Source of the DNA: Methanococcus vannielii SB
Lineage (GTDB): Archaea > AGJL01 > Methanococci > Methanococcales > Methanococcaceae
Direction of reading: 5' to 3'
Length of the DNA: 64,000 nt
Assembly (NCBI RefSeq): GCF_000017165.1
Contig: NC_009634.1
Span: 1,534,552 to 1,598,551, forward strand
A program made the position numbers and the translations under genes. Every line of letters begins with the position of its first letter. Position 1 is the first letter of the stretch. Below, in pieces: positions 1-64,000 of this stretch. The notes beneath the pieces were generated by a model. It did not search any database. It saw only the letters and a program-made list of their open reading frames with translations, and was not told the DNA's origin.

Positions 1-20
1 GTTAGAGCCTGTAGAAATAT

Positions 21-65
21 ATGAAAAGATATAATATGAAAAGATATAATATGAAAAGATATAAT
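21..65. repeat. Three perfect tandem copies of a 15-bp unit
   Basis: The unit ATGAAAAGATATAAT occurs three times head to tail at 21-35, 36-50 and 51-65 without a mismatch. Perfect identity suggests recent expansion by slippage. The unit is a multiple of three bases long, so it would not shift a reading frame if it lay in one. No function is visible. Confidence 0.9.
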
Positions 66-92
66 TTGGATTAGTTTAGGCAGATATTATAA

Positions 93-354
93 GAACCTAC
101 GTTTTGTATTGATACAAAAGAAATACTAAAAAGCGAAATTAAGCAGGTTTTAAATGAATTAAACAGGCTTAATATTTACGGGGGCATTTTATATAGAATT
201 ATTTTAAAATTAAGAACAGTGTTTTTTTTACTTTTAAATGATGAATCAAATAATTTAGAATTGAAAAATATATTTTGAAATGGTTAATGAACTTACAATA
301 AATGCGCTAAAATTGGTAATAAATCAAAATGGAATTTTAGGCAGAACTACACGG
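93..354 (+). pseudogene. Start-less gene remnant
   Basis: An open frame of 61 codons runs from just after a TAA at 90-92 to a TGA at 276-278, but contains no ATG and only one internal GTG. It has coding-like composition: a charged Lys/Glu-rich first half, then a hydrophobic patch. A second short frame begins at an ATG at about 280 and ends at a TAA near 352. Together they look like pieces of one decayed gene separated by a frameshift. I do not recognise the family, and chance open frames in A/T-rich DNA remain possible. Confidence 0.35.
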
Positions 355-541
355 TAATTTGTAAACTATTCTGTCGGGAAATTAATTATTATCTCATTTA
401 AAAATTTTTATTATTTTAAATTCCCTACAGTATTTTTCTCTTATTTTACAGTTGTAAATATTTATATATGTAAAGTTTTAGTAACATTATATATAATTAT
501 AATTACATAATGTAAAATTTTATGAACAAGGTGTGTTAAAT

Positions 542-916
542 ATGGATTTAAAAACATACAAGAAATATATTAAAATGTTAGTTATAATAATCGCAATTTT
601 AGTAAGCATTGCGGTATCCACGGGAAATGGCTATTTTGCAGTTTTAGTAGTTACATTTGGAATTTTAGCCAAAATAAACCTTAGAAAAAAAATTGATGAC
701 GTTTTTGAGGACGAACTTGTTTTAAAAGTCGCTGAAAAAGCATCATACATGACAATACAAGTTGTATGCTTACTTTTTGCACTTTTAAGCGTGTTTTTAA
801 CAACTTTTGGAGAATACATGTTAGTTGGAAACTTACTTGCTTATTCAACGTTATTTATACTATTGGTAAATATCTTATTTAGGTACATGTACAGCAGAAA
901 ATACGGATTAATGTAA
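542..916 (+). CDS. Small membrane protein, DUF2178-like
   Basis: This 124-residue protein has about four hydrophobic segments, near residues 12-30, 32-45, 75-90 and 95-113, with a charged loop (KKIDDVFEDE) between the first and second pairs. It is therefore an integral membrane protein of unknown biochemical role. I chose the ATG at 542 because AAGGTG at 528-533 is correctly spaced for it and overlaps the alternative GTG at 533. Size, topology and the XRE-type regulator 14 bp downstream match the archaeal DUF2178 arrangement, in which a membrane protein is paired with a small DNA-binding protein. The two genes almost certainly form one transcript. The family assignment rests on resemblance and context, not on a search. 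Confidence 0.65.
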   Translation: MDLKTYKKYIKMLVIIIAILVSIAVSTGNGYFAVLVVTFGILAKINLRKKIDDVFEDELVLKVAEKASYMTIQVVCLLFALLSVFLTTFGEYMLVGNLLAYSTLFILLVNILFRYMYSRKYGLM

Positions 917-930
917 GTTAGGGGAGTATT

Positions 931-1152
931 ATGAAAAATAGGATAAAAATACTTCGTGCAGTGCATAATCTAACACAAGAGATGCTTGCAAAAAAATTAA
1001 ACGTAACAAGACAAACTATAATTGCAATAGAGCGGGAAAAATACGACCCTTCATTGGAACTGGCATTTAAAATAGCAGAGGTTTTTAACGTAAAAATTGA
1101 GGATATTTTTATATATGAAAACACGAATTTTACAAGTTTTAAGGAAAAATAA
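931..1152 (+). CDS. Small XRE-family transcriptional regulator
   Basis: This 73-residue protein is little more than one helix-turn-helix domain of the Cro/CI (XRE) type. Residues about 5-60 carry the pattern LTQEMLAKKLNVTRQTIIAIE, followed by YDPSLELAFKIAEVFNV, typical of the YozG/YvaO-like subgroup of minimal regulators. It should bind operator DNA as a dimer. It lies 14 bp after the membrane protein gene at 542-916, so the two are probably co-transcribed. In similar pairs the regulator is thought to control its own operon. There is no sensor domain, so the signal it responds to is not evident. Confidence 0.85.
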   Translation: MKNRIKILRAVHNLTQEMLAKKLNVTRQTIIAIEREKYDPSLELAFKIAEVFNVKIEDIFIYENTNFTSFKEK

Positions 1153-1429
1153 TTTTAAATCAATATGTATAACTTATATTATCTTAAAACTTTACATTAA
1201 ACGCCAATCTTAAACCTTTATTTTACGCTTTTTTAATTTTTTAAATCACTTTTTAATTGTTATTTTTTAAAAATAAGATAAAATGCCTTTAAAACCATAT
1301 AATTTTGAGTTTTAGATAATATTTACTTAAAATTGAGGATATTTATTTGATAAAGTTAATATCAGGTTATAATTATAGAATAATTTAGAAAATGAGGATT
1401 AAAATCATTATTTACTTAAGGGGGCGTAA

Positions 1430-2557
1430 ATGATGAAATTGTTTATAATATACTTAGTTGTATCTTCCTTTTTACTAACGGTGCCTTTAATGGAAGATTC
1501 AACAAACTATGTTGAAATTGCAGATAGATACTATATGCAAAAAGACTATGAAAATGCAGTTTTATATTATAATGCAGCAATAAATCAGAATCCTAACAAT
1601 GCAAATGCTTATGATGGTATTGCAATAATTTTTTTAGAACAGGGATTTTACGAAAATGCAACAGAATTCTTTGAAAAAAGCTTATTACTAGATGATTCAG
1701 TTGGTAGCACGTGGTTTTATAATGGTAAGTGTTTAAAAGAAATTGGTGATTATGATGGCGCATTTAAATGTTTTGATCATGCTACTGGGGATTATTACGA
1801 AATAGTTTCATCTTGGAATGAATTAGGTTATTTATATTTCGATGAAGGCGATTATGAGAAAGCACTTAAGTGTTTTGAAAAAGCATTGACGTTAAACAAA
1901 AATTTTGAGTACGCGTGGAATGGTAAGGGGCTTTGTTATGAAAAAAAAGGTAAAAACGATTTAGCATTTAAGTGTTTTGAAAAAGCAACTTTTATAAATC
2001 CAGAATATTTTGATGCATGGTATAATATGGGGATATTGTCATATATTGATCAAAATTACGTGTTTTCACTACACTGTTTTGAAAAAGCAATAACTATAGA
2101 CGATAATAATTCTAAAAACTATTTTTACGCAGCAGAATCATTAACTAGTTTGGGTAAATATCGAGAAGCAGTTTTTTACTTTGAAAAAGCAGTTGAATTA
2201 GAACCTAATAATAGTACTTTTTGGAATAGTAAGGGTTATACTCATGCATCTTTGAAAGAATATTCTACTGCAAAATTATGTTATGAAAAATCAGTGGGGA
2301 TATCTCCAAAAGATGATATTTCATGGAGTAATTTAGGGTATATGAATAATAATCTTGAACAATGTGAAGAAGCTGTCGAATGTTTTAAAAAATCTTTGGA
2401 ATTAAATGTAAATAATAAAAATGCATGGAATGGTCTTGGAAATTCTTATGCCCTACTAAATAATTCCGAAAAAGCTTTAAAATGTTATGATAATGCCATA
2501 AAACTTGATTCATTATATGAAGAACCTAAAAAAAGCAAAATGATACTTTTAGATTAA
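1430..2557 (+). CDS. Secreted or membrane-anchored TPR protein
   Basis: This 375-residue protein starts with a hydrophobic stretch (residues 1-20) that can act as a signal peptide or membrane anchor. The rest divides cleanly into about ten 34-residue tetratricopeptide repeats, each ending in a pattern like KALKCFEKALTLN followed by a Pro/Asn-rich turn. Such arrays form superhelical scaffolds that bind peptides or proteins. Cys recurs at the same place in most repeats (KCF/ECF/LCY), suggesting the array grew by internal duplication. GGGGGCG upstream of the ATG at 1430 supports the start. It stands alone: the next gene is convergent. The partner it binds is unknown. Confidence 0.85.
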   Translation: MMKLFIIYLVVSSFLLTVPLMEDSTNYVEIADRYYMQKDYENAVLYYNAAINQNPNNANAYDGIAIIFLEQGFYENATEFFEKSLLLDDSVGSTWFYNGKCLKEIGDYDGAFKCFDHATGDYYEIVSSWNELGYLYFDEGDYEKALKCFEKALTLNKNFEYAWNGKGLCYEKKGKNDLAFKCFEKATFINPEYFDAWYNMGILSYIDQNYVFSLHCFEKAITIDDNNSKNYFYAAESLTSLGKYREAVFYFEKAVELEPNNSTFWNSKGYTHASLKEYSTAKLCYEKSVGISPKDDISWSNLGYMNNNLEQCEEAVECFKKSLELNVNNKNAWNGLGNSYALLNNSEKALKCYDNAIKLDSLYEEPKKSKMILLD

Positions 2558-2571
2558 ATATTAATGAAGTG

Positions 2572-3501
2572 TCATTCACTCGACTTTGTTTCAGACTTTA
2601 AAAACTCAAGGAATTTCACTTGCTCTGTAATAAATTCATTATAAGGGGTTTTTACCCCCAATTTTTTCCCATTTGAAACTACTGCACCGTTTAAAAAATC
2701 TATCTCAGTCATTTTTCCTTTTAAAATATCTTGTAACATTGAAGAATGATGTGCAGCAGTATTTGGCAATTGAAATTCCGTTAAATATTTTAAATATTCT
2801 TTTGGAGTCTTCCAAGGAAGAATTACTCCTTTTTTAGACGTTATTTCAAAAATTTCAGATACTATATTTTCAATAATATTTAAAGAATGATTATTTGAAA
2901 GTTTTCCATAATTAACATTCATAATCGCACCAAGTGGATTTAATGCACAATTATAAATTGTTTTTGACCAGATTGCACCCTGAATATTTTTTGATTCAGT
3001 AATTGGTATTCCTGAACTTTTTATTAACTTTACAAAGTCAATTACTTCTTCATCTGTTCCATCAGGGTATCTTCCAACGGTCATTGGGCCACCTTCTACT
3101 GAAACATGGACTTCTGCATTACCTTTCCATTCAAAACCAGTAATTATTGTTCCACCAATTACCTTATCAGTATACTTTGAAATTATTTCCTCGTTTCCAA
3201 CACCGTTTTGAATGCTTACAACGTTTTTATTCTTTATATCATCTTTAAATTGTTTACAGATTGATTCGGTTGAAATCCCTTTTGAAGCAATAATGATATA
3301 ATCAAAATCTATTTTTGGAACCTCTTCAGAAGCTCCAAATTTAAAAATTCCGTTTCCCCAAATTCCTGTCATTTTAAAGCCGGATTCACGAATTATTTTG
3401 GCATTTTTTTCCCTAGTTACTGCAAAAACGTTACAAACACGTGATAATTTGGCTGCTAAACATAATCCAACAGCTCCTGCGCCTATAATTAATACATTCA
3501 T
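2572..3501 (-). CDS. panE: 2-dehydropantoate 2-reductase (ketopantoate reductase)
   Basis: The 309-residue product reduces ketopantoate to pantoate with NAD(P)H, a step towards coenzyme A. The N-terminal Rossmann motif GAGAVG lies at residues 7-12. The family QNG motif is at 98-100, the probable catalytic Lys is K180, and the signature Asn residues follow in NCALNPLGAI (184-193). Length fits the ApbA/PanE family. AAGGGG about 7 bases upstream of the ATG at 3501 supports the start. It ends 14 bp from the convergent TPR gene. In archaea pantoate then goes through pantoate kinase and phosphopantothenate synthetase rather than the bacterial PanC/CoaA route. Paralogues that reduce other 2-keto acids exist, so the exact substrate is inferred. 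Confidence 0.88.
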   Translation of the reverse strand: MNVLIIGAGAVGLCLAAKLSRVCNVFAVTREKNAKIIRESGFKMTGIWGNGIFKFGASEEVPKIDFDYIIIASKGISTESICKQFKDDIKNKNVVSIQNGVGNEEIISKYTDKVIGGTIITGFEWKGNAEVHVSVEGGPMTVGRYPDGTDEEVIDFVKLIKSSGIPITESKNIQGAIWSKTIYNCALNPLGAIMNVNYGKLSNNHSLNIIENIVSEIFEITSKKGVILPWKTPKEYLKYLTEFQLPNTAAHHSSMLQDILKGKMTEIDFLNGAVVSNGKKLGVKTPYNEFITEQVKFLEFLKSETKSSE

Positions 3502-3555
3502 TTAAAAACCCCTTTTTAAGATAATATTCAAATTAGCTATAAATATTTAGTTAAT

Positions 3556-3750
3556 TCACTTTAAAATTTCTTGAACTCTTCCAACGCTTCCATCTTCAAG
3601 TCGTACTTTAATCCCGTGTGGGTGATAGCTTGAATTTGTAAGAATATCTTTTACAATACCGTAAGTTAGTTTACCTGTTTTTTGGTCTTTTTTTAGAATT
3701 ATGTTAACCTTTAAGCCTGCCAAAATATTGATTCTACTTTTACCATTCAT
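3556..3750 (-). CDS. YwbE family protein (DUF2196)
   Basis: This 64-residue protein matches the small YwbE/DUF2196 family in length and in its core pattern, including GLKVNIILKKDQKTGKLTYG, a SxYHPHGIKVRL segment and a terminal GRVQEIL. The family is basic, probably a small beta-barrel, and has no established function. The ATG at 3750 has GTGGT a few bases upstream. It starts 9 bp after the end of the broken transporter gene on the same strand, so it may have been co-transcribed with it. Confidence 0.85.
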   Translation of the reverse strand: MNGKSRINILAGLKVNIILKKDQKTGKLTYGIVKDILTNSSYHPHGIKVRLEDGSVGRVQEILK

Positions 3751-3759
3751 TTTACCACT

Positions 3760-4653
3760 TTAAGCTTTTAATTTTAGTTTGTTGCCCTTTTCAGCTATAT
3801 ATATGCCCATTAATACCATAATGGCACCAAATATTGAATAAATATTTGGAATATTCTTTAAAATTAAAGAATCAGCAATAATTGAAACAATAGGGATATA
3901 ATAAATTCCATTTGTTACAGTTTTTGGGCCTGAAAGCCTTATTGCTTTATTCCAAAATAAATATGCGATTGCTGAAGAAAATACCGCAAGATAAAGTATT
4001 GATGTAATTGCAAAAACATTTAACAATGTTTCATTATATACTTTACCGAAATTTAAAATTATTTCAAGCAATACAAACGGGATAAACATTAAAGTTCCAA
4101 ATAATATGATATCTCGTGATACAACCATGTTATCGTACTTTTCAAGTCTTTGTATCGTAAATGTATAAAAAACCCACGAAATAACAGCGCCAAACATTAA
4201 AATATCTCCAAGCGGGTTTAATTTTAGAATAAATTTACCGTTTAATATCAATATTGAAACACCGGTAAGTCCTAAAATCGACCCAAAATAGTTTAACTTA
4301 TTTGATACTTTTTTTGAAGTGAAATCAAAAAATATTAAATAGAATATTGGAACAGTTGCTGCAATTAATGATGCATTCGTTGCTGTAGTATATATTAAAG
4401 CCACATTTTCAAATATAAAATATGAAGTAATTCCTAAAAATGCAGTAAGCAGTATATATAGAATATCTTTTTTCTCATATTTTATAAATTTTCTTATAAA
4501 AAGCGACATTACTAATGAAGCAATTAAAAACCGGATAAATCCAAGGGCAATTGGTGGCACATATTCTAAAGCAATTTTTATTGCTACAAAAGAAATACCT
4601 CATATTATAACCGTAATATACATAAGAATAAGTCCTTTGGATTTATCCTCCAT
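3760..4653 (-). pseudogene. EamA/DMT-family transporter interrupted by an in-frame stop
   Basis: The frame from the ATG at 4653 to the stop at 3760 covers 297 codons and encodes a drug/metabolite transporter with about ten membrane segments in two EamA halves. GGGTGG lies about 6 bases before that ATG. Codon 18 (4602-4600) is TGA. It falls exactly where family members carry the conserved Trp of the first helix, in the context TVII-stop-GISFVAIKIALEY, so a single TGG-to-TGA change explains it. Translation could restart only at a GTG near 4560, which would delete the first helix. Everything else is intact, so the lesion is recent or a base-call error. Selenocysteine is unlikely because a membrane-helix Trp position is not a redox site. 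Confidence 0.85.
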
Positions 4654-4735
4654 GTTAAGCCACCCGATTAAACAATAAAAGAAAAGCAATTGGTACGTTT
4701 AATATTTCAAAAATAAATTAGAAATAAAAGAAAAA

Positions 4736-5398
4736 TTATTGTTTTTCTTCCCCTTCAACAGCTTCTTGAGCTTCAGGAGTTACTTCAAGAACAGCTTTTC
4801 CAAATTCTAAAACTTCAGATTTGAAAATTTCTACTCTTTTTAATGGGAACATTTTCTTACATTCGCTGTAAATTTTTGAGCCTACTCCGCCCATTACCAT
4901 AGCATGTACGAATTCTGCAAATGCTGTTTCGTTTGCCATTTCTTTAATGATTTGTTCCATTTTAACTCTTATTTCTGTTTTATGGTAGTCTCTTGCCCTT
5001 ACAGCAGTTAAAACTAAAGCTTTAACTCTTACTTTGAAACCATCTTTTGTTCTTACATCGATGATAACGTTGATTTTACTTCTTCTTCTTCTTATTTGGG
5101 ATTTTAAGTATTCTCTTGTAGTATCGTGACCTACAAACTGGGTTATTGCATTGTTACCGCTTACGCCATCAACTTTAAAGTACATTCTGGTCATGTGCTT
5201 TGAATGTTCGTTTGTTAAGTCCCTTAAACTAATTTCTGAAATTCTGCCCATTAACGCAGAAGGGTCATTTGCAGGAGTTTGCCCAATTACATCGCCACCA
5301 AATGATTGTGGTGTGTAGATATTGTACCATACTTTTGATTTCCAGGTATCTTTGGCTACTCTTTTTCCTTTAGCAGATCTTGCTTTCATTCTTGCCAT
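4736..5398 (-). CDS. rps3ae: Small ribosomal subunit protein S3Ae (eS1)
   Basis: The 220-residue product is the archaeal/eukaryotic S3Ae (eS1) protein of the 30S subunit platform. Family hallmarks are the basic N terminus (ARMKARSAKGKRVAKD), the W-x-S-KVWYNIYTP segment, the IGQTPANDPS stretch and the RRRRSKINVI region near the middle. The C terminus is acidic, as often seen. GAGGTG just upstream of the ATG at 5398 is a strong ribosome binding site. It lies 12 bp downstream of the zinc-finger gene at 5411-6019 and probably shares an operon with it and rps2. Expression should be high and growth-rate linked. Confidence 0.96.
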   Translation of the reverse strand: MARMKARSAKGKRVAKDTWKSKVWYNIYTPQSFGGDVIGQTPANDPSALMGRISEISLRDLTNEHSKHMTRMYFKVDGVSGNNAITQFVGHDTTREYLKSQIRRRRSKINVIIDVRTKDGFKVRVKALVLTAVRARDYHKTEIRVKMEQIIKEMANETAFAEFVHAMVMGGVGSKIYSECKKMFPLKRVEIFKSEVLEFGKAVLEVTPEAQEAVEGEEKQ

Positions 5399-5410
5399 TT
5401 TTACACCTCA

Positions 5411-6019
5411 TTATAACATATATTCAGTTAAATCTTCATAGTCCCTAAGTGGTTTTACAGGTTCTGCATATATTCTTTTAACTTTACGGGCGAGTTCCCT
5501 CGTAAAATTGCCTTTTTCTGTTTTAATATGCTTTATCCTAAAGAAGTTTGGGCCAGCCCGATATACCTTCTTTTCTTCAAACACGTAATTTTGTGGAACA
5601 AGTATATGGAAAGAATATGTACTTTCTCTCGAATTTATAGATATGCCTACTTTTTTAGGTACATCAACTGATTTTGCCCATACCATTTTTACGTTTTCTA
5701 TTAGAGACTCTGAAACTCTTCTTGAGTCTTCTGTTTCGATACTGGTGACTTCAACGGATTCATCATTTGCCAAAATTATGTCTTCAAGTTTTATGGACTC
5801 CCCAACTGCAAGTGGAATGACAATCTGCTCTGATTCATCGTATCTACTAATAACTATTTTTACATTCTTTAATTTGAAACTTTTTTCAATTGTTTGAATG
5901 TTTCCGCACTCTAAACACTTTACTGTAAGTTTCAAATGTTTTTTGGATTCCACTTCCTTTACAACTTCGTGCAAAGTTACGTCATCGCAAACCAGACATT
6001 CGAGATATAAGTCGTCCAT
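5411..6019 (-). CDS. HVO_0476-family zinc-finger protein
   Basis: This 202-residue protein begins with two CxxC pairs (C8/C11 and C35/C38) that form a likely zinc ribbon. A beta-rich middle follows, then a basic C-terminal segment with the pattern RAGPNFFRIKHIKTEKG. This matches a conserved archaeal family (HVO_0476-like) with no settled function. The zinc ribbon, basic tail and position between two ribosomal protein genes suggest a role with RNA or ribosomes, but that is inference. Its ATG at 6019 is preceded by GTGATTTAA. Confidence 0.75.
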   Translation of the reverse strand: MDDLYLECLVCDDVTLHEVVKEVESKKHLKLTVKCLECGNIQTIEKSFKLKNVKIVISRYDESEQIVIPLAVGESIKLEDIILANDESVEVTSIETEDSRRVSESLIENVKMVWAKSVDVPKKVGISINSRESTYSFHILVPQNYVFEEKKVYRAGPNFFRIKHIKTEKGNFTRELARKVKRIYAEPVKPLRDYEDLTEYML

Positions 6020-6051
6020 TTAAATCACGTATTTTGTTTTAAGAAATGTAA

Positions 6052-6717
6052 TTATCTTCTTTGGAACCTTCTTTGAGGCCTTCCTCTCTGATTTTGCTGA
6101 GGCATTTTTACTTTTGCACCCATTGCCTTTTCAAGGAAATCGTCATAGCTGAAAGGAACTTCTTCCCCAATTATGCCTCTGTTCTTTAAATATTCCCTTG
6201 CAATAAGGAAGTACATCAGTGATACTGATTTTCTACCTTTGTTATTTGTTGGAATAATAAAGTCAAGGTGTGCAGTTAAGTGTTCAGTATCGCACATACT
6301 TACAATAGGTATTCCAATTTCGATAGCTTCCTTTAAAGCCTGTTTGTCAACTCTAGGGTCACTTAAAAACATTACTTCAGGTTCAGCGAATTTTTTAGCA
6401 GCAGGGTTTGTTAAAGTCCCAGGCACAAATCTTCCAGCAACCGTGTTTATTCCTGTAGTTTCACCGAATTTTTTCAAAGGGCCTACTGAGTAAACTCTTC
6501 TTGTAACTGCCATAATGTCTTGTGGCTCGTAGTTTGATAGGAATTTTGCTGCGAGTCTTAATCTTTCGTCAGTTTTTCTAACGTCTAAAACGTATAAACC
6601 ATCAGATCTTACTCTGTAGATGAATCTTTTCATGTCTTCGGTTTTTTGCTGTGTACCTATGTGGATACCTGATGCGAGATATGTGTCCAAACTGGTCAAT
6701 AGGTTCTCGTCTGACAT
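6052..6717 (-). CDS. rps2: Small ribosomal subunit protein S2 (uS2)
   Basis: The 221-residue product is ribosomal protein S2 of archaeal type. It begins [20 protein letters not shown] and contains the family segments [28 protein letters not shown] and [14 protein letters not shown] place the start at the ATG at 6717, where GGAGGAG lies eight bases upstream. An in-frame TTG further upstream (6759) would add 14 residues absent from the family and would put the ribosome binding site inside the gene. The tail ([17 protein letters not shown]) is basic and can contact rRNA. It is the first gene of the probable rps2 / zinc-finger / rps3ae operon. Confidence 0.95.
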
Positions 6718-7220
6718 TTTTCTTCTCCTCCAAAAAAGTGGTTTCTTGGCTTTTTCCAAAAATAAAGCCCTTTCGTAGTATTTTATTCGTATTCGTTTTT
6801 CGATATTTTTAAAATTTTATTGATATTCTTTTTGCAAAAAGTTTTTGCGTTTATAAATCATGAAAAATTCAGTGATTTACGATTTATATTAAAAATTTAA
6901 ACAGTATATTGATGGGTAATTTAATATATATACTTTTCTTAAAGCTAAATTCCTTAAAAAAAGATATATTTATCTAAAGAATTATTTATCTAACGGATTT
7001 AAATTTTTAGAATGTAAAAAATAGTAACTAAATTATTATTTTTAACAGGTCTTATTTTAACGGACCTATTTATTTAAAATTAATGCAAGAACATTTAAAT
7101 AAAATATGGTATCAATTAAAATAACTTAAAATTCCAATGAAAGTTCTCAATCTATGAACTATAATTTACTAATATGAAAAAACTCTCCCATTCTAGAATT
7201 TTTTAAAACTGGTGGAATAG
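6718..7220. other. Divergent intergenic region rps2 / Na-Pi transporter
   Basis: These 503 bases separate two divergent genes and must hold both promoters. The rps2 leader (read on the minus strand) contains a hairpin of 6 bp, GGCTTT pairing with AAAGCC, at 6748-6769. It sits about 30 bases before the rps2 start, where autogenous control by a ribosomal protein would be possible. On the plus-strand side a 5-bp hairpin, AGGTC / GACCT, lies at 7047-7067. The rest is A/T-rich with many TATA-like runs, and no gene is seen. Confidence 0.4.
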
Positions 7221-8846
7221 ATGGAATTCAAGATAATAGCCGGAGTTCTTGGTGGACTCGCATTATTTATATACGGTATGAACTTAATGGGTAATGGCCT
7301 TCAAAAAGTAGCTGGAGATGGGTTAAAACGATTAATAGAAGTTTTAACGAAAAATAAATATCTTGGAGTCCTTGTTGGAACAATCGTTACAATGTTAATC
7401 CAGAGCAGTAGTGCTACAACGGTAATGGTGGTTGGATTCGTTAATGCATCACTAATGAACCTTAATCAAGCAATAGGGGTTATAATGGGTGCAAATATCG
7501 GTACCACAATTACTGCACAATTGGTTGCATTTAAATTAACGGATATTGCACCATTGATAGTTGCATTAGGGGTATTTTTACACTTAATTTCTAAAAAAAG
7601 AAAACATTCCGACGTTGCAGAGGTTTTAATTGGTTTTGGTATACTATTTATTGGAATGCAGACAATGTCAAGTGTTATGCGTCCACTTGCAAGCGAGCCT
7701 TTTTTTGCGGAAATGTTAATGGGGCTTGAAAATCCCGTAATTGGAATTATTGCAGGAATTTTAATAACGCTTGTTGTTCAAAGTAGTAGTGCTACAATAG
7801 GCCTTTTAATTGCAGTTGCATCAACTGGAGCACTTAGTCTTACACTTGCGTTTCCAATATTATTTGGGGACAATATTGGAACATGTGTTACAGCACTTTT
7901 ATCTAGTATTGGTGCAAATAGGACTGCAAAAAGGGCGGCACTCATGCACCTTCTTTTTAACATTTTTGGAACAATAATTTTCATGGTATTATTGTATACA
8001 ACGCCACTAATATCCTTAATTCAAAATTTAAGTTCTGGAGACATTGCAAGGCAGATTGCAAATGCACACACGATTTTTAACGTGACAAATACGCTTATAA
8101 TGCTTCCGTTTGCAGGTTTCTTCGTATACGCTGTTGAAAAACTAATACCCATAAAAGACTATGAAAAAGAGTTTAAACCGGTAAAACATTTGGATTCAAG
8201 GATTATCGAGGAAATGCCTTCAATTGCAATTGGATTAGGTATAAATGAAGTTGTTGACATGGGTAAAATTGTAAGGGAAAATTTAAGGATTTCAAAAGAA
8301 GCATTTATAAATAAAAATATCAATTTAATGAAAGAAGTGCATGAAAAAGAGACAATTATAGATAGACTTGCACATGAAATCACTGCACACTTAATTGAAC
8401 TTTCAAATCAAGAACTTTCAGATAGCCAAAAGTTAAAAATTACAAGTTTAATAAGTAATGTTACAAGTCTTGAAAGAATTGGCGATCTTGCAGAAGATAT
8501 TGTTGAACATGCAGAAAATGTTGTTGAAGAAGGAATAGAGTTTACCGAAAATGCAATAGAAGAACTTAACTTCATGTTTGACGCAGTTTCAAAATCACTT
8601 GAAATGGCTTTAGAAGCTTTTGAAAAAGAAGATGAAGTATTAATTGAACGTGTGACGTTTCTTGAAGATGAAGTAGACAACATGGAAAAAACATTTAGGA
8701 AACAACACATTCAAAGATTAAATGCAAGAGAATGTACTCCAAAAGCAAGTATCGTATTTTTAGACGTTATTGGATATTTAGAAAGAATATCTGACCACGC
8801 TGTAAAAATTGCGACAGGCCTTGAAGAAGAAGAGTTTGATGCATAA
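7221..8846 (+). CDS. Na+/phosphate cotransporter, NptA type, with PhoU-like tail
   Basis: The 541-residue protein has a membrane half (residues 1-320) with the two inverted family signatures QSSSATT (61-67) and QSSSATIG (187-194), characteristic of the Na/Pi cotransporter II family. A cytoplasmic half (about 345-541) follows, rich in Glu and Lys and folded like PhoU helical bundles (ERIGDLAEDIVEHAENV and ERISDHAVKIATGLE). It should import phosphate with sodium, and the PhoU-like part may gate or regulate it. GGTGG six bases before the ATG at 7221 fixes the start. It is a single-gene unit with a long upstream region. No pst genes are nearby. Confidence 0.9.
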   Translation: MEFKIIAGVLGGLALFIYGMNLMGNGLQKVAGDGLKRLIEVLTKNKYLGVLVGTIVTMLIQSSSATTVMVVGFVNASLMNLNQAIGVIMGANIGTTITAQLVAFKLTDIAPLIVALGVFLHLISKKRKHSDVAEVLIGFGILFIGMQTMSSVMRPLASEPFFAEMLMGLENPVIGIIAGILITLVVQSSSATIGLLIAVASTGALSLTLAFPILFGDNIGTCVTALLSSIGANRTAKRAALMHLLFNIFGTIIFMVLLYTTPLISLIQNLSSGDIARQIANAHTIFNVTNTLIMLPFAGFFVYAVEKLIPIKDYEKEFKPVKHLDSRIIEEMPSIAIGLGINEVVDMGKIVRENLRISKEAFINKNINLMKEVHEKETIIDRLAHEITAHLIELSNQELSDSQKLKITSLISNVTSLERIGDLAEDIVEHAENVVEEGIEFTENAIEELNFMFDAVSKSLEMALEAFEKEDEVLIERVTFLEDEVDNMEKTFRKQHIQRLNARECTPKASIVFLDVIGYLERISDHAVKIATGLEEEEFDA

Positions 8847-8899
8847 ATTATTTTAGTAGTTTACTACTTTTAAAATTTTAATCTTCTAAGTTTGGCTAT

Positions 8900-9388
8900 T
8901 TAAATCGATTTTATGTCTTCACAGATACAAAATTCACACAAAGAGAGCCCATTAGATTGTGAGTCTTTTATTGGACAATAATATTTGCCGTCTTTTAAAA
9001 TTATTTTTTTTCCGCCTGGAAATCTCGTTGTTACTGCATGAAGAGGTTTTTTATCTATGAAAATAAGATAGCTTAAAACAGTTTTTACAAGTTTTTTAAA
9101 GTAAATTTCCCCAGATTTTTTAGAACCTACTTTAAATATCCTTGAATTAACAGTTTCAATACTTTCATTAGGTATTTCAAAATTTTCAATTTCAAGTTCG
9201 TTTTTTTTCTTAATTTCCAATAGTATTTTTGGAAAATATGTAAAAAAGTCTTCAATATATTTATCTTTATAATCCAACGGTACATAAAGCATATCTTTTT
9301 CTAAATAGATTTTTGCATTCATAATGTCAAAAATGCTTATTTCAAAACATTCTTCCTTTAATTTTCTAAAAAACTTACGACTGTTCAT
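8900..9388 (-). CDS. UPF0305/DUF2115 family protein
   Basis: This 162-residue methanogen protein ends with the pattern TRFPGGKKIILKDGKYYCPI, then a Gln/Ser-rich stretch and LCEFCICED. The Cys cluster could bind a metal. This C-terminal signature fits the UPF0305/DUF2115 family, which has no known function. AAAGGTT upstream of the ATG at 9388 supports the start. The neighbour on the same strand (VIT1-like, 9455-10036) lies 66 bp upstream, so they may or may not share a transcript. Confidence 0.75.
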   Translation of the reverse strand: MNSRKFFRKLKEECFEISIFDIMNAKIYLEKDMLYVPLDYKDKYIEDFFTYFPKILLEIKKKNELEIENFEIPNESIETVNSRIFKVGSKKSGEIYFKKLVKTVLSYLIFIDKKPLHAVTTRFPGGKKIILKDGKYYCPIKDSQSNGLSLCEFCICEDIKSI

Positions 9389-9454
9389 ATTTTAACCTTT
9401 AAGATAGGTAAACTCCACGTGTTAACTTTAATATTTCGATTTAGTTAAAAATAT

Positions 9455-10036
9455 TTATGCAAAAAACCTTTCAATTCCAAAACATATTATTGTAACAATA
9501 ATTCCTCCTAAAACCATTTTTAATCCTGAAATAGCCAGATTTTCTCTTGAAAGTTTACCAATAAATATGCCCAAGCCAAGAAGTATCATAAGAGTAGAAG
9601 CAACTGCAAAAATAAGCGCAATTTTTTGTTCAAAAATGAAAAAGGGCAGTACTGGAATCACTGCCCCAATAGTTGTTGAAATTCCATCATAAGTTCCACT
9701 ATAAAGGGTTTTATTTATTTTATATTTGTATTCATGACTTGACTTTAAATTGCCGTTCATTATCAAAAGACTTTTTTCTTTTCTTTCACGGTCTTCTTCA
9801 ATCATTGCTCTTTCAGCAGTTAATGCACCTAAAACATTTGAAATTCCATTCGCAATTCCACCGCCAATCCCCGCTGCAACAATAGTTGATGTTTCACCGC
9901 CGCTTGCTCCAATTACAACACCAAGAGTTGACAGTGAACCATCTATCAGTCCCCTTATAACATAACGGGTATCGAACTCCTGCTTAAAATTCCCTAATGT
10001 ACCTTTAATATTATTTAATGTTTCCTTAATATTCAC
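9455..10036 (-). CDS. VIT1/CCC1-like membrane protein (TIGR00267 type)
   Basis: The 193-residue protein has about five membrane segments and the small-residue-rich motifs GLIDGSLSTLGVVIGASG and YDGISTTIGAVIPVLPFF. Both are repeats of the DG-S-T-GV signature found in the CCC1/VIT1 vacuolar iron transporter superfamily. A cytoplasmic linker of charged residues (AERAMIEEDRERKEK) lies between them. A role in iron or manganese export is possible by family, but archaeal members of this subgroup are not characterised to my knowledge. The start is a GTG at 10036 with GGGGAT upstream. Confidence 0.75.
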   Translation of the reverse strand: MNIKETLNNIKGTLGNFKQEFDTRYVIRGLIDGSLSTLGVVIGASGGETSTIVAAGIGGGIANGISNVLGALTAERAMIEEDRERKEKSLLIMNGNLKSSHEYKYKINKTLYSGTYDGISTTIGAVIPVLPFFIFEQKIALIFAVASTLMILLGLGIFIGKLSRENLAISGLKMVLGGIIVTIICFGIERFFA

Positions 10037-10144
10037 TAAAAATCCCCTTCTATTTTTAAGACTTACTTATTCTAAAATCATTTTATTTTTAATATTATTT
10101 ATTTTTAAGTTAGTTATCATAATACGTAATTAATTAGAAGTAGA

Positions 10145-10366
10145 TTACTTTTTAAGATTAAAAACTTGCTCTACAAGTTCATAATTTACAAAAAAGTCGT
10201 CAAGTATATTTTTTAAAGAGCCGGTGCTATTTGTAATTATATTTAAATTAATACAGTCGTCCCGATACTCTGTTTTAATAATGAGCCCATCATTTACATC
10301 ATCAACATTTAAACTTTTGATTACTTCCTTTTCCGATTTAAATTTCATTGAGTAGTTTACTTTCAT
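10145..10366 (-). CDS. pcc1: KEOPS complex subunit Pcc1
   Basis: This 73-residue protein matches the small dimeric Pcc1 subunit of KEOPS, which installs the t6A modification on tRNAs that read ANN codons. The fold is a three-strand sheet with two helices. The visible pattern is MKVNYSMKFKSEKEVIKSL, a central beta pair, and the C-terminal SLKNILDDFFVNYELVEQVF helix. I start it at the ATG at 10366, where GGAAGTG sits six bases upstream. A TTG five codons earlier would destroy that spacing. The ribosome binding site overlaps the end of the upstream PP-loop gene, so the two tRNA-modification genes are translationally close and co-transcribed. Confidence 0.75.
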   Translation of the reverse strand: MKVNYSMKFKSEKEVIKSLNVDDVNDGLIIKTEYRDDCINLNIITNSTGSLKNILDDFFVNYELVEQVFNLKK

Positions 10367-10382
10367 AAGTTGCACTTCCAAG

Positions 10383-11270
10383 TTATTCTAATTCTTTTAA
10401 ATTAAGACCTCTTTTTTTTAATTCCTCATAAACGTCATCTGAAAATTCAGGACATTTTAATGCACTTTTGGCTTTTTCTTTATCCATTAACCCATAACGA
10501 ATCATTGCACATATTCTGTCAAATTCAAAACTAAATCCGTGTTTTTTTCTAAATTCCCTTAAAGCAGGTGCTAAAACAAGACAATTTGTAGTGTAACCTC
10601 CAAGTTCAGGGTTTTTCCAAGGAAGTTCTTTTAATATTTCGTAGCGGTCTTCTTCGGTTAACTGGTATACTGAAAGTAATCTCAACATTTTAATGTTTTT
10701 TTTCATTTCACGAATTGCAGTTGTCCCAAAAGGTAATTCATGTCCAGTTACTATGGTATTTATATTAGTCTGTCTTGCAAACTGCCAGATTTCATGCATA
10801 TTCATACTAGAACATATCCTGCATGGGGATTCTCCTTTAGAAATTGTTTCTTTAAAAAATTTAGTGAAATCTTTATTAATGACGAGCCAATCAACTCCGA
10901 AATGTTTTGTAATGTTTTTACAGTTTAAAATGGCTTCTTCTGCTAAATATCCATTATCTATAGTTACGCATAACGGTCTTATTCTAAGTTTATTTACCAA
11001 TAGATATAATGCTACAACACTATCTTTTCCACCAGAAAATCCCAAAATACAGTTATATTTATTATTTTTAATCCTTAGTTCGTCTAAATATTCAGTTACT
11101 TCTTTTTCCATTTCTTCAAAGTTTCTTGGAAATTTTAAAGCATTCATACATTCAATGCAGATGATTTTTTTTCCTGCATGTTTGAACATCGGGCGTGTTT
11201 TGCTGTTGTGGAGACATATTTCGCATTCTACAATTTCTTTTCCATTAGGTATTTTTTTTATACTTTGCAT
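10383..11270 (-). CDS. PP-loop ATPase, tRNA-thiolation (TtuA/NcsA) or sugar-amidotransferase-like
   Basis: The 295-residue protein has an N-terminal zinc finger (CEIC at 17-20 and CIEC near 38-41), then the PP-loop SGGKDS in the sequence ILGFSGGKDSVVALYLL near residues 82-98. A CRICSSMN motif follows, then GHELPFGTT and a C-terminal part with GGYTTNCLVLAPA. PP-loop enzymes adenylate a substrate using ATP, most often a tRNA base or carbonyl. The zinc finger plus internal CxxC resembles the TtuA/Ncs6 tRNA 2-thiolation group. The C-terminal NCL motif resembles N-acetyl-sugar amidotransferases. Linkage to pcc1 favours tRNA modification, but the substrate cannot be fixed from sequence. Confidence 0.7.
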   Translation of the reverse strand: MQSIKKIPNGKEIVECEICLHNSKTRPMFKHAGKKIICIECMNALKFPRNFEEMEKEVTEYLDELRIKNNKYNCILGFSGGKDSVVALYLLVNKLRIRPLCVTIDNGYLAEEAILNCKNITKHFGVDWLVINKDFTKFFKETISKGESPCRICSSMNMHEIWQFARQTNINTIVTGHELPFGTTAIREMKKNIKMLRLLSVYQLTEEDRYEILKELPWKNPELGGYTTNCLVLAPALREFRKKHGFSFEFDRICAMIRYGLMDKEKAKSALKCPEFSDDVYEELKKRGLNLKELE

Positions 11271-11464
11271 AATTTCTCTACCTGAATTACATATTAATTA
11301 TTTAAATATTTAGCCCAATAAAAATGAACCCTACAAAAATTATTTTCAAAATTATAGATTGATTTTCTTTTTAAAGTATATTTCCGATTACACCGCAAAT
11401 GAAATATATTGTCTTTTACAAAAGAATATTCATTTAATGTTAAATACATATTCGAGGGTTTTTA

Positions 11465-12106
11465 ATGGAAAATAAGTACTATCCTCCAGAATTTGAAAAA
11501 AAGAACTTAACTGTCCATTCTGTGGCGTTTATGTTCATCAAGGATGGCATAATGTTAATTAAAATCCATTCGACAAACTCAAAAATGTTAGGATATTTAA
11601 CTGTAATTGATGTAGAAACATCCTATATTGGTTAGTGGGAACTTAATTTATCCTGATAAATCTGGAATTCCGGATCCAAATCCAGATTTACCTTAAAATA
11701 TTAAAAAAGATTATATGAAAGCTGCTTCGATAATAAATAAATCCCAAGAGCTTCCGCAGCTTTATTAAGATTAGCAGTCCAAAAACTATGTAAAGAACTG
11801 GGTGAATCGGGAAATAATTAATAATGATATTGCAAACTTAGTTAAAAAGGCCTTCCTGTTGAAATACAACAATCTTTAGATATATTGAGGGTTATTGGAA
11901 ATGAATCTGTTCATCCTGGTCAGATTGACTTAAATGGAAAGGATGAGTGTGTTGCAAAATCATATTTAATCTAATAAATATAATTGCAGAAAGAATGATC
12001 ACCAACCCTAAAAAAATTAATGAATTTTACGGATCATTGCCCGAAGATAAATTGGATGCAATAAAAAAAGGGATAAAAAATAATTTTAACAGGTACATAC
12101 ATTTTT
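11465..12106 (+). pseudogene. Decayed DUF4145-domain gene
   Basis: Pieces of one DUF4145 protein can be read in all three plus-strand frames. The first is an intact start with MENKYYPPEFEKKN. The next is a zinc-binding CPFCGVYVHQGWHNVN in a shifted frame, which is the family hallmark. Then come [58 protein letters not shown] and IINPKKINEFYGSLPEDKL-type ending segments. At least five frameshifts and several stops separate them, so no protein can be made. Order and spacing are preserved, so this was a full-length gene of about 210 codons that decayed in place. DUF4145 domains often occur in restriction-modification and other defence proteins. Confidence 0.85.
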
Positions 12107-12198
12107 AAATTTTTAAAAAATCCAATTATTTTTAAATAAAAAGAATATTTTTAATTTTCACGTCCATTTTATAACTTTAACCATTTAAAGAAAATACC

Positions 12199-12212
12199 TT
12201 AATATATAAATA
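12199..12212 (+). promoter_or_regulatory. Probable TATA box of apt
   Basis: TTAATATATAAATA is the best TATA element upstream of apt. Transcription would start about 25 bases further on, giving a leader of roughly 95 bases that contains the hairpin at 12243-12263. Confidence 0.4.
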
Positions 12213-12242
12213 AAAAACATGCAAATAGTATATACGTTTAAA

Positions 12243-12263
12243 TAGGATATTTTAAAAATCCTA
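12243..12263 (+). promoter_or_regulatory. Leader hairpin upstream of apt
   Basis: TAGGAT and ATCCTA form a 6-bp stem that can be prolonged by A:T pairs across one bulged base, all inside the likely apt leader. It could be a regulatory or stabilising hairpin. There is no match to a known purine riboswitch beyond a chance CCGTAA downstream. Confidence 0.3.
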
Positions 12264-12331
12264 AATTTGTGCCGTAACAAAATTACAAGAATTTTATCTT
12301 CTGTTTATACGAGTATGACCCGGTGAATACA

Positions 12332-12853
12332 ATGGATTTAAGAAAAAAGATAAGAATCATAGACGATTTCCCGAAAAAAGGAATAAGTTTTAAAGATGTA
12401 ACTCCAATTTTAAAAGACCCTAAATCAATGAAGCACACTACAAAAGAGATTACAAAATACCTCGAAGATAAAAATATCGACGTTATAGTTGGACCTGAAG
12501 CACGTGGTTTTTTATTTGGAATTTTGGTTGCACAAGAATTAGATTTGGGATTTGTTCCAGTTAGAAAACCTGGAAAACTCCCATTTAAAACATTTTCTGT
12601 GGATTATGCTCTTGAATATGGACTTGATAGGCTTGAAATCCATAGTGATAGTATAGAAAAAGGTCAAAATGTTGCAGTAGTTGATGACCTCCTTGCAACC
12701 GGAGGAACTGTTTTAGGAGTTACAAAACTTGTTGAAAAAATAGGTGGGAATGTTTCAGCACTTAGTTTCGTAATTGAGCTTACGAATTTGAATGGAAGAG
12801 ATAAATTAAAAGGATATAATGTACAATCGCTTGTAAAATATGATGATTTGTAA
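12332..12853 (+). CDS. apt: Adenine (purine) phosphoribosyltransferase
   Basis: The 173-residue product transfers the phosphoribosyl group of PRPP to a purine base, salvaging adenine or, in some methanogen enzymes, hypoxanthine/guanine. The PRPP-binding motif VAVVDDLLATGGT and the upstream IVGPEARGF / VPVRKPGKLP segments are those of Apt. I chose the ATG at 12332 because GGTGAATACA places a ribosome binding site before it. An in-frame GTG at 12323 lies inside that site. A U32 protein gene follows after 41 bp. Substrate preference within the Apt/Hpt family is not readable from sequence. Confidence 0.88.
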   Translation: MDLRKKIRIIDDFPKKGISFKDVTPILKDPKSMKHTTKEITKYLEDKNIDVIVGPEARGFLFGILVAQELDLGFVPVRKPGKLPFKTFSVDYALEYGLDRLEIHSDSIEKGQNVAVVDDLLATGGTVLGVTKLVEKIGGNVSALSFVIELTNLNGRDKLKGYNVQSLVKYDDL

Positions 12854-12894
12854 TATTTATATTAGTATATATATGGCTACTTGGTGGATACTTT

Positions 12895-14106
12895 ATGGTA
12901 GAATTATTATCTCCTGCAAGAGATTTAACTGGACTAATTACTGCATTTAATAATGGTGCGGATTCAGTTTATTGCGGGTTAAAAGAAATGAGCATGCGTA
13001 AAACTGCAAAAAATTTTGATAGGAATGAACTAATTGAAGGAATTAAATTTGCACATTCTAAAAACAAACGAGTATATCTTTGTACTAATACTGTAGTCTA
13101 CGAAAATGATGTTTCAAAATTAACGGAAATACTTGAATTTGCAAAATCATCAGAAGTTGATGCAGTAATTGTAAATGATATTGGGGCAATGATTTTGGCA
13201 GGTGAAATGGGTATTGAAGTTCATGCAAGCGTTCAAAATAATATTACAAATTCTAATACTGCTAAATTTTATTCAAAATTTGCTAAAAGGGCCGTTTTAT
13301 CTAGGGAACTTACATTAACGCAGATAAAAGAGATTAAAAAAAATTTAAAGTCAAAAAATATCGATTTAGAGTTAGAAGGTTTTATTCACGGGGCATTATG
13401 TACCGCAATAAGCGGAAGGTGCTTTTTAAGCTCTTATTTATTTAATAAAAATGCAAACTGTGGAGACTGTTTACAACCTTGTAGGAGAAATTGGAAGTTA
13501 ATAAATGAGCATTCCGATGGAACTCATGAATTATTATGTAATGGGAAATATCTCTTATCTCCAAAAGATCTTTCAATGATTGAATACGTTCCGGAACTGA
13601 TTGAAGTTTTTGACTGCTTTAAAATTGAAGGACGGGCAAAAAACCTCGATTATGTTATGAGGGCGACTAAAATTTACCGTGAAGCAATTGATTCTATCTT
13701 TGATGGATCATATTTTGAAAAAATCCCCAAATTTAAGGCAGAATTAGAAAAAGTATATAATCGAGGTTACGATACAGGTTTTTATTTTAGGGGAACTTCA
13801 TGTAATTCTGATATTCAGTATGAATTTGAAGGGAATATTTCAAGGTACAAAAAAGTCGAAGTTGGAATCGCTTTAAATTACTATAAAAAAGCAGGAGTTT
13901 TAGAAGTATTTCTTACTAATGATTTGAAAATAGGCGATGAAATTTTAATAATTGGAAACACTACAGGATGTATCGAAGAAAAAGTAACCTCAATTCAGAT
14001 TGACGGGAAAAACATAGAATGCGCAAAAAAGGGGCAAAATGTGGGAATTAAAATTAGTAGTTTAGCAAGAGAAAACGACAAAGTTTATTATCTAAAAAAT
14101 AAATAA
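12895..14106 (+). CDS. U32-family protein (hydroxylation / Fe-S type)
   Basis: This 403-residue protein belongs to the peptidase U32 family. The N-terminal TIM-barrel-like part starts VELLSPARDLTGLITAFNNG. A Cys-rich signature follows near residues 165-200: GALC, SGRCFLSSYLFN and CGDCLQPCRRNW. In characterised relatives these cysteines hold an Fe-S cluster, and the proteins act with prephenate as hydroxylases of tRNA U34, 23S rRNA or ubiquinone rather than as proteases. Methanogens lack ubiquinone, so an RNA hydroxylation role is more likely here, by inference. The C-terminal beta-barrel (from about residue 310) is present. GGTGG upstream of the ATG at 12895 supports the start. Confidence 0.85.
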   Translation: MVELLSPARDLTGLITAFNNGADSVYCGLKEMSMRKTAKNFDRNELIEGIKFAHSKNKRVYLCTNTVVYENDVSKLTEILEFAKSSEVDAVIVNDIGAMILAGEMGIEVHASVQNNITNSNTAKFYSKFAKRAVLSRELTLTQIKEIKKNLKSKNIDLELEGFIHGALCTAISGRCFLSSYLFNKNANCGDCLQPCRRNWKLINEHSDGTHELLCNGKYLLSPKDLSMIEYVPELIEVFDCFKIEGRAKNLDYVMRATKIYREAIDSIFDGSYFEKIPKFKAELEKVYNRGYDTGFYFRGTSCNSDIQYEFEGNISRYKKVEVGIALNYYKKAGVLEVFLTNDLKIGDEILIIGNTTGCIEEKVTSIQIDGKNIECAKKGQNVGIKISSLARENDKVYYLKNK

Positions 14107-14209
14107 TTCATTTCTAAAATTAATTCCGGTCAAATATAATATATAAATACTTAAATATATGTATAGATTGATATATAATATAATAATTATTTAAAGTGTG
14201 GTGATTATA

Positions 14210-15103
14210 ATGAAAGAGGACAAAATGTCAAAATTTGCACACATTACAAGCGTACATCCTTGTTACAATGAAAAACTACATCATAAAGTAGGAAGGGTGC
14301 ATTTACCAGTAGCCCCAAAATGTAACATTGCGTGCAGGTTTTGTAAACGAAGCATTGGTGCTGAATCAGTATGTGAAGACAGACCTGGTGTTTCAAATCA
14401 CATAATGAAGCCATCAGAAGTTGAAAACTACCTTACTGATCTTTTAGAACGGATGCCAAATATTCAAGTTGCAGGAATTGCAGGGCCGGGAGATAGCCTT
14501 TTTAATGAAGAAACTTTTGAAACATTAGAAATATTAAAAGAAAAATTTCCAAAAATGGTTCGATGTCTCTCTACAAATGGATTACTGCTTCCAAAATATG
14601 CAGAAAGACTTGCGGAACTTGGTATAAAAACAGTAACAGTAACTGTTAATGCGGTTGACCCTAAAATTCAGGCAAAAATTGTTGATTGGGTTTATTTTGA
14701 AGGAAAAATTTATCGAGGGGAAGAGGGTGCTAAATTACTAATCAAAAACCAAATTGAAGGAGTTAAAATGCTTTCTGAACGCGATGTTGCAGTAAAAATA
14801 AATACGGTACTGATTCCCGAAATAAATGGGGAACACGTAATAGATATTGCAAAAACATTTGAAAAAGATGCGTTCGTCCAAAACATAATTCCACTAATTC
14901 CGATGTACAAAATGGATAATTTAAGAAGGCCAACCTGCGAAGAAATAAGCAATATTCGTGACACGGCTGAAGAATACGTTCACCAGTTTAGAGCATGTCA
15001 ACAATGTAGGGCTGATGCTGCAGGACTTTTGTCAGAGCAAAAACACCTTTCAGAAAAAGGCAAAAAACTTGATATTTATGATTTAAAACACTTTTCGCAC
15101 TAA
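14210..15103 (+). CDS. nifB: NifB, radical-SAM FeMo-cofactor precursor synthase
   Basis: The 297-residue protein builds the 8Fe-9S-C NifB cofactor, the precursor of nitrogenase FeMo cofactor. The radical-SAM cysteines are C38, C42 and C45 in PKCNIACRFCKRS. The N-terminal HPCYNEK motif and the C-terminal CQQCRADAAGLL motif supply further cluster ligands typical of NifB. It lacks the NifX-like C-terminal domain of many bacterial NifBs, as is usual in methanogens. GGTGAT before the ATG at 14210 favours this start over the GTG at 14198. It is separated from any nif operon here, as is common in Methanococcus. No GGAA-N-TTCC NrpR-type operator is obvious upstream. Confidence 0.93.
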   Translation: MKEDKMSKFAHITSVHPCYNEKLHHKVGRVHLPVAPKCNIACRFCKRSIGAESVCEDRPGVSNHIMKPSEVENYLTDLLERMPNIQVAGIAGPGDSLFNEETFETLEILKEKFPKMVRCLSTNGLLLPKYAERLAELGIKTVTVTVNAVDPKIQAKIVDWVYFEGKIYRGEEGAKLLIKNQIEGVKMLSERDVAVKINTVLIPEINGEHVIDIAKTFEKDAFVQNIIPLIPMYKMDNLRRPTCEEISNIRDTAEEYVHQFRACQQCRADAAGLLSEQKHLSEKGKKLDIYDLKHFSH

Positions 15104-15120
15104 TTCTTTTTTTAATTTTA
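15104..15120 (+). terminator. U-rich terminator after nifB
   Basis: A run of seven T followed by further T-rich sequence begins within a few bases of the nifB stop. Such U-tracts are the aCPSF1-dependent termination signal described in Methanococcus. Confidence 0.45.
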
Positions 15121-15197
15121 TATTTAACCACAAGGTATAAATGATACTTTAAAAGATAGACTTAAAAATAAACATTAATTGTTACAGGTGTTATTGA

Positions 15198-15470
15198 ATG
15201 GAAAACGTTGTAATTACTGTTGTTGGTGTAGATAAGCCCGGAATTGTTGCAGGGGTTACGAAAGTTCTTGCGGAACATGAAGCAAACATTGTAGATATCC
15301 GGCAAACTATTATGGAAGAATTATTTACCATGATAATGATGGCAGATATTTCGAATTTAAAAGGCGATATTTCGAATTTAAAACAGGATCTTGAACGATT
15401 AGGGGCTGAAATAGGAGTTAAAATAAACGTACAACACGAAAATATTTTTAAATACATGCACAGAATTTAA
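15198..15470 (+). CDS. ACT-domain protein, UPF0237 family
   Basis: The 90-residue protein is a single ACT domain (VVITVVGVDKPGIVAGVTKV, then ANIVDIRQTIMEELFTMIM), matching the UPF0237 family of free-standing ACT proteins. ACT domains bind small ligands, usually amino acids, and regulate enzymes or transcription. A direct repeat, GDISNLK / GDISNLK, is visible at residues 54-67. It corresponds to an 18-base tandem duplication (around 15344-15379), so this loop has expanded. AGGTGTTATTGA upstream of the ATG at 15198 supports the start. The partner is unknown. Confidence 0.88.
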   Translation: MENVVITVVGVDKPGIVAGVTKVLAEHEANIVDIRQTIMEELFTMIMMADISNLKGDISNLKQDLERLGAEIGVKINVQHENIFKYMHRI

Positions 15471-15534
15471 TTGTTAAATTACATTGGCTATTTAAACCTG
15501 CATAATACAATTTAAGACTGTTCAATTTAAATAG

Positions 15535-15831
15535 TTTAAAATAAATATTTTTCTTTGTGGGGAATTAACCTTACGGAGTGGGAATATTAAATCCATTTTA
15601 GAAAGCTGTATTGATAAGTTATCTAACTTTGAATGTAGTGGAAACCTTGAAAATGTGTATATTAGGTGGTCTAAACTCGACATTGAAATATATAAATATA
15701 TTGGGGACCCTTATTATATAACCACAAGTTCAAAATGGATAAGTAAAGTACTAAACTCCGAAAAATTAGATAATACTAAAATTGAAGAAATTATAGGGAT
15801 TAAAAAACTTATAAATAAAATTAATGAATAA
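15535..15831 (+). pseudogene. Start-less reading-frame remnant
   Basis: A frame of 98 codons is open from a TAG at 15532-15534 to the TAA at 15829-15831, and its last 80 codons have normal, non-random composition (for example SILESCIDKLSNFEC, IYKYIGDPYYITTSSKW). It has no ATG, GTG or TTG near the beginning, so translation cannot start normally. It looks like the 3' part of a gene whose 5' end was deleted. I do not recognise the family. Confidence 0.5.
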
Positions 15832-16519
15832 TACTTTAAAAATAACAATTTTACATAACTTAATGCTTTTTTGAATTTGAAAGTACTTTTAAATTGGGAT
15901 TTAAATGCTAAAAATTTTCAGAGCTAAATTGAGCTAAAAACTATAAAACACGTAAAAAAGATACTTTTAAGTTACTGACTACATATAAAGATTTTTTAGT
16001 TAGGATATTATTATAAATTTAATTTGTACATCTTACTACTAAACTGTATTTTACACTAGCTAGTATTTACTTAATTATTTATTTCTTTTTTTACCGCTAA
16101 TTCCACTTCTCGAGTTCATTTAACTCACCTCTTGCTTATACTATTCGATAAATTTACGTAATTTTTAAGCACTCTTAATATTTTTAATAATGCTTAAATA
16201 TATTAATTATAATTAAACTATATAAATATTTCTACTACTTAAATAGCATTTAAAATCGTATTAAACTTATTAAAACGACTTTAAACCCTTTAAAGGAAAA
16301 AATAAACTAAATACTATGGTTTTTAAATATTAAAAATTCTCAATTTTAATTGTAAAACTATAAATTAAACTTTATAGGTGGTAGCGATTTAAAATAATTT
16401 TTAAATCTAATTTGGGGATTATGCAGTTAAAAAAGATTTTACTAATATATATGGTTTAATACTATTAATATCAATTACTACAAGCACTTAGTAGTCTTAA
16501 AAAAGATTTATGGCCAAAA
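15832..16519. other. Decayed, gene-poor interval
   Basis: Nearly 700 bases with no normal-sized gene. It contains a 14-codon reading frame with a strong ribosome binding site on the minus strand (16075-16119), a 10-bp palindrome ACTAGCTAGT at 16055-16064, and an orphan ribosome-binding-like AGGTGGT near 16376 with no start codon after it. A frame starting at the ATG at 16421 is closed after 12 codons but continues in phase with the short gene at 16520. The overall impression is of former coding DNA that has decayed. Confidence 0.45.
16075..16119 (-). CDS. Candidate 14-residue basic micropeptide
   Basis: The frame reads MNSRSGISGKKRNK and stops. It is preceded by GAGGTGA, a 7-base match to the complement of the archaeal 16S rRNA 3' end, placed five bases before the ATG. 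That is as good as the best ribosome binding sites in this window. The peptide is strongly basic. It may be a leader peptide, a true small protein, or the surviving 5' end of a deleted gene. There is no homology argument. Confidence 0.35.
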   Translation of the reverse strand: MNSRSGISGKKRNK

Positions 16520-16708
16520 ATGGTGGAAATCCTGTTGAACATTTTACTAGATATATTGAAGAATACCTTACATGGTATTCTAACCAGTATGATGGGCATT
16601 CCCTTAATGGCTCTGCACACCTGGTTTGAATTACTTTTTATAGCAATTATCCTAATTAACGGGGCCAATAAATCATTTAAATTGTTCAAGCTCCTTTTGG
16701 AGGTTTAA
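16520..16708 (+). CDS. Doubtful 62-codon hydrophobic frame
   Basis: The frame would encode a very hydrophobic peptide (for example FELLFIAIILI near residues 37-47). It has no ribosome binding site in front of the ATG and overlaps the 3' end of the convergent marker-17 gene by 36 bases. Another frame across 16510-16629 also looks protein-like (begins MAKNGGNPVEHFTRYIEEYL), so the DNA is probably decayed coding sequence read in the wrong phase. I keep it as a low-confidence entry only. Confidence 0.2.
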   Translation: MVEILLNILLDILKNTLHGILTSMMGIPLMALHTWFELLFIAIILINGANKSFKLFKLLLEV

Positions 16709-17224
16709 AGCTTCTTTTTCCCAATGTTCTTCAATTGGTTTTTCAGATGCAACCATCACTATTGAAGTTCCACGAAATGTTTTTCTAACTCTCATTCCTT
16801 CTGGAAAAACCCGGTTCATGAAGTCTAAAACCCTTTCAACAAAGTCTTCCTTTGCATCATGAATTATCATATCCGAATCTATTTTTGAATCCGTTATGAT
16901 TTCAAATCTTGAAGGCTGATCTATCACGTTTATTTTCTCTAAAAGTTCTGTAGCATACGTTTCATCATCTATTTTTAACTTGTAGACTACTTTCCCATTT
17001 TCTTCAACTGTCTCCTCAACGGTTACAACATCTCTTAACCTTATTAATTTCGAGGTTGATTTTGGCAGTATTCCAATTATAAAGTATGGAATATCCTGCC
17101 TACAAATCATCTTTGATTTTACAATCGCTTTTCCTAAAACTAAATCTTCTAACGATGTCTGTATAACTTTTTCGTAGATTTCTTTGCCTTTAATATCGTT
17201 ACAGTCAATATCAATATAAGCCAT
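16673..17224 (-). CDS. Methanogenesis marker protein 17
   Basis: This 183-residue protein fits methanogenesis marker 17, a family confined to methanogens and of unproven role. Shared features are the N-terminal D-x-x-G-x-x-xYE-x-xIxxxLEDLVLGKAI segment, YFIIGILPK, a DETYATELLEKI stretch, QPSRFEIITD and the C-terminal FPEGMRVRKTFRGTSIVMVA. Several marker proteins take part in maturation of methyl-coenzyme M reductase or its cofactors, which is the best guess here. AAGGTG upstream of the ATG at 17224 supports the start. The ubiquitin-like gene and ilvC lie upstream on the same strand. Confidence 0.72.
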   Translation of the reverse strand: MAYIDIDCNDIKGKEIYEKVIQTSLEDLVLGKAIVKSKMICRQDIPYFIIGILPKSTSKLIRLRDVVTVEETVEENGKVVYKLKIDDETYATELLEKINVIDQPSRFEIITDSKIDSDMIIHDAKEDFVERVLDFMNRVFPEGMRVRKTFRGTSIVMVASEKPIEEHWEKEALNLQKELEQFK

Positions 17225-17334
17225 TAAAACACCTTTATACAGAGTTAAATAATGTAAATTGGATAATATAGATTATACAAATAGTAACTATATTTCTGGA
17301 AAAAAATGTTATATTAAATATTTCACTTTGAAAC

Positions 17335-17529
17335 TTATCCTCCCGAAACTATAGGGACGAGTCTTAAAGTTTCATTTTCATATATTAAATCATCGTCTGA
17401 CAAAATTTCGCCGTTTCTTACGACCAAAACATCTTTTATTTTCAAAAGATTCAAAATATCGTTTATAGTTATATCTTTTGAAAATTCAAGTTCAAAAGAG
17501 TTTTCACCAATTTTTGCGAAAATTTTCAA
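17335..17529 (-). CDS. Ubiquitin-like ThiS/MoaD/SAMP-family protein
   Basis: The 64-residue protein has a beta-grasp pattern (FAKIGENSFELEFSKDITIN, then VVRNGEILSDDDLI) and ends in Gly-Gly (VPIVSGG), the mark of ThiS/MoaD sulfur carriers and archaeal SAMPs. After adenylation by an E1-like enzyme the C-terminal glycine would carry sulfur as a thiocarboxylate, for thiamine, tRNA or tungsten/molybdopterin work, or be conjugated to proteins. The start is a TTG at 17529 with GGGGGAT before it. It lies 36 bp downstream of ilvC. Confidence 0.85.
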   Translation of the reverse strand: MKIFAKIGENSFELEFSKDITINDILNLLKIKDVLVVRNGEILSDDDLIYENETLRLVPIVSGG

Positions 17530-17573
17530 AAAAATCCCCCTAAAAAAGTAAATAAATAGATAAAAAATAAAAA

Positions 17574-18566
17574 TTATTCGTCTTTTTCAAGACCACACAT
17601 TTTTCTTAACTTTGAACCGACTTCTTCAATTTGCAATTCGCCTTCAAGTCTCCTCATTGCTTTTAAATGTGCCATTTTAGCTTGATTTTCAAGAACAAAT
17701 TCTTTTGTAAATCTTCCATCTTGAATCTCTTTTAAAATTTCTTTCATCGCAGCTTTTGAGTCAGCAGTAACGATTCTGCTTCTTCTTGTAAGTCCACCAT
17801 ATTCTGCAGTATTACTTACATCATGCCACATGTTTTTGAATCCTTTTTGGTAAATTAAGTCAACAATTAATTTTAACTCGTGGCATGTTTCAAAATACGC
17901 CATTTCAGGTGAATATCCTGCTTCAACGAGTGTTTCAAATCCTGCTTTAATTAATTCAGTAACTCCGCCGCACAATACTGCCTGTTCACCAAAAAGATCG
18001 GTTTCAGTTTCCTCCCTAAATGTTGTCTGGATAACGCCTGCTCTTGAGAGGCCGATCCCCTTTGCCATTGCTGAAACAGTCTCAAATGCAGTATTTGTAG
18101 CATCTACTTCTATACAGATTAATCCCGGAACACCAAATCCTTCTTCGTATGTTTTTCTAACCATTTTACCGGGTGACTTTGGTGCAACTAAAACCACGTT
18201 AACTCCTTTTGGCGGAATAATAAACCCATAATGGATATTAAAGCCGTGTGAGAAGCTTAATGTTTTTCCTTCTGTAAGGTATGGTTTTATCTGGCTTTCG
18301 TAAACTTCAGCCTGTAATTCATCAGGGATTAATATATGAATTATGTCTGCTTTTTTTGAAGCTTCTTCAATCGTTAATACTTCATGACCATCGTTTTTAG
18401 CGTTTTCCCATGAAGCACCGTTTTTCCTTAAACCAACTACAACGTTTAAACCGCTGTCTTTCATGTTTAAAGACTGGGCTCTACCCTGACTTCCGTAACC
18501 AATAACTGCAATTGTTTTACTTTTTAAAGCGTCTAATTTTATGTCTGCATCGTAGAATACCTTCAT
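17574..18566 (-). CDS. ilvC: Ketol-acid reductoisomerase
   Basis: The 330-residue class I enzyme converts acetolactate and acetohydroxybutyrate to the dihydroxy acids of valine, leucine and isoleucine synthesis, using Mg2+ and NAD(P)H. The nucleotide motif GYGSQG is at residues 23-28. The knotted C-terminal domain carries the metal-binding acid residues in the [13 protein letters not shown] and AYFETCHE segments. I start at the ATG at 18566 because GAGGTGA lies just upstream. A GTG at 18587 would put that site inside the gene. The other subunits of the pathway, ilvB and ilvN, lie 3 kb away on the same strand but are not in the same operon. Confidence 0.96.
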
Positions 18567-18916
18567 AGTCTTCACCTCTAATCTCACAATCCATTATCAC
18601 ATAATCATATATAATGTTAACATATATGCCACATATATTCTTATTTAGATCTATAAATTTATCGATTAATTAAAATAAAATCATTATATTTATAGCTTTT
18701 TTATAGAATAATTACAAATATTATTGACTAAATATACTTTAATGTTTAAATATTTCTGGATTAAAAATATAATCTATAAAATATGAAAATAAATAAAATA
18801 ATCCTTTTTATATTTATATCTTTTTATCGGGCTCAATTAAAAAAATAGATATCCTTTAATTAAAAAATTTTATTTATTAGATAAAATTTTGTTTATTCGT
18901 TAGTTGAGGGATACCT
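18567..18916. other. Divergent intergenic region upstream of ilvC
   Basis: About 350 very A/T-rich bases between ilvC (minus) and the coiled-coil gene (plus). A perfect 10-bp palindrome, ATGTTAACAT, lies at 18614-18623, about 50 bases before the ilvC start and embedded in TATA-like runs. It could be an operator for ilvC, but with this base composition chance is hard to exclude. No gene is seen. Confidence 0.35.
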
Positions 18917-19594
18917 TTGAAGAATGAAATAAATACCAACCCTAAAATAAAAATATTACAAAAAATGGAAGAAATTTTAAAATTGATAAACGAAAATAAA
19001 AGTTCACTTGATGGTTTACATGATTTAAAAGGTATTTTGGAAGCTAGATTAGATTTAATTTCTGAAAAAAAGGACGAATTCCATATTTTAAACTCTGAAA
19101 ATGCATTTTTCCAAATTAAAAAAAATTTAAATGATATTGAAAAAGAACTGTTTGAAAAAGAAATTGAAAAAGATAACGAAAACATTAAAAATGAGATTAT
19201 TCAAATTTACCAAGTTTACATTCAACTAATAGAGTATTCTGTTAATTTAGAACAGGAAGGGTATTTTAACGATTTTAAAGTTATAAGGCCAGTTTTAGAA
19301 TCAGTTATATCGTTTAATAAACTTAATGAACGAGTTATTACTGTACTTTTCGATAAATTATCAAATAATGACAAAAATAGCATTTTTAAAGTAATTAAAA
19401 ATGGGTACCTCAAAATATGGGATATCCGCCCAATACGTCTTAAAAAATTTACTGACGTACAATCTGAACTTATAACTGGTATTAAACATTTTTTAAATTC
19501 TATAACTAAAGACAGCGAGTTTTTTAAAGGAACTAAGCGGTTATTGATTGAAATTTTAAAAAAATATAATTATTATTCTAAAAAGGGATATTAA
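18917..19594 (+). CDS. Coiled-coil protein of unknown function
   Basis: This 225-residue, Lys/Glu/Ile/Asn-rich protein is predicted almost entirely helical, with heptad-like stretches at residues about 10-40 and 60-100. The C-terminal half (WDIRPIRLKKFTDVQSELIT onwards) is basic. There is no signal peptide or membrane segment. GAGGG lies six bases before a TTG at 18917, which is the only well-placed start, and the frame cannot begin at a nearby ATG. I do not recognise a family. It stands alone between long intergenic regions. Confidence 0.7.
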   Translation: MKNEINTNPKIKILQKMEEILKLINENKSSLDGLHDLKGILEARLDLISEKKDEFHILNSENAFFQIKKNLNDIEKELFEKEIEKDNENIKNEIIQIYQVYIQLIEYSVNLEQEGYFNDFKVIRPVLESVISFNKLNERVITVLFDKLSNNDKNSIFKVIKNGYLKIWDIRPIRLKKFTDVQSELITGIKHFLNSITKDSEFFKGTKRLLIEILKKYNYYSKKGY

Positions 19595-19787
19595 TAGTTT
19601 ATTTCCTTTTAAATGGTTTTTCAAACATTTTAAAGATATTTTGGATAATTTATGTTAATTTTTAAATTATGATTAAAAAACATTTATATTTGATTTATAT
19701 GCTGAAAATAATAAATTAATAATAACCAAAAAATAATTTGGAAAATTTAATAAAACTAAAACTTAAACTTTTCCATTGGTGGTAACT

Positions 19788-20753
19788 ATGACTAACGAAC
19801 CTATCGGACTATGGCGAATAATTTGGAAATTTACAAAATTTTCAGAGAATTATTTTGCAGTATTGGTAGTTTTAGGTTCGATTGCTGGTTTTTTGCATCC
19901 TCCAATATTCTCTTGGGCAATGCCCTACATAAGTCTTTTTTTAGGGATTATCATGTTTGGAATGGGAATGACACTTAAAGTTAGTGATTTTGAAGCTATT
20001 TTAGAAAGGCCAATTGACGTAGTGTTTGGTACGCTACTCCAATTTACATTAATGCCCATTTTAGCGTTAGTAGTCTCTTATCTATTAAGTTTACCTCCTG
20101 AAATTGCAATAGGAGTAATTCTCCTTGGTGCATGTCCCGGTGGAACTGCTTCAAACGTTATAACTTATTTGGCAAAAGGGGACGTTGCACTTTCAGTTGC
20201 AATAACTAGTTTTTCAACCCTTATTGCCCCACTTTTAACACCACTAATTGTACTATGGTCGGCGGGACATTGGATAAACGTATCTACAATATCCATTTTC
20301 GTTTCAATCGTTCAAATAGTTGCTATTCCGGTATTCATGGGAATTTTTATAAATAACCTCCTTGGAAAAAAAATCGACCATATTAGGCAGATTTTACCTT
20401 TAATTTCCGTTTTTGCAATTGTAATAATAGTGGGGGCCATAATTGGTGCAAATGCTGAAAAAATAGTTTTTTCAGGAATAGTTGTGATTTTGGCAGTTAT
20501 TATTCACAATATACTTGGCCTTTTACTAGGGTATACAATATCAAAAATGGCTAAAATTGACGAAAAAAAGGTTAGAGCAATTTCAATAGAAGTGGGAGTT
20601 CAAAATTCGGGATTAGCCGTAGCTCTTGCAACAATTCATTTTTCACCACTTGCAGCGGTTCCGGGTGCATTATTTAGCGTCTGGCACAATATTACTGGGC
20701 CAATTTTAGCTAATTACTGGTCAAAAAAAGATAAAAAGGATAAGTATGTTTAA
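19788..20753 (+). CDS. BASS-family sodium:organic acid symporter
   Basis: The 321-residue membrane protein has about nine to ten hydrophobic segments and the bile acid:sodium symporter (BASS) family signatures GMTLKVSDFEAIL, GVILLGACPGGTASNVITYL and EVGVQNSGLAVALA. Members import bile acids, pyruvate, pantothenate or other organic anions with sodium, and the substrate here is unknown. GGTGGT before the ATG at 19788 fixes the start. Its 3' end abuts the duplicated ilvN segment: the duplicated unit begins 19 bases after its stop. Confidence 0.85.
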   Translation: MTNEPIGLWRIIWKFTKFSENYFAVLVVLGSIAGFLHPPIFSWAMPYISLFLGIIMFGMGMTLKVSDFEAILERPIDVVFGTLLQFTLMPILALVVSYLLSLPPEIAIGVILLGACPGGTASNVITYLAKGDVALSVAITSFSTLIAPLLTPLIVLWSAGHWINVSTISIFVSIVQIVAIPVFMGIFINNLLGKKIDHIRQILPLISVFAIVIIVGAIIGANAEKIVFSGIVVILAVIIHNILGLLLGYTISKMAKIDEKKVRAISIEVGVQNSGLAVALATIHFSPLAAVPGALFSVWHNITGPILANYWSKKDKKDKYV

Positions 20754-20771
20754 TATCTACATTTGTTTAAT

Positions 20772-21114
20772 CTACGTTTTAAGTTACTTTAAGCCATATA
20801 CTGTAATGTAGTAATATTTAAATATTAAATAATGAGTTATGCCTTATTTGATTTTAATATTTTAGAACCCCTCATAAGTGCCGTTAAACCTGTTCTTGCA
20901 ATTTCTTTTATGCCCATTGGCCTTACAAGGTCTAAAAATGCGTTTACTTTTTGTTCATCCCCTGTGATTTCAACAGTAAGTGTTTCAGTACTTAAATCAA
21001 TAATTTTTCCACGAAATATATTTACATACTGGATTACTTGGGATTTACTGTCTTCGGTTGGCGCATAAACTTTTACAAGGCAGAGTTCTCTTTGAACAGA
21101 TTTACTACTGTTTA
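20772..21114. repeat. First copy of a 343-bp tandem duplication
   Basis: This segment is repeated directly at 21115-21457 with no difference that I can find. It contains part of the BASS-ilvN spacer and the 3' end of ilvN. Both ends lie beside a TGTTTA word (20764-20769 and 21109-21114), suggesting microhomology-mediated duplication. Confidence 0.9.
20837..21114 (-). pseudogene. Truncated duplicate of ilvN
   Basis: These 278 bases are identical to the last 92 codons of the intact ilvN at 21180-21689. The frame is closed three codons beyond the junction by a TAA at 21124-21122, and it has no suitable start codon. It therefore encodes nothing useful. The intact gene's stop and 3' flank are preserved in the second copy. 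Confidence 0.9.
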
Positions 21115-21457
21115 CTACGTTTTAAGTTACTTTAAGCCATATACTGTAATGTAGTAATATTTAAATATTAAATAATGAGTTATGCCTTATTTGATTTTAA
21201 TATTTTAGAACCCCTCATAAGTGCCGTTAAACCTGTTCTTGCAATTTCTTTTATGCCCATTGGCCTTACAAGGTCTAAAAATGCGTTTACTTTTTGTTCA
21301 TCCCCTGTGATTTCAACAGTAAGTGTTTCAGTACTTAAATCAATAATTTTTCCACGAAATATATTTACATACTGGATTACTTGGGATTTACTGTCTTCGG
21401 TTGGCGCATAAACTTTTACAAGGCAGAGTTCTCTTTGAACAGATTTACTACTGTTTA
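21115..21457. repeat. Second copy of the 343-bp tandem duplication
   Basis: Direct repeat of 20772-21114. This copy continues into the intact 5' part of ilvN on the right, so it is the original ilvN 3' end. Its left part duplicates the spacer downstream of the BASS gene. Confidence 0.9.
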
Positions 21458-21689
21458 AATCAGTTACTTTTACAACTTCAACAAGTTTATTCAACTGTTT
21501 TATTACCTGTTCAAGTACATTATCGTCTCCATTTACTACGATAGTCATTCTTGCAATTTCTGGATTTTCAGTGCTTCCAACAGTAATGCTTGATATATTA
21601 AACCATCTTCTTGTAAATAATCCTGAAATTCTTTGGAGTACTCCTGGCCTATGTAGTACTAAGACCGAAATAATATGTTTGTGTTCCAT
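21180..21689 (-). CDS. ilvN: Acetolactate synthase, small regulatory subunit
   Basis: The 169-residue protein has an N-terminal ACT domain ([21 protein letters not shown], then [11 protein letters not shown]) and the C-terminal regulatory half seen in full-length IlvN/IlvH. It confers branched-chain amino acid feedback on the catalytic subunit IlvB and stimulates it. It lies 14 bp downstream of ilvB and is clearly co-transcribed. Its last 92 codons and 3' flank are part of a tandem duplication, but the gene itself is complete. The duplication leaves a second, dead 3' end and moves the natural terminator region further away. Confidence 0.95.
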
Positions 21690-21703
21690 TGGAAATCACC
21701 TGA

Positions 21704-23467
21704 TTAGACCTTTAAATTAAGAATTTTTTTCATGTCATTAAAGCAAGTGGGCTTTGGAGTAGGTTCCTGTCTTTCAGGGAATAATATGTTTGTCATGGTT
21801 CCTCCTGGTGGCACCATGTGGAGAGCTTCTGTTGGATCAATAATAATATCTAATAAATAAGGTTTTCCGCTTTTTAAGGCAGTTTTAAATGATTCTTTAA
21901 TATCTTCAGGACTTTCGATTCTTAATGCATCAACACCATAGCTTTCTGCAAGTTTTACAAAGTCAGGAGTATTTCCTAAATGAACTGCACACTGTCTTTT
22001 CCCATAGTATAGATTTTGCCACTGATAAACCATTCCAAGGGTTCTGTTATCAAATATCGCTATAACAATCGGGATTTGGTATTCTGAAATAGTTGCAAGT
22101 TCTTGTGAATTCATTAAAAATCCACCATCTCCGGTAACTGAAATAACACTTGCATCAGGCCTAGCTATTTTTGCACCAATTGCTGAAGGAAAACCAAAAC
22201 CCATTGTACCCTGCCCACCTGACGATATAAACGATTTTGGAGCACTTGACTGGAAGTAATGTGCCATCCACATCTGGTTCTGCCCAACATCTGTTGTAAT
22301 AATCGTATTTTTTAATGAAGGGTCTAATTCCCTTAATGCAAGCATCATTTCTTTAATGAGTCTTTGCGGTTTTACGGGCTTATTATCAAAGTCCATGATT
22401 GGAAGGGATTCTTTTTGAAGTTTTTTAACGTTTTCCATCCATTCATTTTTATTTATTGGCTGTTTTTTCAATATATGGGTTAAAATATCTTTTAAAATTG
22501 CTTTTGCATCCCCTACGATTGGGATATCCACTCTTACGTTTTTTCCAATTTCTGCAGGGTCTATATCTATATGTATTATTTTTGCATGGGGTGCAAAAGA
22601 GGATAAGTCTCCAGTAATCCGGTCTGAAAATCTACAGCCAATTGCAATTAAAACGTCACTTTCATAGACTGAATAGTTTGATGCTTTTGTCCCATGCATT
22701 CCAACTAATCCAAGCGCTAAAGGATGTTCTTCAGGAAACGCCCCTTTACCCATTAATGTCGTACATACGGGAATTTTTACAAATTCGGATAATTTTATAA
22801 GTTCTAAGCTTGCATTAGCAATTTGAACTCCCCCTCCAGCAATAATTACTGGCCTTTTAGAATTCTGAATTATTTCAACTGCTTTTTTAATCTGCAAAGG
22901 ATGTCCAAAAGTTGTTGGTTTATATCCTTGTAAATTTATGTCTGCAGGAATAGGGTATTTTTCTAAATCCAACTCACTATCCTGTACATCTTTTGGTAAG
23001 TCGATATGAACCGCACCTGGTCGCCCAGTTTTTGCAATTTCAAAAGCCTTCCTAAATATCTTAGGAATTTCGCTAGTATCTTGAATCTGAAAGTTATGCT
23101 TTGTAATTTGCATAAAAATTCCAAGTGCATCAATTTCCTGAAATGCATCATTTCCTATTAATCTGGTCGGAACTTGCCCGGTTAATGCGACAACTGGTGA
23201 AGAATCTGCATGGGCCGTTGCAACTCCTGTAACAAGGTTTGTAGCTCCAGGTCCCGATGTAGCCACACATACTCCAACGTCACCACTCGCTCTTGCATAT
23301 CCATCGGCTGCATGGGCTGCGGCCTGTTCATGTCTTGTTAAAATATGTACAAAATCTGTGTGGTATAGTGCATCATAAAAGGGAAGTAACTGACCTCCTG
23401 GATATCCAAAGAGGACTTTTACATTTTCCGCTTTTAGGGCTTTCATCATAGCCTCTGCTCCTTTCAT
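21704..23467 (-). CDS. ilvB: Acetolactate synthase, large catalytic subunit
   Basis: The 587-residue thiamine-diphosphate enzyme condenses pyruvate with pyruvate or 2-oxobutyrate, the first committed step to valine, leucine and isoleucine. Domains run in the usual order: Pyr domain with the catalytic Glu in the THVLTRHEQAA-like HILTRHEQAAAHAADGYARA segment, a central FAD-binding domain, then the PP domain with the ThDP/Mg motif GDGGFLMNSQELATISEYQI. GGTGAT before the ATG at 23467 supports the start. With ilvN 14 bp downstream it forms the ilvBN operon. A TATA-rich spacer separates it from the divergent carbamoyltransferase operon. Confidence 0.96.
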   Translation of the reverse strand: MKGAEAMMKALKAENVKVLFGYPGGQLLPFYDALYHTDFVHILTRHEQAAAHAADGYARASGDVGVCVATSGPGATNLVTGVATAHADSSPVVALTGQVPTRLIGNDAFQEIDALGIFMQITKHNFQIQDTSEIPKIFRKAFEIAKTGRPGAVHIDLPKDVQDSELDLEKYPIPADINLQGYKPTTFGHPLQIKKAVEIIQNSKRPVIIAGGGVQIANASLELIKLSEFVKIPVCTTLMGKGAFPEEHPLALGLVGMHGTKASNYSVYESDVLIAIGCRFSDRITGDLSSFAPHAKIIHIDIDPAEIGKNVRVDIPIVGDAKAILKDILTHILKKQPINKNEWMENVKKLQKESLPIMDFDNKPVKPQRLIKEMMLALRELDPSLKNTIITTDVGQNQMWMAHYFQSSAPKSFISSGGQGTMGFGFPSAIGAKIARPDASVISVTGDGGFLMNSQELATISEYQIPIVIAIFDNRTLGMVYQWQNLYYGKRQCAVHLGNTPDFVKLAESYGVDALRIESPEDIKESFKTALKSGKPYLLDIIIDPTEALHMVPPGGTMTNILFPERQEPTPKPTCFNDMKKILNLKV

Positions 23468-23642
23468 GGGATCACCAAATTAACATGTCATGATTATAAA
23501 ATTAAATGCTTTTTATTTTATTAAATCTAAATATTATATAAATATTATTAAACTATGACTTTAAAAAAGGTGTTTAAATTATTTTTACTTTTACATTTAT
23601 TTTTACGTTTATTTCATTTATGCAAAATAAAAATGTGAAACT

Positions 23643-25196
23643 ATGATACTTGGCGTTTTTGATGGGCACAATGCAAGTTCTTCGATTATATCTAAAAAAG
23701 AAATAATTCAAGCTTCAAGTGAGGAAAGATTTACAAGAAAAAAAAATTTTAGGGGATTTCCTCTAAATTCTATTCGACAATCATTGGAAAAATTTGAATA
23801 TGAAGAATATGAAGAGTATGAAAAACTAGAAGCAATAACTGTTGGAGGAATTTTTAGAAAGGGTGAACGGTTAAAAAACATAAAAGAACTCCAAAAAAGG
23901 TTAGAAATCCCGATTTATTATTATAACCACCATCTATGCCATACTGCACTTTATAAACTTTCTGGTTTTAAAGAATGTTTAATTTTAACAATGGACGGCG
24001 GAGGAGATGGATTTTCATCAACAGTTTCAATTGGAAAAAAAAATAAAGTTGATATTATTTCTCAAAGTGATTTAATTGATTCAATAGGGGATTTTTATGC
24101 ATCAGTTACTGAATTACTTGGATTTAAGCCAATGGAAGATGAAGGAAAGGTGATGAGCCTTTCAAGTTATGATTTTTCAGAATGTTTACCAACTCAGAAA
24201 ATTATTGACTATAATTGTAAAATAAAAACTTTTAAAAATTATCTCGGAGTTATTGGGCACGAATCAACAAAAACCTTACAAAAAATATTTTTAACATCAA
24301 AAAATCTTGAATGGGATAAAAAATATGAAATTTCAAGATATGCACAAAATGAACTCGAAAAATCTGTTTTAAAACTTCTTAAACAGTTTGTATTTGAAAC
24401 AGGTATCCAAAACATTGTATTTAGTGGAGGAGTATCTCAAAATGTAAAATTAAACAAAAAAATAATTGAGCAGGAGTTTATAACTGACCTTTATGTTCCG
24501 CCATTTTCAGGTGATGAAGGTTTAGCTATTGGTTCATCATTAATACACTCTAAAAATAATATTTTTGAACTAAAAAATACATATTTAGGGTATGAAATTA
24601 AAAATAATAATGTTAATGATATTTTAAAACATTTGGAATCAAATTTTAGTGTAGAATATATTGAAGACAAGGAAATTCCTAACTATATTGGAAACTTAAT
24701 ATCTTCAAATAATATAGTATGTGTAGCACGGGGAAAAATGGAATTTGGGCCAAGAGCACTTGGAAATAGAAGTATTTTGGCACTTCCAACAAAGAAAAAT
24801 GCATTAAAAATTTCAAAAGCACTAAAAAGGGATTCATTCATGCCCTATGCACCAACCATACTTGATGAATGTATGAGTGATTATTTGATAAATTCAAGAC
24901 ATAGCCCCTTTATGACGACATTATTTGACGTTTTTGAAGATAAAAAATCAAAAATTGAAGGAACAATTCACGTTGATGGAACTACAAGGGCTCAAACTAT
25001 AAATAAAGAATTTAATAAAGTTTATTATGAAATTGTATCTACGGTAAATGATATAACTACTATTCCGGCAGTATTAAACACTAGTTTTAATCTACACGGG
25101 GAACCTATAGTATGTACCGAAAAAGATGCACTATTATCTTTTAACTCTATTGGGGATGCACTTTTACTTGGAAATTACTTAATTACAAAAATTTAA
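23643..25196 (+). CDS. NodU/CmcH-family carbamoyltransferase
   Basis: The 517-residue protein has the two-domain architecture of O-carbamoyltransferases. The N-terminal Kae1/ASKHA-like part starts ILGVFDGHNASSSII and contains HHLCHTALY and TMDGGGDGFSSTV, with the metal-binding His residues. The C-terminal YrdC-like part contains the signature GKMEFGPRALGNRSIL. Relatives transfer a carbamoyl group from carbamoyl phosphate to sugars, antibiotics or nodulation factors. In a methanogen the acceptor may be a surface glycan, but nothing nearby says so. Odd here is its position 18 bp upstream of rtcA, which makes it the first gene of an RNA-repair operon. A weak GTGAAACT precedes the ATG at 23643. 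Confidence 0.87.
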   Translation: MILGVFDGHNASSSIISKKEIIQASSEERFTRKKNFRGFPLNSIRQSLEKFEYEEYEEYEKLEAITVGGIFRKGERLKNIKELQKRLEIPIYYYNHHLCHTALYKLSGFKECLILTMDGGGDGFSSTVSIGKKNKVDIISQSDLIDSIGDFYASVTELLGFKPMEDEGKVMSLSSYDFSECLPTQKIIDYNCKIKTFKNYLGVIGHESTKTLQKIFLTSKNLEWDKKYEISRYAQNELEKSVLKLLKQFVFETGIQNIVFSGGVSQNVKLNKKIIEQEFITDLYVPPFSGDEGLAIGSSLIHSKNNIFELKNTYLGYEIKNNNVNDILKHLESNFSVEYIEDKEIPNYIGNLISSNNIVCVARGKMEFGPRALGNRSILALPTKKNALKISKALKRDSFMPYAPTILDECMSDYLINSRHSPFMTTLFDVFEDKKSKIEGTIHVDGTTRAQTINKEFNKVYYEIVSTVNDITTIPAVLNTSFNLHGEPIVCTEKDALLSFNSIGDALLLGNYLITKI

Positions 25197-25214
25197 CTGG
25201 ATTTAGGGGATTTT

Positions 25215-26231
25215 ATGATATTGATTGATGGGAGCTATCTTGAAGGTGGTGGGCAAATTGTAAGGACTGCAATTTCACTTTCAGCGGTTTTAAACATACC
25301 TATAAAAATAATAAATATTCGAAAAAATAGAAAAAATCCAGGTCTTTCAAATCAGCACGTTTCATGCGTGCTTGCGGTCTCAAAGCTCTGTAATGGGAAA
25401 ACAGAAGGTCTTTTTAAGGGCTCAGATACTCTTTTATTCTACCCTGGAGAAATTTTAGAAGAGGATTTTACAATTGATATTAAAAGTGCAGGCAGTATTT
25501 CCCTTGTAATCCAGTCATTAATTCCTTTATCTCTTTTAATTAAAAAAACCGTTGAAATTACAATAATTGGCGGAACTAACGTTGAATTTTCACCACCCAT
25601 TGATTATATGGAACAAATCACGTTAAAATTTTTAAAAAATATTGGGATAAATTTTAAAATAGAAAAAATTAACAGGGGATTTTTTCCAGAAGGAAAAGGA
25701 AGCGTAAAACTGAAATTAATGCCCTCAAAAGTTAAAAATCTTGAATTAATTGAAAATACTTCAAAAAAAATTAACGGAATTATATTTAACCAAAATATTG
25801 ATGAATCAGTATCTAATCGAATTAAAAAGTCTGCTTTTGACGAATTAATGAAATATGGTTACGATTCAAGAATTAATATTGAGAACACGACTGGAAAAAG
25901 TACCGGCGTTGGAATATTTTTATGGAATAATTTTTTAGGTTCAGATTTTCTTGGAAAAAAGGGCATAAGTTCAGAAAAAGTTGGAAAAAGAGCAGTAGAT
26001 CAGTTAATTAGGGAAATAGATACTAAAATGGCTATTGATAATCATTTAACTGACCAAATAATTCCATTTATGCCCTTTTCAGAGATTAAAATAGGCGTTT
26101 CAGGAATAACAAACCACACGCTTACAAACATTTATGTTGTTGAACGCTTTTTTAACGTCAAATTTATTATTGAAGACTATTTAAAAAATGAATGTAATGG
26201 CTATTTGATAAAAACAGAAAAACGGTGTTAA
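25215..26231 (+). CDS. rtcA: RNA 3'-terminal phosphate cyclase
   Basis: The 338-residue enzyme uses ATP to convert RNA 3'-phosphates to 2',3'-cyclic phosphates through a covalent AMP-His intermediate. The family start IDGSYLEGGGQIVRTAISLS, the central FFPEGKGSVKLKL and the C-terminal nucleophile region GVSGITNHTLTNIYVVERFF (with the probable catalytic His) are all present. AGGGGAT upstream of the ATG at 25215 supports the start. It lies between the carbamoyltransferase and archease genes with almost no spacing, so the three should be one transcript. The ligase RtcB, its usual functional partner, is not in this window. Confidence 0.95.
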   Translation: MILIDGSYLEGGGQIVRTAISLSAVLNIPIKIINIRKNRKNPGLSNQHVSCVLAVSKLCNGKTEGLFKGSDTLLFYPGEILEEDFTIDIKSAGSISLVIQSLIPLSLLIKKTVEITIIGGTNVEFSPPIDYMEQITLKFLKNIGINFKIEKINRGFFPEGKGSVKLKLMPSKVKNLELIENTSKKINGIIFNQNIDESVSNRIKKSAFDELMKYGYDSRINIENTTGKSTGVGIFLWNNFLGSDFLGKKGISSEKVGKRAVDQLIREIDTKMAIDNHLTDQIIPFMPFSEIKIGVSGITNHTLTNIYVVERFFNVKFIIEDYLKNECNGYLIKTEKRC

Positions 26232-26654
26232 ATGATGTATACGTACTTTGAAACAATGGCAGATATCGGAATTATTGCGGTTGGAACAAATTTGGAAGAA
26301 TCATTTCAAAATTCAGCAAAAGGCCTATTTAATTTGATGGTGGATGTACACAAAATTCAAAAATTTGAAAAGCGCTATTTTGAATTGGAATCAGATGACT
26401 TGGAAGGGTTGTTATATGACTTTCTAACAGAACTTTTAATACTTCACGATTCTGAAGCACTCGTGTTTTCAGAATTTGATATTGAAATAATTAAAAAAAA
26501 TGAAGGCTACTTTTTAAAATGTTCTTCAAATGGGGATTTTTTTACAATAGATAAATATGAACCAAAAGAGGAAGTAAAAGCGATAACATATCACAGGATG
26601 AACATTTCAAATGAAAATGAAGTCTGGAAAGTTGAATTTATCGTTGATTTATAG
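26232..26654 (+). CDS. Archease, RtcB ligase activator
   Basis: The 140-residue protein is archease (MMYTYFETMADIGIIAVG and EESFQNSAKGLFNLMVD are diagnostic). Archease accelerates guanylylation of the tRNA-splicing and RNA-repair ligase RtcB and lets it work with several NTPs. Its conserved metal-binding Asp/Glu residues are in the MADIG motif and the C-terminal VEFIVDL. The ATG at 26232 follows the rtcA stop directly, so translation is coupled. This links 3'-end cyclisation to 3'-phosphate ligation on one mRNA even though rtcB itself is elsewhere. Confidence 0.93.
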   Translation: MMYTYFETMADIGIIAVGTNLEESFQNSAKGLFNLMVDVHKIQKFEKRYFELESDDLEGLLYDFLTELLILHDSEALVFSEFDIEIIKKNEGYFLKCSSNGDFFTIDKYEPKEEVKAITYHRMNISNENEVWKVEFIVDL

Positions 26655-26714
26655 TACATTTATTAAAATTTAATAGTAAATTTAATAAAACTTAAAATAA
26701 TCTAAAAAATGAAG

Positions 26715-26915
26715 TTAGCATTTCATTGATATTGAATAGGCTTTATCTGCCCATAAGTCCATTACATACCGGATATTTCGTTTTCCAGATTTTTTTGCAG
26801 CCATCTGTCTTAAATTATTTATTGTAATATCTAACTCATCTTTTGACATTAATGGGGCTTTTAACAGTATTTCAACTGCTTTTTTGTCCACTTCAGTATC
26901 TAGTTTTATTGCCAT
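26715..26915 (-). CDS. Small conserved-looking protein of unknown function
   Basis: This 66-residue protein is basic and mostly helical, with no membrane segment. Its middle (NLRQMAAKKSGKRNIRYVMD) carries a Lys/Arg cluster that could contact nucleic acid, and there is one Cys at the very end. AGGGAT three bases before the ATG at 26915 is a convincing ribosome binding site. It is convergent with the archease gene and divergent from the malate dehydrogenase gene. I do not recognise the family. Confidence 0.65.
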   Translation of the reverse strand: MAIKLDTEVDKKAVEILLKAPLMSKDELDITINNLRQMAAKKSGKRNIRYVMDLWADKAYSISMKC

Positions 26916-27124
26916 AGTATCCCTTTTGTTTTTAAATTTTACTGCCCTTTTACATTTTAATAATATTAATTTTTATAAAGTATCGCTAACATAATACTAT
27001 TTTATTATATTGTAATACATTATATAAATGTTATGCTAATATTTTAAAATTTTTAGTTAGATATATATCTTTTATATATGTTTTAAATGTAATATTTTTT
27101 CTGAGTTTTCTAAAGGTGAGATTA

Positions 27125-28069
27125 ATGGATATAGCAATAATTGGAGCTTCCGGAAAAATTGGAAGTGCATTATCTTTATTGTTATCTAAAGAACCATATA
27201 TAAAACACATTAAGTTAATAGGGCGAGATAATTCAATAAATAAATTAAAAGGACTTAAAATGGATTTATATGATTCAATGGCTGCATCAGGCCAAGATAC
27301 CGATATTCAAGTTTTTTCAGATAGCGAAATGTCATGTGTTAATGGTTCGGATATTACAGTAATTACTTCAGGAATTTCAAGAAATGGCGAGATTTCAAGG
27401 CTTGACCTTGCAAAAGAGAATGCTAAGATAGTTAAAAAATACGTGAAAGATATTTCAAAGTGCTGTGATACTAAATTATTCATGATAACAAACCCTGTTG
27501 ATGTCATGACTTATAAGGCATATATTGAGAGCGGATACGAAAAAAATCAGGTATTTGGGCTTGGTACGCACCTTGATTCCATGAGATTTAAAGTTGCAGT
27601 TGCAAAATATTTCAAAGTCCATATTGATGATGTAAGGACGAGAATTGTTGGTGAACACGGCGACAGCATGGTTCCACTTATGAGTGCAACCTCAATTGGA
27701 GGAATTCCTGCTAGAAGACTTCCAGGATATGAAAATTTCCCATACTATGAAACGCTTGAAAGAATCAGAGGTTATGGAAAAGAAATAATCGATTTAAAAA
27801 ATGGTTCTGAATATGGGCCTGCATCCGCAATTTTAAATATTATTCGATGTATATCCCAAGACGAAAAAAGGCTTTTAACTCTTTCTGCATACGTTGAAGA
27901 TGAAATAGAAGGAATTTCTGGCGGTTCATGCATTGGAGTTCCTGTTAAAGTCGGTAAAAATGGTATTGAAGAAGTAATTCACATGAAAATGAAGCAAGGG
28001 GAATTTGAACTATTTAGGGAGTCCTTTGAGATAGTTAAAAAATATTGTAAGGAGATAGAAACGATTTAA
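27125..28069 (+). CDS. mdh: Malate dehydrogenase (LDH/MDH family)
   Basis: The 314-residue enzyme has the Rossmann motif GASGKIGS at residues 7-14, the substrate-binding Arg residues in the region after ITSGISRNGEISRLDLA, and the catalytic His in VGEHGDSMVPLMS. It matches the methanogen malate dehydrogenase group, which oxidises or reduces malate/oxaloacetate in the reductive branch of the incomplete TCA cycle leading to 2-oxoglutarate. AAAGGTGAG before the ATG at 27125 favours that start over an ATT/ATG-like codon 9 bases earlier. A CDF transporter gene follows after 17 bp, probably in the same operon. Confidence 0.9.
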   Translation: MDIAIIGASGKIGSALSLLLSKEPYIKHIKLIGRDNSINKLKGLKMDLYDSMAASGQDTDIQVFSDSEMSCVNGSDITVITSGISRNGEISRLDLAKENAKIVKKYVKDISKCCDTKLFMITNPVDVMTYKAYIESGYEKNQVFGLGTHLDSMRFKVAVAKYFKVHIDDVRTRIVGEHGDSMVPLMSATSIGGIPARRLPGYENFPYYETLERIRGYGKEIIDLKNGSEYGPASAILNIIRCISQDEKRLLTLSAYVEDEIEGISGGSCIGVPVKVGKNGIEEVIHMKMKQGEFELFRESFEIVKKYCKEIETI

Positions 28070-28086
28070 GTATAGGGACTGATAAT

Positions 28087-28959
28087 TTGGATAATTTAAA
28101 ACGAATTGAAATTGGAAATAAAATTTCAAAAACCACGATATTTGTAAATGCTGGTTTATCAGTAATTAAAATACTAGCAGGGATTTTTGGAAGGAGCGGT
28201 GCATTAATTGCTGATGGAATTCATTCTTTTTCGGATATTTTAACAACTGTATGCGTAATGTATGGTTTAAAAATCTCTGGAAAACCTGCAGATAAAAATC
28301 ACCCTTATGGCCATGAAAGGATGGAGCCGGCAATTACAAACATTTTAGCAATAGTTTTACTTATAACCTCAATTTCGATTTTTTACTGTGGAATAAACAC
28401 GATAATTGGTGGAAAATATACGATTCCAGATAATATTGCAATTTATGCAGCTTTAATTTCAATTGTTGTTAAAGAATGGATGTATGGGTATACGCTAAAC
28501 GCTGCTAAAAAAATTGAAAGTTCTATAATGCATGCAGATGCATGGCACCACCGCTCTGATGCATTTTCCTCAGTAGGTACCTTAATCGGAGTAGTTGGGG
28601 CTAAATTAGGGTATCCCATATTAGATCCTATAGCTTCAATTTTAATATCTTTTTTTATTTTAAAAATGGCTGTCGAAATATACCAAAATGCATTAAACCA
28701 GCTACTTGACTGTTCAGCAAGTCCTGAAACAATTAAAAAAATAGAATCAATAGTTATTTCAGTAGATGGTGTTTTATCTATTGATAAATTAAAAACAAGA
28801 ATACATGCAAATAAAATTTATGTTGACGTTGAAATATCAGTTAATAAGGAATTATCCATTGTTAAAGCACATGAAATATCCGAAAATGTCCACAATGAAC
28901 TTGAATGCAATTTAAAAGAGATAAAACACTGCATGGTTCATGTAAATCCTTCTTCTTAA
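28087..28959 (+). CDS. Cation diffusion facilitator (CDF) metal transporter
   Basis: The 290-residue protein has six membrane segments. The first conserved metal site is in ALIADGIHSFSDILTT (D-x-x-x-D in helix 2), the second in MHADAWHHRSDAFSSVG (helix 5, HxxxD), and the C-terminal cytoplasmic ferredoxin-like domain is present. CDF proteins export Zn2+, Mn2+, Fe2+ or Co2+ in exchange for protons. The motif pattern is closest to Mn/Fe-type members, but I would not name the metal. The start is a TTG at 28087 with AGGGACTGAT upstream. It follows mdh by 17 bp. Confidence 0.9.
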   Translation: MDNLKRIEIGNKISKTTIFVNAGLSVIKILAGIFGRSGALIADGIHSFSDILTTVCVMYGLKISGKPADKNHPYGHERMEPAITNILAIVLLITSISIFYCGINTIIGGKYTIPDNIAIYAALISIVVKEWMYGYTLNAAKKIESSIMHADAWHHRSDAFSSVGTLIGVVGAKLGYPILDPIASILISFFILKMAVEIYQNALNQLLDCSASPETIKKIESIVISVDGVLSIDKLKTRIHANKIYVDVEISVNKELSIVKAHEISENVHNELECNLKEIKHCMVHVNPSS

Positions 28960-28981
28960 GTTATTTTCATTTAAACGTTAA

Positions 28982-29995
28982 TTAACCAATATATTCAGTA
29001 ACCCTTTCAAACATTAATCCGGTAGGGTCTTCTAAAGCTATGTTATTATTTCTTTTTCCAATATTTTCTAAAACATAATTCATTATTTCATCAATTTCTC
29101 TTGTATGTATCATCCTTTCTTTTTCCATTAAGTATGTATCAACACCCAAAAGCTTTTCAGGATAGCAAGAAATTGTTGGAACTCCTAAAACTGCAGCTTC
29201 CCTATTCATTGTTCCTCCAGCACCAATCATTGCGTCAGAACAGTATAGTAATGAAATAGCATCGATTGTTTTTGGAACAATAATTCCTAATGAAACGTAT
29301 TTTTCTCTTTGTACTTCATCCCTAGGAAATGCAACAATGTTGCAGTCCATCTCTTTTATTAAATTTTCAATAATTTCTGGAACAATGTCTTTTTTACCGT
29401 TGCAATATGAAGAATTAGGTCTTGGCCTTAATACCACAGTGGGAATGGACTTATTTGCACCGATTTTTTCTAAAATATGTTCATCAATTGAAAAATTTGA
29501 TGAAAGCCTTGAATTCACGTTTGAAACTTCACAGGTTCCTTCAAAAGATGTTATATCGCTTCCAAAAGAATTTCCATTAAATGCTTTTTTAGTGCCTTCT
29601 GGGGATATGATATTAGTTACAAGAGGTATTGTTAATCTATTTTGGGCACTTGCATGCTCGTTATCAACAACAAATATTGAAGGAATATTCATTCCAAAAG
29701 CGACCCTTGGAAGTTCTACTGAGTGTTTTGCAATTGCAACTTTGGGATTTAGTTTTTTTACAATTTTTGTAAGCTCTACTATTCTTTTAGATGAATTTAT
29801 AAGCTTTTCATCAAGTGAATAAGCATGGTCACCTACTGAAAAGTAATCATACCCATAAATATCTATTAATTCTTCTAAATTTTGAAATTTCCTTGCTGTA
29901 ATATAATATTCAATTCCTTTACGATTAAACTTGTCTATAAGTTGTGAAAAGTAATGAATATGCGGGGAGTTTGTCAGGTCAACCCATACGTCCAT
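28982..29995 (-). CDS. DUF354-family, GT-B-like glycosyltransferase/epimerase relative
   Basis: The 337-residue protein starts MDVWVDLTNSPHIHYFSQLI and has the two-Rossmann layout of the DUF354 family, distant relatives of UDP-GlcNAc 2-epimerases and glycosyltransferases. The C-terminal part holds MIGAGGTMNREAAVLGVPTI, the motif that in relatives binds the nucleotide-sugar diphosphate. The exact reaction is unknown; archaeal members often sit near surface-glycan genes. GGTGAT precedes the ATG at 29995. The gene converges with the CDF transporter gene with only 22 bp between them. Confidence 0.82.
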   Translation of the reverse strand: MDVWVDLTNSPHIHYFSQLIDKFNRKGIEYYITARKFQNLEELIDIYGYDYFSVGDHAYSLDEKLINSSKRIVELTKIVKKLNPKVAIAKHSVELPRVAFGMNIPSIFVVDNEHASAQNRLTIPLVTNIISPEGTKKAFNGNSFGSDITSFEGTCEVSNVNSRLSSNFSIDEHILEKIGANKSIPTVVLRPRPNSSYCNGKKDIVPEIIENLIKEMDCNIVAFPRDEVQREKYVSLGIIVPKTIDAISLLYCSDAMIGAGGTMNREAAVLGVPTISCYPEKLLGVDTYLMEKERMIHTREIDEIMNYVLENIGKRNNNIALEDPTGLMFERVTEYIG

Positions 29996-30129
29996 CAAAT
30001 CACCAATAACAATTGGATCACTAAAGTAATATTAGCGGCGGGTAGTAAATACAAAAGTTCTTAACAAAATAGTACCATTTTATATATAATTATTTGCATG
30101 TTAACATTATTATCATTTATAGGGATATT

Positions 30130-31116
30130 ATGATTGTTGTAGGGATAGATCACGGTACATCGGGAATTACATCATGTATAATGGAAAATGGGCTGATAAA
30201 ATCAATTTTTAAGATTCGAAGAACTGAATTTGAAAAGCTATCTTTTTTAGATGAGTTGAAAAAACATATAAATCTGTCAGAAATCGATTTAATAGGAGTT
30301 TGTTATTCAATGGGGGATGGAATTAATAAAATTACAGATATTTCAAGGGTTAAAAATAGGGGAGTACGTAATCTTGAAGGAATCGGGAAAAAAATTGGTG
30401 GCGGAACCAAAGTTTATGATGAAATAAAAGAATCTAAAATTCCTGCAGTGGTAATTCCTGGACTTCATAAAGGAATAGATTGCATGGATAAACGATTTAA
30501 CGCACTTTTTTCACATACTGCATCTCCTGAAAAGATTTCAATATGTTATAATGCATATAAAACGTTTAATCTTGAAAATTTTATACTTTCAGACATTTCT
30601 TCAAACACCGTAACTCTTTTGATACGAAACGGGAAAATATTCGGTGGATTTGATGCATGTATTGGGGCAGTTGGAATTTTACACGGTCCAATAGACTTAG
30701 AATTAATCAAAAAAATTGATTTAAGGGAAATTACTGCAAACGAAGCATTTTCAAAAGCAGGGGCCGTAAAAATCACTGATTCATATAAAGGCGTTGAAGA
30801 CACAAAATCAGAAATTATTGAAAAGTATGAAAAAGATGAAAAGTGTAAACTTGCAGTTGATTCTCTTGTTTTAAGCGTTTCAATGGAAATAAATTCTTTA
30901 ATGTTTTTAAATCCTGAAAATAATGTAGTTATTGCCGGTTCTGTTGGAGTATGTAAAAATCCAGATATTTCTAAAATGATAAAAGAAAATACTAATGGCA
31001 ATTTCTTTGTTTTAGATGGCGAAAGTGGAGCAATAGGTAGTGCAATGATTGCAAATGATATACTTTATGGAAAAAAGGATATTTTGGGGATTTCTGTAGA
31101 TTTCAATATTGAATAA
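30130..31116 (+). CDS. Methanogenesis marker protein 12 (ASKHA-fold kinase-like)
   Basis: The 328-residue protein has the sugar-kinase/Hsp70/actin (ASKHA) phosphate motif IVVGIDHGTSGITSCIM at its start and a second near the C terminus (VVIAGSVGVCKNPDI). It matches methanogenesis marker 12, found only in methanogens, whose role is not established. The ATP-binding fold suggests an ATPase or activator. I place the start at the ATG at 30130 because AGGGATATT precedes it. An upstream frame to 30094 would add residues unlike the family. Confidence 0.85.
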   Translation: MIVVGIDHGTSGITSCIMENGLIKSIFKIRRTEFEKLSFLDELKKHINLSEIDLIGVCYSMGDGINKITDISRVKNRGVRNLEGIGKKIGGGTKVYDEIKESKIPAVVIPGLHKGIDCMDKRFNALFSHTASPEKISICYNAYKTFNLENFILSDISSNTVTLLIRNGKIFGGFDACIGAVGILHGPIDLELIKKIDLREITANEAFSKAGAVKITDSYKGVEDTKSEIIEKYEKDEKCKLAVDSLVLSVSMEINSLMFLNPENNVVIAGSVGVCKNPDISKMIKENTNGNFFVLDGESGAIGSAMIANDILYGKKDILGISVDFNIE

Positions 31117-31241
31117 TACAAAAACAAATCAAAATTAAATCAAAATTAAATCAAAAAATTTAAGTCATATTATTTCCATATTAGGTTACGAGTATGTAAT
31201 TAAAAAATATTATAATAACTAAAGCTAAAAAAATGATTAGT

Positions 31242-31625
31242 ATGGAAGTAGTTAATATATTAAGTAGGGTAGAAAAATTTATAGCAATAGTCATAATTGT
31301 TGTTTCGTTTATACTGTTTATTTTATCCATTTATACTCTAACCTTAGATGTATTATACTCAGAATTAACTGGGGAATATATTTACGTTTTTTTCAGTCAA
31401 TTTTTACAAAATGTCCTTCTTTTTATAATTGGACTTGAACTTGCGCTTACGTTGACAAAACACAGCTTCAGTAATATTATCGAACTCTTATTATTTGCAC
31501 TTGTTAGAAAAATATTAATTTCAACAGAGCCGTCTAGGGATATAGCACTTATAATTTTTAGCATAATCGCATTAATCGCTGTCAAACAGTTTATAACGCG
31601 AGAAAAAATGAGTGAAGATCTTTAA
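31242..31625 (+). CDS. PsiE-like membrane protein
   Basis: The 127-residue protein has four hydrophobic segments and resembles the phosphate-starvation-inducible PsiE family in length and in the central pattern FLQNVLLFIIGLELALTLTKHS followed by LLLFALVRKILISTEPS. PsiE proteins have no settled function. The ATG at 31242 lacks a good ribosome binding site, while TATA-rich sequence lies about 35 bases upstream. Translation may be from a leaderless or very short-leader mRNA. It is a single-gene unit. Confidence 0.7.
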   Translation: MEVVNILSRVEKFIAIVIIVVSFILFILSIYTLTLDVLYSELTGEYIYVFFSQFLQNVLLFIIGLELALTLTKHSFSNIIELLLFALVRKILISTEPSRDIALIIFSIIALIAVKQFITREKMSEDL

Positions 31626-31769
31626 GAATTATATTTACTACCCTTAATGTTTTTATGGGCCATAATTTTTAATAATAATGCTATGTTAATTTTCAAAACC
31701 CAAAACTGTTATAAAACCAAAACTGTTATATATGGCTTTACGATATAGACTATCTGCCAACTCTTTTAA

Positions 31770-31803
31770 TACCATGATGATATGAGTGGGCGCCATCCGG
31801 ATA
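31770..31803 (+). promoter_or_regulatory. Structured leader before the L7Ae operon, possible kink-turn-like site
   Basis: The leader contains ATGATGA (a box-C-like word, 31774-31780) followed after one base by ATGA, then GAGTGG, GGCGCC and the perfect palindrome ATCCGGAT (31796-31803). This is a strikingly G/C-rich island in an A/T-rich leader. Box C followed by a GA-containing D-like word is what L7Ae binds in kink-turns and kink-loops. L7Ae autoregulation through a kink-turn in its own 5' UTR is known in other archaea. Here the spacing is tighter than in a normal kink-loop, so the assignment is tentative. Confidence 0.3.
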
Positions 31804-31838
31804 AAAAAATTCTTTTAAGTAATGAAGGAGGTCATAAT

Positions 31839-32192
31839 ATGGCTATATATGTTAAATTTGATATACCACAAGAGCTTGAAGAGAAAACTGCTGAAGTAGT
31901 GGCTAACGCTGAAAAAATTAAAAAAGGCGCAAACGAAGTTACAAAAGCAGTTGAAAAAGGAATTGCAAAATTAGTTGTAGTTGCAAAAGATGTACAACCT
32001 GAAGAAATCGTTGCACACATTCCTGTAATCTGTGAAGAAAAAGGAATTGCATACTCATACTGTTCAACAAAAGAAGCTTTAGGAAAAGCAGCAGGTTTAG
32101 AAGTACCTACATCAGCTATTGCAGTTGTTGCTGAAGGCAGCGCTGAACAATTAAAAGACTTAGTTGAAAAATTAAACGGTTTAAAAGCATAA
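31839..32192 (+). CDS. rpl7ae: Ribosomal protein L7Ae (eL8), also box C/D and H/ACA RNP subunit
   Basis: The 117-residue protein binds kink-turns in 23S rRNA, in guide RNPs and in RNase P RNA. The family core is present: [52 protein letters not shown] and the C-terminal AIAVVAEG. The ATG at 31839 has a near-perfect GGAGGTCAT upstream. A longer frame to 31782 adds 19 unrelated residues and would cover the structured leader. It heads the L7Ae / S28e / L24e operon. Confidence 0.97.
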
Positions 32193-32231
32193 TTTAGCAG
32201 CTAATTATTTAGTTAAAATCAGGTGATTTAA

Positions 32232-32462
32232 ATGGCTGATGATATGGTATACCAGGAAGCAGTAGCTGCTGAAGTTATCCAAGTTTCAGGAAGAACAGGA
32301 GTTACTGGAGAAATTTTCCAGGTAAGATGTAAAATCTTAGGTGGAAAAGACACAGGAAGAATTTTAACAAGAAACGTTAAAGGTCCTGTTAAAGTAGGAG
32401 ATCTCATAATGTTGAGAGAAACCGAAAGAGAAGCAAAACAACTCGGTAAGAGAAGAAAATAA
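32232..32462 (+). CDS. rps28e: Small ribosomal subunit protein S28e
   Basis: The 76-residue OB-fold protein ends with the S28e signature [18 protein letters not shown]-like tail ([16 protein letters not shown]). The segment [19 protein letters not shown] is also typical. It is an archaeal/eukaryotic-only protein of the 30S head. AGGTGATTTAA precedes the ATG at 32232. It lies 39 bp after L7Ae and 23 bp before L24e in one operon. Confidence 0.96.
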
Positions 32463-32485
32463 TCTTTCCCGCTAGGTGATTAAAA

Positions 32486-32674
32486 ATGGAATGGAAAACA
32501 TGCAGTTTTTGTGAAGGCAAAATTGAACCTGGATGCGGAAAAAAATACGTTAAAAAAGACGGTTCAGTAATGCAATTCTGCTCATCAAAGTGTGAAAAGA
32601 ACTTCAAACTTGGAAGAGTTGGAAGAAAATTAAAATGGACAAACATGTTCAAAAGAATGAACAAGGGCCAATAA
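32486..32674 (+). CDS. rpl24e: Large ribosomal subunit protein L24e
   Basis: The 62-residue protein has the zinc-binding cysteines C6, C9, C32 and C36 (CSFC and CSSKC) and the basic FKLGRVGRKLKWT segment of archaeal L24e. TAGGTGATTAAA precedes the ATG at 32486. It is the last gene of the L7Ae operon here. A nucleoside diphosphate kinase gene and infB often follow in methanogens but are absent, and a T-rich terminator comes straight after. Confidence 0.96.
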   Translation: MEWKTCSFCEGKIEPGCGKKYVKKDGSVMQFCSSKCEKNFKLGRVGRKLKWTNMFKRMNKGQ

Positions 32675-34339
<1,665 letters not shown>

Positions 34340-34438
34340 TAAAATTATACTTAATTAATTTTTAATAAACTTTAATACTTTTTAATAATTTTTAGTTTTA
34401 AAATATATTTTTAATAGCCGTTACTTTAGTAATTTAAA

Positions 34439-35111
34439 CTATCCTTTCCAAATGTACAAATAGTAAAAACTCCAACTTCCAGCGTAAGTTTCCAAAAATT
34501 CAATATTTAATATTAAATCATATCCGGGCTTTTCAGAAATTAATTCTGAAGATTTAATTGAATTTACTGAATTATTTGATGATATTGTTAATTTTTCGTC
34601 ATTTAATAGTTTTTCTCGATATATTTCAAAACCTTCTTCACCAATTACCGTTAGGGATACATCCATATATCTAGAATCAGTGTAGTTTATGGCTTTAAGG
34701 ATTTTTGAGGTTCCATTTAATTCGATAATATCTCCTTTTTTATAGAACTTATGAAGAGCATCCCACATAAAATTTAATTGAACACCATTTACTACTTTTT
34801 TTATCGTCTAAAATTCTCCACGATGAAAGGGTTATATTTTCAGATAGATGACTATCCAAACTTGTGTAATCTACCGTGTAAGACGTTGAATTATCAAAAT
34901 AATTTTTTGAACTACCTAAAGTTAGCGGATTATTTTTTACAATATAAAAGCTTTTAAAATAGCGGTTATCTGGCGTATCAAGTTCGCTTCTAAGTAAATA
35001 CCATCCGGGAGTAATATTCTTAGAATCAGGTTCAATTACATCGATATATTCTAAAATATATCCTAATGTAGTAATAATTAAAAAAACTACCAAAATTAGA
35101 TTTAATTTCAA
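34439..35111 (-). pseudogene. Secreted protein gene with a frameshift in an A7 run
   Basis: Two overlapping frames (35111-34749 and 34768-34439) are parts of one gene. The first has an N-terminal hydrophobic signal (MKLNLILVVFLIITTLGYIL). At seven consecutive A (read on the minus strand, 34802-34796) it slips into a wrong frame and stops 19 codons later. With six A the reading continues as DDKKVVNGVQLNFMWDALHK without interruption to the stop at 34439, giving about 223 residues. The lesion is therefore a one-base expansion of a homopolymer. I do not recognise the protein family. It lies 81 bp downstream of the propeller/chagasin gene, probably the same transcript. Confidence 0.82.
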
Positions 35112-35192
35112 GATACTCGCCCCCTTTTTTTTATATTTTATTTGAAAGGGAACAGTATTTATAAATTATAGAAAAAATTTAAAAAAAATTAA

Positions 35193-37418
35193 TTATTCTA
35201 TATTTATTACATATGTTTTTTTAGATATTGATGAGTCAATTCCTTCAAAAGGGCGATAATAGTCAAATTTAATTGTAACAATACCCTTTTCAAGAGTTTC
35301 AAAAGTCCACGTATGGATTCCACCACTTCCTACTATTTCTTTATTATCGTTTTGAACGTATGTATCCGTTAATATATTTATATTACTCCAATCTTCTACC
35401 TCATAACTCCAAGAATATCCTGTTGAAGGATTTTCTTCAAGAGTTATCGTTATATTTTCCCCTAATTTAACTTTTTTTTCAACTACTTCGCTATCTATTA
35501 CTGACTCTTGATAAATGGGTTCATAAGGTCTAGGGTAGTATGGATAATCGTATTTTGGTAAATTAATCGTATTTACAGTTTTCCAAGTTTTTTGGTCAAT
35601 TACATGTATTTCATAATTTGAAAACGTGTAAAGGTAATCATTTATGTATATCGCCCTTAAAACACCGTAATCCTTATGTACTTCATCTTTTAGCATTTTA
35701 ATTCCATTTTCAGTAACTTCTAAGACAAATGCATGGTTTCCAGCGGGCAGTACAAGTACCTCTTTTTCAGAATCCCAAAGGAATGCATGATGATTATATA
35801 ATGCTTCTGACCAGTACTCGTTTAAAGAATACTTTGAAATTTCTTTTGGACTACTAACATCTTTAACGTCAAATAATGAAACTTTTAGTCTATTTTGTTC
35901 GTCTTTTCCAATACCTATTATTTTATTATTTCCAATTGGGTGTAAGTACGTTGAATATCCTGGAATTTTTAGTTCCCCTAGGACTTTCGGATTTTTAGGG
36001 TCTTTTAAATCAATAACAAAGAATGGGTCTATTTCACGGAATGTTACAAGATATGCAGTATCCCCCATGAATCTTGCACTGTATATTCGTTCCCCTTCTT
36101 CAAGACCAGTTAATTTTCCAGTAATTTTCATGTCTTTGTCTAATACATATATGTTATTTGTTTGAAAATCTCTAAATCTCCAGCTGTTTCCAATTGTTGT
36201 TGCAACCCTTAAATTTCCATTGTATTCGTCCATTGAAAAGCTGTTTAAAAGAGTCCCAGGCACTTTTCCACTTGTTACTTTAAATGTATCAAGTTCTATT
36301 TTTGCAATTCCCGTACCTTCAAGGTCTTCTAAATTTTCTTTTAAGAATGACTCATAATCAGCTTCAATTTTATTCATTAGATTATTTCTTTCTTCAGAAG
36401 AAATTGTCTTTAAGTATTTTTCAAGTATTTCCGTTATTTGGACGTATTTTGCTTCATCCCCAAAGTCTTCGTTACTTTCTATTCTATTTAACTTATTTGT
36501 AATGTCCTTTGGGAAATATCTATTTCCATTTTCTGAGATAAATCGAAGCATTAATTTATTTTCATCGTAGTTTAGGGAATATGCAAAGTATATGTTTTCC
36601 CCTGAAACGTAGACTGTAGTACTATATGAACCAACTAGTGCAACAGTATCTTTAATGCTTCCATTTTCAGCATTTATTGAAGATATTATATATGTTGATT
36701 CAAAATTTGGTCGCATTATACTTGGAATCCTTGGAATATAGACGTCTTTATAGTCAAGCCTAATATTGTTCCATATAATTGGCCCATTAAAACTGTATTC
36801 TTGAACTATTAAATATAAATTTCCGTCAATTAATCTTGAATCAACATATGATCCGTCTAACTCTCTTGACCACTTTAATTCTGGTGAGTTAGGGTTAGAA
36901 ATATTATAGCTAGTTATCTTGTCGTAATCGATTATTAAAAGGGTATCGTCCATAAGGTATAGGTTTCCCCCTTTTGAAATATTTCCAATGATTTTTGAAG
37001 TTTCTCCCGGTAACGCATCGATTAAATAGGTATTTGTTTGCCAGTTGGAACTTATCCATATTGGGGTTTGTGTTGAATAAAATATAAGTTTTCCATTGGT
37101 TTTTACAATATCTGCTTCATCAACGCCCAGTACTTGAACATTTGTTTCAGAATATCTAACGCTACCATCTAAAGATATTCTACTTTCCATAGATGATTTG
37201 GTTACTGCTAAATCATTAACTCCGTAACTTCTGCCGTAATGACTTGAGCTTGAAGCCTTTGCTAAAAACATGTTAAAATTTTCTTCTGAGCCTACTGGAA
37301 TCAGTTCAAAATCTCCATTAAAATCGAAGTTTAAACTCATTTCCTTTTGATTGAGGCTTAGAAAAGCACCTGACGCTACCAGCAGTATGCCGATAACTAA
37401 CATGATACCCTTATTCAT
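35193..37418 (-). CDS. Secreted beta-propeller protein with C-terminal chagasin-like inhibitor domain
   Basis: The 741-residue protein begins with a signal peptide (MNKGIMLVIGILLVASGAFL). Residues about 60-640 form the beta-propeller domain of the secreted Beta_propel family (for example VLGVDEADIVKTNGKLIFY, YLHPIGNNKIIGIG). The C-terminal 90 residues match the I42/chagasin fold: NPSTGYSW (loop L4-type), GSGGIHTWTF (GxGG loop) and YYRPFEG (RPW-like loop). Chagasins block papain-type cysteine proteases, so this is a surface propeller fused to a protease-inhibitor module. GGTGAT precedes the ATG at 37418. It lies downstream of a membrane-anchored regulator and upstream of the frameshifted secreted gene. 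Confidence 0.85.
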   Translation of the reverse strand: MNKGIMLVIGILLVASGAFLSLNQKEMSLNFDFNGDFELIPVGSEENFNMFLAKASSSSHYGRSYGVNDLAVTKSSMESRISLDGSVRYSETNVQVLGVDEADIVKTNGKLIFYSTQTPIWISSNWQTNTYLIDALPGETSKIIGNISKGGNLYLMDDTLLIIDYDKITSYNISNPNSPELKWSRELDGSYVDSRLIDGNLYLIVQEYSFNGPIIWNNIRLDYKDVYIPRIPSIMRPNFESTYIISSINAENGSIKDTVALVGSYSTTVYVSGENIYFAYSLNYDENKLMLRFISENGNRYFPKDITNKLNRIESNEDFGDEAKYVQITEILEKYLKTISSEERNNLMNKIEADYESFLKENLEDLEGTGIAKIELDTFKVTSGKVPGTLLNSFSMDEYNGNLRVATTIGNSWRFRDFQTNNIYVLDKDMKITGKLTGLEEGERIYSARFMGDTAYLVTFREIDPFFVIDLKDPKNPKVLGELKIPGYSTYLHPIGNNKIIGIGKDEQNRLKVSLFDVKDVSSPKEISKYSLNEYWSEALYNHHAFLWDSEKEVLVLPAGNHAFVLEVTENGIKMLKDEVHKDYGVLRAIYINDYLYTFSNYEIHVIDQKTWKTVNTINLPKYDYPYYPRPYEPIYQESVIDSEVVEKKVKLGENITITLEENPSTGYSWSYEVEDWSNINILTDTYVQNDNKEIVGSGGIHTWTFETLEKGIVTIKFDYYRPFEGIDSSISKKTYVINIE

Positions 37419-37531
37419 TGAAAATCACCAAAATAATTTTTCTATAAAATTAGTTTGTTAAGGGTACCTTAAAATAGTTTTTAAATTGTTCGGTGAATCT
37501 AAAACGTATGGATAATAAAAAAATGAAAAAA

Positions 37532-38074
37532 TTAAATTTTCTTTACTTTAACGTTTAAAATCAAGTGGTACATAATAAGAAGGCTTAGCAATATAAGTCC
37601 TGTTCCAATTACTAAATTTAAATCATGATAGCTATTTAAATAAATGCTATCAATTGATCTATATGTGGAAGCACTTTCAAAAACTGCCGTATCTAACGAT
37701 GTAGTTTTTAAAACTCCCCTGTAACTTTCAATTTTCTTGAATTCAAGAAACATTATACTGTATATTCCACTTAAAAATACTAATACGGACAATGGGAACA
37801 TCACTATCATTTTTTCAATGTCTTTATGGACTAAATACTTTCCTTTATCTGTTAATCCGTAGTATACCCATTTTCTACCGTCTTCATTTTTTATTACGAG
37901 TTCCCCGTCTACAAGTATTGATAAATGTTCATGAACTGTTGATTTGGATAAATTTAATGTCTTAGATAGTTCTGTTACAGTATGGTTTTTACCGCCTAGC
38001 GTTTTTAAGATGGATATCCTTGAACGTGAGGATAATGCTTTTAAAAATTTTTTATTCAGCTCTAAACTTTTCAT
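37532..38074 (-). CDS. Membrane-anchored winged-helix regulator
   Basis: The 180-residue protein has an ArsR-like winged helix at residues 5-75 (RSRISILKTLGGKNHTVTEL, then LNLSKSTVHEHLSILVDGEL). Two membrane segments follow, near residues 90-112 and 155-175, with a loop that would be outside the cell. Such membrane-bound HTH proteins can sense envelope state and act on nearby genes. The neighbouring propeller/chagasin and COG1361-type genes are the natural targets, but that is inference. The ATG at 38074 has only a weak site (GTG 9 bases upstream). Confidence 0.8.
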   Translation of the reverse strand: MKSLELNKKFLKALSSRSRISILKTLGGKNHTVTELSKTLNLSKSTVHEHLSILVDGELVIKNEDGRKWVYYGLTDKGKYLVHKDIEKMIVMFPLSVLVFLSGIYSIMFLEFKKIESYRGVLKTTSLDTAVFESASTYRSIDSIYLNSYHDLNLVIGTGLILLSLLIMYHLILNVKVKKI

Positions 38075-38126
38075 AGTGGCACACTTTAAATATATAATTT
38101 GTCAAAAGAATAAGGAATATATAAAG

Positions 38127-39365
38127 TTATTCGTCTTCATCAAGGTTCCTATTTTTCTTTTTCCACCTTTTATATATTAGGTATACAACAACCAAAACTA
38201 ACGCAAATAATCCAAATATCATGTAGTTTGGCCCTTCTGATACGAATTGACTGTTTTTTGGATCCAATTCAAAATTTTGTATAATTACATACTCATTCCT
38301 ATAATCATCAAAATATGTTAGTTTTGCAGTCAAATTTACCTTCGAATCTCCAAATACATATAATTCATAAATTCCAGAGTCAGAATCGTCTTCATCTAAA
38401 TCTCCAAGATATCTTATGTAATTATCGTTTAATTCAGTTACTCCGTCTATTTCTAAAACAGAATGTCTTAATTTCGAGGTTCCACGATTTGCTATTGCAA
38501 CAGTAACTTCTTGACCTCCTGAAATTCTTTTTATGCCATCTAAATACATGAATGGTTGAGTATCAAATACAGTAGTCTTTACTTTTAAATTTATTGGAAT
38601 ATCTGAATTATACTCTAAACCGTCTTCTCCAATCCATGAAATTTCCGCATTTAAGGAATATATTCCATCGGGAGTATTTGGAATTACGTATGCATCAACA
38701 TTTATTGACTTTTGAGTTTTTGCCCTTAAAGATTCAAGGTAAAACGTTGTAGGCCCAACTACTCCAAGACTATCTGAACCTTTTAAATTTACAGTTAGAT
38801 ATTTTGCAGTACCCGTACCTTGATTTTTAAAAATTATGTCTAAATTTTCTGATTCCGATGGATTTATTGGATTATTGCTATTTAAATCAATTTCGAACTT
38901 TGCAATTCCATATATTGGAAGATAAAACACTTTGGTTATTTCCTTTGTTTTTTCTTTTAAATCCCCCTTTGATTCATATTCAGTTGCGATTACTTTAACA
39001 TCTATTCTGTAATCGTTAGATTGTGCATCTTCTTTTACATAAAGTTTAAAGTATACTATATCTGATTCACCTTCATTAAGGTGGGAAATTTCAGCAGTAC
39101 CTATTTTTGGATTTACCTGCTTTAATTCAAATGGATAATGCGGATTTATTTCTACCCGGATGTCTTTTAATTGTTTATCATAATCATCATTAGTAATTTT
39201 TATCCAGATATTTACATAATCTCCAGGATGTATTATCTGCGGATTTGTATCCCCAAGTTTTGCATTGTCTATTGCATACTGCGGATTATCGATAGCCAGT
39301 GCAAAAGAATTTGTAATTATTGTAATTAGTAGCAATAGTAGCCCTGACTTAACTAACATTTTCAT
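38127..39365 (-). CDS. COG1361-type surface protein with Ig-like repeats and C-terminal anchor
   Basis: The 412-residue protein has a signal peptide (MKMLVKSGLLLLLITIITNS), several beta-sandwich repeats of the CARDB/NEW3 type (for example NPINPSESENLDIIFKNQGT, SGGQEVTVAIANRG) and a C-terminal membrane segment (YMIFGLFALVLVVVYLIY) followed by a Lys/Arg-Asp/Glu tail. COG1361-type proteins are commonly encoded beside MacB-like ABC transporters in archaea, and are thought to be their extracytoplasmic partner. Here that ABC operon lies immediately upstream on the same strand. GTGATAAT precedes the ATG at 39365. Confidence 0.82.
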   Translation of the reverse strand: MKMLVKSGLLLLLITIITNSFALAIDNPQYAIDNAKLGDTNPQIIHPGDYVNIWIKITNDDYDKQLKDIRVEINPHYPFELKQVNPKIGTAEISHLNEGESDIVYFKLYVKEDAQSNDYRIDVKVIATEYESKGDLKEKTKEITKVFYLPIYGIAKFEIDLNSNNPINPSESENLDIIFKNQGTGTAKYLTVNLKGSDSLGVVGPTTFYLESLRAKTQKSINVDAYVIPNTPDGIYSLNAEISWIGEDGLEYNSDIPINLKVKTTVFDTQPFMYLDGIKRISGGQEVTVAIANRGTSKLRHSVLEIDGVTELNDNYIRYLGDLDEDDSDSGIYELYVFGDSKVNLTAKLTYFDDYRNEYVIIQNFELDPKNSQFVSEGPNYMIFGLFALVLVVVYLIYKRWKKKNRNLDEDE

Positions 39366-39472
39366 ATTATCACTTTTTTTATTTTTGGAACAAATTTAAA
39401 GAATTAATTTATAGAAAATTAATAAATTATAACTTTAATCACATGGTCTCACCAACCAATATATATTTGGAT

Positions 39473-39952
39473 TTATTCATGCTTTTTACAGAAATTTTGG
39501 TATTTTTTAAGTAGTTCCGGCATTTCAATTTCTAAAAATTCGTACATTTTATCCATTTCACCAATTCTATTTGACAATTCCGGAGTTTTGTTTTCAAGTA
39601 ACGCCTTACCTTCCTTTAAAATTATACGTAAATTGGAAACTGTATCAAACTGCGTTAATAATAGAGTTTCAAAACATTTTTCCTCGATATAGTAATAACG
39701 CTCCCTTTGCCCTGGAAAATTCATCTGCTTTACAAGTTTGGCTCGTGTAAGGAGAGTAATCATGTTACTCACGGAACTTTTAGATATATTGAGCCTTTCA
39801 ACTAACTGCTTTGAGTTTTGGTACGGGGGGTCACATATTAAAAGATACGCAAGAATTCGACCTGCAATCCGTGGAACTGAACCATTTGATTCAAAAAAGT
39901 TCCCAAACTGCTCGATAAATGCATCTTCTTCTTTCAAATATCTTTTTACCAT
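39473..39952 (-). CDS. GbsR/MarR-like transcriptional regulator
   Basis: The 159-residue protein has the GbsR-type winged helix (GRILAYLLICDPPYQNSKQL, then NISKSSVSNMITLLTRAKLV) and a C-terminal helical dimerisation region. Its start overlaps the last 7 bases of the ABC ATPase gene, so it is the third gene of the exporter operon and is probably its regulator. Homologues respond to small molecules or osmotic signals. The effector here cannot be told. Confidence 0.85.
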   Translation of the reverse strand: MVKRYLKEEDAFIEQFGNFFESNGSVPRIAGRILAYLLICDPPYQNSKQLVERLNISKSSVSNMITLLTRAKLVKQMNFPGQRERYYYIEEKCFETLLLTQFDTVSNLRIILKEGKALLENKTPELSNRIGEMDKMYEFLEIEMPELLKKYQNFCKKHE

Positions 39953-40695
39953 TTTTGCACCAATTTTTGGGTATTTTCGTTTTTAAATTCTTCGGTACCC
40001 ACCACTTCCCCATTTTCAATTTTTTCAATCCTTAAAATTTCCCCGTCTTTCATTCTAATGATTTTTGTAGCGTATTTTATCATGTATTCGTCATGTGTAA
40101 CCATTATTATTGTCATTCCATCTTTATGGAGTTTTTTTAATATTTCCATGACCTGTTTTCCGCTTTTACTATCAAGATTTCCAGTAGGTTCGTCTGCAAA
40201 GAGAATTTTTGGGTTATTTGATAGTGACCTTGCAATTGCGACTCTTTGTTGCTGTCCGCCTGAAAGTTGAGAGGGCCTATAATCTTCTCTTTCAGTTAAA
40301 TCTACCATTTTTAATAGCTCTTTAGCCCTTTTTCTACGTTTTAATTCATTTTTACCATCAAGAACCATCGGTAATTCCACATTACCAAGTGCTGTCAGCG
40401 TATTTATCAGGTGAAATTGCTGGAATATAAAACCACTAATTTTTCTACGGTAAACTGCTCTTTCACTTTCATTCATCTTCGTAGTTTTTTTGTCTTTAAT
40501 AAAAATATCTCCTTTTGTTGGAACGTCTAAAAGGCCCAATATGTTCATGAATGTGGATTTACCGCAACCACTCGGCCCCATTATCATTACAAATTCTCCT
40601 TCTTCTATTTTTAAATTTATACCTTTTAAAACGGTAGATTTGGCCTCACCGGTTCCGTAAATTTTTATTATTTTTTTAGTTTCAATTAAGGCCAT
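39946..40695 (-). CDS. MacB/LolD-like ABC transporter ATP-binding protein
   Basis: The 249-residue ATPase has Walker A GPSGCGKST (40-48), the ABC signature LSGGQQQRVAIA, Walker B ILFADEPTGNLDSKSG and the switch His in MVTHDEYM. It is of the lipoprotein-release/MacB class. Its ATG at 40695 follows directly on the permease stop, with GGGGTGAA inside the permease end as the ribosome binding site, so translation is coupled. The C-terminal extension of about 20 residues (NGEVVGTEEFKNENTQKLVQ) is unusual but modest. Confidence 0.95.
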   Translation of the reverse strand: MALIETKKIIKIYGTGEAKSTVLKGINLKIEEGEFVMIMGPSGCGKSTFMNILGLLDVPTKGDIFIKDKKTTKMNESERAVYRRKISGFIFQQFHLINTLTALGNVELPMVLDGKNELKRRKRAKELLKMVDLTEREDYRPSQLSGGQQQRVAIARSLSNNPKILFADEPTGNLDSKSGKQVMEILKKLHKDGMTIIMVTHDEYMIKYATKIIRMKDGEILRIEKIENGEVVGTEEFKNENTQKLVQKW

Positions 40696-41889
40696 TTATT
40701 CACCCCTTAAAGTATCAACTGGATTTAATTTAGCTCCACTTCTTGCAGGGAAGTATCCACTTAATATTCCTACAACAAATGAGAATATTAATACACCAAA
40801 TATTAATTCTGGAGAAATCCATGCTCTAATAAGCCCATATCCTGCAATCTTTGCAAAATATTCTATTGCTTTTGCAATTAAAATTCCAAAAACCGTTCCT
40901 ATAATTCCACCAAATAATCCTAAAAATCCAGCTTCTATAACAAATATTGAAAGAATTGTATTATTTTCAGCACCAAGAGCTTTTAAAATTCCAATATCTT
41001 TTCTTCGTTCTAAAATACTCATATGCATGGTATTTGATATTCCAACTGCACCAACTAATAATGAAATTCCAGCAACGCCTACTAAAAATAGTGTTAAAAC
41101 TGAGAATATACTGTTAATTGATTCTGCAAGCTGTTCTGAAGTTAAAACTGAAAAGTTTTCATCTCCTCGTGACTTTTCAATTTCTTTTTTAATATCTTCT
41201 GAAATTTTTATTACATCAGTATTTGGCCTTACAAGTGCAGCCATAAAATTATATTCTTTATTTACTTCAAAAAGTTCTTCTCCAGCTTCATAAGGGATTA
41301 CTACTGCATTATCGTCGTTAGGGTTACCAACTTGTGCTAAAATTCCGACCACTTTATATTTTCTATCGCCTATTTCAATTCGATCCCCAATTCTGATTTC
41401 TCGATTAAAAGCGGTTTTTGAAAGGCTGTAACCTATTACACAGGAATATTTATCATTATCATTCATCCACCTACCGCTTTCAAGACCGTAACCATACGCA
41501 CCAGTATAAAATTCTTGATATGTTGAAGGTTTTGTAGCAAACACGTAAGAATATGACTCTTGATCTCGATATTTAACAATTGAAGCTCCTGACCAACCAT
41601 ATAATACACTTTCAATACCCCTTACTTTTTCTACGGCCTTTAAATCCCTTTCATTAAAGTTTTTGGCTGATGACATACTACCAAAGTCTTTTGAAGGAAG
41701 AATCGTGATTACATTTGCACCGGCAGTTGAAATTTCTTCAGTAATATAATTTTGAACGCCGTAACCAAGAGATATTAAACTTACAATTGCTAAAATCCCG
41801 ATAACAATTCCAACTATTGTTAAAAGACTTTGTGTCTTTTTTTGGGTTATATTTTTACCTGCAAACGAAATAATATCTTTTAGATTCAT
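40696..41889 (-). CDS. MacB/FtsX-like ABC transporter permease
   Basis: The 397-residue permease has one N-terminal membrane segment (LLTIVGIVIGILAIVSLISL), a large external MacB periplasmic-core-like domain (about 45-250) and three C-terminal segments ending in YFPARSGAKLNPVDTLRGE, the standard FtsX/MacB ending. I start it at the ATG at 41889, preceded by GGTGA. A frame extending to 41946 adds residues unlike the family. With the ATPase and GbsR-like gene it forms a three-gene operon, and the COG1361-type protein follows. MacB-type machines move substrates from outside the membrane by mechanotransmission, so this set probably handles a lipid or envelope protein rather than a small nutrient. 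Confidence 0.92.
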   Translation of the reverse strand: MNLKDIISFAGKNITQKKTQSLLTIVGIVIGILAIVSLISLGYGVQNYITEEISTAGANVITILPSKDFGSMSSAKNFNERDLKAVEKVRGIESVLYGWSGASIVKYRDQESYSYVFATKPSTYQEFYTGAYGYGLESGRWMNDNDKYSCVIGYSLSKTAFNREIRIGDRIEIGDRKYKVVGILAQVGNPNDDNAVVIPYEAGEELFEVNKEYNFMAALVRPNTDVIKISEDIKKEIEKSRGDENFSVLTSEQLAESINSIFSVLTLFLVGVAGISLLVGAVGISNTMHMSILERRKDIGILKALGAENNTILSIFVIEAGFLGLFGGIIGTVFGILIAKAIEYFAKIAGYGLIRAWISPELIFGVLIFSFVVGILSGYFPARSGAKLNPVDTLRGE

Positions 41890-42100
41890 TAATTTCACCA
41901 GAAAGTGCAGATTTCCTGTACTCTTTATATTATTTTTATAAGGCATGCCTTTTATTTTACATAATTTAGTATTTACTAAACTAGCTGAACTAATAGTATA
42001 AATATATTTCTAACATTTTAAAGCCATTTATAAACTATTAAAACGTTAAATAACGTTTAAAAATTAAAAAAGCGGGTTAATAAATAAATAAATAAATAAA

Positions 42101-42685
42101 TTAGTATTCTTCACATTGTTTTTCAAAGTATGCTGTTGGGTGCCCGCATGATGGACATTCTACAGGTGCATCAGTACCAACTGCCCTATATCCACACTTT
42201 CTACATCCCCAAAAAATTTCTTCATGTTTTTTAAACATTGTTCCTTTTTCCAACTGCTCTATTAATTTTAAATATCTCTCTTCATGGTGTTTTTCAGCAG
42301 CAGCAATTGCTTTTAACCTTTTTGAAATATCTAAAAATCCTTCTTTTTCAGCTATATCTGCAAATTCCGGGTACATTTCAGTGTATTCGTGATTTTCACC
42401 ACTAGCTGCGGATTTTAAATTTTCAAGTGTGTTTCCAAGTACTGTTGGAACCTCTGCACCATCAATTATTAAGTCAGCTTCATAATTTTCATTCTTTTTT
42501 AATTGAGTAATTAGTCTAAAAAGCCACTTTGCATGTTCCCTTTCTTGTTCTGCAGTTATTGTAAATACTTCGGATATTTTTTCATACCCTTCCTTTTGTG
42601 CAATTTTTGCATATATTGTATATCTATTTCTTGCTTGACTCTCCCCAATAAATGCCTTTGCTAAATTTTCTAGAGTTTTTTTCAA
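42101..42685 (-). CDS. Rubrerythrin
   Basis: The 194-residue protein has a ferritin-like diiron domain (residues 1-140, with EQEREHAKW and EKHHEERYLK ligand motifs) and a C-terminal rubredoxin-like domain with two CxxC pairs (CRKCG and CPSCG). Rubrerythrins reduce hydrogen peroxide in anaerobes. The start is a TTG at 42685 with GAGGTGAT upstream, a strong site. A 13-bp inverted repeat (ATTGAT-T-ATCAAT) lies 50 bases further upstream at 42735-42747 and might be an operator. It is a single-gene unit. Confidence 0.95.
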   Translation of the reverse strand: MKKTLENLAKAFIGESQARNRYTIYAKIAQKEGYEKISEVFTITAEQEREHAKWLFRLITQLKKNENYEADLIIDGAEVPTVLGNTLENLKSAASGENHEYTEMYPEFADIAEKEGFLDISKRLKAIAAAEKHHEERYLKLIEQLEKGTMFKKHEEIFWGCRKCGYRAVGTDAPVECPSCGHPTAYFEKQCEEY

Positions 42686-42734
42686 AAACCATCACCTCTT
42701 ATACGCATTACCAAATATGATTTTACCCATATTT

Positions 42735-42747
42735 ATTGATTATCAAT
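42735..42747. promoter_or_regulatory. Inverted repeat upstream of rubrerythrin
   Basis: ATTGAT-T-ATCAAT is a perfect 6-1-6 inverted repeat 50 bases before the rubrerythrin start, in the position expected for an operator. Base composition makes chance possible. Confidence 0.3.
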
Positions 42748-42849
42748 TAAATCTTTTTAGGGGCAATTGTGCTATCCTTTTTAATATCATTGAATTTTAA
42801 TTTTTGTTAATTTTCTGTTTAATATATGTTTAGTTAAATAATTTAAAAA

Positions 42850-44007
42850 TTAAATAATTGACAAAATACCCTTAATAATTTCAGTATTTGCAATTTCAAT
42901 GCTTGATGACATTGCAAGCTCTTTAAACTTATCTTTTAAAGACGGTTCAATTAAAATTGCTTCTCTTAATAACTCTTGAATTTCTAAAACGTTTGATGAA
43001 TCAACTTTTTTTGAAAGTAAATAAACGTAAGAAATGGCTTCAACAGGTTTTTTATCATTTCTTAATTCTTCAGCGATATTTAATAAACCTTGTTCAAGTA
43101 AATTTAAACTGGAATTATTTTTCGATAATTTTCGACTCAAAGCATCTCCGTCAATAACTTCAGTTTGCAATAATTCTTTTTTAGGGCTTTTTTCGAAGTT
43201 TTCGAGTCTTTTTTTAGACACAAATGAGTCGCTATCTATAAAGTCTATTTTTCTGACTTTTATACTTTTTTTTGAAATTTCAGACGTTAAATCTTCTGAA
43301 TTTTGTAGTTTTTCCACTTTAATCATCATTTTTTTAAGTTTTAAATCAATTCCCCTTACAAAATGGCTAAAAATACTTTGATTGAATTTTTTAATGATTT
43401 CTTCAGCCTTTCCAGAAATTTTATATTCTGAATTAACAAACTCTGAAATTTTAATTTTTCCAGAATTTATTTCGTTTAAAAATCGATATAGTATGGATAT
43501 TTTTTCGTCTTCGTCTAGGGGAAGCGCATTTGAATGAACTTTTGAATTTAATAAACTATCATACCACTTTTCAAAATCCCTTTCAGCATTACATAACCTA
43601 AAAATAACCATGTCTAAAACTTCATTTTTTTTACAATAATTTAAAAAATCAGATAGAGATTTTGAATAATTCTCATATGACGCGTTAGATACTTCATCAG
43701 AATATATTTTAAATGTTCTATACGCTTTTTCAATTTCTTCACGAATAAATACTGGATTTTCAAAAAATTCAATTCCTTTTTGAGATAATTTTATATTGTA
43801 TCCTTTAACTTCAGGATTTTTGCCCTTCAAAATCAATTTTTTTTCAAAAAGAGAATCAATATTTCGATAAAGTTCGCCCCCCTCTAAATTAAATTCCGTT
43901 TTAAACACTTCTAACGATAAAAAAGCGTCGGAATCCCGACTATTTATTTTATAAAGATGTTTTAAGATGTTTTTTTCAATTTCTTCATCATTATTTCTTT
44001 CAGACAT
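42850..44007 (-). CDS. Winged-helix protein with long helical C terminus, unknown function
   Basis: The 385-residue protein starts with a winged-helix-like region (residues about 8-75: EIEKNILKHLYKIN, then VFKTEFNLEGGELYRNIDSL and KLILKGKN). A long, charged, mostly helical body follows, with no membrane segment. This could be a DNA-binding protein or a structural protein of an RNP. I do not recognise a family. AAGGTG precedes the ATG at 44007; a GTG at 44016 is too close to that site. It is convergent with nothing and stands between rubrerythrin and the DtxR-family gene. Confidence 0.7.
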   Translation of the reverse strand: MSERNNDEEIEKNILKHLYKINSRDSDAFLSLEVFKTEFNLEGGELYRNIDSLFEKKLILKGKNPEVKGYNIKLSQKGIEFFENPVFIREEIEKAYRTFKIYSDEVSNASYENYSKSLSDFLNYCKKNEVLDMVIFRLCNAERDFEKWYDSLLNSKVHSNALPLDEDEKISILYRFLNEINSGKIKISEFVNSEYKISGKAEEIIKKFNQSIFSHFVRGIDLKLKKMMIKVEKLQNSEDLTSEISKKSIKVRKIDFIDSDSFVSKKRLENFEKSPKKELLQTEVIDGDALSRKLSKNNSSLNLLEQGLLNIAEELRNDKKPVEAISYVYLLSKKVDSSNVLEIQELLREAILIEPSLKDKFKELAMSSSIEIANTEIIKGILSII

Positions 44008-44172
44008 TCGATGCACCTTAGTAAAACAGTCTAACCGTATTAAAATAAAAAGAGGATACTAAATCAAATATGCCTTCAAACAATATTTAATCGTTATGAT
44101 TTTGTTTTTAAAATTTAGACATTGTAAAAAAGTATATTGGTATTTTAAAACTAGTTTAAAATTATTTTAAGC

Positions 44173-44577
44173 TTATTTTAAATTTATATTTTCGCCGTGC
44201 GGACACTTTTCAGGCTTATCTATAAATTCATACAATTTTTCAATAGTTTTATCGGAAACCACGTGTTCTATTTTGCAAGCTTCATCTTTTGCGAAATCTA
44301 AATCCAGATTTAAAAATTCTGTAAGAAAATATTCAATGATACGGTGTTTTCTAAGCGTGTTTTTTGCAATTTCTTCGCCATCTTCATCAAGATATATTCC
44401 AACGTATGGCTCATAATGAATTAATCCATCATGACTTAATTTTTTAGCCATGCTAGTTACCGCAGCAGGCTGTACATTCATTAGTCTTGCAAGTTCTGTT
44501 GTTTTAACTGGTCTTTTTTTCTCCTTTATGAATAAAAAAATAGTTTCAAGATAATCTTCAATATTTTGAGATACCAA
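44173..44577 (-). CDS. DtxR/MntR-family metal-dependent repressor
   Basis: The 134-residue protein has the DtxR-family winged helix (SQNIEDYLETIFLFIKEKK, then ARLMNVQPAAVTSMAKKLSH) and the metal-binding dimerisation helix set (KHRIIEYFLTEFLNLD and EDEACKIEH-like ACKIEHVVSDKTIEKLYEFI). It would bind DNA when loaded with Fe2+ or Mn2+. I prefer the TTG at 44577, with GGTGGT upstream, over the ATG at 44619, which would add 14 residues foreign to the family. It is divergent from feoA with a palindrome in between, so it most likely controls the Feo iron uptake genes and itself. Confidence 0.88.
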   Translation of the reverse strand: MVSQNIEDYLETIFLFIKEKKRPVKTTELARLMNVQPAAVTSMAKKLSHDGLIHYEPYVGIYLDEDGEEIAKNTLRKHRIIEYFLTEFLNLDLDFAKDEACKIEHVVSDKTIEKLYEFIDKPEKCPHGENINLK

Positions 44578-44645
44578 ATTACCACCAAAAGAAAAATATA
44601 AATAGCATGGAATGCACATAGATGTATTTAATCTTATTTAAATTG

Positions 44646-44661
44646 TTTAATATGTATTAAA
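44646..44661. promoter_or_regulatory. Candidate repressor operator between dtxR-family gene and feoA
   Basis: TTTAATA-TG-TATTAAA is a perfect 7-2-7 inverted repeat in the divergent promoter region. It overlaps the TATA-like sequence AAATATAGTATAT used for feoA. Position and symmetry fit a binding site for the adjacent DtxR-family protein. Confidence 0.5.
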
Positions 44662-44701
44662 TATAGTATATGGCTTATTATTATATATAGCTGGTGGTTT
44701 T

Positions 44702-44908
44702 ATGGAGAGCATTTTACAAAAAAACCCAGGGTCTTACATGGTTTTAAAGGTTGAAGGAAGCTGTAGAAAGTTTTACGAGCTTGGAATTATCCCCGGTTCT
44801 AAAATAACGATAATATCAAAAAATAATCAAGGCCCAATTCTTATCCGGGTTGGAAATTCCAAAATTGCTATCGGTAGAGGAATGGCGAGATCCATATTTG
44901 TAGAATAA
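44702..44908 (+). CDS. feoA: Ferrous iron transport protein A
   Basis: The 68-residue SH3-like protein matches FeoA (MVLKVEGSCRKFYELGIIPGSKITII). It assists FeoB-mediated Fe2+ uptake at the membrane. GGTGG precedes the ATG at 44702. The next genes are a small Cys-rich protein (44997) and feoB (45142), probably one transcript. Confidence 0.93.
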   Translation: MESILQKNPGSYMVLKVEGSCRKFYELGIIPGSKITIISKNNQGPILIRVGNSKIAIGRGMARSIFVE

Positions 44909-44996
44909 CTTAAACGTACTTAAATGTCTTAAATTCTGATTATTTAAACCACGTTAGAATAATTCAACGTTTAACCGTAATTAGACAGGTAAGAAA

Positions 44997-45149
44997 ATGG
45001 AAAAACCAAATAATCAAAAAGAAGGATTTTTTGAAAAAATACTTGTACGGATATCAAAGGCAGTATTAAATAAAACATGTTCGTGCTGTTCAAATAGTTC
45101 CTGTAAAAAATCCCAAAAATGCGACAACTACGGTGAAGAGGATGAATGA
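44997..45149 (+). CDS. 50-residue cysteine-rich protein between feoA and feoB
   Basis: This short frame has a normal start and an AGGT ribosome binding site, and its last 8 bases overlap the start of feoB (ATG at 45142). It was too short for an ordinary gene call, but everything indicates a real gene. It has an amphipathic N-terminal half (EGFFEKILVRISKAVLNK), then five Cys at 28, 30, 31, 36 and 42 in TCSCCSNSSCKKSQKC. Bacterial Feo operons often contain small Cys-rich partners (FeoC or FeoB-associated proteins), but this one has no hydrophobic anchor. A metal-binding or Fe-S role is inferred. Confidence 0.75.
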   Translation: MEKPNNQKEGFFEKILVRISKAVLNKTCSCCSNSSCKKSQKCDNYGEEDE

Positions 45150-47082
45150 AGAAAAAAATATTGCCCTAATCGGTCAACCAAATGTTGGCAAAACTACTCT
45201 ATTTAATCAGTTAACTGGAATGAAACAACGAATTGGAAATTGGCCGGGAGTTACGGTAGAAAAAAAAGAAGGATTTTTTAAACTAAATGATAAGAATTAC
45301 AATGTAGTTGATTTACCTGGAATTTACTCATTAATGTCTGATTCACTAGATCAAAAAATTGCAAGAGATTATTTAATTGAAAATCCCGGTGCAACAGTTA
45401 TTGATGTAATTGATACGCCAAATATTAACAGAAACTTATATTTAACGCTACAACTAATTGAACTTGGAATTTCTCCAATAATATGCCTTAACTTAATTGA
45501 TGAAGCGGAAAAATTTGGTATACATATAAATGACCAGAAATTAAGCGAAAAGTTGGGTTTAAAAGTAATTAGGACTTCTGGAAGGCATAAAATAGGAATT
45601 GATTCATTGAAAGATTCAGTATATACCAGTGAATATCGGGCAAATCCTGTAACTTATTCAAAACTGTTGGAAAATGCAATCCATAAAATAGATAAAAAGC
45701 TTGAAGAAGGAAATTATAAAATTTCTAGCACTTACCAAAAACTTCCAAAAAGATGGCTTTCAATATCTCTTTTAGAAAGTGACCCTGATGTATTAAAGGA
45801 ATTTTCAAAGAATTTAGAATTAATGGAATTTATAAATAACTTGAAAGCTGAAGTAGAAAATGAAATAAAGCACGATGTTGAAAGTTATATTGTAGAGCAG
45901 AGATATAAAAAATGTGATGAAATTTTAGCCGGAGTTATGGTAAACAGTGAACTTTATGAAGATATCGATACAATAGTGGTTCATCCAGTATATGGACTCG
46001 TTATATTTGCGGCAGTATTATATTTAATGTATAATTTCGTATTTGGTGTTGGAGAATTATTTTCAGGGATCATTGGGGAATTTTTTGAAATATTGGGTGA
46101 ATATTTATTAATTATACTTTCTGAATCCTATTCGGGAATTATCGTTGATGGACTTTTAGCTGGAGTTGGGGCAGTTTTGGAATTTTTCCCGATGATATTT
46201 TTGATAATGTTTTCTCTTTCAACACTGGAAGATACGGGCTATTTATCAAGAGTTACTGCTTTAACACACAATATAATGTCAAAAATGGGATTAAGCGGAA
46301 AATCATTTATTCCATTAATAACCGCATTTGGATGTAGTGTTCCAGCATTAATGGGGACGAGATTCATTTCAAGCCATAAGGAACGACTTATAACTTTACT
46401 TATAACTCCACTTATTCCCTGTTCTGCGAGATTTATAATTATTGGATTTTTTGCATCGGCGTTTTTTATTGAAAGTGCAGTATTATTTACAATGGCAATA
46501 CTTGGAATTACATTCGGGCTTTTATTTTTAGTTTCATATGTACTGAGCAAATTTATAAAGGGAGATTCTGAAGAATATATTTTTGAACTTCCACCTTACA
46601 GGATCCCCGACTGGAAAAATATTTTTAAAATGACATGGGAAAAAAGTAAAGAGTTTTTGAAAAAAGCAGGAACAATAATTGCATTAGGTTCGCTTTTGTT
46701 TTATGGGCTTATAACTTATCCAAGTCCGGATTCAAATTATGCGATGGTACTTGGAAATATTCTTGAAATTGTAACTAAATACATGGGCCTTGATTGGAGG
46801 GGCGCAGTTTCACTCGTATTTGGTATATTTGCAAAAGAATTAGTTGTTTCAAGTTTGAGTATACTTTATCCAGGAAATATCTCGGACTTCATAAGCCCTT
46901 TACAAGCATTTGTACTTACACTCGTTTCAGTACTTTATATACCTTGTATTGCAACAATTGCGGCATTCTATCTTGAAACAAGAAGTATTAAATGGACTGC
47001 ATTTAGTATTTCTTATAATATCTTACTCGCAACGTTTGTTGGGATTATGGCATATAATATTGGAAAGTTGATTGGATTTTAA
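45142..47082 (+). CDS. feoB: Ferrous iron transporter B
   Basis: The 646-residue protein has an N-terminal G domain with G1 GQPNVGKT (11-18), DLPG and NLID motifs. A membrane domain follows with the two Gate regions (LITAFGCSVPALMGTR and the LVFGIFAKELVVSSL segment). It imports Fe2+ across the cytoplasmic membrane. The start is the ATG at 45142, with GGTGAAGAG upstream, overlapping the end of the Cys-rich gene. A GTG three codons earlier is less likely. Expression is probably repressed by the adjacent DtxR-family protein when iron is plentiful. Confidence 0.97.
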   Translation: MNEEKNIALIGQPNVGKTTLFNQLTGMKQRIGNWPGVTVEKKEGFFKLNDKNYNVVDLPGIYSLMSDSLDQKIARDYLIENPGATVIDVIDTPNINRNLYLTLQLIELGISPIICLNLIDEAEKFGIHINDQKLSEKLGLKVIRTSGRHKIGIDSLKDSVYTSEYRANPVTYSKLLENAIHKIDKKLEEGNYKISSTYQKLPKRWLSISLLESDPDVLKEFSKNLELMEFINNLKAEVENEIKHDVESYIVEQRYKKCDEILAGVMVNSELYEDIDTIVVHPVYGLVIFAAVLYLMYNFVFGVGELFSGIIGEFFEILGEYLLIILSESYSGIIVDGLLAGVGAVLEFFPMIFLIMFSLSTLEDTGYLSRVTALTHNIMSKMGLSGKSFIPLITAFGCSVPALMGTRFISSHKERLITLLITPLIPCSARFIIIGFFASAFFIESAVLFTMAILGITFGLLFLVSYVLSKFIKGDSEEYIFELPPYRIPDWKNIFKMTWEKSKEFLKKAGTIIALGSLLFYGLITYPSPDSNYAMVLGNILEIVTKYMGLDWRGAVSLVFGIFAKELVVSSLSILYPGNISDFISPLQAFVLTLVSVLYIPCIATIAAFYLETRSIKWTAFSISYNILLATFVGIMAYNIGKLIGF

Positions 47083-47090
47083 GCCCGATC

Positions 47091-47104
47091 ACTAACTTTT
47101 TTAA
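47091..47104 (+). terminator. U-rich terminator after feoB
   Basis: Six T in ACTAACTTTTTTAAG lie 15 bases after the feoB stop, a typical U-tract terminator between the convergent feoB and sepS genes. Confidence 0.4.
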
Positions 47105-47145
47105 GATAAATACTTTTAATAAATATAAATTTTTTATGTAATTTA

Positions 47146-48759
47146 TTATTCAATTTTCACTTCAACATTTAAAAATACGGGCCCCCTTACATCGATAACT
47201 TTATTTTTACTCATGATCTGTTTTAATGCGATTTCTTCTATTTTTAAGTTAATGTCGCTCAAACTTCTAACAATTGGAACTTTTAATTTAAATTCACTAG
47301 TATTTGAAACAAATGCTTCTTCTACTTTAGATGTAATTTTAAAGCACAATGCATCAATGTATCGAATACCGGTAGTTACTCCTTCAACTTTTCCTTTTTC
47401 TAAAAATTCTTTAAATTCTTCCTTTACCCCTTCAAAAGTTTCTGGAATGCCGATAATATTTCCATCATAAACGTAAATCTCGTTTAAAATTGAAGGGCCA
47501 AGTAATTTTTTGTTTTCTTCTTTTTCAAATACAATGATTTTAACATTTTTCTTTGTTTTTCCAAAAATAAACGTTTTTTCTAATTTAAGGTTACAAGGCG
47601 ATGTTATATCTTTGTTTTTAACGCATAAATCAATTAATTCTTTCGTTAAATCGTAAATTTCGTCCAGTACTGGGACTTTATCGAATTTTACCATTGATGA
47701 AATAGCTCTATCAGATAAGCTCTGCTCGTAAAACTGGGGATATACCATTTCACGTACATCTTCGAAATTTCCAGATATCATTGAAAGTCGTTCAACACCA
47801 AGCCCCAAATTCATTACCGGAACATCTATTCCATATTTACTAAGTGCAACTGGTGAATATACTCCAAAAGTTGCAACTTCAAGCCATTCTTTTAATTTTG
47901 GATGGTATGCATAAACTTCAGTCTGAGTTTCTGGAGTATAATACTTACTCTTTTTTTCATCAGGAATGAATTTAAAGTTTGTAAATCCAAACTGTGACAA
48001 AAGTCCTTCTGCAACTGCCTTTCCATCGTTAATATCTACATCTTTTCCAGCAATTACGCACGATGCAGAGTGATAAGTCATTAAATGACTTTTATCTTCT
48101 TTTTGTTCCCTTCTAAAGCACCTGTCGATTGAAAATAGCTTAAAAGGAAGCGGTTTTTTACCATTAAGTTCTGAAAGAGTTATAAACCAACCTGAAGTCA
48201 TATGGCTTCTTAAAGTTAATTTTGAAGAAACCGCAATTAAATCTTTAAATTCTGGGAAAACTTCTTCTAAAATTTTTAAACCCATTTCACTTGAAATTTC
48301 AAGAGCTTTTGAAATCTCTAAAACTAAATCATCGCCATCAAGAGTTCCTTTTTTATATCCATGAAGTATTTTTTGCAAGCTTTCCTTGTGGCAAGATACA
48401 TTAATTCCAAGTTTTTCAATTTGGGAAATTTTTTCATCACTTAATCCAACGTCTGGCCTTGGGAGGCCTGCTAGGTAAAAGCACCTATCTAACACTGCCA
48501 TAGCTTCTGGGCCAAACTGTTTATAAATATCCCTTTCATCAACAATTACTGGATTTATGTATTCTTCAAACCCCATTCTAAGATATGCTTGCCTTAAATT
48601 TTCAATAGTATCGTTTACAGGGTGTGTCTTTCCGAAAATTGGTTTAATTCTCGGATAACTTTCATTTACTCGTTTAGACTTTATGAGGCCTTTAGTTTCT
48701 ATCCAAGCCTTTTCAAAGTCCTTATTTGCCATTTCGATGATTTCTTCTCGTTTAAACAT
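47146..48759 (-). CDS. sepS: O-phosphoseryl-tRNA(Cys) synthetase
   Basis: The 537-residue class II synthetase charges tRNA(Cys) with phosphoserine, which SepCysS then converts to cysteinyl-tRNA, the main cysteine route in methanococci. Class II motifs are recognisable: motif 2 around FSIDRCFRREQKEDKSHLMTY and motif 3 around LGLGVERLSMI. The TSGWFIT and LRSHMTSGW segments bind phosphoserine. GTGATAAT precedes the ATG at 48759. It is convergent with feoB and divergent from the permease gene. Confidence 0.95.
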   Translation of the reverse strand: MFKREEIIEMANKDFEKAWIETKGLIKSKRVNESYPRIKPIFGKTHPVNDTIENLRQAYLRMGFEEYINPVIVDERDIYKQFGPEAMAVLDRCFYLAGLPRPDVGLSDEKISQIEKLGINVSCHKESLQKILHGYKKGTLDGDDLVLEISKALEISSEMGLKILEEVFPEFKDLIAVSSKLTLRSHMTSGWFITLSELNGKKPLPFKLFSIDRCFRREQKEDKSHLMTYHSASCVIAGKDVDINDGKAVAEGLLSQFGFTNFKFIPDEKKSKYYTPETQTEVYAYHPKLKEWLEVATFGVYSPVALSKYGIDVPVMNLGLGVERLSMISGNFEDVREMVYPQFYEQSLSDRAISSMVKFDKVPVLDEIYDLTKELIDLCVKNKDITSPCNLKLEKTFIFGKTKKNVKIIVFEKEENKKLLGPSILNEIYVYDGNIIGIPETFEGVKEEFKEFLEKGKVEGVTTGIRYIDALCFKITSKVEEAFVSNTSEFKLKVPIVRSLSDINLKIEEIALKQIMSKNKVIDVRGPVFLNVEVKIE

Positions 48760-48862
48760 TATTATCACTGAAATCCTGAATTTATATAGGTAGTAATGTG
48801 TAATGTAATCTTTATATCATAATAAATGCCAATATTATATATTAATTAATCGGGGTGACGTT

Positions 48863-50164
48863 ATGTCAAAGTTTGTTGAAAAGTACTTTAACTTTGAAGA
48901 GCACAATACAAACTTCAAAGTAGAAACCATGGCTGGAATTACTACATTTATGACCATGTCGTACATTATATTTGTAAATCCCCAAATATTAAGTCTTGCA
49001 GGAATGGATTTTGGGGCAGTAATGGCTGCAACCTGTATTTCTGCAGCAATAGGCACATTTATTATGGGGGTTTATGCTAAATACCCATTTGCACTTGCAC
49101 CAGGTATGGGCTTGAATGCATTTTTTACGTTTTATATTGTTAATGGTTTAGGGCTTAGCTGGCAAGTTGCACTTGGTGCTGTTTTTATTTCGGGCATACT
49201 GTTTACAATATTGACTATAACTAAAATAAGGACGTGGATATTTGATGCAATACCAAATGCATTGAAATATGGTACTGCTGTGGGTATAGGTTTATTTATT
49301 GCGTTTATTGGCCTAAAATCTGCCAATGTAATCATTGCAAACGATGCCACCCTTGTTGGGTTAGGAAATATATTATCTCCCGCAACATTTTTAGCACTGT
49401 TTGGATTGTTCGTAACAGCTTCTTTAATGGCAAGAAAAGTAACTGGTGCAATTCTTTGGGGAATAATTCTTACAGCACTAATTGGAATGGGTTTAGGCGT
49501 TTCTGCACTTCCTTCTGGACTCATTGCAATGCCACCTTCTCTTGCACCAACGTTCATGCAGATGGACATCATGGGTGCGCTTAATATTGGCCTTGTAAAC
49601 ATAATCTTAGCTTTATTCTTGGTTGATTTATTAGACACCCTTGGAACGCTTGGTGCATTGAGTTCACAAGGAGGATATCTAAAAGATGGAAAACTTCCAA
49701 GGTCTGAAAAAGCATTAATGTCAGATTCAATTGCAACTGCTGTCGGGGCAACATTGGGTACTTCAACAGTTACAAGTTATATTGAATCAGCTTCGGGAAT
49801 TGGACTTGGTGGAAAAACCGGTTTTGTGTCAGTAGTAGTTGCTGCACTATTTTTACTTTCGATGTTCTTTCACCCATTTGTTGCAGCAATACCCGGGTAT
49901 GCAACAGCACCTGCTTTGATTATTGTTGGTGCGTTGATGATATCCGCAATAAGAAAAATTGACTTGGAAGATATTACTGAATCAGTTCCTGCATTCATTA
50001 CATTAATTACGATTCCACTAACCTACAGTATTGCAACAGGGCTTCAATTAGGATTTATATTCTATCCGCTAATTAAAATAATTGCAGGACGTGCAAAAGA
50101 AGTTCATCCAATAGTTTATTTACTTGCAATTCTCTTTGCATTGAAATTTGTTGTACTGCCTTAA
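48863..50164 (+). CDS. NCS2-family purine permease, AzgA type
   Basis: The 433-residue membrane protein has about 12 segments and the AzgA-subgroup features: VETMAGITTFMTMSYIIFVN at the start, GMGLNAFFTFYIV and the central DLLDTLGTLGALSSQGGYL with the substrate-binding acid residue. Relatives import hypoxanthine, guanine or adenine with protons. The apt gene at 12332 would use such a purine. GGGGTGACGTT precedes the ATG at 48863. Confidence 0.92.
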   Translation: MSKFVEKYFNFEEHNTNFKVETMAGITTFMTMSYIIFVNPQILSLAGMDFGAVMAATCISAAIGTFIMGVYAKYPFALAPGMGLNAFFTFYIVNGLGLSWQVALGAVFISGILFTILTITKIRTWIFDAIPNALKYGTAVGIGLFIAFIGLKSANVIIANDATLVGLGNILSPATFLALFGLFVTASLMARKVTGAILWGIILTALIGMGLGVSALPSGLIAMPPSLAPTFMQMDIMGALNIGLVNIILALFLVDLLDTLGTLGALSSQGGYLKDGKLPRSEKALMSDSIATAVGATLGTSTVTSYIESASGIGLGGKTGFVSVVVAALFLLSMFFHPFVAAIPGYATAPALIIVGALMISAIRKIDLEDITESVPAFITLITIPLTYSIATGLQLGFIFYPLIKIIAGRAKEVHPIVYLLAILFALKFVVLP

Positions 50165-50313
50165 ATTTTTTTATTTTAAATTTTTATTTTTTTTAAAAAT
50201 AGATAATTTTGAATACTTTTTTAAAAAACTTTTAACTTAAACGGAAAAAATAAAAAATAAATTTTAAAGTAATAGCTAAAAAAATAATTTTAATTAATTT
50301 TAAGTAATTTCAA
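50165..50313. terminator. Convergent U-rich terminators, permease and aCPSF1
   Basis: On the plus strand T-runs begin right after the permease stop (near 50166-50190). On the minus strand the same gap reads as several T6-T7 runs beyond the aCPSF1 stop. There is no stem, which fits U-tract termination rather than bacterial hairpins. Confidence 0.45.
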
Positions 50314-52221
50314 TTACCTAAGCCTTATAGAATCAAGATTCATTGGTGAACGGGTTTCTTTTTTAAAGAGTTTATATGCAGTACTTGCAAGATCAATACA
50401 CTTTGAAGCTTCACCGTGAACCGTTAATATACGGTCTGGAATTGGTTTTAACTTTCTTAAGTATTTTATCAACTGCTTTCTATCACTATGCCCTGAAAAC
50501 CCTTCTAAGGTATGAACTGAAAGGTTTACCTTTACAGCTTTACTCCTTCCGTTCTTACCCATTAGGGGAATCTCTTTAAATCCTCTCTGGATTTTTCTAC
50601 CCAATGTTCCTTCAGATTGATACCCTACAAACACGATTGCGTTCTTTTCATCTTCTGCAAGATTCTTAAAGTATTCAACACTCGGGCCACCACTAAGCAT
50701 GCCTGAAGTTGTAAGAATGATACAAGCTTCATCTCCATCCATGATGTTTCTCCTGTCGTTTGTATTCTTAACTTTTTTGAATACTTCTGAAAGGAATGGA
50801 TTATCTCCTTCATGGAATATCCTGTTTCTCATCGCTTTAGATAAATATTCTGGATAAGCGGTGTGAATTGCAGTAGCTTCCCATATCATACCATCAAGGT
50901 AAACTGGAGCATTGAATATACCTTGATTATATCCTTCTTCTAAAACAAGCATTAGTTCTTGGGCTCTTCCAATACCAAATACGGGAATGATTACTTTTCC
51001 GCCCCTAGAGGTGGTCTCCAACATTACATTTAAGAACTCTTTTTCAGTTTCATCTCTTTCTGGAAGTACGTCATCGTACCCCCCATACGTGGATTCAATA
51101 ATGAGTGTTTCAAGTCTTGGGAATTGGCATGTTGCAGGTTCTAATAATCTTGAAGCTTCAAATTTAATATCTCCTGTGTATGCAACGTTATAGAGTCCAT
51201 CTCCAACGTGACAGTGTGAAATTGCGGAACCCAAGATATGCCCTGCATTATGTAATGTTAATTTAATTGCAGGTGCAATATCTGTGGTAACGCCATAATC
51301 AAGAGGTATTGTATGCTTTATTGCGTTTTTAATATCTTTTGAGGAATATGGAACATTCTTTCCTTCTTTTTCGCTAATTTCAACGTAGTCTTTTTGTAGA
51401 AGGGTCATCAAATCTCTAGTTGGTTTTGTACAATATACTGGCCCATCATAGCCATACCTAAATAATCCTGGAATAAATCCACAATGGTCAAGGTGGGCAT
51501 GAGTTACAACAACAGCATCGATTTCATCAATTGAAAATTCCGGCGCATCAAAATGTGGAAAAGCTTTTTCGTCATCTACTGCAATGTTAATACCGCAATC
51601 CACTAAAATTCTACTTTCCGGAGTTTGGTGGTAGATACATGTTCTTCCAACTTCCCTACTCCCGCCTAAAAAAGAAGTTCTAATCCATGAATCGTCTCTC
51701 AATCGTACATCCCTATGTATTCTTCTTCCAATTCTCCTTAAAATATCTTTTACATCCGTTCTTTCACGATACATTGTAGCCCTAATGGCTTTAATAGTAT
51801 CTGATGGAATTGGTGGAGTCCTAACTGGTTTTGGGGCCCATTGAATTGCTTTTTTAATATCTTCAAGGGTTGAGCCTTCTTTTCCAATTACAAGTCCCGG
51901 TTTTTTTGATTCGATAATTACTTCGCCAGTATTTGCATCAAACACGCAGTTTGTAACTTCAGCATCTTCAGGAACTATCTTTAAAATCTGCTCTTTTGCG
52001 ACTTCAGGTTCGACTAAAACAGAAGGATCAGGCCTTATTGCAAGCCTTTTTCTAAAATCCCTTGCAAATTCTTTTATAATACTGTTTGAAAAAAGTTCTG
52101 GATTTTTTGCATAAATTACTACTTCTGAACCTTCAAATTCGACATCCGTAATTACCGCATTTCCTGGGGCTTTGCGTATAACTTCAGCCTTTATCTCGTT
52201 TAATATATCTTCCGCTGACAA
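50314..52221 (-). CDS. aCPSF1 (FttA), transcription termination ribonuclease
   Basis: The 635-residue protein has two N-terminal KH domains (about residues 1-140, with GKEGSTLEDIKKAI), a metallo-beta-lactamase core with VVTHAHLDHCGFIPG, a beta-CASP insert and the C-terminal SVHTLEGFSGHSDRKQLI motif. This is archaeal CPSF1, the 3'-end endonuclease/5' exonuclease that terminates transcription at U-rich tracts and is essential in Methanococcus. The start is a TTG at 52221 with GGAGGGA upstream, a strong site. The gene is convergent with the purine permease and lies downstream of psmB. Confidence 0.96.
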   Translation of the reverse strand: MSAEDILNEIKAEVIRKAPGNAVITDVEFEGSEVVIYAKNPELFSNSIIKEFARDFRKRLAIRPDPSVLVEPEVAKEQILKIVPEDAEVTNCVFDANTGEVIIESKKPGLVIGKEGSTLEDIKKAIQWAPKPVRTPPIPSDTIKAIRATMYRERTDVKDILRRIGRRIHRDVRLRDDSWIRTSFLGGSREVGRTCIYHQTPESRILVDCGINIAVDDEKAFPHFDAPEFSIDEIDAVVVTHAHLDHCGFIPGLFRYGYDGPVYCTKPTRDLMTLLQKDYVEISEKEGKNVPYSSKDIKNAIKHTIPLDYGVTTDIAPAIKLTLHNAGHILGSAISHCHVGDGLYNVAYTGDIKFEASRLLEPATCQFPRLETLIIESTYGGYDDVLPERDETEKEFLNVMLETTSRGGKVIIPVFGIGRAQELMLVLEEGYNQGIFNAPVYLDGMIWEATAIHTAYPEYLSKAMRNRIFHEGDNPFLSEVFKKVKNTNDRRNIMDGDEACIILTTSGMLSGGPSVEYFKNLAEDEKNAIVFVGYQSEGTLGRKIQRGFKEIPLMGKNGRSKAVKVNLSVHTLEGFSGHSDRKQLIKYLRKLKPIPDRILTVHGEASKCIDLASTAYKLFKKETRSPMNLDSIRLR

Positions 52222-52369
52222 AATAGTCCCTCCTATGTAGTATTGTGTTTAAATTCGGAAAACGCCTATAAAATTGTTTGATGTTTTAAAATCATAAAAA
52301 AAATTTGAAAAGAATCCTTTTCAATAATTGTAATTGATATTGTACTATAAAAATAGTACGTTTAAGTAG

Positions 52370-53029
52370 TTATTTCTTTTTAGTTACTTTTTTTACCAAG
52401 TTTTCAATTTCTTCATCAGAATATAATGTTACTCCAGTTTTATCTATCTTTGCTAACGAAATTCCGTTTCCAGAGTATGCATCTCTTTGCATTGCGGATA
52501 TAAGGGCTTTTACTGCAATAAGTAAGCCTTTTTCAATGTTGATTTCGGATTTATACTCTGCTTCAAGTACTCCGTAAGCAGTAGGTGAACCTGAACCTGT
52601 GGCCGTAAATGAAGATTCTTCATTAATGCCTCCAACAGGGTCGAGTGAAAACAATTTTGGTCCATTGATAAGGTCGTATCCACCAATTATTAATTGTGTT
52701 AAAAGAGGATAATGCCTGTTACCATGTAAGACATTACTTGTTAACGTAGTACAGGAAAGTGGAGTCATGTTATTTCCAGTTCTCATCTTGTATATTTTAG
52801 CTTCCGCAGAAAGCAACCTGATGAGTGATTGGGCATCCCCTACACTTCCAGCTATAGTCATTGCTATGTAGTCATCAATCTTATATAACTTTTTCGCTTC
52901 TTTGTCAGCAATGAGGTTACCCATTGTAGCTCTTTTGTCAGTAGCTAAAACAACGCCATCTTCACAAATTAATCCTACGGTAGTTGTTCCTTTCATGTAT
53001 TCCTTATGGTATTCGCTGCCTGATATCAT
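52370..53029 (-). CDS. psmB: Proteasome beta subunit
   Basis: The 219-residue protein is processed between G14 and T15 to expose the N-terminal Thr nucleophile (MKGTTTVGL). In mature numbering D17 (D31) and K33 (K47) complete the active site. The [15 protein letters not shown] stretch is also typical. Beta subunits form the two inner rings of the 20S proteasome, and the alpha subunit is elsewhere. GGTGATACG precedes the ATG at 53029. It lies 148 bp upstream of aCPSF1, with room for a separate promoter. Confidence 0.97.
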
Positions 53030-53142
53030 CGTATCACCATTTAATATAAATCAATTTATAATATATTCTTTATATAGTCTACGGTTTTAAAAATAAAAGA
53101 AATAGTAGTATTTAGAAAACAATGAATTTAATTTAAAAACAT

Positions 53143-54528
53143 TTAGTAAGTTCTTGCAATTGAGATGTACTCTTTACCATTGTAAGTAGTTAATCCAAGT
53201 ACGGATGCATCAATTAACCCTTCAAATTCCTCATTATAGATTGATTCAATGTATGGGACGAGTATAATGCCTTTACTTTCAGAAAGAGCAAATTTTACCT
53301 TTTCTGAAAGTAATAAAAGGTCTTTTTTATCGTTTTCTATTACGGTTATGTATTTTTCAAGTTTTTCAGTCGCTTTTTGTAATAAACTAGCCTTATAATC
53401 TTCAAAGGTTTTTTCTACTTCGTTTAAAATGTTAAAAGCTTCAACCGTCATTTTTTGGCCATTATCTCTTCTAACAATAACTGCCTTTCCTTCTTCAATA
53501 TCTCGTGGGCCAATTTCAATCCTTAAAGGAACTCCTTTTATCTCCCAGTCGTTATATTTTCGGCCTGGGCGAATGTCTCTATCATCAACATGAACTCGGT
53601 ATTTTGTTTTTAAAATTTTACTTAATTCTTTAATTTTTTCAATTACAATTTCTTCTTTTCCTTTAAATAGTAATGGAATAAGTACAATCTGAATTGGTGC
53701 AACATCTATTGGAATTACAAGTCCTTTTTCATCCCCATGAATTGCAATTAATGATGCAATCGCCCTATCAGATATTCCATAGCAGGTTTGGTAGGCATAG
53801 TCTTTATTTCCGTCAGGAGTTTCAAATTCGAGTTCAAACGTCTTTGCAAAATTTTGGCCCAAATTATGAACCGTTCCAATCTGCATCGTTTTTCCATCTG
53901 GGAAAATTGTATCAAACGCCATTGTGTAGTCTGCACCGGGAAACTTATCCCATTCGGGTCTTTTTGAAATAATGACTGGGATACATATTTCATCAAAAAA
54001 TTTGCCATATATTTCAATAGCTTCTTTTATCTGCTTGTTACAGTCGTCCTGGGTTGAATGGGCTGTATGGGCCTCTTTAAAACTCATTATTTCTCTTAAT
54101 CTAATTAATGGTCGAGTATGTTTTGTTTCATATCTAAAAGTGTTCACAACTTGATATAGTTTCATTGGAAGATCAGTATGAACTTTAATCCACTGTTTCA
54201 TCATGTAGTACATCGTAGTTTCAGAAGTTGGCCTTAAAGCGAGTTTTATTTCTAAAGGGCTTTTTCCACCATGGGTTACCCAGTATACTTCATCTTCAAA
54301 CCCTTTAATATGTTCTCCTTCTTTTGCAAGCAAGTTTTCAGGAATTAGCATTGGAAATAGTGTTTCATCATGGTTCGTGTCATCTAACAACTTTCTTAGA
54401 ATTTCAAATGAATAACGTCTGATTTTGAAACCATAAGGTAAATAAACACCGCATCCTTTTATAGGGTACCTCAAATCGTAAATTCCAGCCTTTTCTAAAA
54501 TTTCGCTGTACCATTCTGAAAATTCCAT
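53143..54528 (-). CDS. proS: Prolyl-tRNA synthetase (archaeal/eukaryotic type)
   Basis: The 461-residue class II enzyme has motif 2 in [20 protein letters not shown], the anticodon-binding domain ([20 protein letters not shown]) and the archaeal C-terminal Zn-like domain ending AISIARTY-like SIARTY. I start it at the ATG at 54528 ([11 protein letters not shown]), where GGTGAAAAA is correctly spaced. The longer frame to 54582 has no such site. In another methanogen prolyl- and leucyl-tRNA synthetases form a complex; here the leuS gene is the next gene, divergent. Confidence 0.93.
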
Positions 54529-54977
54529 TTTTTCACCATAAATAGTATATAAGTACATAATTAATACATAATGAACGCACATGCCGATTCAAAGGATATT
54601 TGTAGTTTTGTAGATTATTGATTATAATATTACTTATAACCTCTAAAAAGATAAAATAACTGTTAAAATAATTTCGCATGTTAACCATGAGTTTATTTAT
54701 AAAATATATTTATATAATTTGTGAAAATATTAGCTAAATTGATATTGTTTGGCACATTTGATTTTGAAAGTATAATTGAAATATCTCTATTCCCAATCTT
54801 AACTATTATTCTAGTAGTATTTATTGACGAGTCAATAACTAGCAGAGATATTTAGTAATATCACACATATTGGCAAAATAGACTTATCGCATAATTGTAA
54901 TATACATTTGATATCGTTATGATATTGTTATTAAAAAATCCTATTAAACGGGCGTTTTAAATTATGGGAGTGAAATT
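54529..54977. other. Divergent region proS / leuS with structured DNA
   Basis: About 450 bases with no convincing gene. It must hold both promoters (a TATA run TTTATAAAATATATTTATATAA at 54694-54716 among others) and contains the nested inverted-repeat element at 54779-54853. A 44-codon frame starting at the GTG at 54721 runs into that element but has no ribosome binding site. Near 54912-54926 there is another small inverted repeat, ATATC / GATAT. Confidence 0.4.
54779..54853. repeat. Nested inverted-repeat element upstream of leuS
   Basis: The outer arms AAATATCTCT (54779-54788) and AGAGATATTT (54844-54853) are perfect 10-bp complements. Inside, CTAG (54811-54814) can pair with CTAG (54839-54842), and TTATTGAC-GA-GTCAATAA (54821-54838) is an 8-2-8 palindrome. 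All pairs are nested, giving a plausible RNA fold of three stems. It could be a non-coding RNA, a leader element of leuS, or a small repeat remnant. Confidence 0.55.
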
Positions 54978-57836
54978 ATGGTTGAAAACATGGAAACTTC
55001 TTTTAAATCAATTGATTTAATCCAAATAATGGATAAATGGCAAAGAAAATGGGATGAATCAAAAATTTTTGAAACAAAACATGATAATCGTGAAAAATTC
55101 TTTATTTCTGCAGCATTTCCTTATCTTAATGGGGTTTTACATGCAGGACATTTAAGAACATTTACAATCCCTGAAACCATTGCAAGGTACCAGAGAATGA
55201 AAAATAAAAATGTTCTATGGACTTTTGGGTTTCATGTTACTGGAACTCCAATTTTAGGGTTAGCAAACCAGATAAAAGAAAAAAAAGAGGATATAATCTG
55301 GGCATATACTAATTTACACAATATTCCAATGGATGAACTTTTAAAACTAGATACTCCTGAAGCAATTGTTGAATGTTTTTCAAAAAAAGCAACAGATGCA
55401 TTTAAAAAAATGGGATTTTCTCTTGATTGGAGAAGAAATTTTAAAACTGATGATAAGGTATTTAGTAAATTCATAGAGTGGCAGTTTTATAAGTTAAAAG
55501 ACCTTGGACTTATTAAAAAAGGCTCTCACCCTGTAAGGTACTGTCCAAAATGTGAAAATCCAGTAGAGGATCATGATTTACTTCACGGCGAAGAATCAAC
55601 AACAGTTGAATACAATTTAATTAAATTTACATCTACGTTTGATGAAAAAGATGTAATTATTCCAATGGCAACATTAAGGCCAGAAACCGTATTTGGGGTA
55701 ACCAATGCATGGGTAAATCCAGATGAAATTTATGTTTTAGCGGAAGTTTATGATGAAATCCAAAAATTAGACAGTGAAGATGTAGATTTAAAGTACAACG
55801 GGTTATGGATTGTTGGAAAAGAATGTGCAGATAAATTAAAAGAACAAGACAAAAACATTAAAATTTTAAAAGAATTTAAGGGAAGCGAATTAATTGGCTT
55901 AAAAATTAAAAATCCAGTTACAAACTTAAAAGTTCCAATTTTTCCAGCAGAATTCGTTGAAATGAATATTGGAACAGGTTGTGTAATGAGTGTTCCAGCT
56001 CATGCACCATACGATTACGTTGCATTAAGGGATTTAGAAAAAGTTGAAGAAGTAGGGCTTATTTCATTAATCGAAATTGAAGGATACGGTAAATACCCTG
56101 CAAAAGAAATTGTAGAAAAGATGAATATAAAAAATCAAAAAGATGAGGCCCTGTTAGAGGAAGCAACAAGTAAAATCTATAAGGATGAATTTCACAAGGG
56201 TAAATTGAACGAAAACTGTCCAGAATACAAAGGAACTTCTGTAAAGGATATTAAAGAAAAATTAATAAAGGATTACATGAATTTCGGCATTTCTGAAATA
56301 ATGTACGAATTTTCAGAACCAAAAGTTGTATGTAGATGCGGTGAAAAGTGCATTATAAAAACTGTTAAAGGACAGTGGTTTATTACTTATTCTGACGAAA
56401 ATTGGAAAAGACTTGCACATGAGTGCATTGATAGCATGGAATTTGCACCTGAAAATTTACGGCATGAATTTCACAACAAAATCGACTGGATGAAGGATAA
56501 GGCCTGTGCAAGGAGAAAAGGACTTGGAACCAAGTTACCATTTGATACAAACTGGATGATTGAGTCATTATCTGACAGTACAATCTACATGGCATATTAT
56601 ACAATTGCAAGATTTATAAATGCGGGAATAAATGAAAATCAACTTACCTCTGAATTATTTGAATACGTCTTCTCAGGAAATGGAAATTTAGCTGAAATTT
56701 CTAATGTATCAGAAGTTTCAATCGAAATAATTGAAGAAATGAGAAAAGAATTCTTATATTTCTACCCTCTTGATTGGAGATGTTCTGCAAAAGATTTAAT
56801 TCCAAATCACCTATCATTTATGATATTTAACCATGTAGCACTATTTAAAAAGGAACACTGGCCAAGAGGGATTGAAATAAATGGCTATGTTACAATTGAA
56901 GGCAAAAAACTTTCAAAGTCAAAGGGGCCAGTTTTGCCCGTTTTAGAAGTTTCTGAAACTTTTGGGGCAGATGTAGCAAGATTTTATATTACAACATGTG
57001 CCGAACTTCCGCAGGATGCAGATGTTAAATTTAAAGAAATGGAAAAGGCAAGAGATAATTTAATAAAACTTTATGAACTTGCAGTTTTAGTAACTAAAGA
57101 AGGGATTATCGAAAAAGAACTTTCAATAATTGATAAATGGTTATTACATAAAACCCATTCTTCAATTAATTTTGCAGAAAAAGCTTATGAAGAGTTCCAT
57201 TTAAGAAAAATCGGACTCATGTTTTACGAGTTAATAAATGATTTAAGATGGTACAAAAGAAGAGGTGGGGATAACAATGGCGTTTTAAAAGAAGTCGTTG
57301 AAATATGGACTAAGTTACTTTCTCCTGTAACGCCCCACCTTTGCGAAGAAATATGGGAACTATTGGGACATAATGGATTTATTTCGAAAGAAATATTCCC
57401 AAATGTTAAAATAGAATATATTAATGAAGAGTTGGAATTAGGGGAGGAATTTATCCGGTTTACAATGGAAGATATACGAAATATCAAAAATGTTGCAAAA
57501 ATAAATCCTGAAAAAATGTATTTATATACTGCAGACGATTGGAAATATGAACTTCTTGAATTTATGAATAAAAACAGTGAAAAAAACGTTAAAGAGTTAA
57601 TCCCCATCGTAATGAAAGAAGAAAGGTTTAAAAGACATGGAAAAGACGTCATGAAATTAATTAACGATTTAATGAAAGTTGGCGTTAAGAAAGCAATAGC
57701 TGAAGTAGAAATACTTGAAAATGCTAAAACATTTATTGAAAAGGAATTTGAATGCAATGTAATTATTGGCGGGGAAGACTTTAATGGCAAAAAGAAATTT
57801 GCAATTCCCTATAAGCCTGCAATATACATGGAATAA
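54978..57836 (+). CDS. leuS: Leucyl-tRNA synthetase
   Basis: The 952-residue class I enzyme has the HIGH-type motif LNGVLHAGH, the KMSKS-type motif KKLSKSKGPVLPV, the CP1 editing domain in between (ATLRPETVFGVTNAWV) and zinc-binding Cys pairs (CPKC and CRCGEKC). It is of archaeal length. GGGAGTGAAA precedes the ATG at 54978. It is followed after 20 bp by a DUF1894 gene, and is divergent from proS. The long upstream region may carry a regulatory element (54779-54853). Confidence 0.96.
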   Translation: MVENMETSFKSIDLIQIMDKWQRKWDESKIFETKHDNREKFFISAAFPYLNGVLHAGHLRTFTIPETIARYQRMKNKNVLWTFGFHVTGTPILGLANQIKEKKEDIIWAYTNLHNIPMDELLKLDTPEAIVECFSKKATDAFKKMGFSLDWRRNFKTDDKVFSKFIEWQFYKLKDLGLIKKGSHPVRYCPKCENPVEDHDLLHGEESTTVEYNLIKFTSTFDEKDVIIPMATLRPETVFGVTNAWVNPDEIYVLAEVYDEIQKLDSEDVDLKYNGLWIVGKECADKLKEQDKNIKILKEFKGSELIGLKIKNPVTNLKVPIFPAEFVEMNIGTGCVMSVPAHAPYDYVALRDLEKVEEVGLISLIEIEGYGKYPAKEIVEKMNIKNQKDEALLEEATSKIYKDEFHKGKLNENCPEYKGTSVKDIKEKLIKDYMNFGISEIMYEFSEPKVVCRCGEKCIIKTVKGQWFITYSDENWKRLAHECIDSMEFAPENLRHEFHNKIDWMKDKACARRKGLGTKLPFDTNWMIESLSDSTIYMAYYTIARFINAGINENQLTSELFEYVFSGNGNLAEISNVSEVSIEIIEEMRKEFLYFYPLDWRCSAKDLIPNHLSFMIFNHVALFKKEHWPRGIEINGYVTIEGKKLSKSKGPVLPVLEVSETFGADVARFYITTCAELPQDADVKFKEMEKARDNLIKLYELAVLVTKEGIIEKELSIIDKWLLHKTHSSINFAEKAYEEFHLRKIGLMFYELINDLRWYKRRGGDNNGVLKEVVEIWTKLLSPVTPHLCEEIWELLGHNGFISKEIFPNVKIEYINEELELGEEFIRFTMEDIRNIKNVAKINPEKMYLYTADDWKYELLEFMNKNSEKNVKELIPIVMKEERFKRHGKDVMKLINDLMKVGVKKAIAEVEILENAKTFIEKEFECNVIIGGEDFNGKKKFAIPYKPAIYME

Positions 57837-57856
57837 TTTATTTTTTGGTGAAATAC

Positions 57857-58174
57857 ATGTCATGCATCGACAATTATAGTCACGAAACTCTCTTAAAAGG
57901 TTCTTTTAAGGAATGCAGTGATTATATAAAACAGCACTATAAAAATATCCGTGAATTTAATCCTGGTGATGAAATTTTAGAAGGAGTAATGCTAATTGGA
58001 GTCCCTCCAATTCCAGTTGGTTATGAAGAAGATTTTATAATTTTTCCATATACAAAACCCTGCTATGGAACACACGTATTAAAGGTTCCAATGAATCAGT
58101 ATATTGATTCTCATGAGAAAACTAAAAAAGAAGGGGAAAAAAAAGGTATCCTTTCAAAATTAAAATTCTGGTAA
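57857..58174 (+). CDS. DUF1894 family protein
   Basis: This 105-residue protein (MSCIDNYSHETLLKGSFKEC, then GDEILEGVMLIGVPPIPVGY and FIIFPYTKPCYGTHVLKVP) matches the methanogen DUF1894 family, whose function is unknown. It has no membrane segment. The basic tail is Lys-rich. The ATG at 57857 follows GGTGAAATAC, 20 bp after leuS, so it is probably translated from the leuS mRNA. DUF1894 and DUF1890 genes both occur in this window (see 60333). Confidence 0.8.
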   Translation: MSCIDNYSHETLLKGSFKECSDYIKQHYKNIREFNPGDEILEGVMLIGVPPIPVGYEEDFIIFPYTKPCYGTHVLKVPMNQYIDSHEKTKKEGEKKGILSKLKFW

Positions 58175-58185
58175 TTTTTTAAAAA

Positions 58186-59529
58186 TTAAAATGAAAGGTT
58201 TAGCATTTTTCTATCAATATATATGAGCCCTACTGAAAGTAAAAACCCTAAAAAGTCGCCTAACGGTATTGCGAGCCATATTCCATTTAACCCGATATAC
58301 ATTGGAAGAATAATCATTGGGGGAATTAAAAATAAAGTCTGCCTTGCACAGGAAAGAACAAATGCAGGTAATGCTTTTCCAAGTGATTGATATAATCCGC
58401 TAATTACCATTTGGGCCCCTATTAAGAATGAAAATCCGAAAAATATCCTTATTGGGAGTATTCCCTTTGAGATTACCTCACTATCTGTTATGAATATCCT
58501 GATAAATTGCTCTGGAAATGCTATTATGAAGATAAAGCCCAAGAAACAAAGACTTGTAGTCGAGATTAACGCAAGTTTCACTGCTTCACTAACTCTTTTT
58601 AAATTTCCTTTCCCATAGTTATATCCAACAATAGGCTGAAGTCCTTGAACTATCCCGTGTACTGGCATAAATAAAAGCATTGCAATTCGATTTACTACGC
58701 CAAAGATTGCAATTGCAATGTCCCCGCCATAAAATCCAAGTAAATTGTTTCCAAGTACTAAAAGAACGCTACTCATGATAGTTCTTGCAAATTCGGATGC
58801 ACCTATAAGTATTATCTCTACGCATGTTTTTATATCAATTAAAAAATCATTAACCTTGTATTTAATACTAGTATGCTTCCCAAGCTGGTAATACGTAAGA
58901 TAAATTACGCCGACAACTTGTGAAATCACGGTTGCAATTGCAGCCCCTTTTACACCCATGTTTAATCCGATAATAAAAAGTACATCAAGCATTGTGTTTA
59001 AAACCGCTGGAAAAACCATTCCAAACATTGCAATTTTTGCCAATCCTTCTGCGCGAACAAGGTTGTTTGCAACAATTAAGTAGCTATTAAATATTGTCCC
59101 ATAGAGAATTATTAAATAATAATCTTTAGCGTAAGGAAATACCTCAACAGAAGCCCCTAAAAGATTTAAAATTGGAACTGCAAATAAAATTCCTAGTGTT
59201 GTTATTAATAACGATAAAATTAACACCATACTGATTGAATTTCCAGCAGCTTTTTTTGCAATTTTTAAATTGCCTTCACCAAGTTTTCTTGATAAAATTG
59301 ATGCACCCCCAATTCCGAAAGTAATTCCAAAAGCAAGTACTACCATTTGAAATGGGAATATTAATGAAACTCCTGTAAATGCAAGTGTTCCAACCCATCT
59401 ACCTATAAAAAACCCGTCAACTACGTTATAAAGTGCCATAATAAGCATACCAATTATAGCTGGAATGGATAATTTTATAAGTAACGTCTTTACGGGCTCA
59501 ATTCCTAAAAATTCACTTTTATAAACCAT
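58186..59529 (-). CDS. MATE-family multidrug/Na+ antiporter
   Basis: The 447-residue protein has twelve membrane segments and the MATE family layout, with FLGIEPVKTLLIKLSIPAI at the start and GVVNRIAMLLFMPVHGIVQG / GYNYGKGNLKR in the middle. MATE proteins export organic cations with Na+ or H+. GTGAT precedes the ATG at 59529. It follows a PadR-family regulator on the same strand, so the pair is a self-controlled efflux unit. Its 3' end almost touches the convergent DUF1894 gene. Confidence 0.9.
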   Translation of the reverse strand: MVYKSEFLGIEPVKTLLIKLSIPAIIGMLIMALYNVVDGFFIGRWVGTLAFTGVSLIFPFQMVVLAFGITFGIGGASILSRKLGEGNLKIAKKAAGNSISMVLILSLLITTLGILFAVPILNLLGASVEVFPYAKDYYLIILYGTIFNSYLIVANNLVRAEGLAKIAMFGMVFPAVLNTMLDVLFIIGLNMGVKGAAIATVISQVVGVIYLTYYQLGKHTSIKYKVNDFLIDIKTCVEIILIGASEFARTIMSSVLLVLGNNLLGFYGGDIAIAIFGVVNRIAMLLFMPVHGIVQGLQPIVGYNYGKGNLKRVSEAVKLALISTTSLCFLGFIFIIAFPEQFIRIFITDSEVISKGILPIRIFFGFSFLIGAQMVISGLYQSLGKALPAFVLSCARQTLFLIPPMIILPMYIGLNGIWLAIPLGDFLGFLLSVGLIYIDRKMLNLSF

Positions 59530-59549
59530 ATTTATCACAATAATATATT

Positions 59550-60107
59550 TTACATTAATTTATTGTCATATTCTAATTTTTTTTTAAATTCTATAGCAAA
59601 TTCTTTTTCCAAATTTAGGTGCATTAAACTCCTTTTTGGAAGCTCTAATATATAATTGGGGAGATTTTCAGATTCAATTCGTTTTTTAACGTCGTTAAAT
59701 GTAGAAATACTGTTTTCAACTGAAATAATATATTTTTCAAAAGTTTCAATGGCCTCTTCACGAGATAACATCCAAAGATTACTTAGTCCAAGGTCAAAAC
59801 CTGAAATTAGTTTTTCATTATTAGAAAGGAGGGATTTTACTTTATTTTTCATTACTAAATGACCCAAATCCGTCGAGTAATAAATTTTTCTTGTTCTGCC
59901 GTTTTTGCTTGTAGTTTTACTTTCAACAAGTTTTTTTTCTTCTAACTTTTTTAGGACGTAGTATATTGAAGAAAATGCAACTTCTGTCCATTGTCTCATA
60001 TTTCGTTCGTCAATTTTTTTTTCAATTTCATAACCGTACATCGGTTTTTCAATTAATAGGCCTAAGATTGCAGATTCCATGTTTGAAATTTCGGTTTCAG
60101 GATCCAT
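59550..60107 (-). CDS. PadR-family transcriptional regulator
   Basis: The 185-residue protein starts with a PadR winged helix (ESAILGLLIEKPMYGYEIEK, then SSIYYVLKKLEEKKLVESKT, with the wing KNGRTRKIYYSTDLG) and continues with the helical dimerisation domain of the long PadR class. GAGAGGAAC precedes the ATG at 60107. It lies 20 bp upstream of the MATE exporter gene and should repress that operon until a ligand binds. Confidence 0.88.
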   Translation of the reverse strand: MDPETEISNMESAILGLLIEKPMYGYEIEKKIDERNMRQWTEVAFSSIYYVLKKLEEKKLVESKTTSKNGRTRKIYYSTDLGHLVMKNKVKSLLSNNEKLISGFDLGLSNLWMLSREEAIETFEKYIISVENSISTFNDVKKRIESENLPNYILELPKRSLMHLNLEKEFAIEFKKKLEYDNKLM

Positions 60108-60332
60108 AGTTCCTCTCGTTTTTAAGTGCGAATCATTAAACTATATTTTATTGTAAAAGTATATCCCATATTTATAATATTATACGTATATAATAATATA
60201 TAAACTAATTTAAAAATAATTTAAAAATATGCTAAAATATAATAGTTAAAAATATTTGCCTAAAAAAATCGGAAAATATTAATATCCTTCACCCGTAAAT
60301 GTAGATTACCGTAATATGTTTTGGTGGTACTT

Positions 60333-60776
60333 TTGAAAATAATGATAATTTTAGGATGTCCTGAGCCCCCAGTTTTAATTCCTTCATTTATGAACCTTTT
60401 AAGCCTTTTAAAAAACAAAGGACATGAAATAGTAGTTTCTGCAAATCCTGCGGCCTTAAAACTTATCGAATCAGCAGATCCTGAAAAATACTACCTTAAA
60501 GGAGTGGGTTTTCAATCAATTGATGAAGGATTGAAAGAAAAAATCCCCGTAGACTATATTTTTGGTTTTGCACATAATGATGCAGCAGTTAATTACATTA
60601 TAACATATAAAATGGTCTATAATATTGATGCATCTGCAATAGTATTTGGAAAAGATTTTGAGAATGAACTAGTTAAAATATTGTCAGATAATGGTGTAAA
60701 GGCAGAAATGGCGAAAGCATTTCACAATCCAACGCCCTTAAATGTTAAAATAAAAAAAATAATTTCAGAAATTTAA
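60333..60776 (+). CDS. DUF1890 family protein
   Basis: This 147-residue protein begins with a Rossmann-like MKIMIILGCPEPPVLIPSFM segment, then a Gly-rich KGHEIVVSANPAALKLIE. It matches the methanogen DUF1890 family, of unknown function. The start is a TTG at 60333 with GGTGGT before it. The next gene in the same direction, 39 bp downstream, is the MptN-like ligase, so a link to methanopterin or cofactor chemistry is possible. Confidence 0.78.
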   Translation: MKIMIILGCPEPPVLIPSFMNLLSLLKNKGHEIVVSANPAALKLIESADPEKYYLKGVGFQSIDEGLKEKIPVDYIFGFAHNDAAVNYIITYKMVYNIDASAIVFGKDFENELVKILSDNGVKAEMAKAFHNPTPLNVKIKKIISEI

Positions 60777-60815
60777 ACTATTTAATAGTGACTAAATTAC
60801 ATTTGTGGTGTTAAT

Positions 60816-61694
60816 ATGAAAATGGGAATAATTTCCGAAGAACGAGACTGGGTTACTGATGAATTAAAAAGCAAGATGGAAAAAAATGATATTGACCCAG
60901 TTTTTATTCAGCCCTCAAAGATAGTTTCATCGATTGCGTCTGACGTAAAATTTGAACATAATAACCGAAACATTACTGATTTAGAGTGTGCATTTATTAG
61001 GAATATCGGTGACGGCGTAGAGATGTTTCACAGGTTTGACACGCTAAAATATCTTGAAAATTACGTTCCAATAATAAATCCAATGGACGGTATTGAAAAT
61101 GCAGGAAATAAATTTAGAACTTCTTTTTTAATGGAGGTAAATAAGATACCCCATCCAAAAACGATTATTTCTGAAGACGTAAATAAAGCGTTAATTGCTG
61201 CTGAAAAATTTGAAGATGTTGTACTAAAACCTCTTTTTGGAAGTCAGGGACGAGGACTTGTACGGGTTAAGGGTAGGTCTACCGTTGCTAAATTAAAAGC
61301 TTTAAACACCTTTAAAAGTAATAATGGGGTAATTTATCTTCAGGAATTTGTAACAAATCCAAATAATGTTTATAGGGATATAAGGGCATTTGCTGTTGGA
61401 GATAAAGTAGTTTCAGCAATGTATCGAAAGTCAGACAGCTGGATTACCAATATTCATCAAAACGGGGTTGCAGAAAAGTGTGAAGTATCTGAAGAATTAA
61501 GTAAACTCGTTTTAGCTGCAAAAGATGCACTTGGACTCGTTTATGCAGGAGTTGATGTTATGGAAAGTTCTGACGGTTTAAAAGTAATTGAAGTAAATGC
61601 ATGCCCTTCATGGGAAGGACTTTCAAGAGTTTCCGATACAAACATTACTCAGTATATTATTGATGCTGCAATTGAATATTCTAAACGATGTTAA
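60816..61694 (+). CDS. mptN: ATP-grasp ligase, MptN-like (tetrahydromethanopterin:alpha-L-glutamate ligase)
   Basis: The 292-residue protein is an ATP-grasp amino acid ligase. Its ATP-binding residues lie in VVLKPLFGSQGRGLVRV, and the catalytic C-terminal motif is GVDVMESSDGLKVIEVNACPSWEG. Length and sequence fit MptN, which adds glutamate to tetrahydromethanopterin to make tetrahydrosarcinapterin, the cofactor form used in Methanococcus. RimK- and LysX-type relatives share the fold, so the substrate is inferred. GGTGTTAAT precedes the ATG at 60816. Confidence 0.72.
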   Translation: MKMGIISEERDWVTDELKSKMEKNDIDPVFIQPSKIVSSIASDVKFEHNNRNITDLECAFIRNIGDGVEMFHRFDTLKYLENYVPIINPMDGIENAGNKFRTSFLMEVNKIPHPKTIISEDVNKALIAAEKFEDVVLKPLFGSQGRGLVRVKGRSTVAKLKALNTFKSNNGVIYLQEFVTNPNNVYRDIRAFAVGDKVVSAMYRKSDSWITNIHQNGVAEKCEVSEELSKLVLAAKDALGLVYAGVDVMESSDGLKVIEVNACPSWEGLSRVSDTNITQYIIDAAIEYSKRC

Positions 61695-61698
61695 AATC

Positions 61699-62715
61699 CT
61701 AAAAATATGCACTTTTCATTTTTTTAATAATTTCTGATGAATTATTTCCATATTCTTGAATTTTTAAAAGTTTTTCATCTATTTTTCCAAGCTTTATCTT
61801 TTTTGTAGTATAATATTTATCTCCAAGCTTGTTTTTTAATTCTTCACGCTTTATTTCCCTATTTTCAATGATTTTTTCGGAAGTTAAGTCCAAATTTTTA
61901 TCTGAATATGGAATTCCCACAGTTGATAATGCAATTAATCTTTCATCTGAATCGGGAATTCTTACTAATGTAGATATCTGTTTTTTATCTGGATTTTTAT
62001 ATGCAATTGTTGCCCCTCTTTTCCTTCCGATTGAAGGGCCTTCTGAAATTATAAAGCCTGATTCAACAAGTGCACTTCTAAACGGAATTGAGGACGAATA
62101 TGATATTAAAACACCTGAATCATTCATTATGTTATATATTAACTTTAAAAAGTCAACAGTATATAAAACAGGGTCTTTTAATGGTGAAAATGCATCATGA
62201 AATACAACGTCATAAGTTTTAAGAGATGTTCTTTTTAAAGTAACCCTTGCATCTTCATTAAAAATTCTTATTTTTCCCCCCGTTTTTCCCTTAAAAAAAT
62301 TTAAAATTGATTCTTTAATAAGTTCATGCTCTTTAATTGGGATATATAGTGCAAGTGATAAAAATAACATTTCTTTACTAAATTCAACCATATCTACGTT
62401 TGAATCAATATTTTTATGAAGTGCGGAAACTGCATTATATCCGATTCCACTACATAAATCGAGGATATTTGGGCTTTTTATCTCCTTTAAATTTGAAGGA
62501 ATTACAAATTTTGAAATACTTTCAACAAGTGCGCCAACTTTAGAGTGCATCAGTTCATCTGGGTCTTCTGAACGAATAGTAAATGTTTCATCATCCGTTT
62601 TTACGAGTAAATCTTTTTTAATAAGTTCATCAATTAAGCTTGAAAAATTTTCTAAACTATACTCTTTTTCCATGTAAATTTTGATTAAATCAATAGCTTT
62701 TTTGTTTGGAAGCAT
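61699..62715 (-). CDS. MnmC-like SAM-dependent methyltransferase
   Basis: The 338-residue protein has the SAM-binding motif NILDLCSGIGYNAVSAL and, in the C-terminal part, the MnmC-type motif VFHDAFSPLKDPVLYTVDFL. Bacterial MnmC methylates the wobble uridine of tRNA, and this is a stand-alone version without the FAD domain, as in several archaea. It should be named as a tRNA methyltransferase candidate, not as proven MnmC. GGTGTTTTA precedes the ATG at 62715. It converges with the MptN-like gene (4 bp apart). Confidence 0.78.
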   Translation of the reverse strand: MLPNKKAIDLIKIYMEKEYSLENFSSLIDELIKKDLLVKTDDETFTIRSEDPDELMHSKVGALVESISKFVIPSNLKEIKSPNILDLCSGIGYNAVSALHKNIDSNVDMVEFSKEMLFLSLALYIPIKEHELIKESILNFFKGKTGGKIRIFNEDARVTLKRTSLKTYDVVFHDAFSPLKDPVLYTVDFLKLIYNIMNDSGVLISYSSSIPFRSALVESGFIISEGPSIGRKRGATIAYKNPDKKQISTLVRIPDSDERLIALSTVGIPYSDKNLDLTSEKIIENREIKREELKNKLGDKYYTTKKIKLGKIDEKLLKIQEYGNNSSEIIKKMKSAYF

Positions 62716-62795
62716 TAAAACACCAATTTTAATAACTATTTTTTATTCAATAATACTTTTAAAAAATTTAAAAAGAAGATTTAATTATTTTCTAA

Positions 62796-63665
62796 TTATT
62801 TCTTCGGTATTCTTTCAAGGACTTGCCCAACAACTTTTTTGAATTCTTCTGAAGCCTTACAGTCTAATGTAACCATTGGAATCCCCCTATCTGATGCAAC
62901 TCTTGCTTTTACATCAAGCGGGATTCTTCCAAGGAAGTAAACGTCTAATTCTTTTGCAGCTTTTTCTCCACCGCCTTTTCCAAATACATCAATTACTTTA
63001 TCGCATTCTGGACATACAAAACCGCCCATGTTTTCAATAAGCCCAATTATTGGAATTTCAAGAGTATTTGCAGTAGATACTGATTTTCTAGCATCAAGAA
63101 CAGAAACTTCTTCTGGGGTAGTAACTATTATAATCCCGTCAATATCTGGAATCGACTGTAATGTAGTCAATTGAATATCTCCAGACCCTGGGGGGGTATC
63201 TATTAATAAAAAATCAAGATCGCCCCAATTAACATCACTTAAAAACTGTCTAACGGCACCACTTGCTTTTGGGCCCCTCCATATTATTGGAGTATTTACA
63301 TCGGGTAGGAAGTACCCTATCGACATTGTTCTGATTCCTTGTGGTGATAATACGGGATAAATTCCATTTTCATCAGCTAAGGGTTGAATTTCAGAAACTC
63401 CCAGCATTTGCGGAATATTGGGGCCGTGAATATCTCCATCCAGTACTCCAACGGATTTTCCCATCATATTAAGGGTTGCAGCAAGGTTTACAGTAACTGT
63501 TGATTTACCAACGCCCCCTTTTCCGCTAATTACTGCTATTTTATACTTAATTTTGGACATTTTTTCCCTTATTTCTGCGTTTTGCTGTTCCATCATTTTC
63601 TTTGTATCCGAACATGACGAAGTAGATTCACAAGAGTCACATTTTCCAGAGCATTCATCTGACAT
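62796..63665 (-). CDS. ApbC/NBP35-type Fe-S cluster carrier
   Basis: The 289-residue protein is a Mrp/ApbC P-loop ATPase with GKGGVGKST (48-56), the second Walker-like LLIDTPPGSGDIQLT and the C-terminal CxxC (VCPECDKVI) that bridges an Fe-S cluster in the dimer. An N-terminal Cys cluster (CSGKCDSCESTSSC) is also present, as in NBP35. It transfers Fe-S clusters to apo-proteins. GGTGAAAAGC precedes the ATG at 63665. Methanogens need many Fe-S proteins, so this should be housekeeping. Confidence 0.95.
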   Translation of the reverse strand: MSDECSGKCDSCESTSSCSDTKKMMEQQNAEIREKMSKIKYKIAVISGKGGVGKSTVTVNLAATLNMMGKSVGVLDGDIHGPNIPQMLGVSEIQPLADENGIYPVLSPQGIRTMSIGYFLPDVNTPIIWRGPKASGAVRQFLSDVNWGDLDFLLIDTPPGSGDIQLTTLQSIPDIDGIIIVTTPEEVSVLDARKSVSTANTLEIPIIGLIENMGGFVCPECDKVIDVFGKGGGEKAAKELDVYFLGRIPLDVKARVASDRGIPMVTLDCKASEEFKKVVGQVLERIPKK

Positions 63666-63761
63666 GCTTTTCACCATCTGGCTTTATTAAATTTCATCAA
63701 TATGTAAATTAACATAATATATAAAATAATTTACCCATATGGGCAAATCATTATTATATTT

Positions 63762-64000
63762 TTATTTATTTAAAAGTATCTCAATAATTTTTTCTCCAGA
63801 ATTCCCTTTTCCAAACGGATTTTCCCAAGTATTATTGTTATTTAGCATAAAATCAATGGAATTAAGGATTTTTTCAGGTTCACATCCTGAAAGGATGTTT
63901 GAGTTTACCAAAATAGTTTCTGGCCGTTCAGTATTTTCCCTTAAAGTTACACAGGGAACATTTAAAATACAAGCTTCTTCTTGAACGCCACCACTATCTG
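63762..64000 (-). CDS. wecB: UDP-N-acetylglucosamine 2-epimerase, C-terminal part (cut by window edge)
   Basis: The 79 residues visible here end the gene, and the rest lies beyond the window. They contain DSGGVQEEACILNVPCVTLR followed by ENTERPETI, the UDP-binding end of the WecB/MnaA family, which interconverts UDP-GlcNAc and UDP-ManNAc for surface glycans. The stop codon is at 63762-63764. It is read on the minus strand and is therefore upstream of the ApbC/NBP35 gene. Confidence 0.88.
   Translation of the reverse strand, partial: DSGGVQEEACILNVPCVTLRENTERPETILVNSNILSGCEPEKILNSIDFMLNNNNTWENPFGKGNSGEKIIEILLNK

Follow-up and report, generated by a model that had tools for sequence, protein, structure and literature searches.

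The window analysed here, the whole 64-kb stretch of DNA taken from the Methanococcus vannielii SB chromosome (hereafter the source genome), contains an acetolactate synthase locus convergent with a transporter gene. The 3' part of ilvN is present twice, in two adjacent units of 343 bp, and the features involved are the following:

21704 to 23467, minus strand: ilvB, acetolactate synthase large subunit, upstream of ilvN, with three TPP-enzyme domains
21180 to 21689, minus strand: ilvN, acetolactate synthase small subunit of 169 aa, intact, with ACT and ALS_ss_C domains and full-length similarity to relatives
21115 to 21457, no strand assigned: copy 2 of the 343-bp unit, an exact match to copy 1, supplying the intact ilvN 3' end and a 65-bp downstream flank
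20772 to 21114, no strand assigned: copy 1 of the 343-bp unit, the copy on the BASS side, an exact match to copy 2, containing a dead ilvN fragment
20837 to 21114, minus strand: ilvN 3' remnant in copy 1 (last 91 codons plus stop) with a complete ALS_ss_C domain, recognised by its reading frame and by Pfam PF10369 at residues 8-82
19776 to 20753, plus strand: BASS/SBF-family transporter gene (PF01758), convergent with ilvN

Direct comparison of 20772-21114 with 21115-21457 reveals equality at 343/343 bases, and Tandem Repeats Finder describes 20772-21457 as a repeat of period 343, with 2.0 copies, 100% matches and no indels. The match stops sharply at both edges, with no matching base to the left of the start of copy 1, so that the run is exactly 343. 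Each unit comprises 278 bases from the 3' end of ilvN (the stop and the 91 codons before it) and 65 bases of downstream flank. With 343 identical bases, chance is not an issue as an explanation. Thus, the two adjacent identical units reported in a preliminary description of this DNA were recovered as such, and sequence differences between the copies, which that description had regarded as a sign of an old event, amounted to 0 in 343 bp. When the whole genome (one contig of 1,720,048 bases, 99.96% complete) was searched, the DNA of the unit matched only its own locus.

The ilvN product, with its ACT (5-75) and ALS_ss_C (86-160) domains, is 93-95% identical over its full length to the proteins of three genomes of the same genus, which bears out the proposal that the second unit keeps the gene intact. 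This integrity needs no special explanation, since a tandem duplication with a single intragenic breakpoint always spares a whole gene copy. The frame of the remnant, for its part, enters from an in-frame stop, and no ATG, GTG or TTG is found before the conserved part of ALS_ss_C; moreover, the list of open reading frames holds none of at least 40 aa on the minus strand of copy 1. The first unit had been described as a dead ilvN 3' end, and it is indeed a dead fragment, because it has no usable start codon after the in-frame stop. Judging from its sequence, the remnant is not expected to be translated, though the whole ALS_ss_C domain is present. A functional second ilvN or ALS_ss_C gene was therefore discarded, given the lack of a start codon ahead of the domain and of any listed frame of that length. 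As regards RNA elements, no Rfam family at the gathering threshold and no tRNA were detected in the 64-kb window.

One of the two breakpoints falls within ilvN, where the linker joins the ACT and C-terminal domains, and the other in the short spacer separating ilvN from the BASS gene. The same six-base word, TGTTTA, accompanies the three boundaries:

20764 to 20769, plus strand: TGTTTA near the left boundary, 2 bp (AT) short of the unit start
21109 to 21119, plus strand: novel central junction TGTTTA/CTACG, with TGTTTA at 21109-21114
21452 to 21457, plus strand: TGTTTA at the right boundary, inside ilvN codons, located by sequence

The left boundary reads TTTGTTTAAT followed by CTACG, the central one CTACTGTTTA followed by CTACG, and the right one CTACTGTTTA followed by AATCAG. 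In strict terms, the junction overlap is 0 bases (blunt), with an extra AT separating the left TGTTTA from the unit. Thus, the earlier statement that TGTTTA is shared at both junctions holds in that each of the three boundaries has the word close by, but at the left it is 2 bp off and not flush. When random pairs of breakpoints 343 bp apart were drawn in the window, a shared word of at least 6 bases within 2 bases of the breakpoints appeared in 1.2% of trials (P 0.012), and this coincidence modestly favours a TGTTTA-guided event with loss of AT over homology-free joining. The same word is also present in TGTTTAATATCTAC, from 20749, where two AT units come after it. The number of ATs between TGTTTA and CTAC is therefore two at 20749, one at 20764 and none at 21109, a variation which suggests that local AT slippage may have taken place at the breakpoint. 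No IS-like or terminal inverted ends were seen at the borders of the 343-bp unit. A mobile-element insertion was ruled out on account of this lack of inverted ends and of any other copy of the unit in the genome.

In a search of 41 genomes, ilvN was found in 36, the source genome (G000) included, and the 35 relatives carry one copy. A partial second ilvN match (76-169 of 169) exists only in G000 among the 41, the sole other second match being a weak one (26%) in G010. Allowing up to two mismatches, the central junction was detected in 1/22 family genomes, that of the source, and was absent from the other 21. The ilvN part of the unit (278 bp) is 87.4, 85.6 and ~85% identical to its counterparts in the three nearest genomes, all of the same genus (~13-15% different), while the 0 differences in 343 bp place the divergence between the copies below ~0.9% (95% Poisson bound). 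Comparison of this bound with the difference between species indicates that the duplication would be much younger than those splits, unless the copies have been homogenised by gene conversion. Together, the copies without differences and a junction present in 0/21 other family genomes favour a lineage-specific and hence recent event, one of the two origins (the other being an assembly artefact) proposed earlier for such perfect copies. The ilvN-BASS spacer does not align with those of relatives and is too divergent for reconstruction of the ancestral breakpoint, other species having insertions in it. In the same-genus genomes (L003-L005), several hundred bases to ~1.3 kb of unrelated sequence occupy this position; L003 has unrelated sequence next to ilvN, with no BASS match in the 1.5 kb examined. 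The titles and abstracts listed in a literature search contain nothing on this locus, and nothing relevant was found on tandem duplication in the source species.

The scan for perfect tandem repeats covered 1.264 Mb of the source genome (the 64-kb window and sixty 20-kb stretches), and short-unit and many-copy arrays were left out of the tally of clean two-copy duplications. One other clean perfect case was found there, and one was found in a 364-kb sample of a genome of the same genus, G004:

G000:C1:443442-443948 (= L157:3442-3948): 253-bp duplication with 1-bp overlap that takes in the 5' part of an HTH/ACT regulator gene together with its upstream flank
L139:5029-6088 of G004: perfect tandem duplication of 525 bp within a surface-protein gene rich in repeats, with 10 bp of overlap at the junction

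No clean two-copy duplication of at least 100 bp was found in G001, G008 and G011 (400 kb each). Thus, clean short tandem duplications are rare but not unique. The 253-bp duplication resembles that of ilvN in being perfect, two-copy, almost blunt (1 bp) and absent from relatives of the genus, as well as in consisting of an intact gene and a dead fragment; the regulator gene stays whole with an 87-codon open fragment upstream, which occurs only in the source genome among seven of the genus. It differs in that its gene is duplicated at the 5' end, along with the flank upstream, and not at the 3' end, and in having no shared junction word. The 525-bp duplication is likewise a perfect tandem on the scale of hundreds of bases, from a genome of the same genus; however, it has a 10-bp overlap, and the surface-protein gene in which it lies is rich in repeats, which are expected to recombine with one another. 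A separate 76-bp duplication occurs near it, at L139:9522. In the source genome, about 11 near-identical 98-bp units are located directly 3' of the gene for an S-layer-like protein of 567 aa (L169:2275-3440, about G000:C1:1402275-1403440); they bear GAAAGGGCTACGCCCCTTTC-type hairpins, and their borders vary between ATT and TTC. Since the 1.26 Mb examined here yielded two clean perfect cases, the 1.2 Mb sampled from three relatives none, and a fourth relative one of longer overlap, it could be thought that the source lineage repeatedly makes short (250-350 bp), nearly blunt duplications through an end-joining or template-switch process uncommon in its neighbours, although we regard this as very unlikely.

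The duplication changes the surroundings in which transcription of these genes would end. From the ilvN stop (21180) to the BASS stop (20753) there are now 426 bp, compared with 83 bp for a single unit, so that the distance, previously said to be doubled, has in fact grown about five-fold. No hairpin terminator was found in 20600-21800, as expected in an archaeon. The 343-bp unit has several T4-5 runs in the BASS sense, which are consequently doubled between BASS and ilvN. In this sense, the nearest T4 pair (20852, 20860) is unaltered by the duplication, and a second set now precedes the real ilvN. In the ilvN sense, a single T5 lies inside the remnant, 241 nt from the ilvN stop, and the nearest paired runs are further away:

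20723 to 20737, minus strand (ilvN sense): candidate ilvN terminator formed by T5 and T7 runs inside the BASS 3' end, proposed from the list of T-runs and the U4 rule of M. maripaludis

This pair is 442-450 nt from the ilvN stop at present; without the extra unit, the distance would be 99-107 nt. Termination in M. maripaludis relies on aCPSF1 and on U4 tracts, of which a pair works best (PMC8716108). By analogy with that species, the ilvBN 3' UTR is predicted to be lengthened, and read-through from BASS into ilvN would, if anything, be less.

With respect to stability, it had been suggested that the duplication should be unstable by recombination. This is a general expectation only, and marked instability does not follow from it, since short duplications in Pseudomonas aeruginosa (2.6-3.3 kb) are lost very slowly, with half-lives of thousands of generations and loss that rose with length (PMC12607827). 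The organism differs from Pseudomonas aeruginosa, but by analogy the 343-bp duplication may be quite persistent.

The explanation that we consider very likely is a single, recent, spontaneous 343-bp tandem duplication in the source lineage, generated by template switching or end joining. We infer that the copies were probably joined while the DNA was being replicated or a break repaired; template switching around the 6-base word TGTTTA, with two bases lost on the way, is one possible route, and end joining that needs little homology is the other. Having only one genic breakpoint, such an event would have left ilvN whole and the other copy as an untranslated 3' remnant, its main likely consequence being a longer ilvBN 3' UTR and an increased number of terminator-like U-tracts in the BASS-ilvN interval. 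It is an ordinary recent mutation, or just possibly an assembly error, and not a new kind of element. Like the short-junction duplications of bacteria, it consists of a head-to-tail pair with a novel junction, little or no end homology and no mobile-element ends; in contrast with them, its unit is only 343 bp, its host is an archaeon, its mechanism is inferred, and it is known only from one assembly. A strictly blunt junction is also what a false assembly join would be expected to produce, and this counts against the proposed duplication. There is, indeed, a small chance that two contig or read ends sharing 343 bp were placed one after the other when they should have been merged, which would account for the perfect identity as well as for the bluntness, and the same assembly contains the 253-bp case, also perfect and, with its 1-bp overlap, nearly blunt. 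However, the genome was assembled as a single 1.72-Mb contig at 99.96% completeness, just one other clean case appeared in the 1.26 Mb sampled, arbitrary read ends would be unlikely to place TGTTTA at the breakpoints (P 0.012), and a long Sanger read can reach across the 686-bp repeat.

Identity between the copies could also have been maintained by gene conversion, between the two units or among many chromosome copies, in an older duplication, which is a further point against a recent origin. The related M. maripaludis is highly polyploid, with up to ~55 genome copies per cell (PMC9430280), and this would favour such a process; nevertheless, the junction is in no other family genome, which makes the event at least younger than the split from the sequenced neighbours, and we judge an older, homogenised duplication highly improbable. 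As for a selected feature, in which the second unit would act as an insulating 3' region or terminator or as the source of a free ALS_ss_C domain, the position of the breakpoint in the linker between ACT (5-75) and ALS_ss_C (86-160), which makes the remnant a whole domain, and the doubling of the T4-5 runs in the BASS sense might be argued in its favour. Nonetheless, no start codon follows the in-frame stop ahead of the domain, the arrangement is conserved in no relative, and a one-unit layout would already give BASS identical nearest U-tracts, so this idea is hardly credible. The recent spontaneous duplication is probably neutral, and a selective role for it is unlikely.

From a practical point of view, annotation of the copy 1 segment should call it an ilvN remnant or a pseudogene fragment, and not a second subunit gene. 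If real, the duplication would provide a clean natural mark for the rate of gain and loss of short tandem duplications in a highly polyploid archaeal genus, as well as a natural test of the effect that a longer 3' UTR has on ilvBN.
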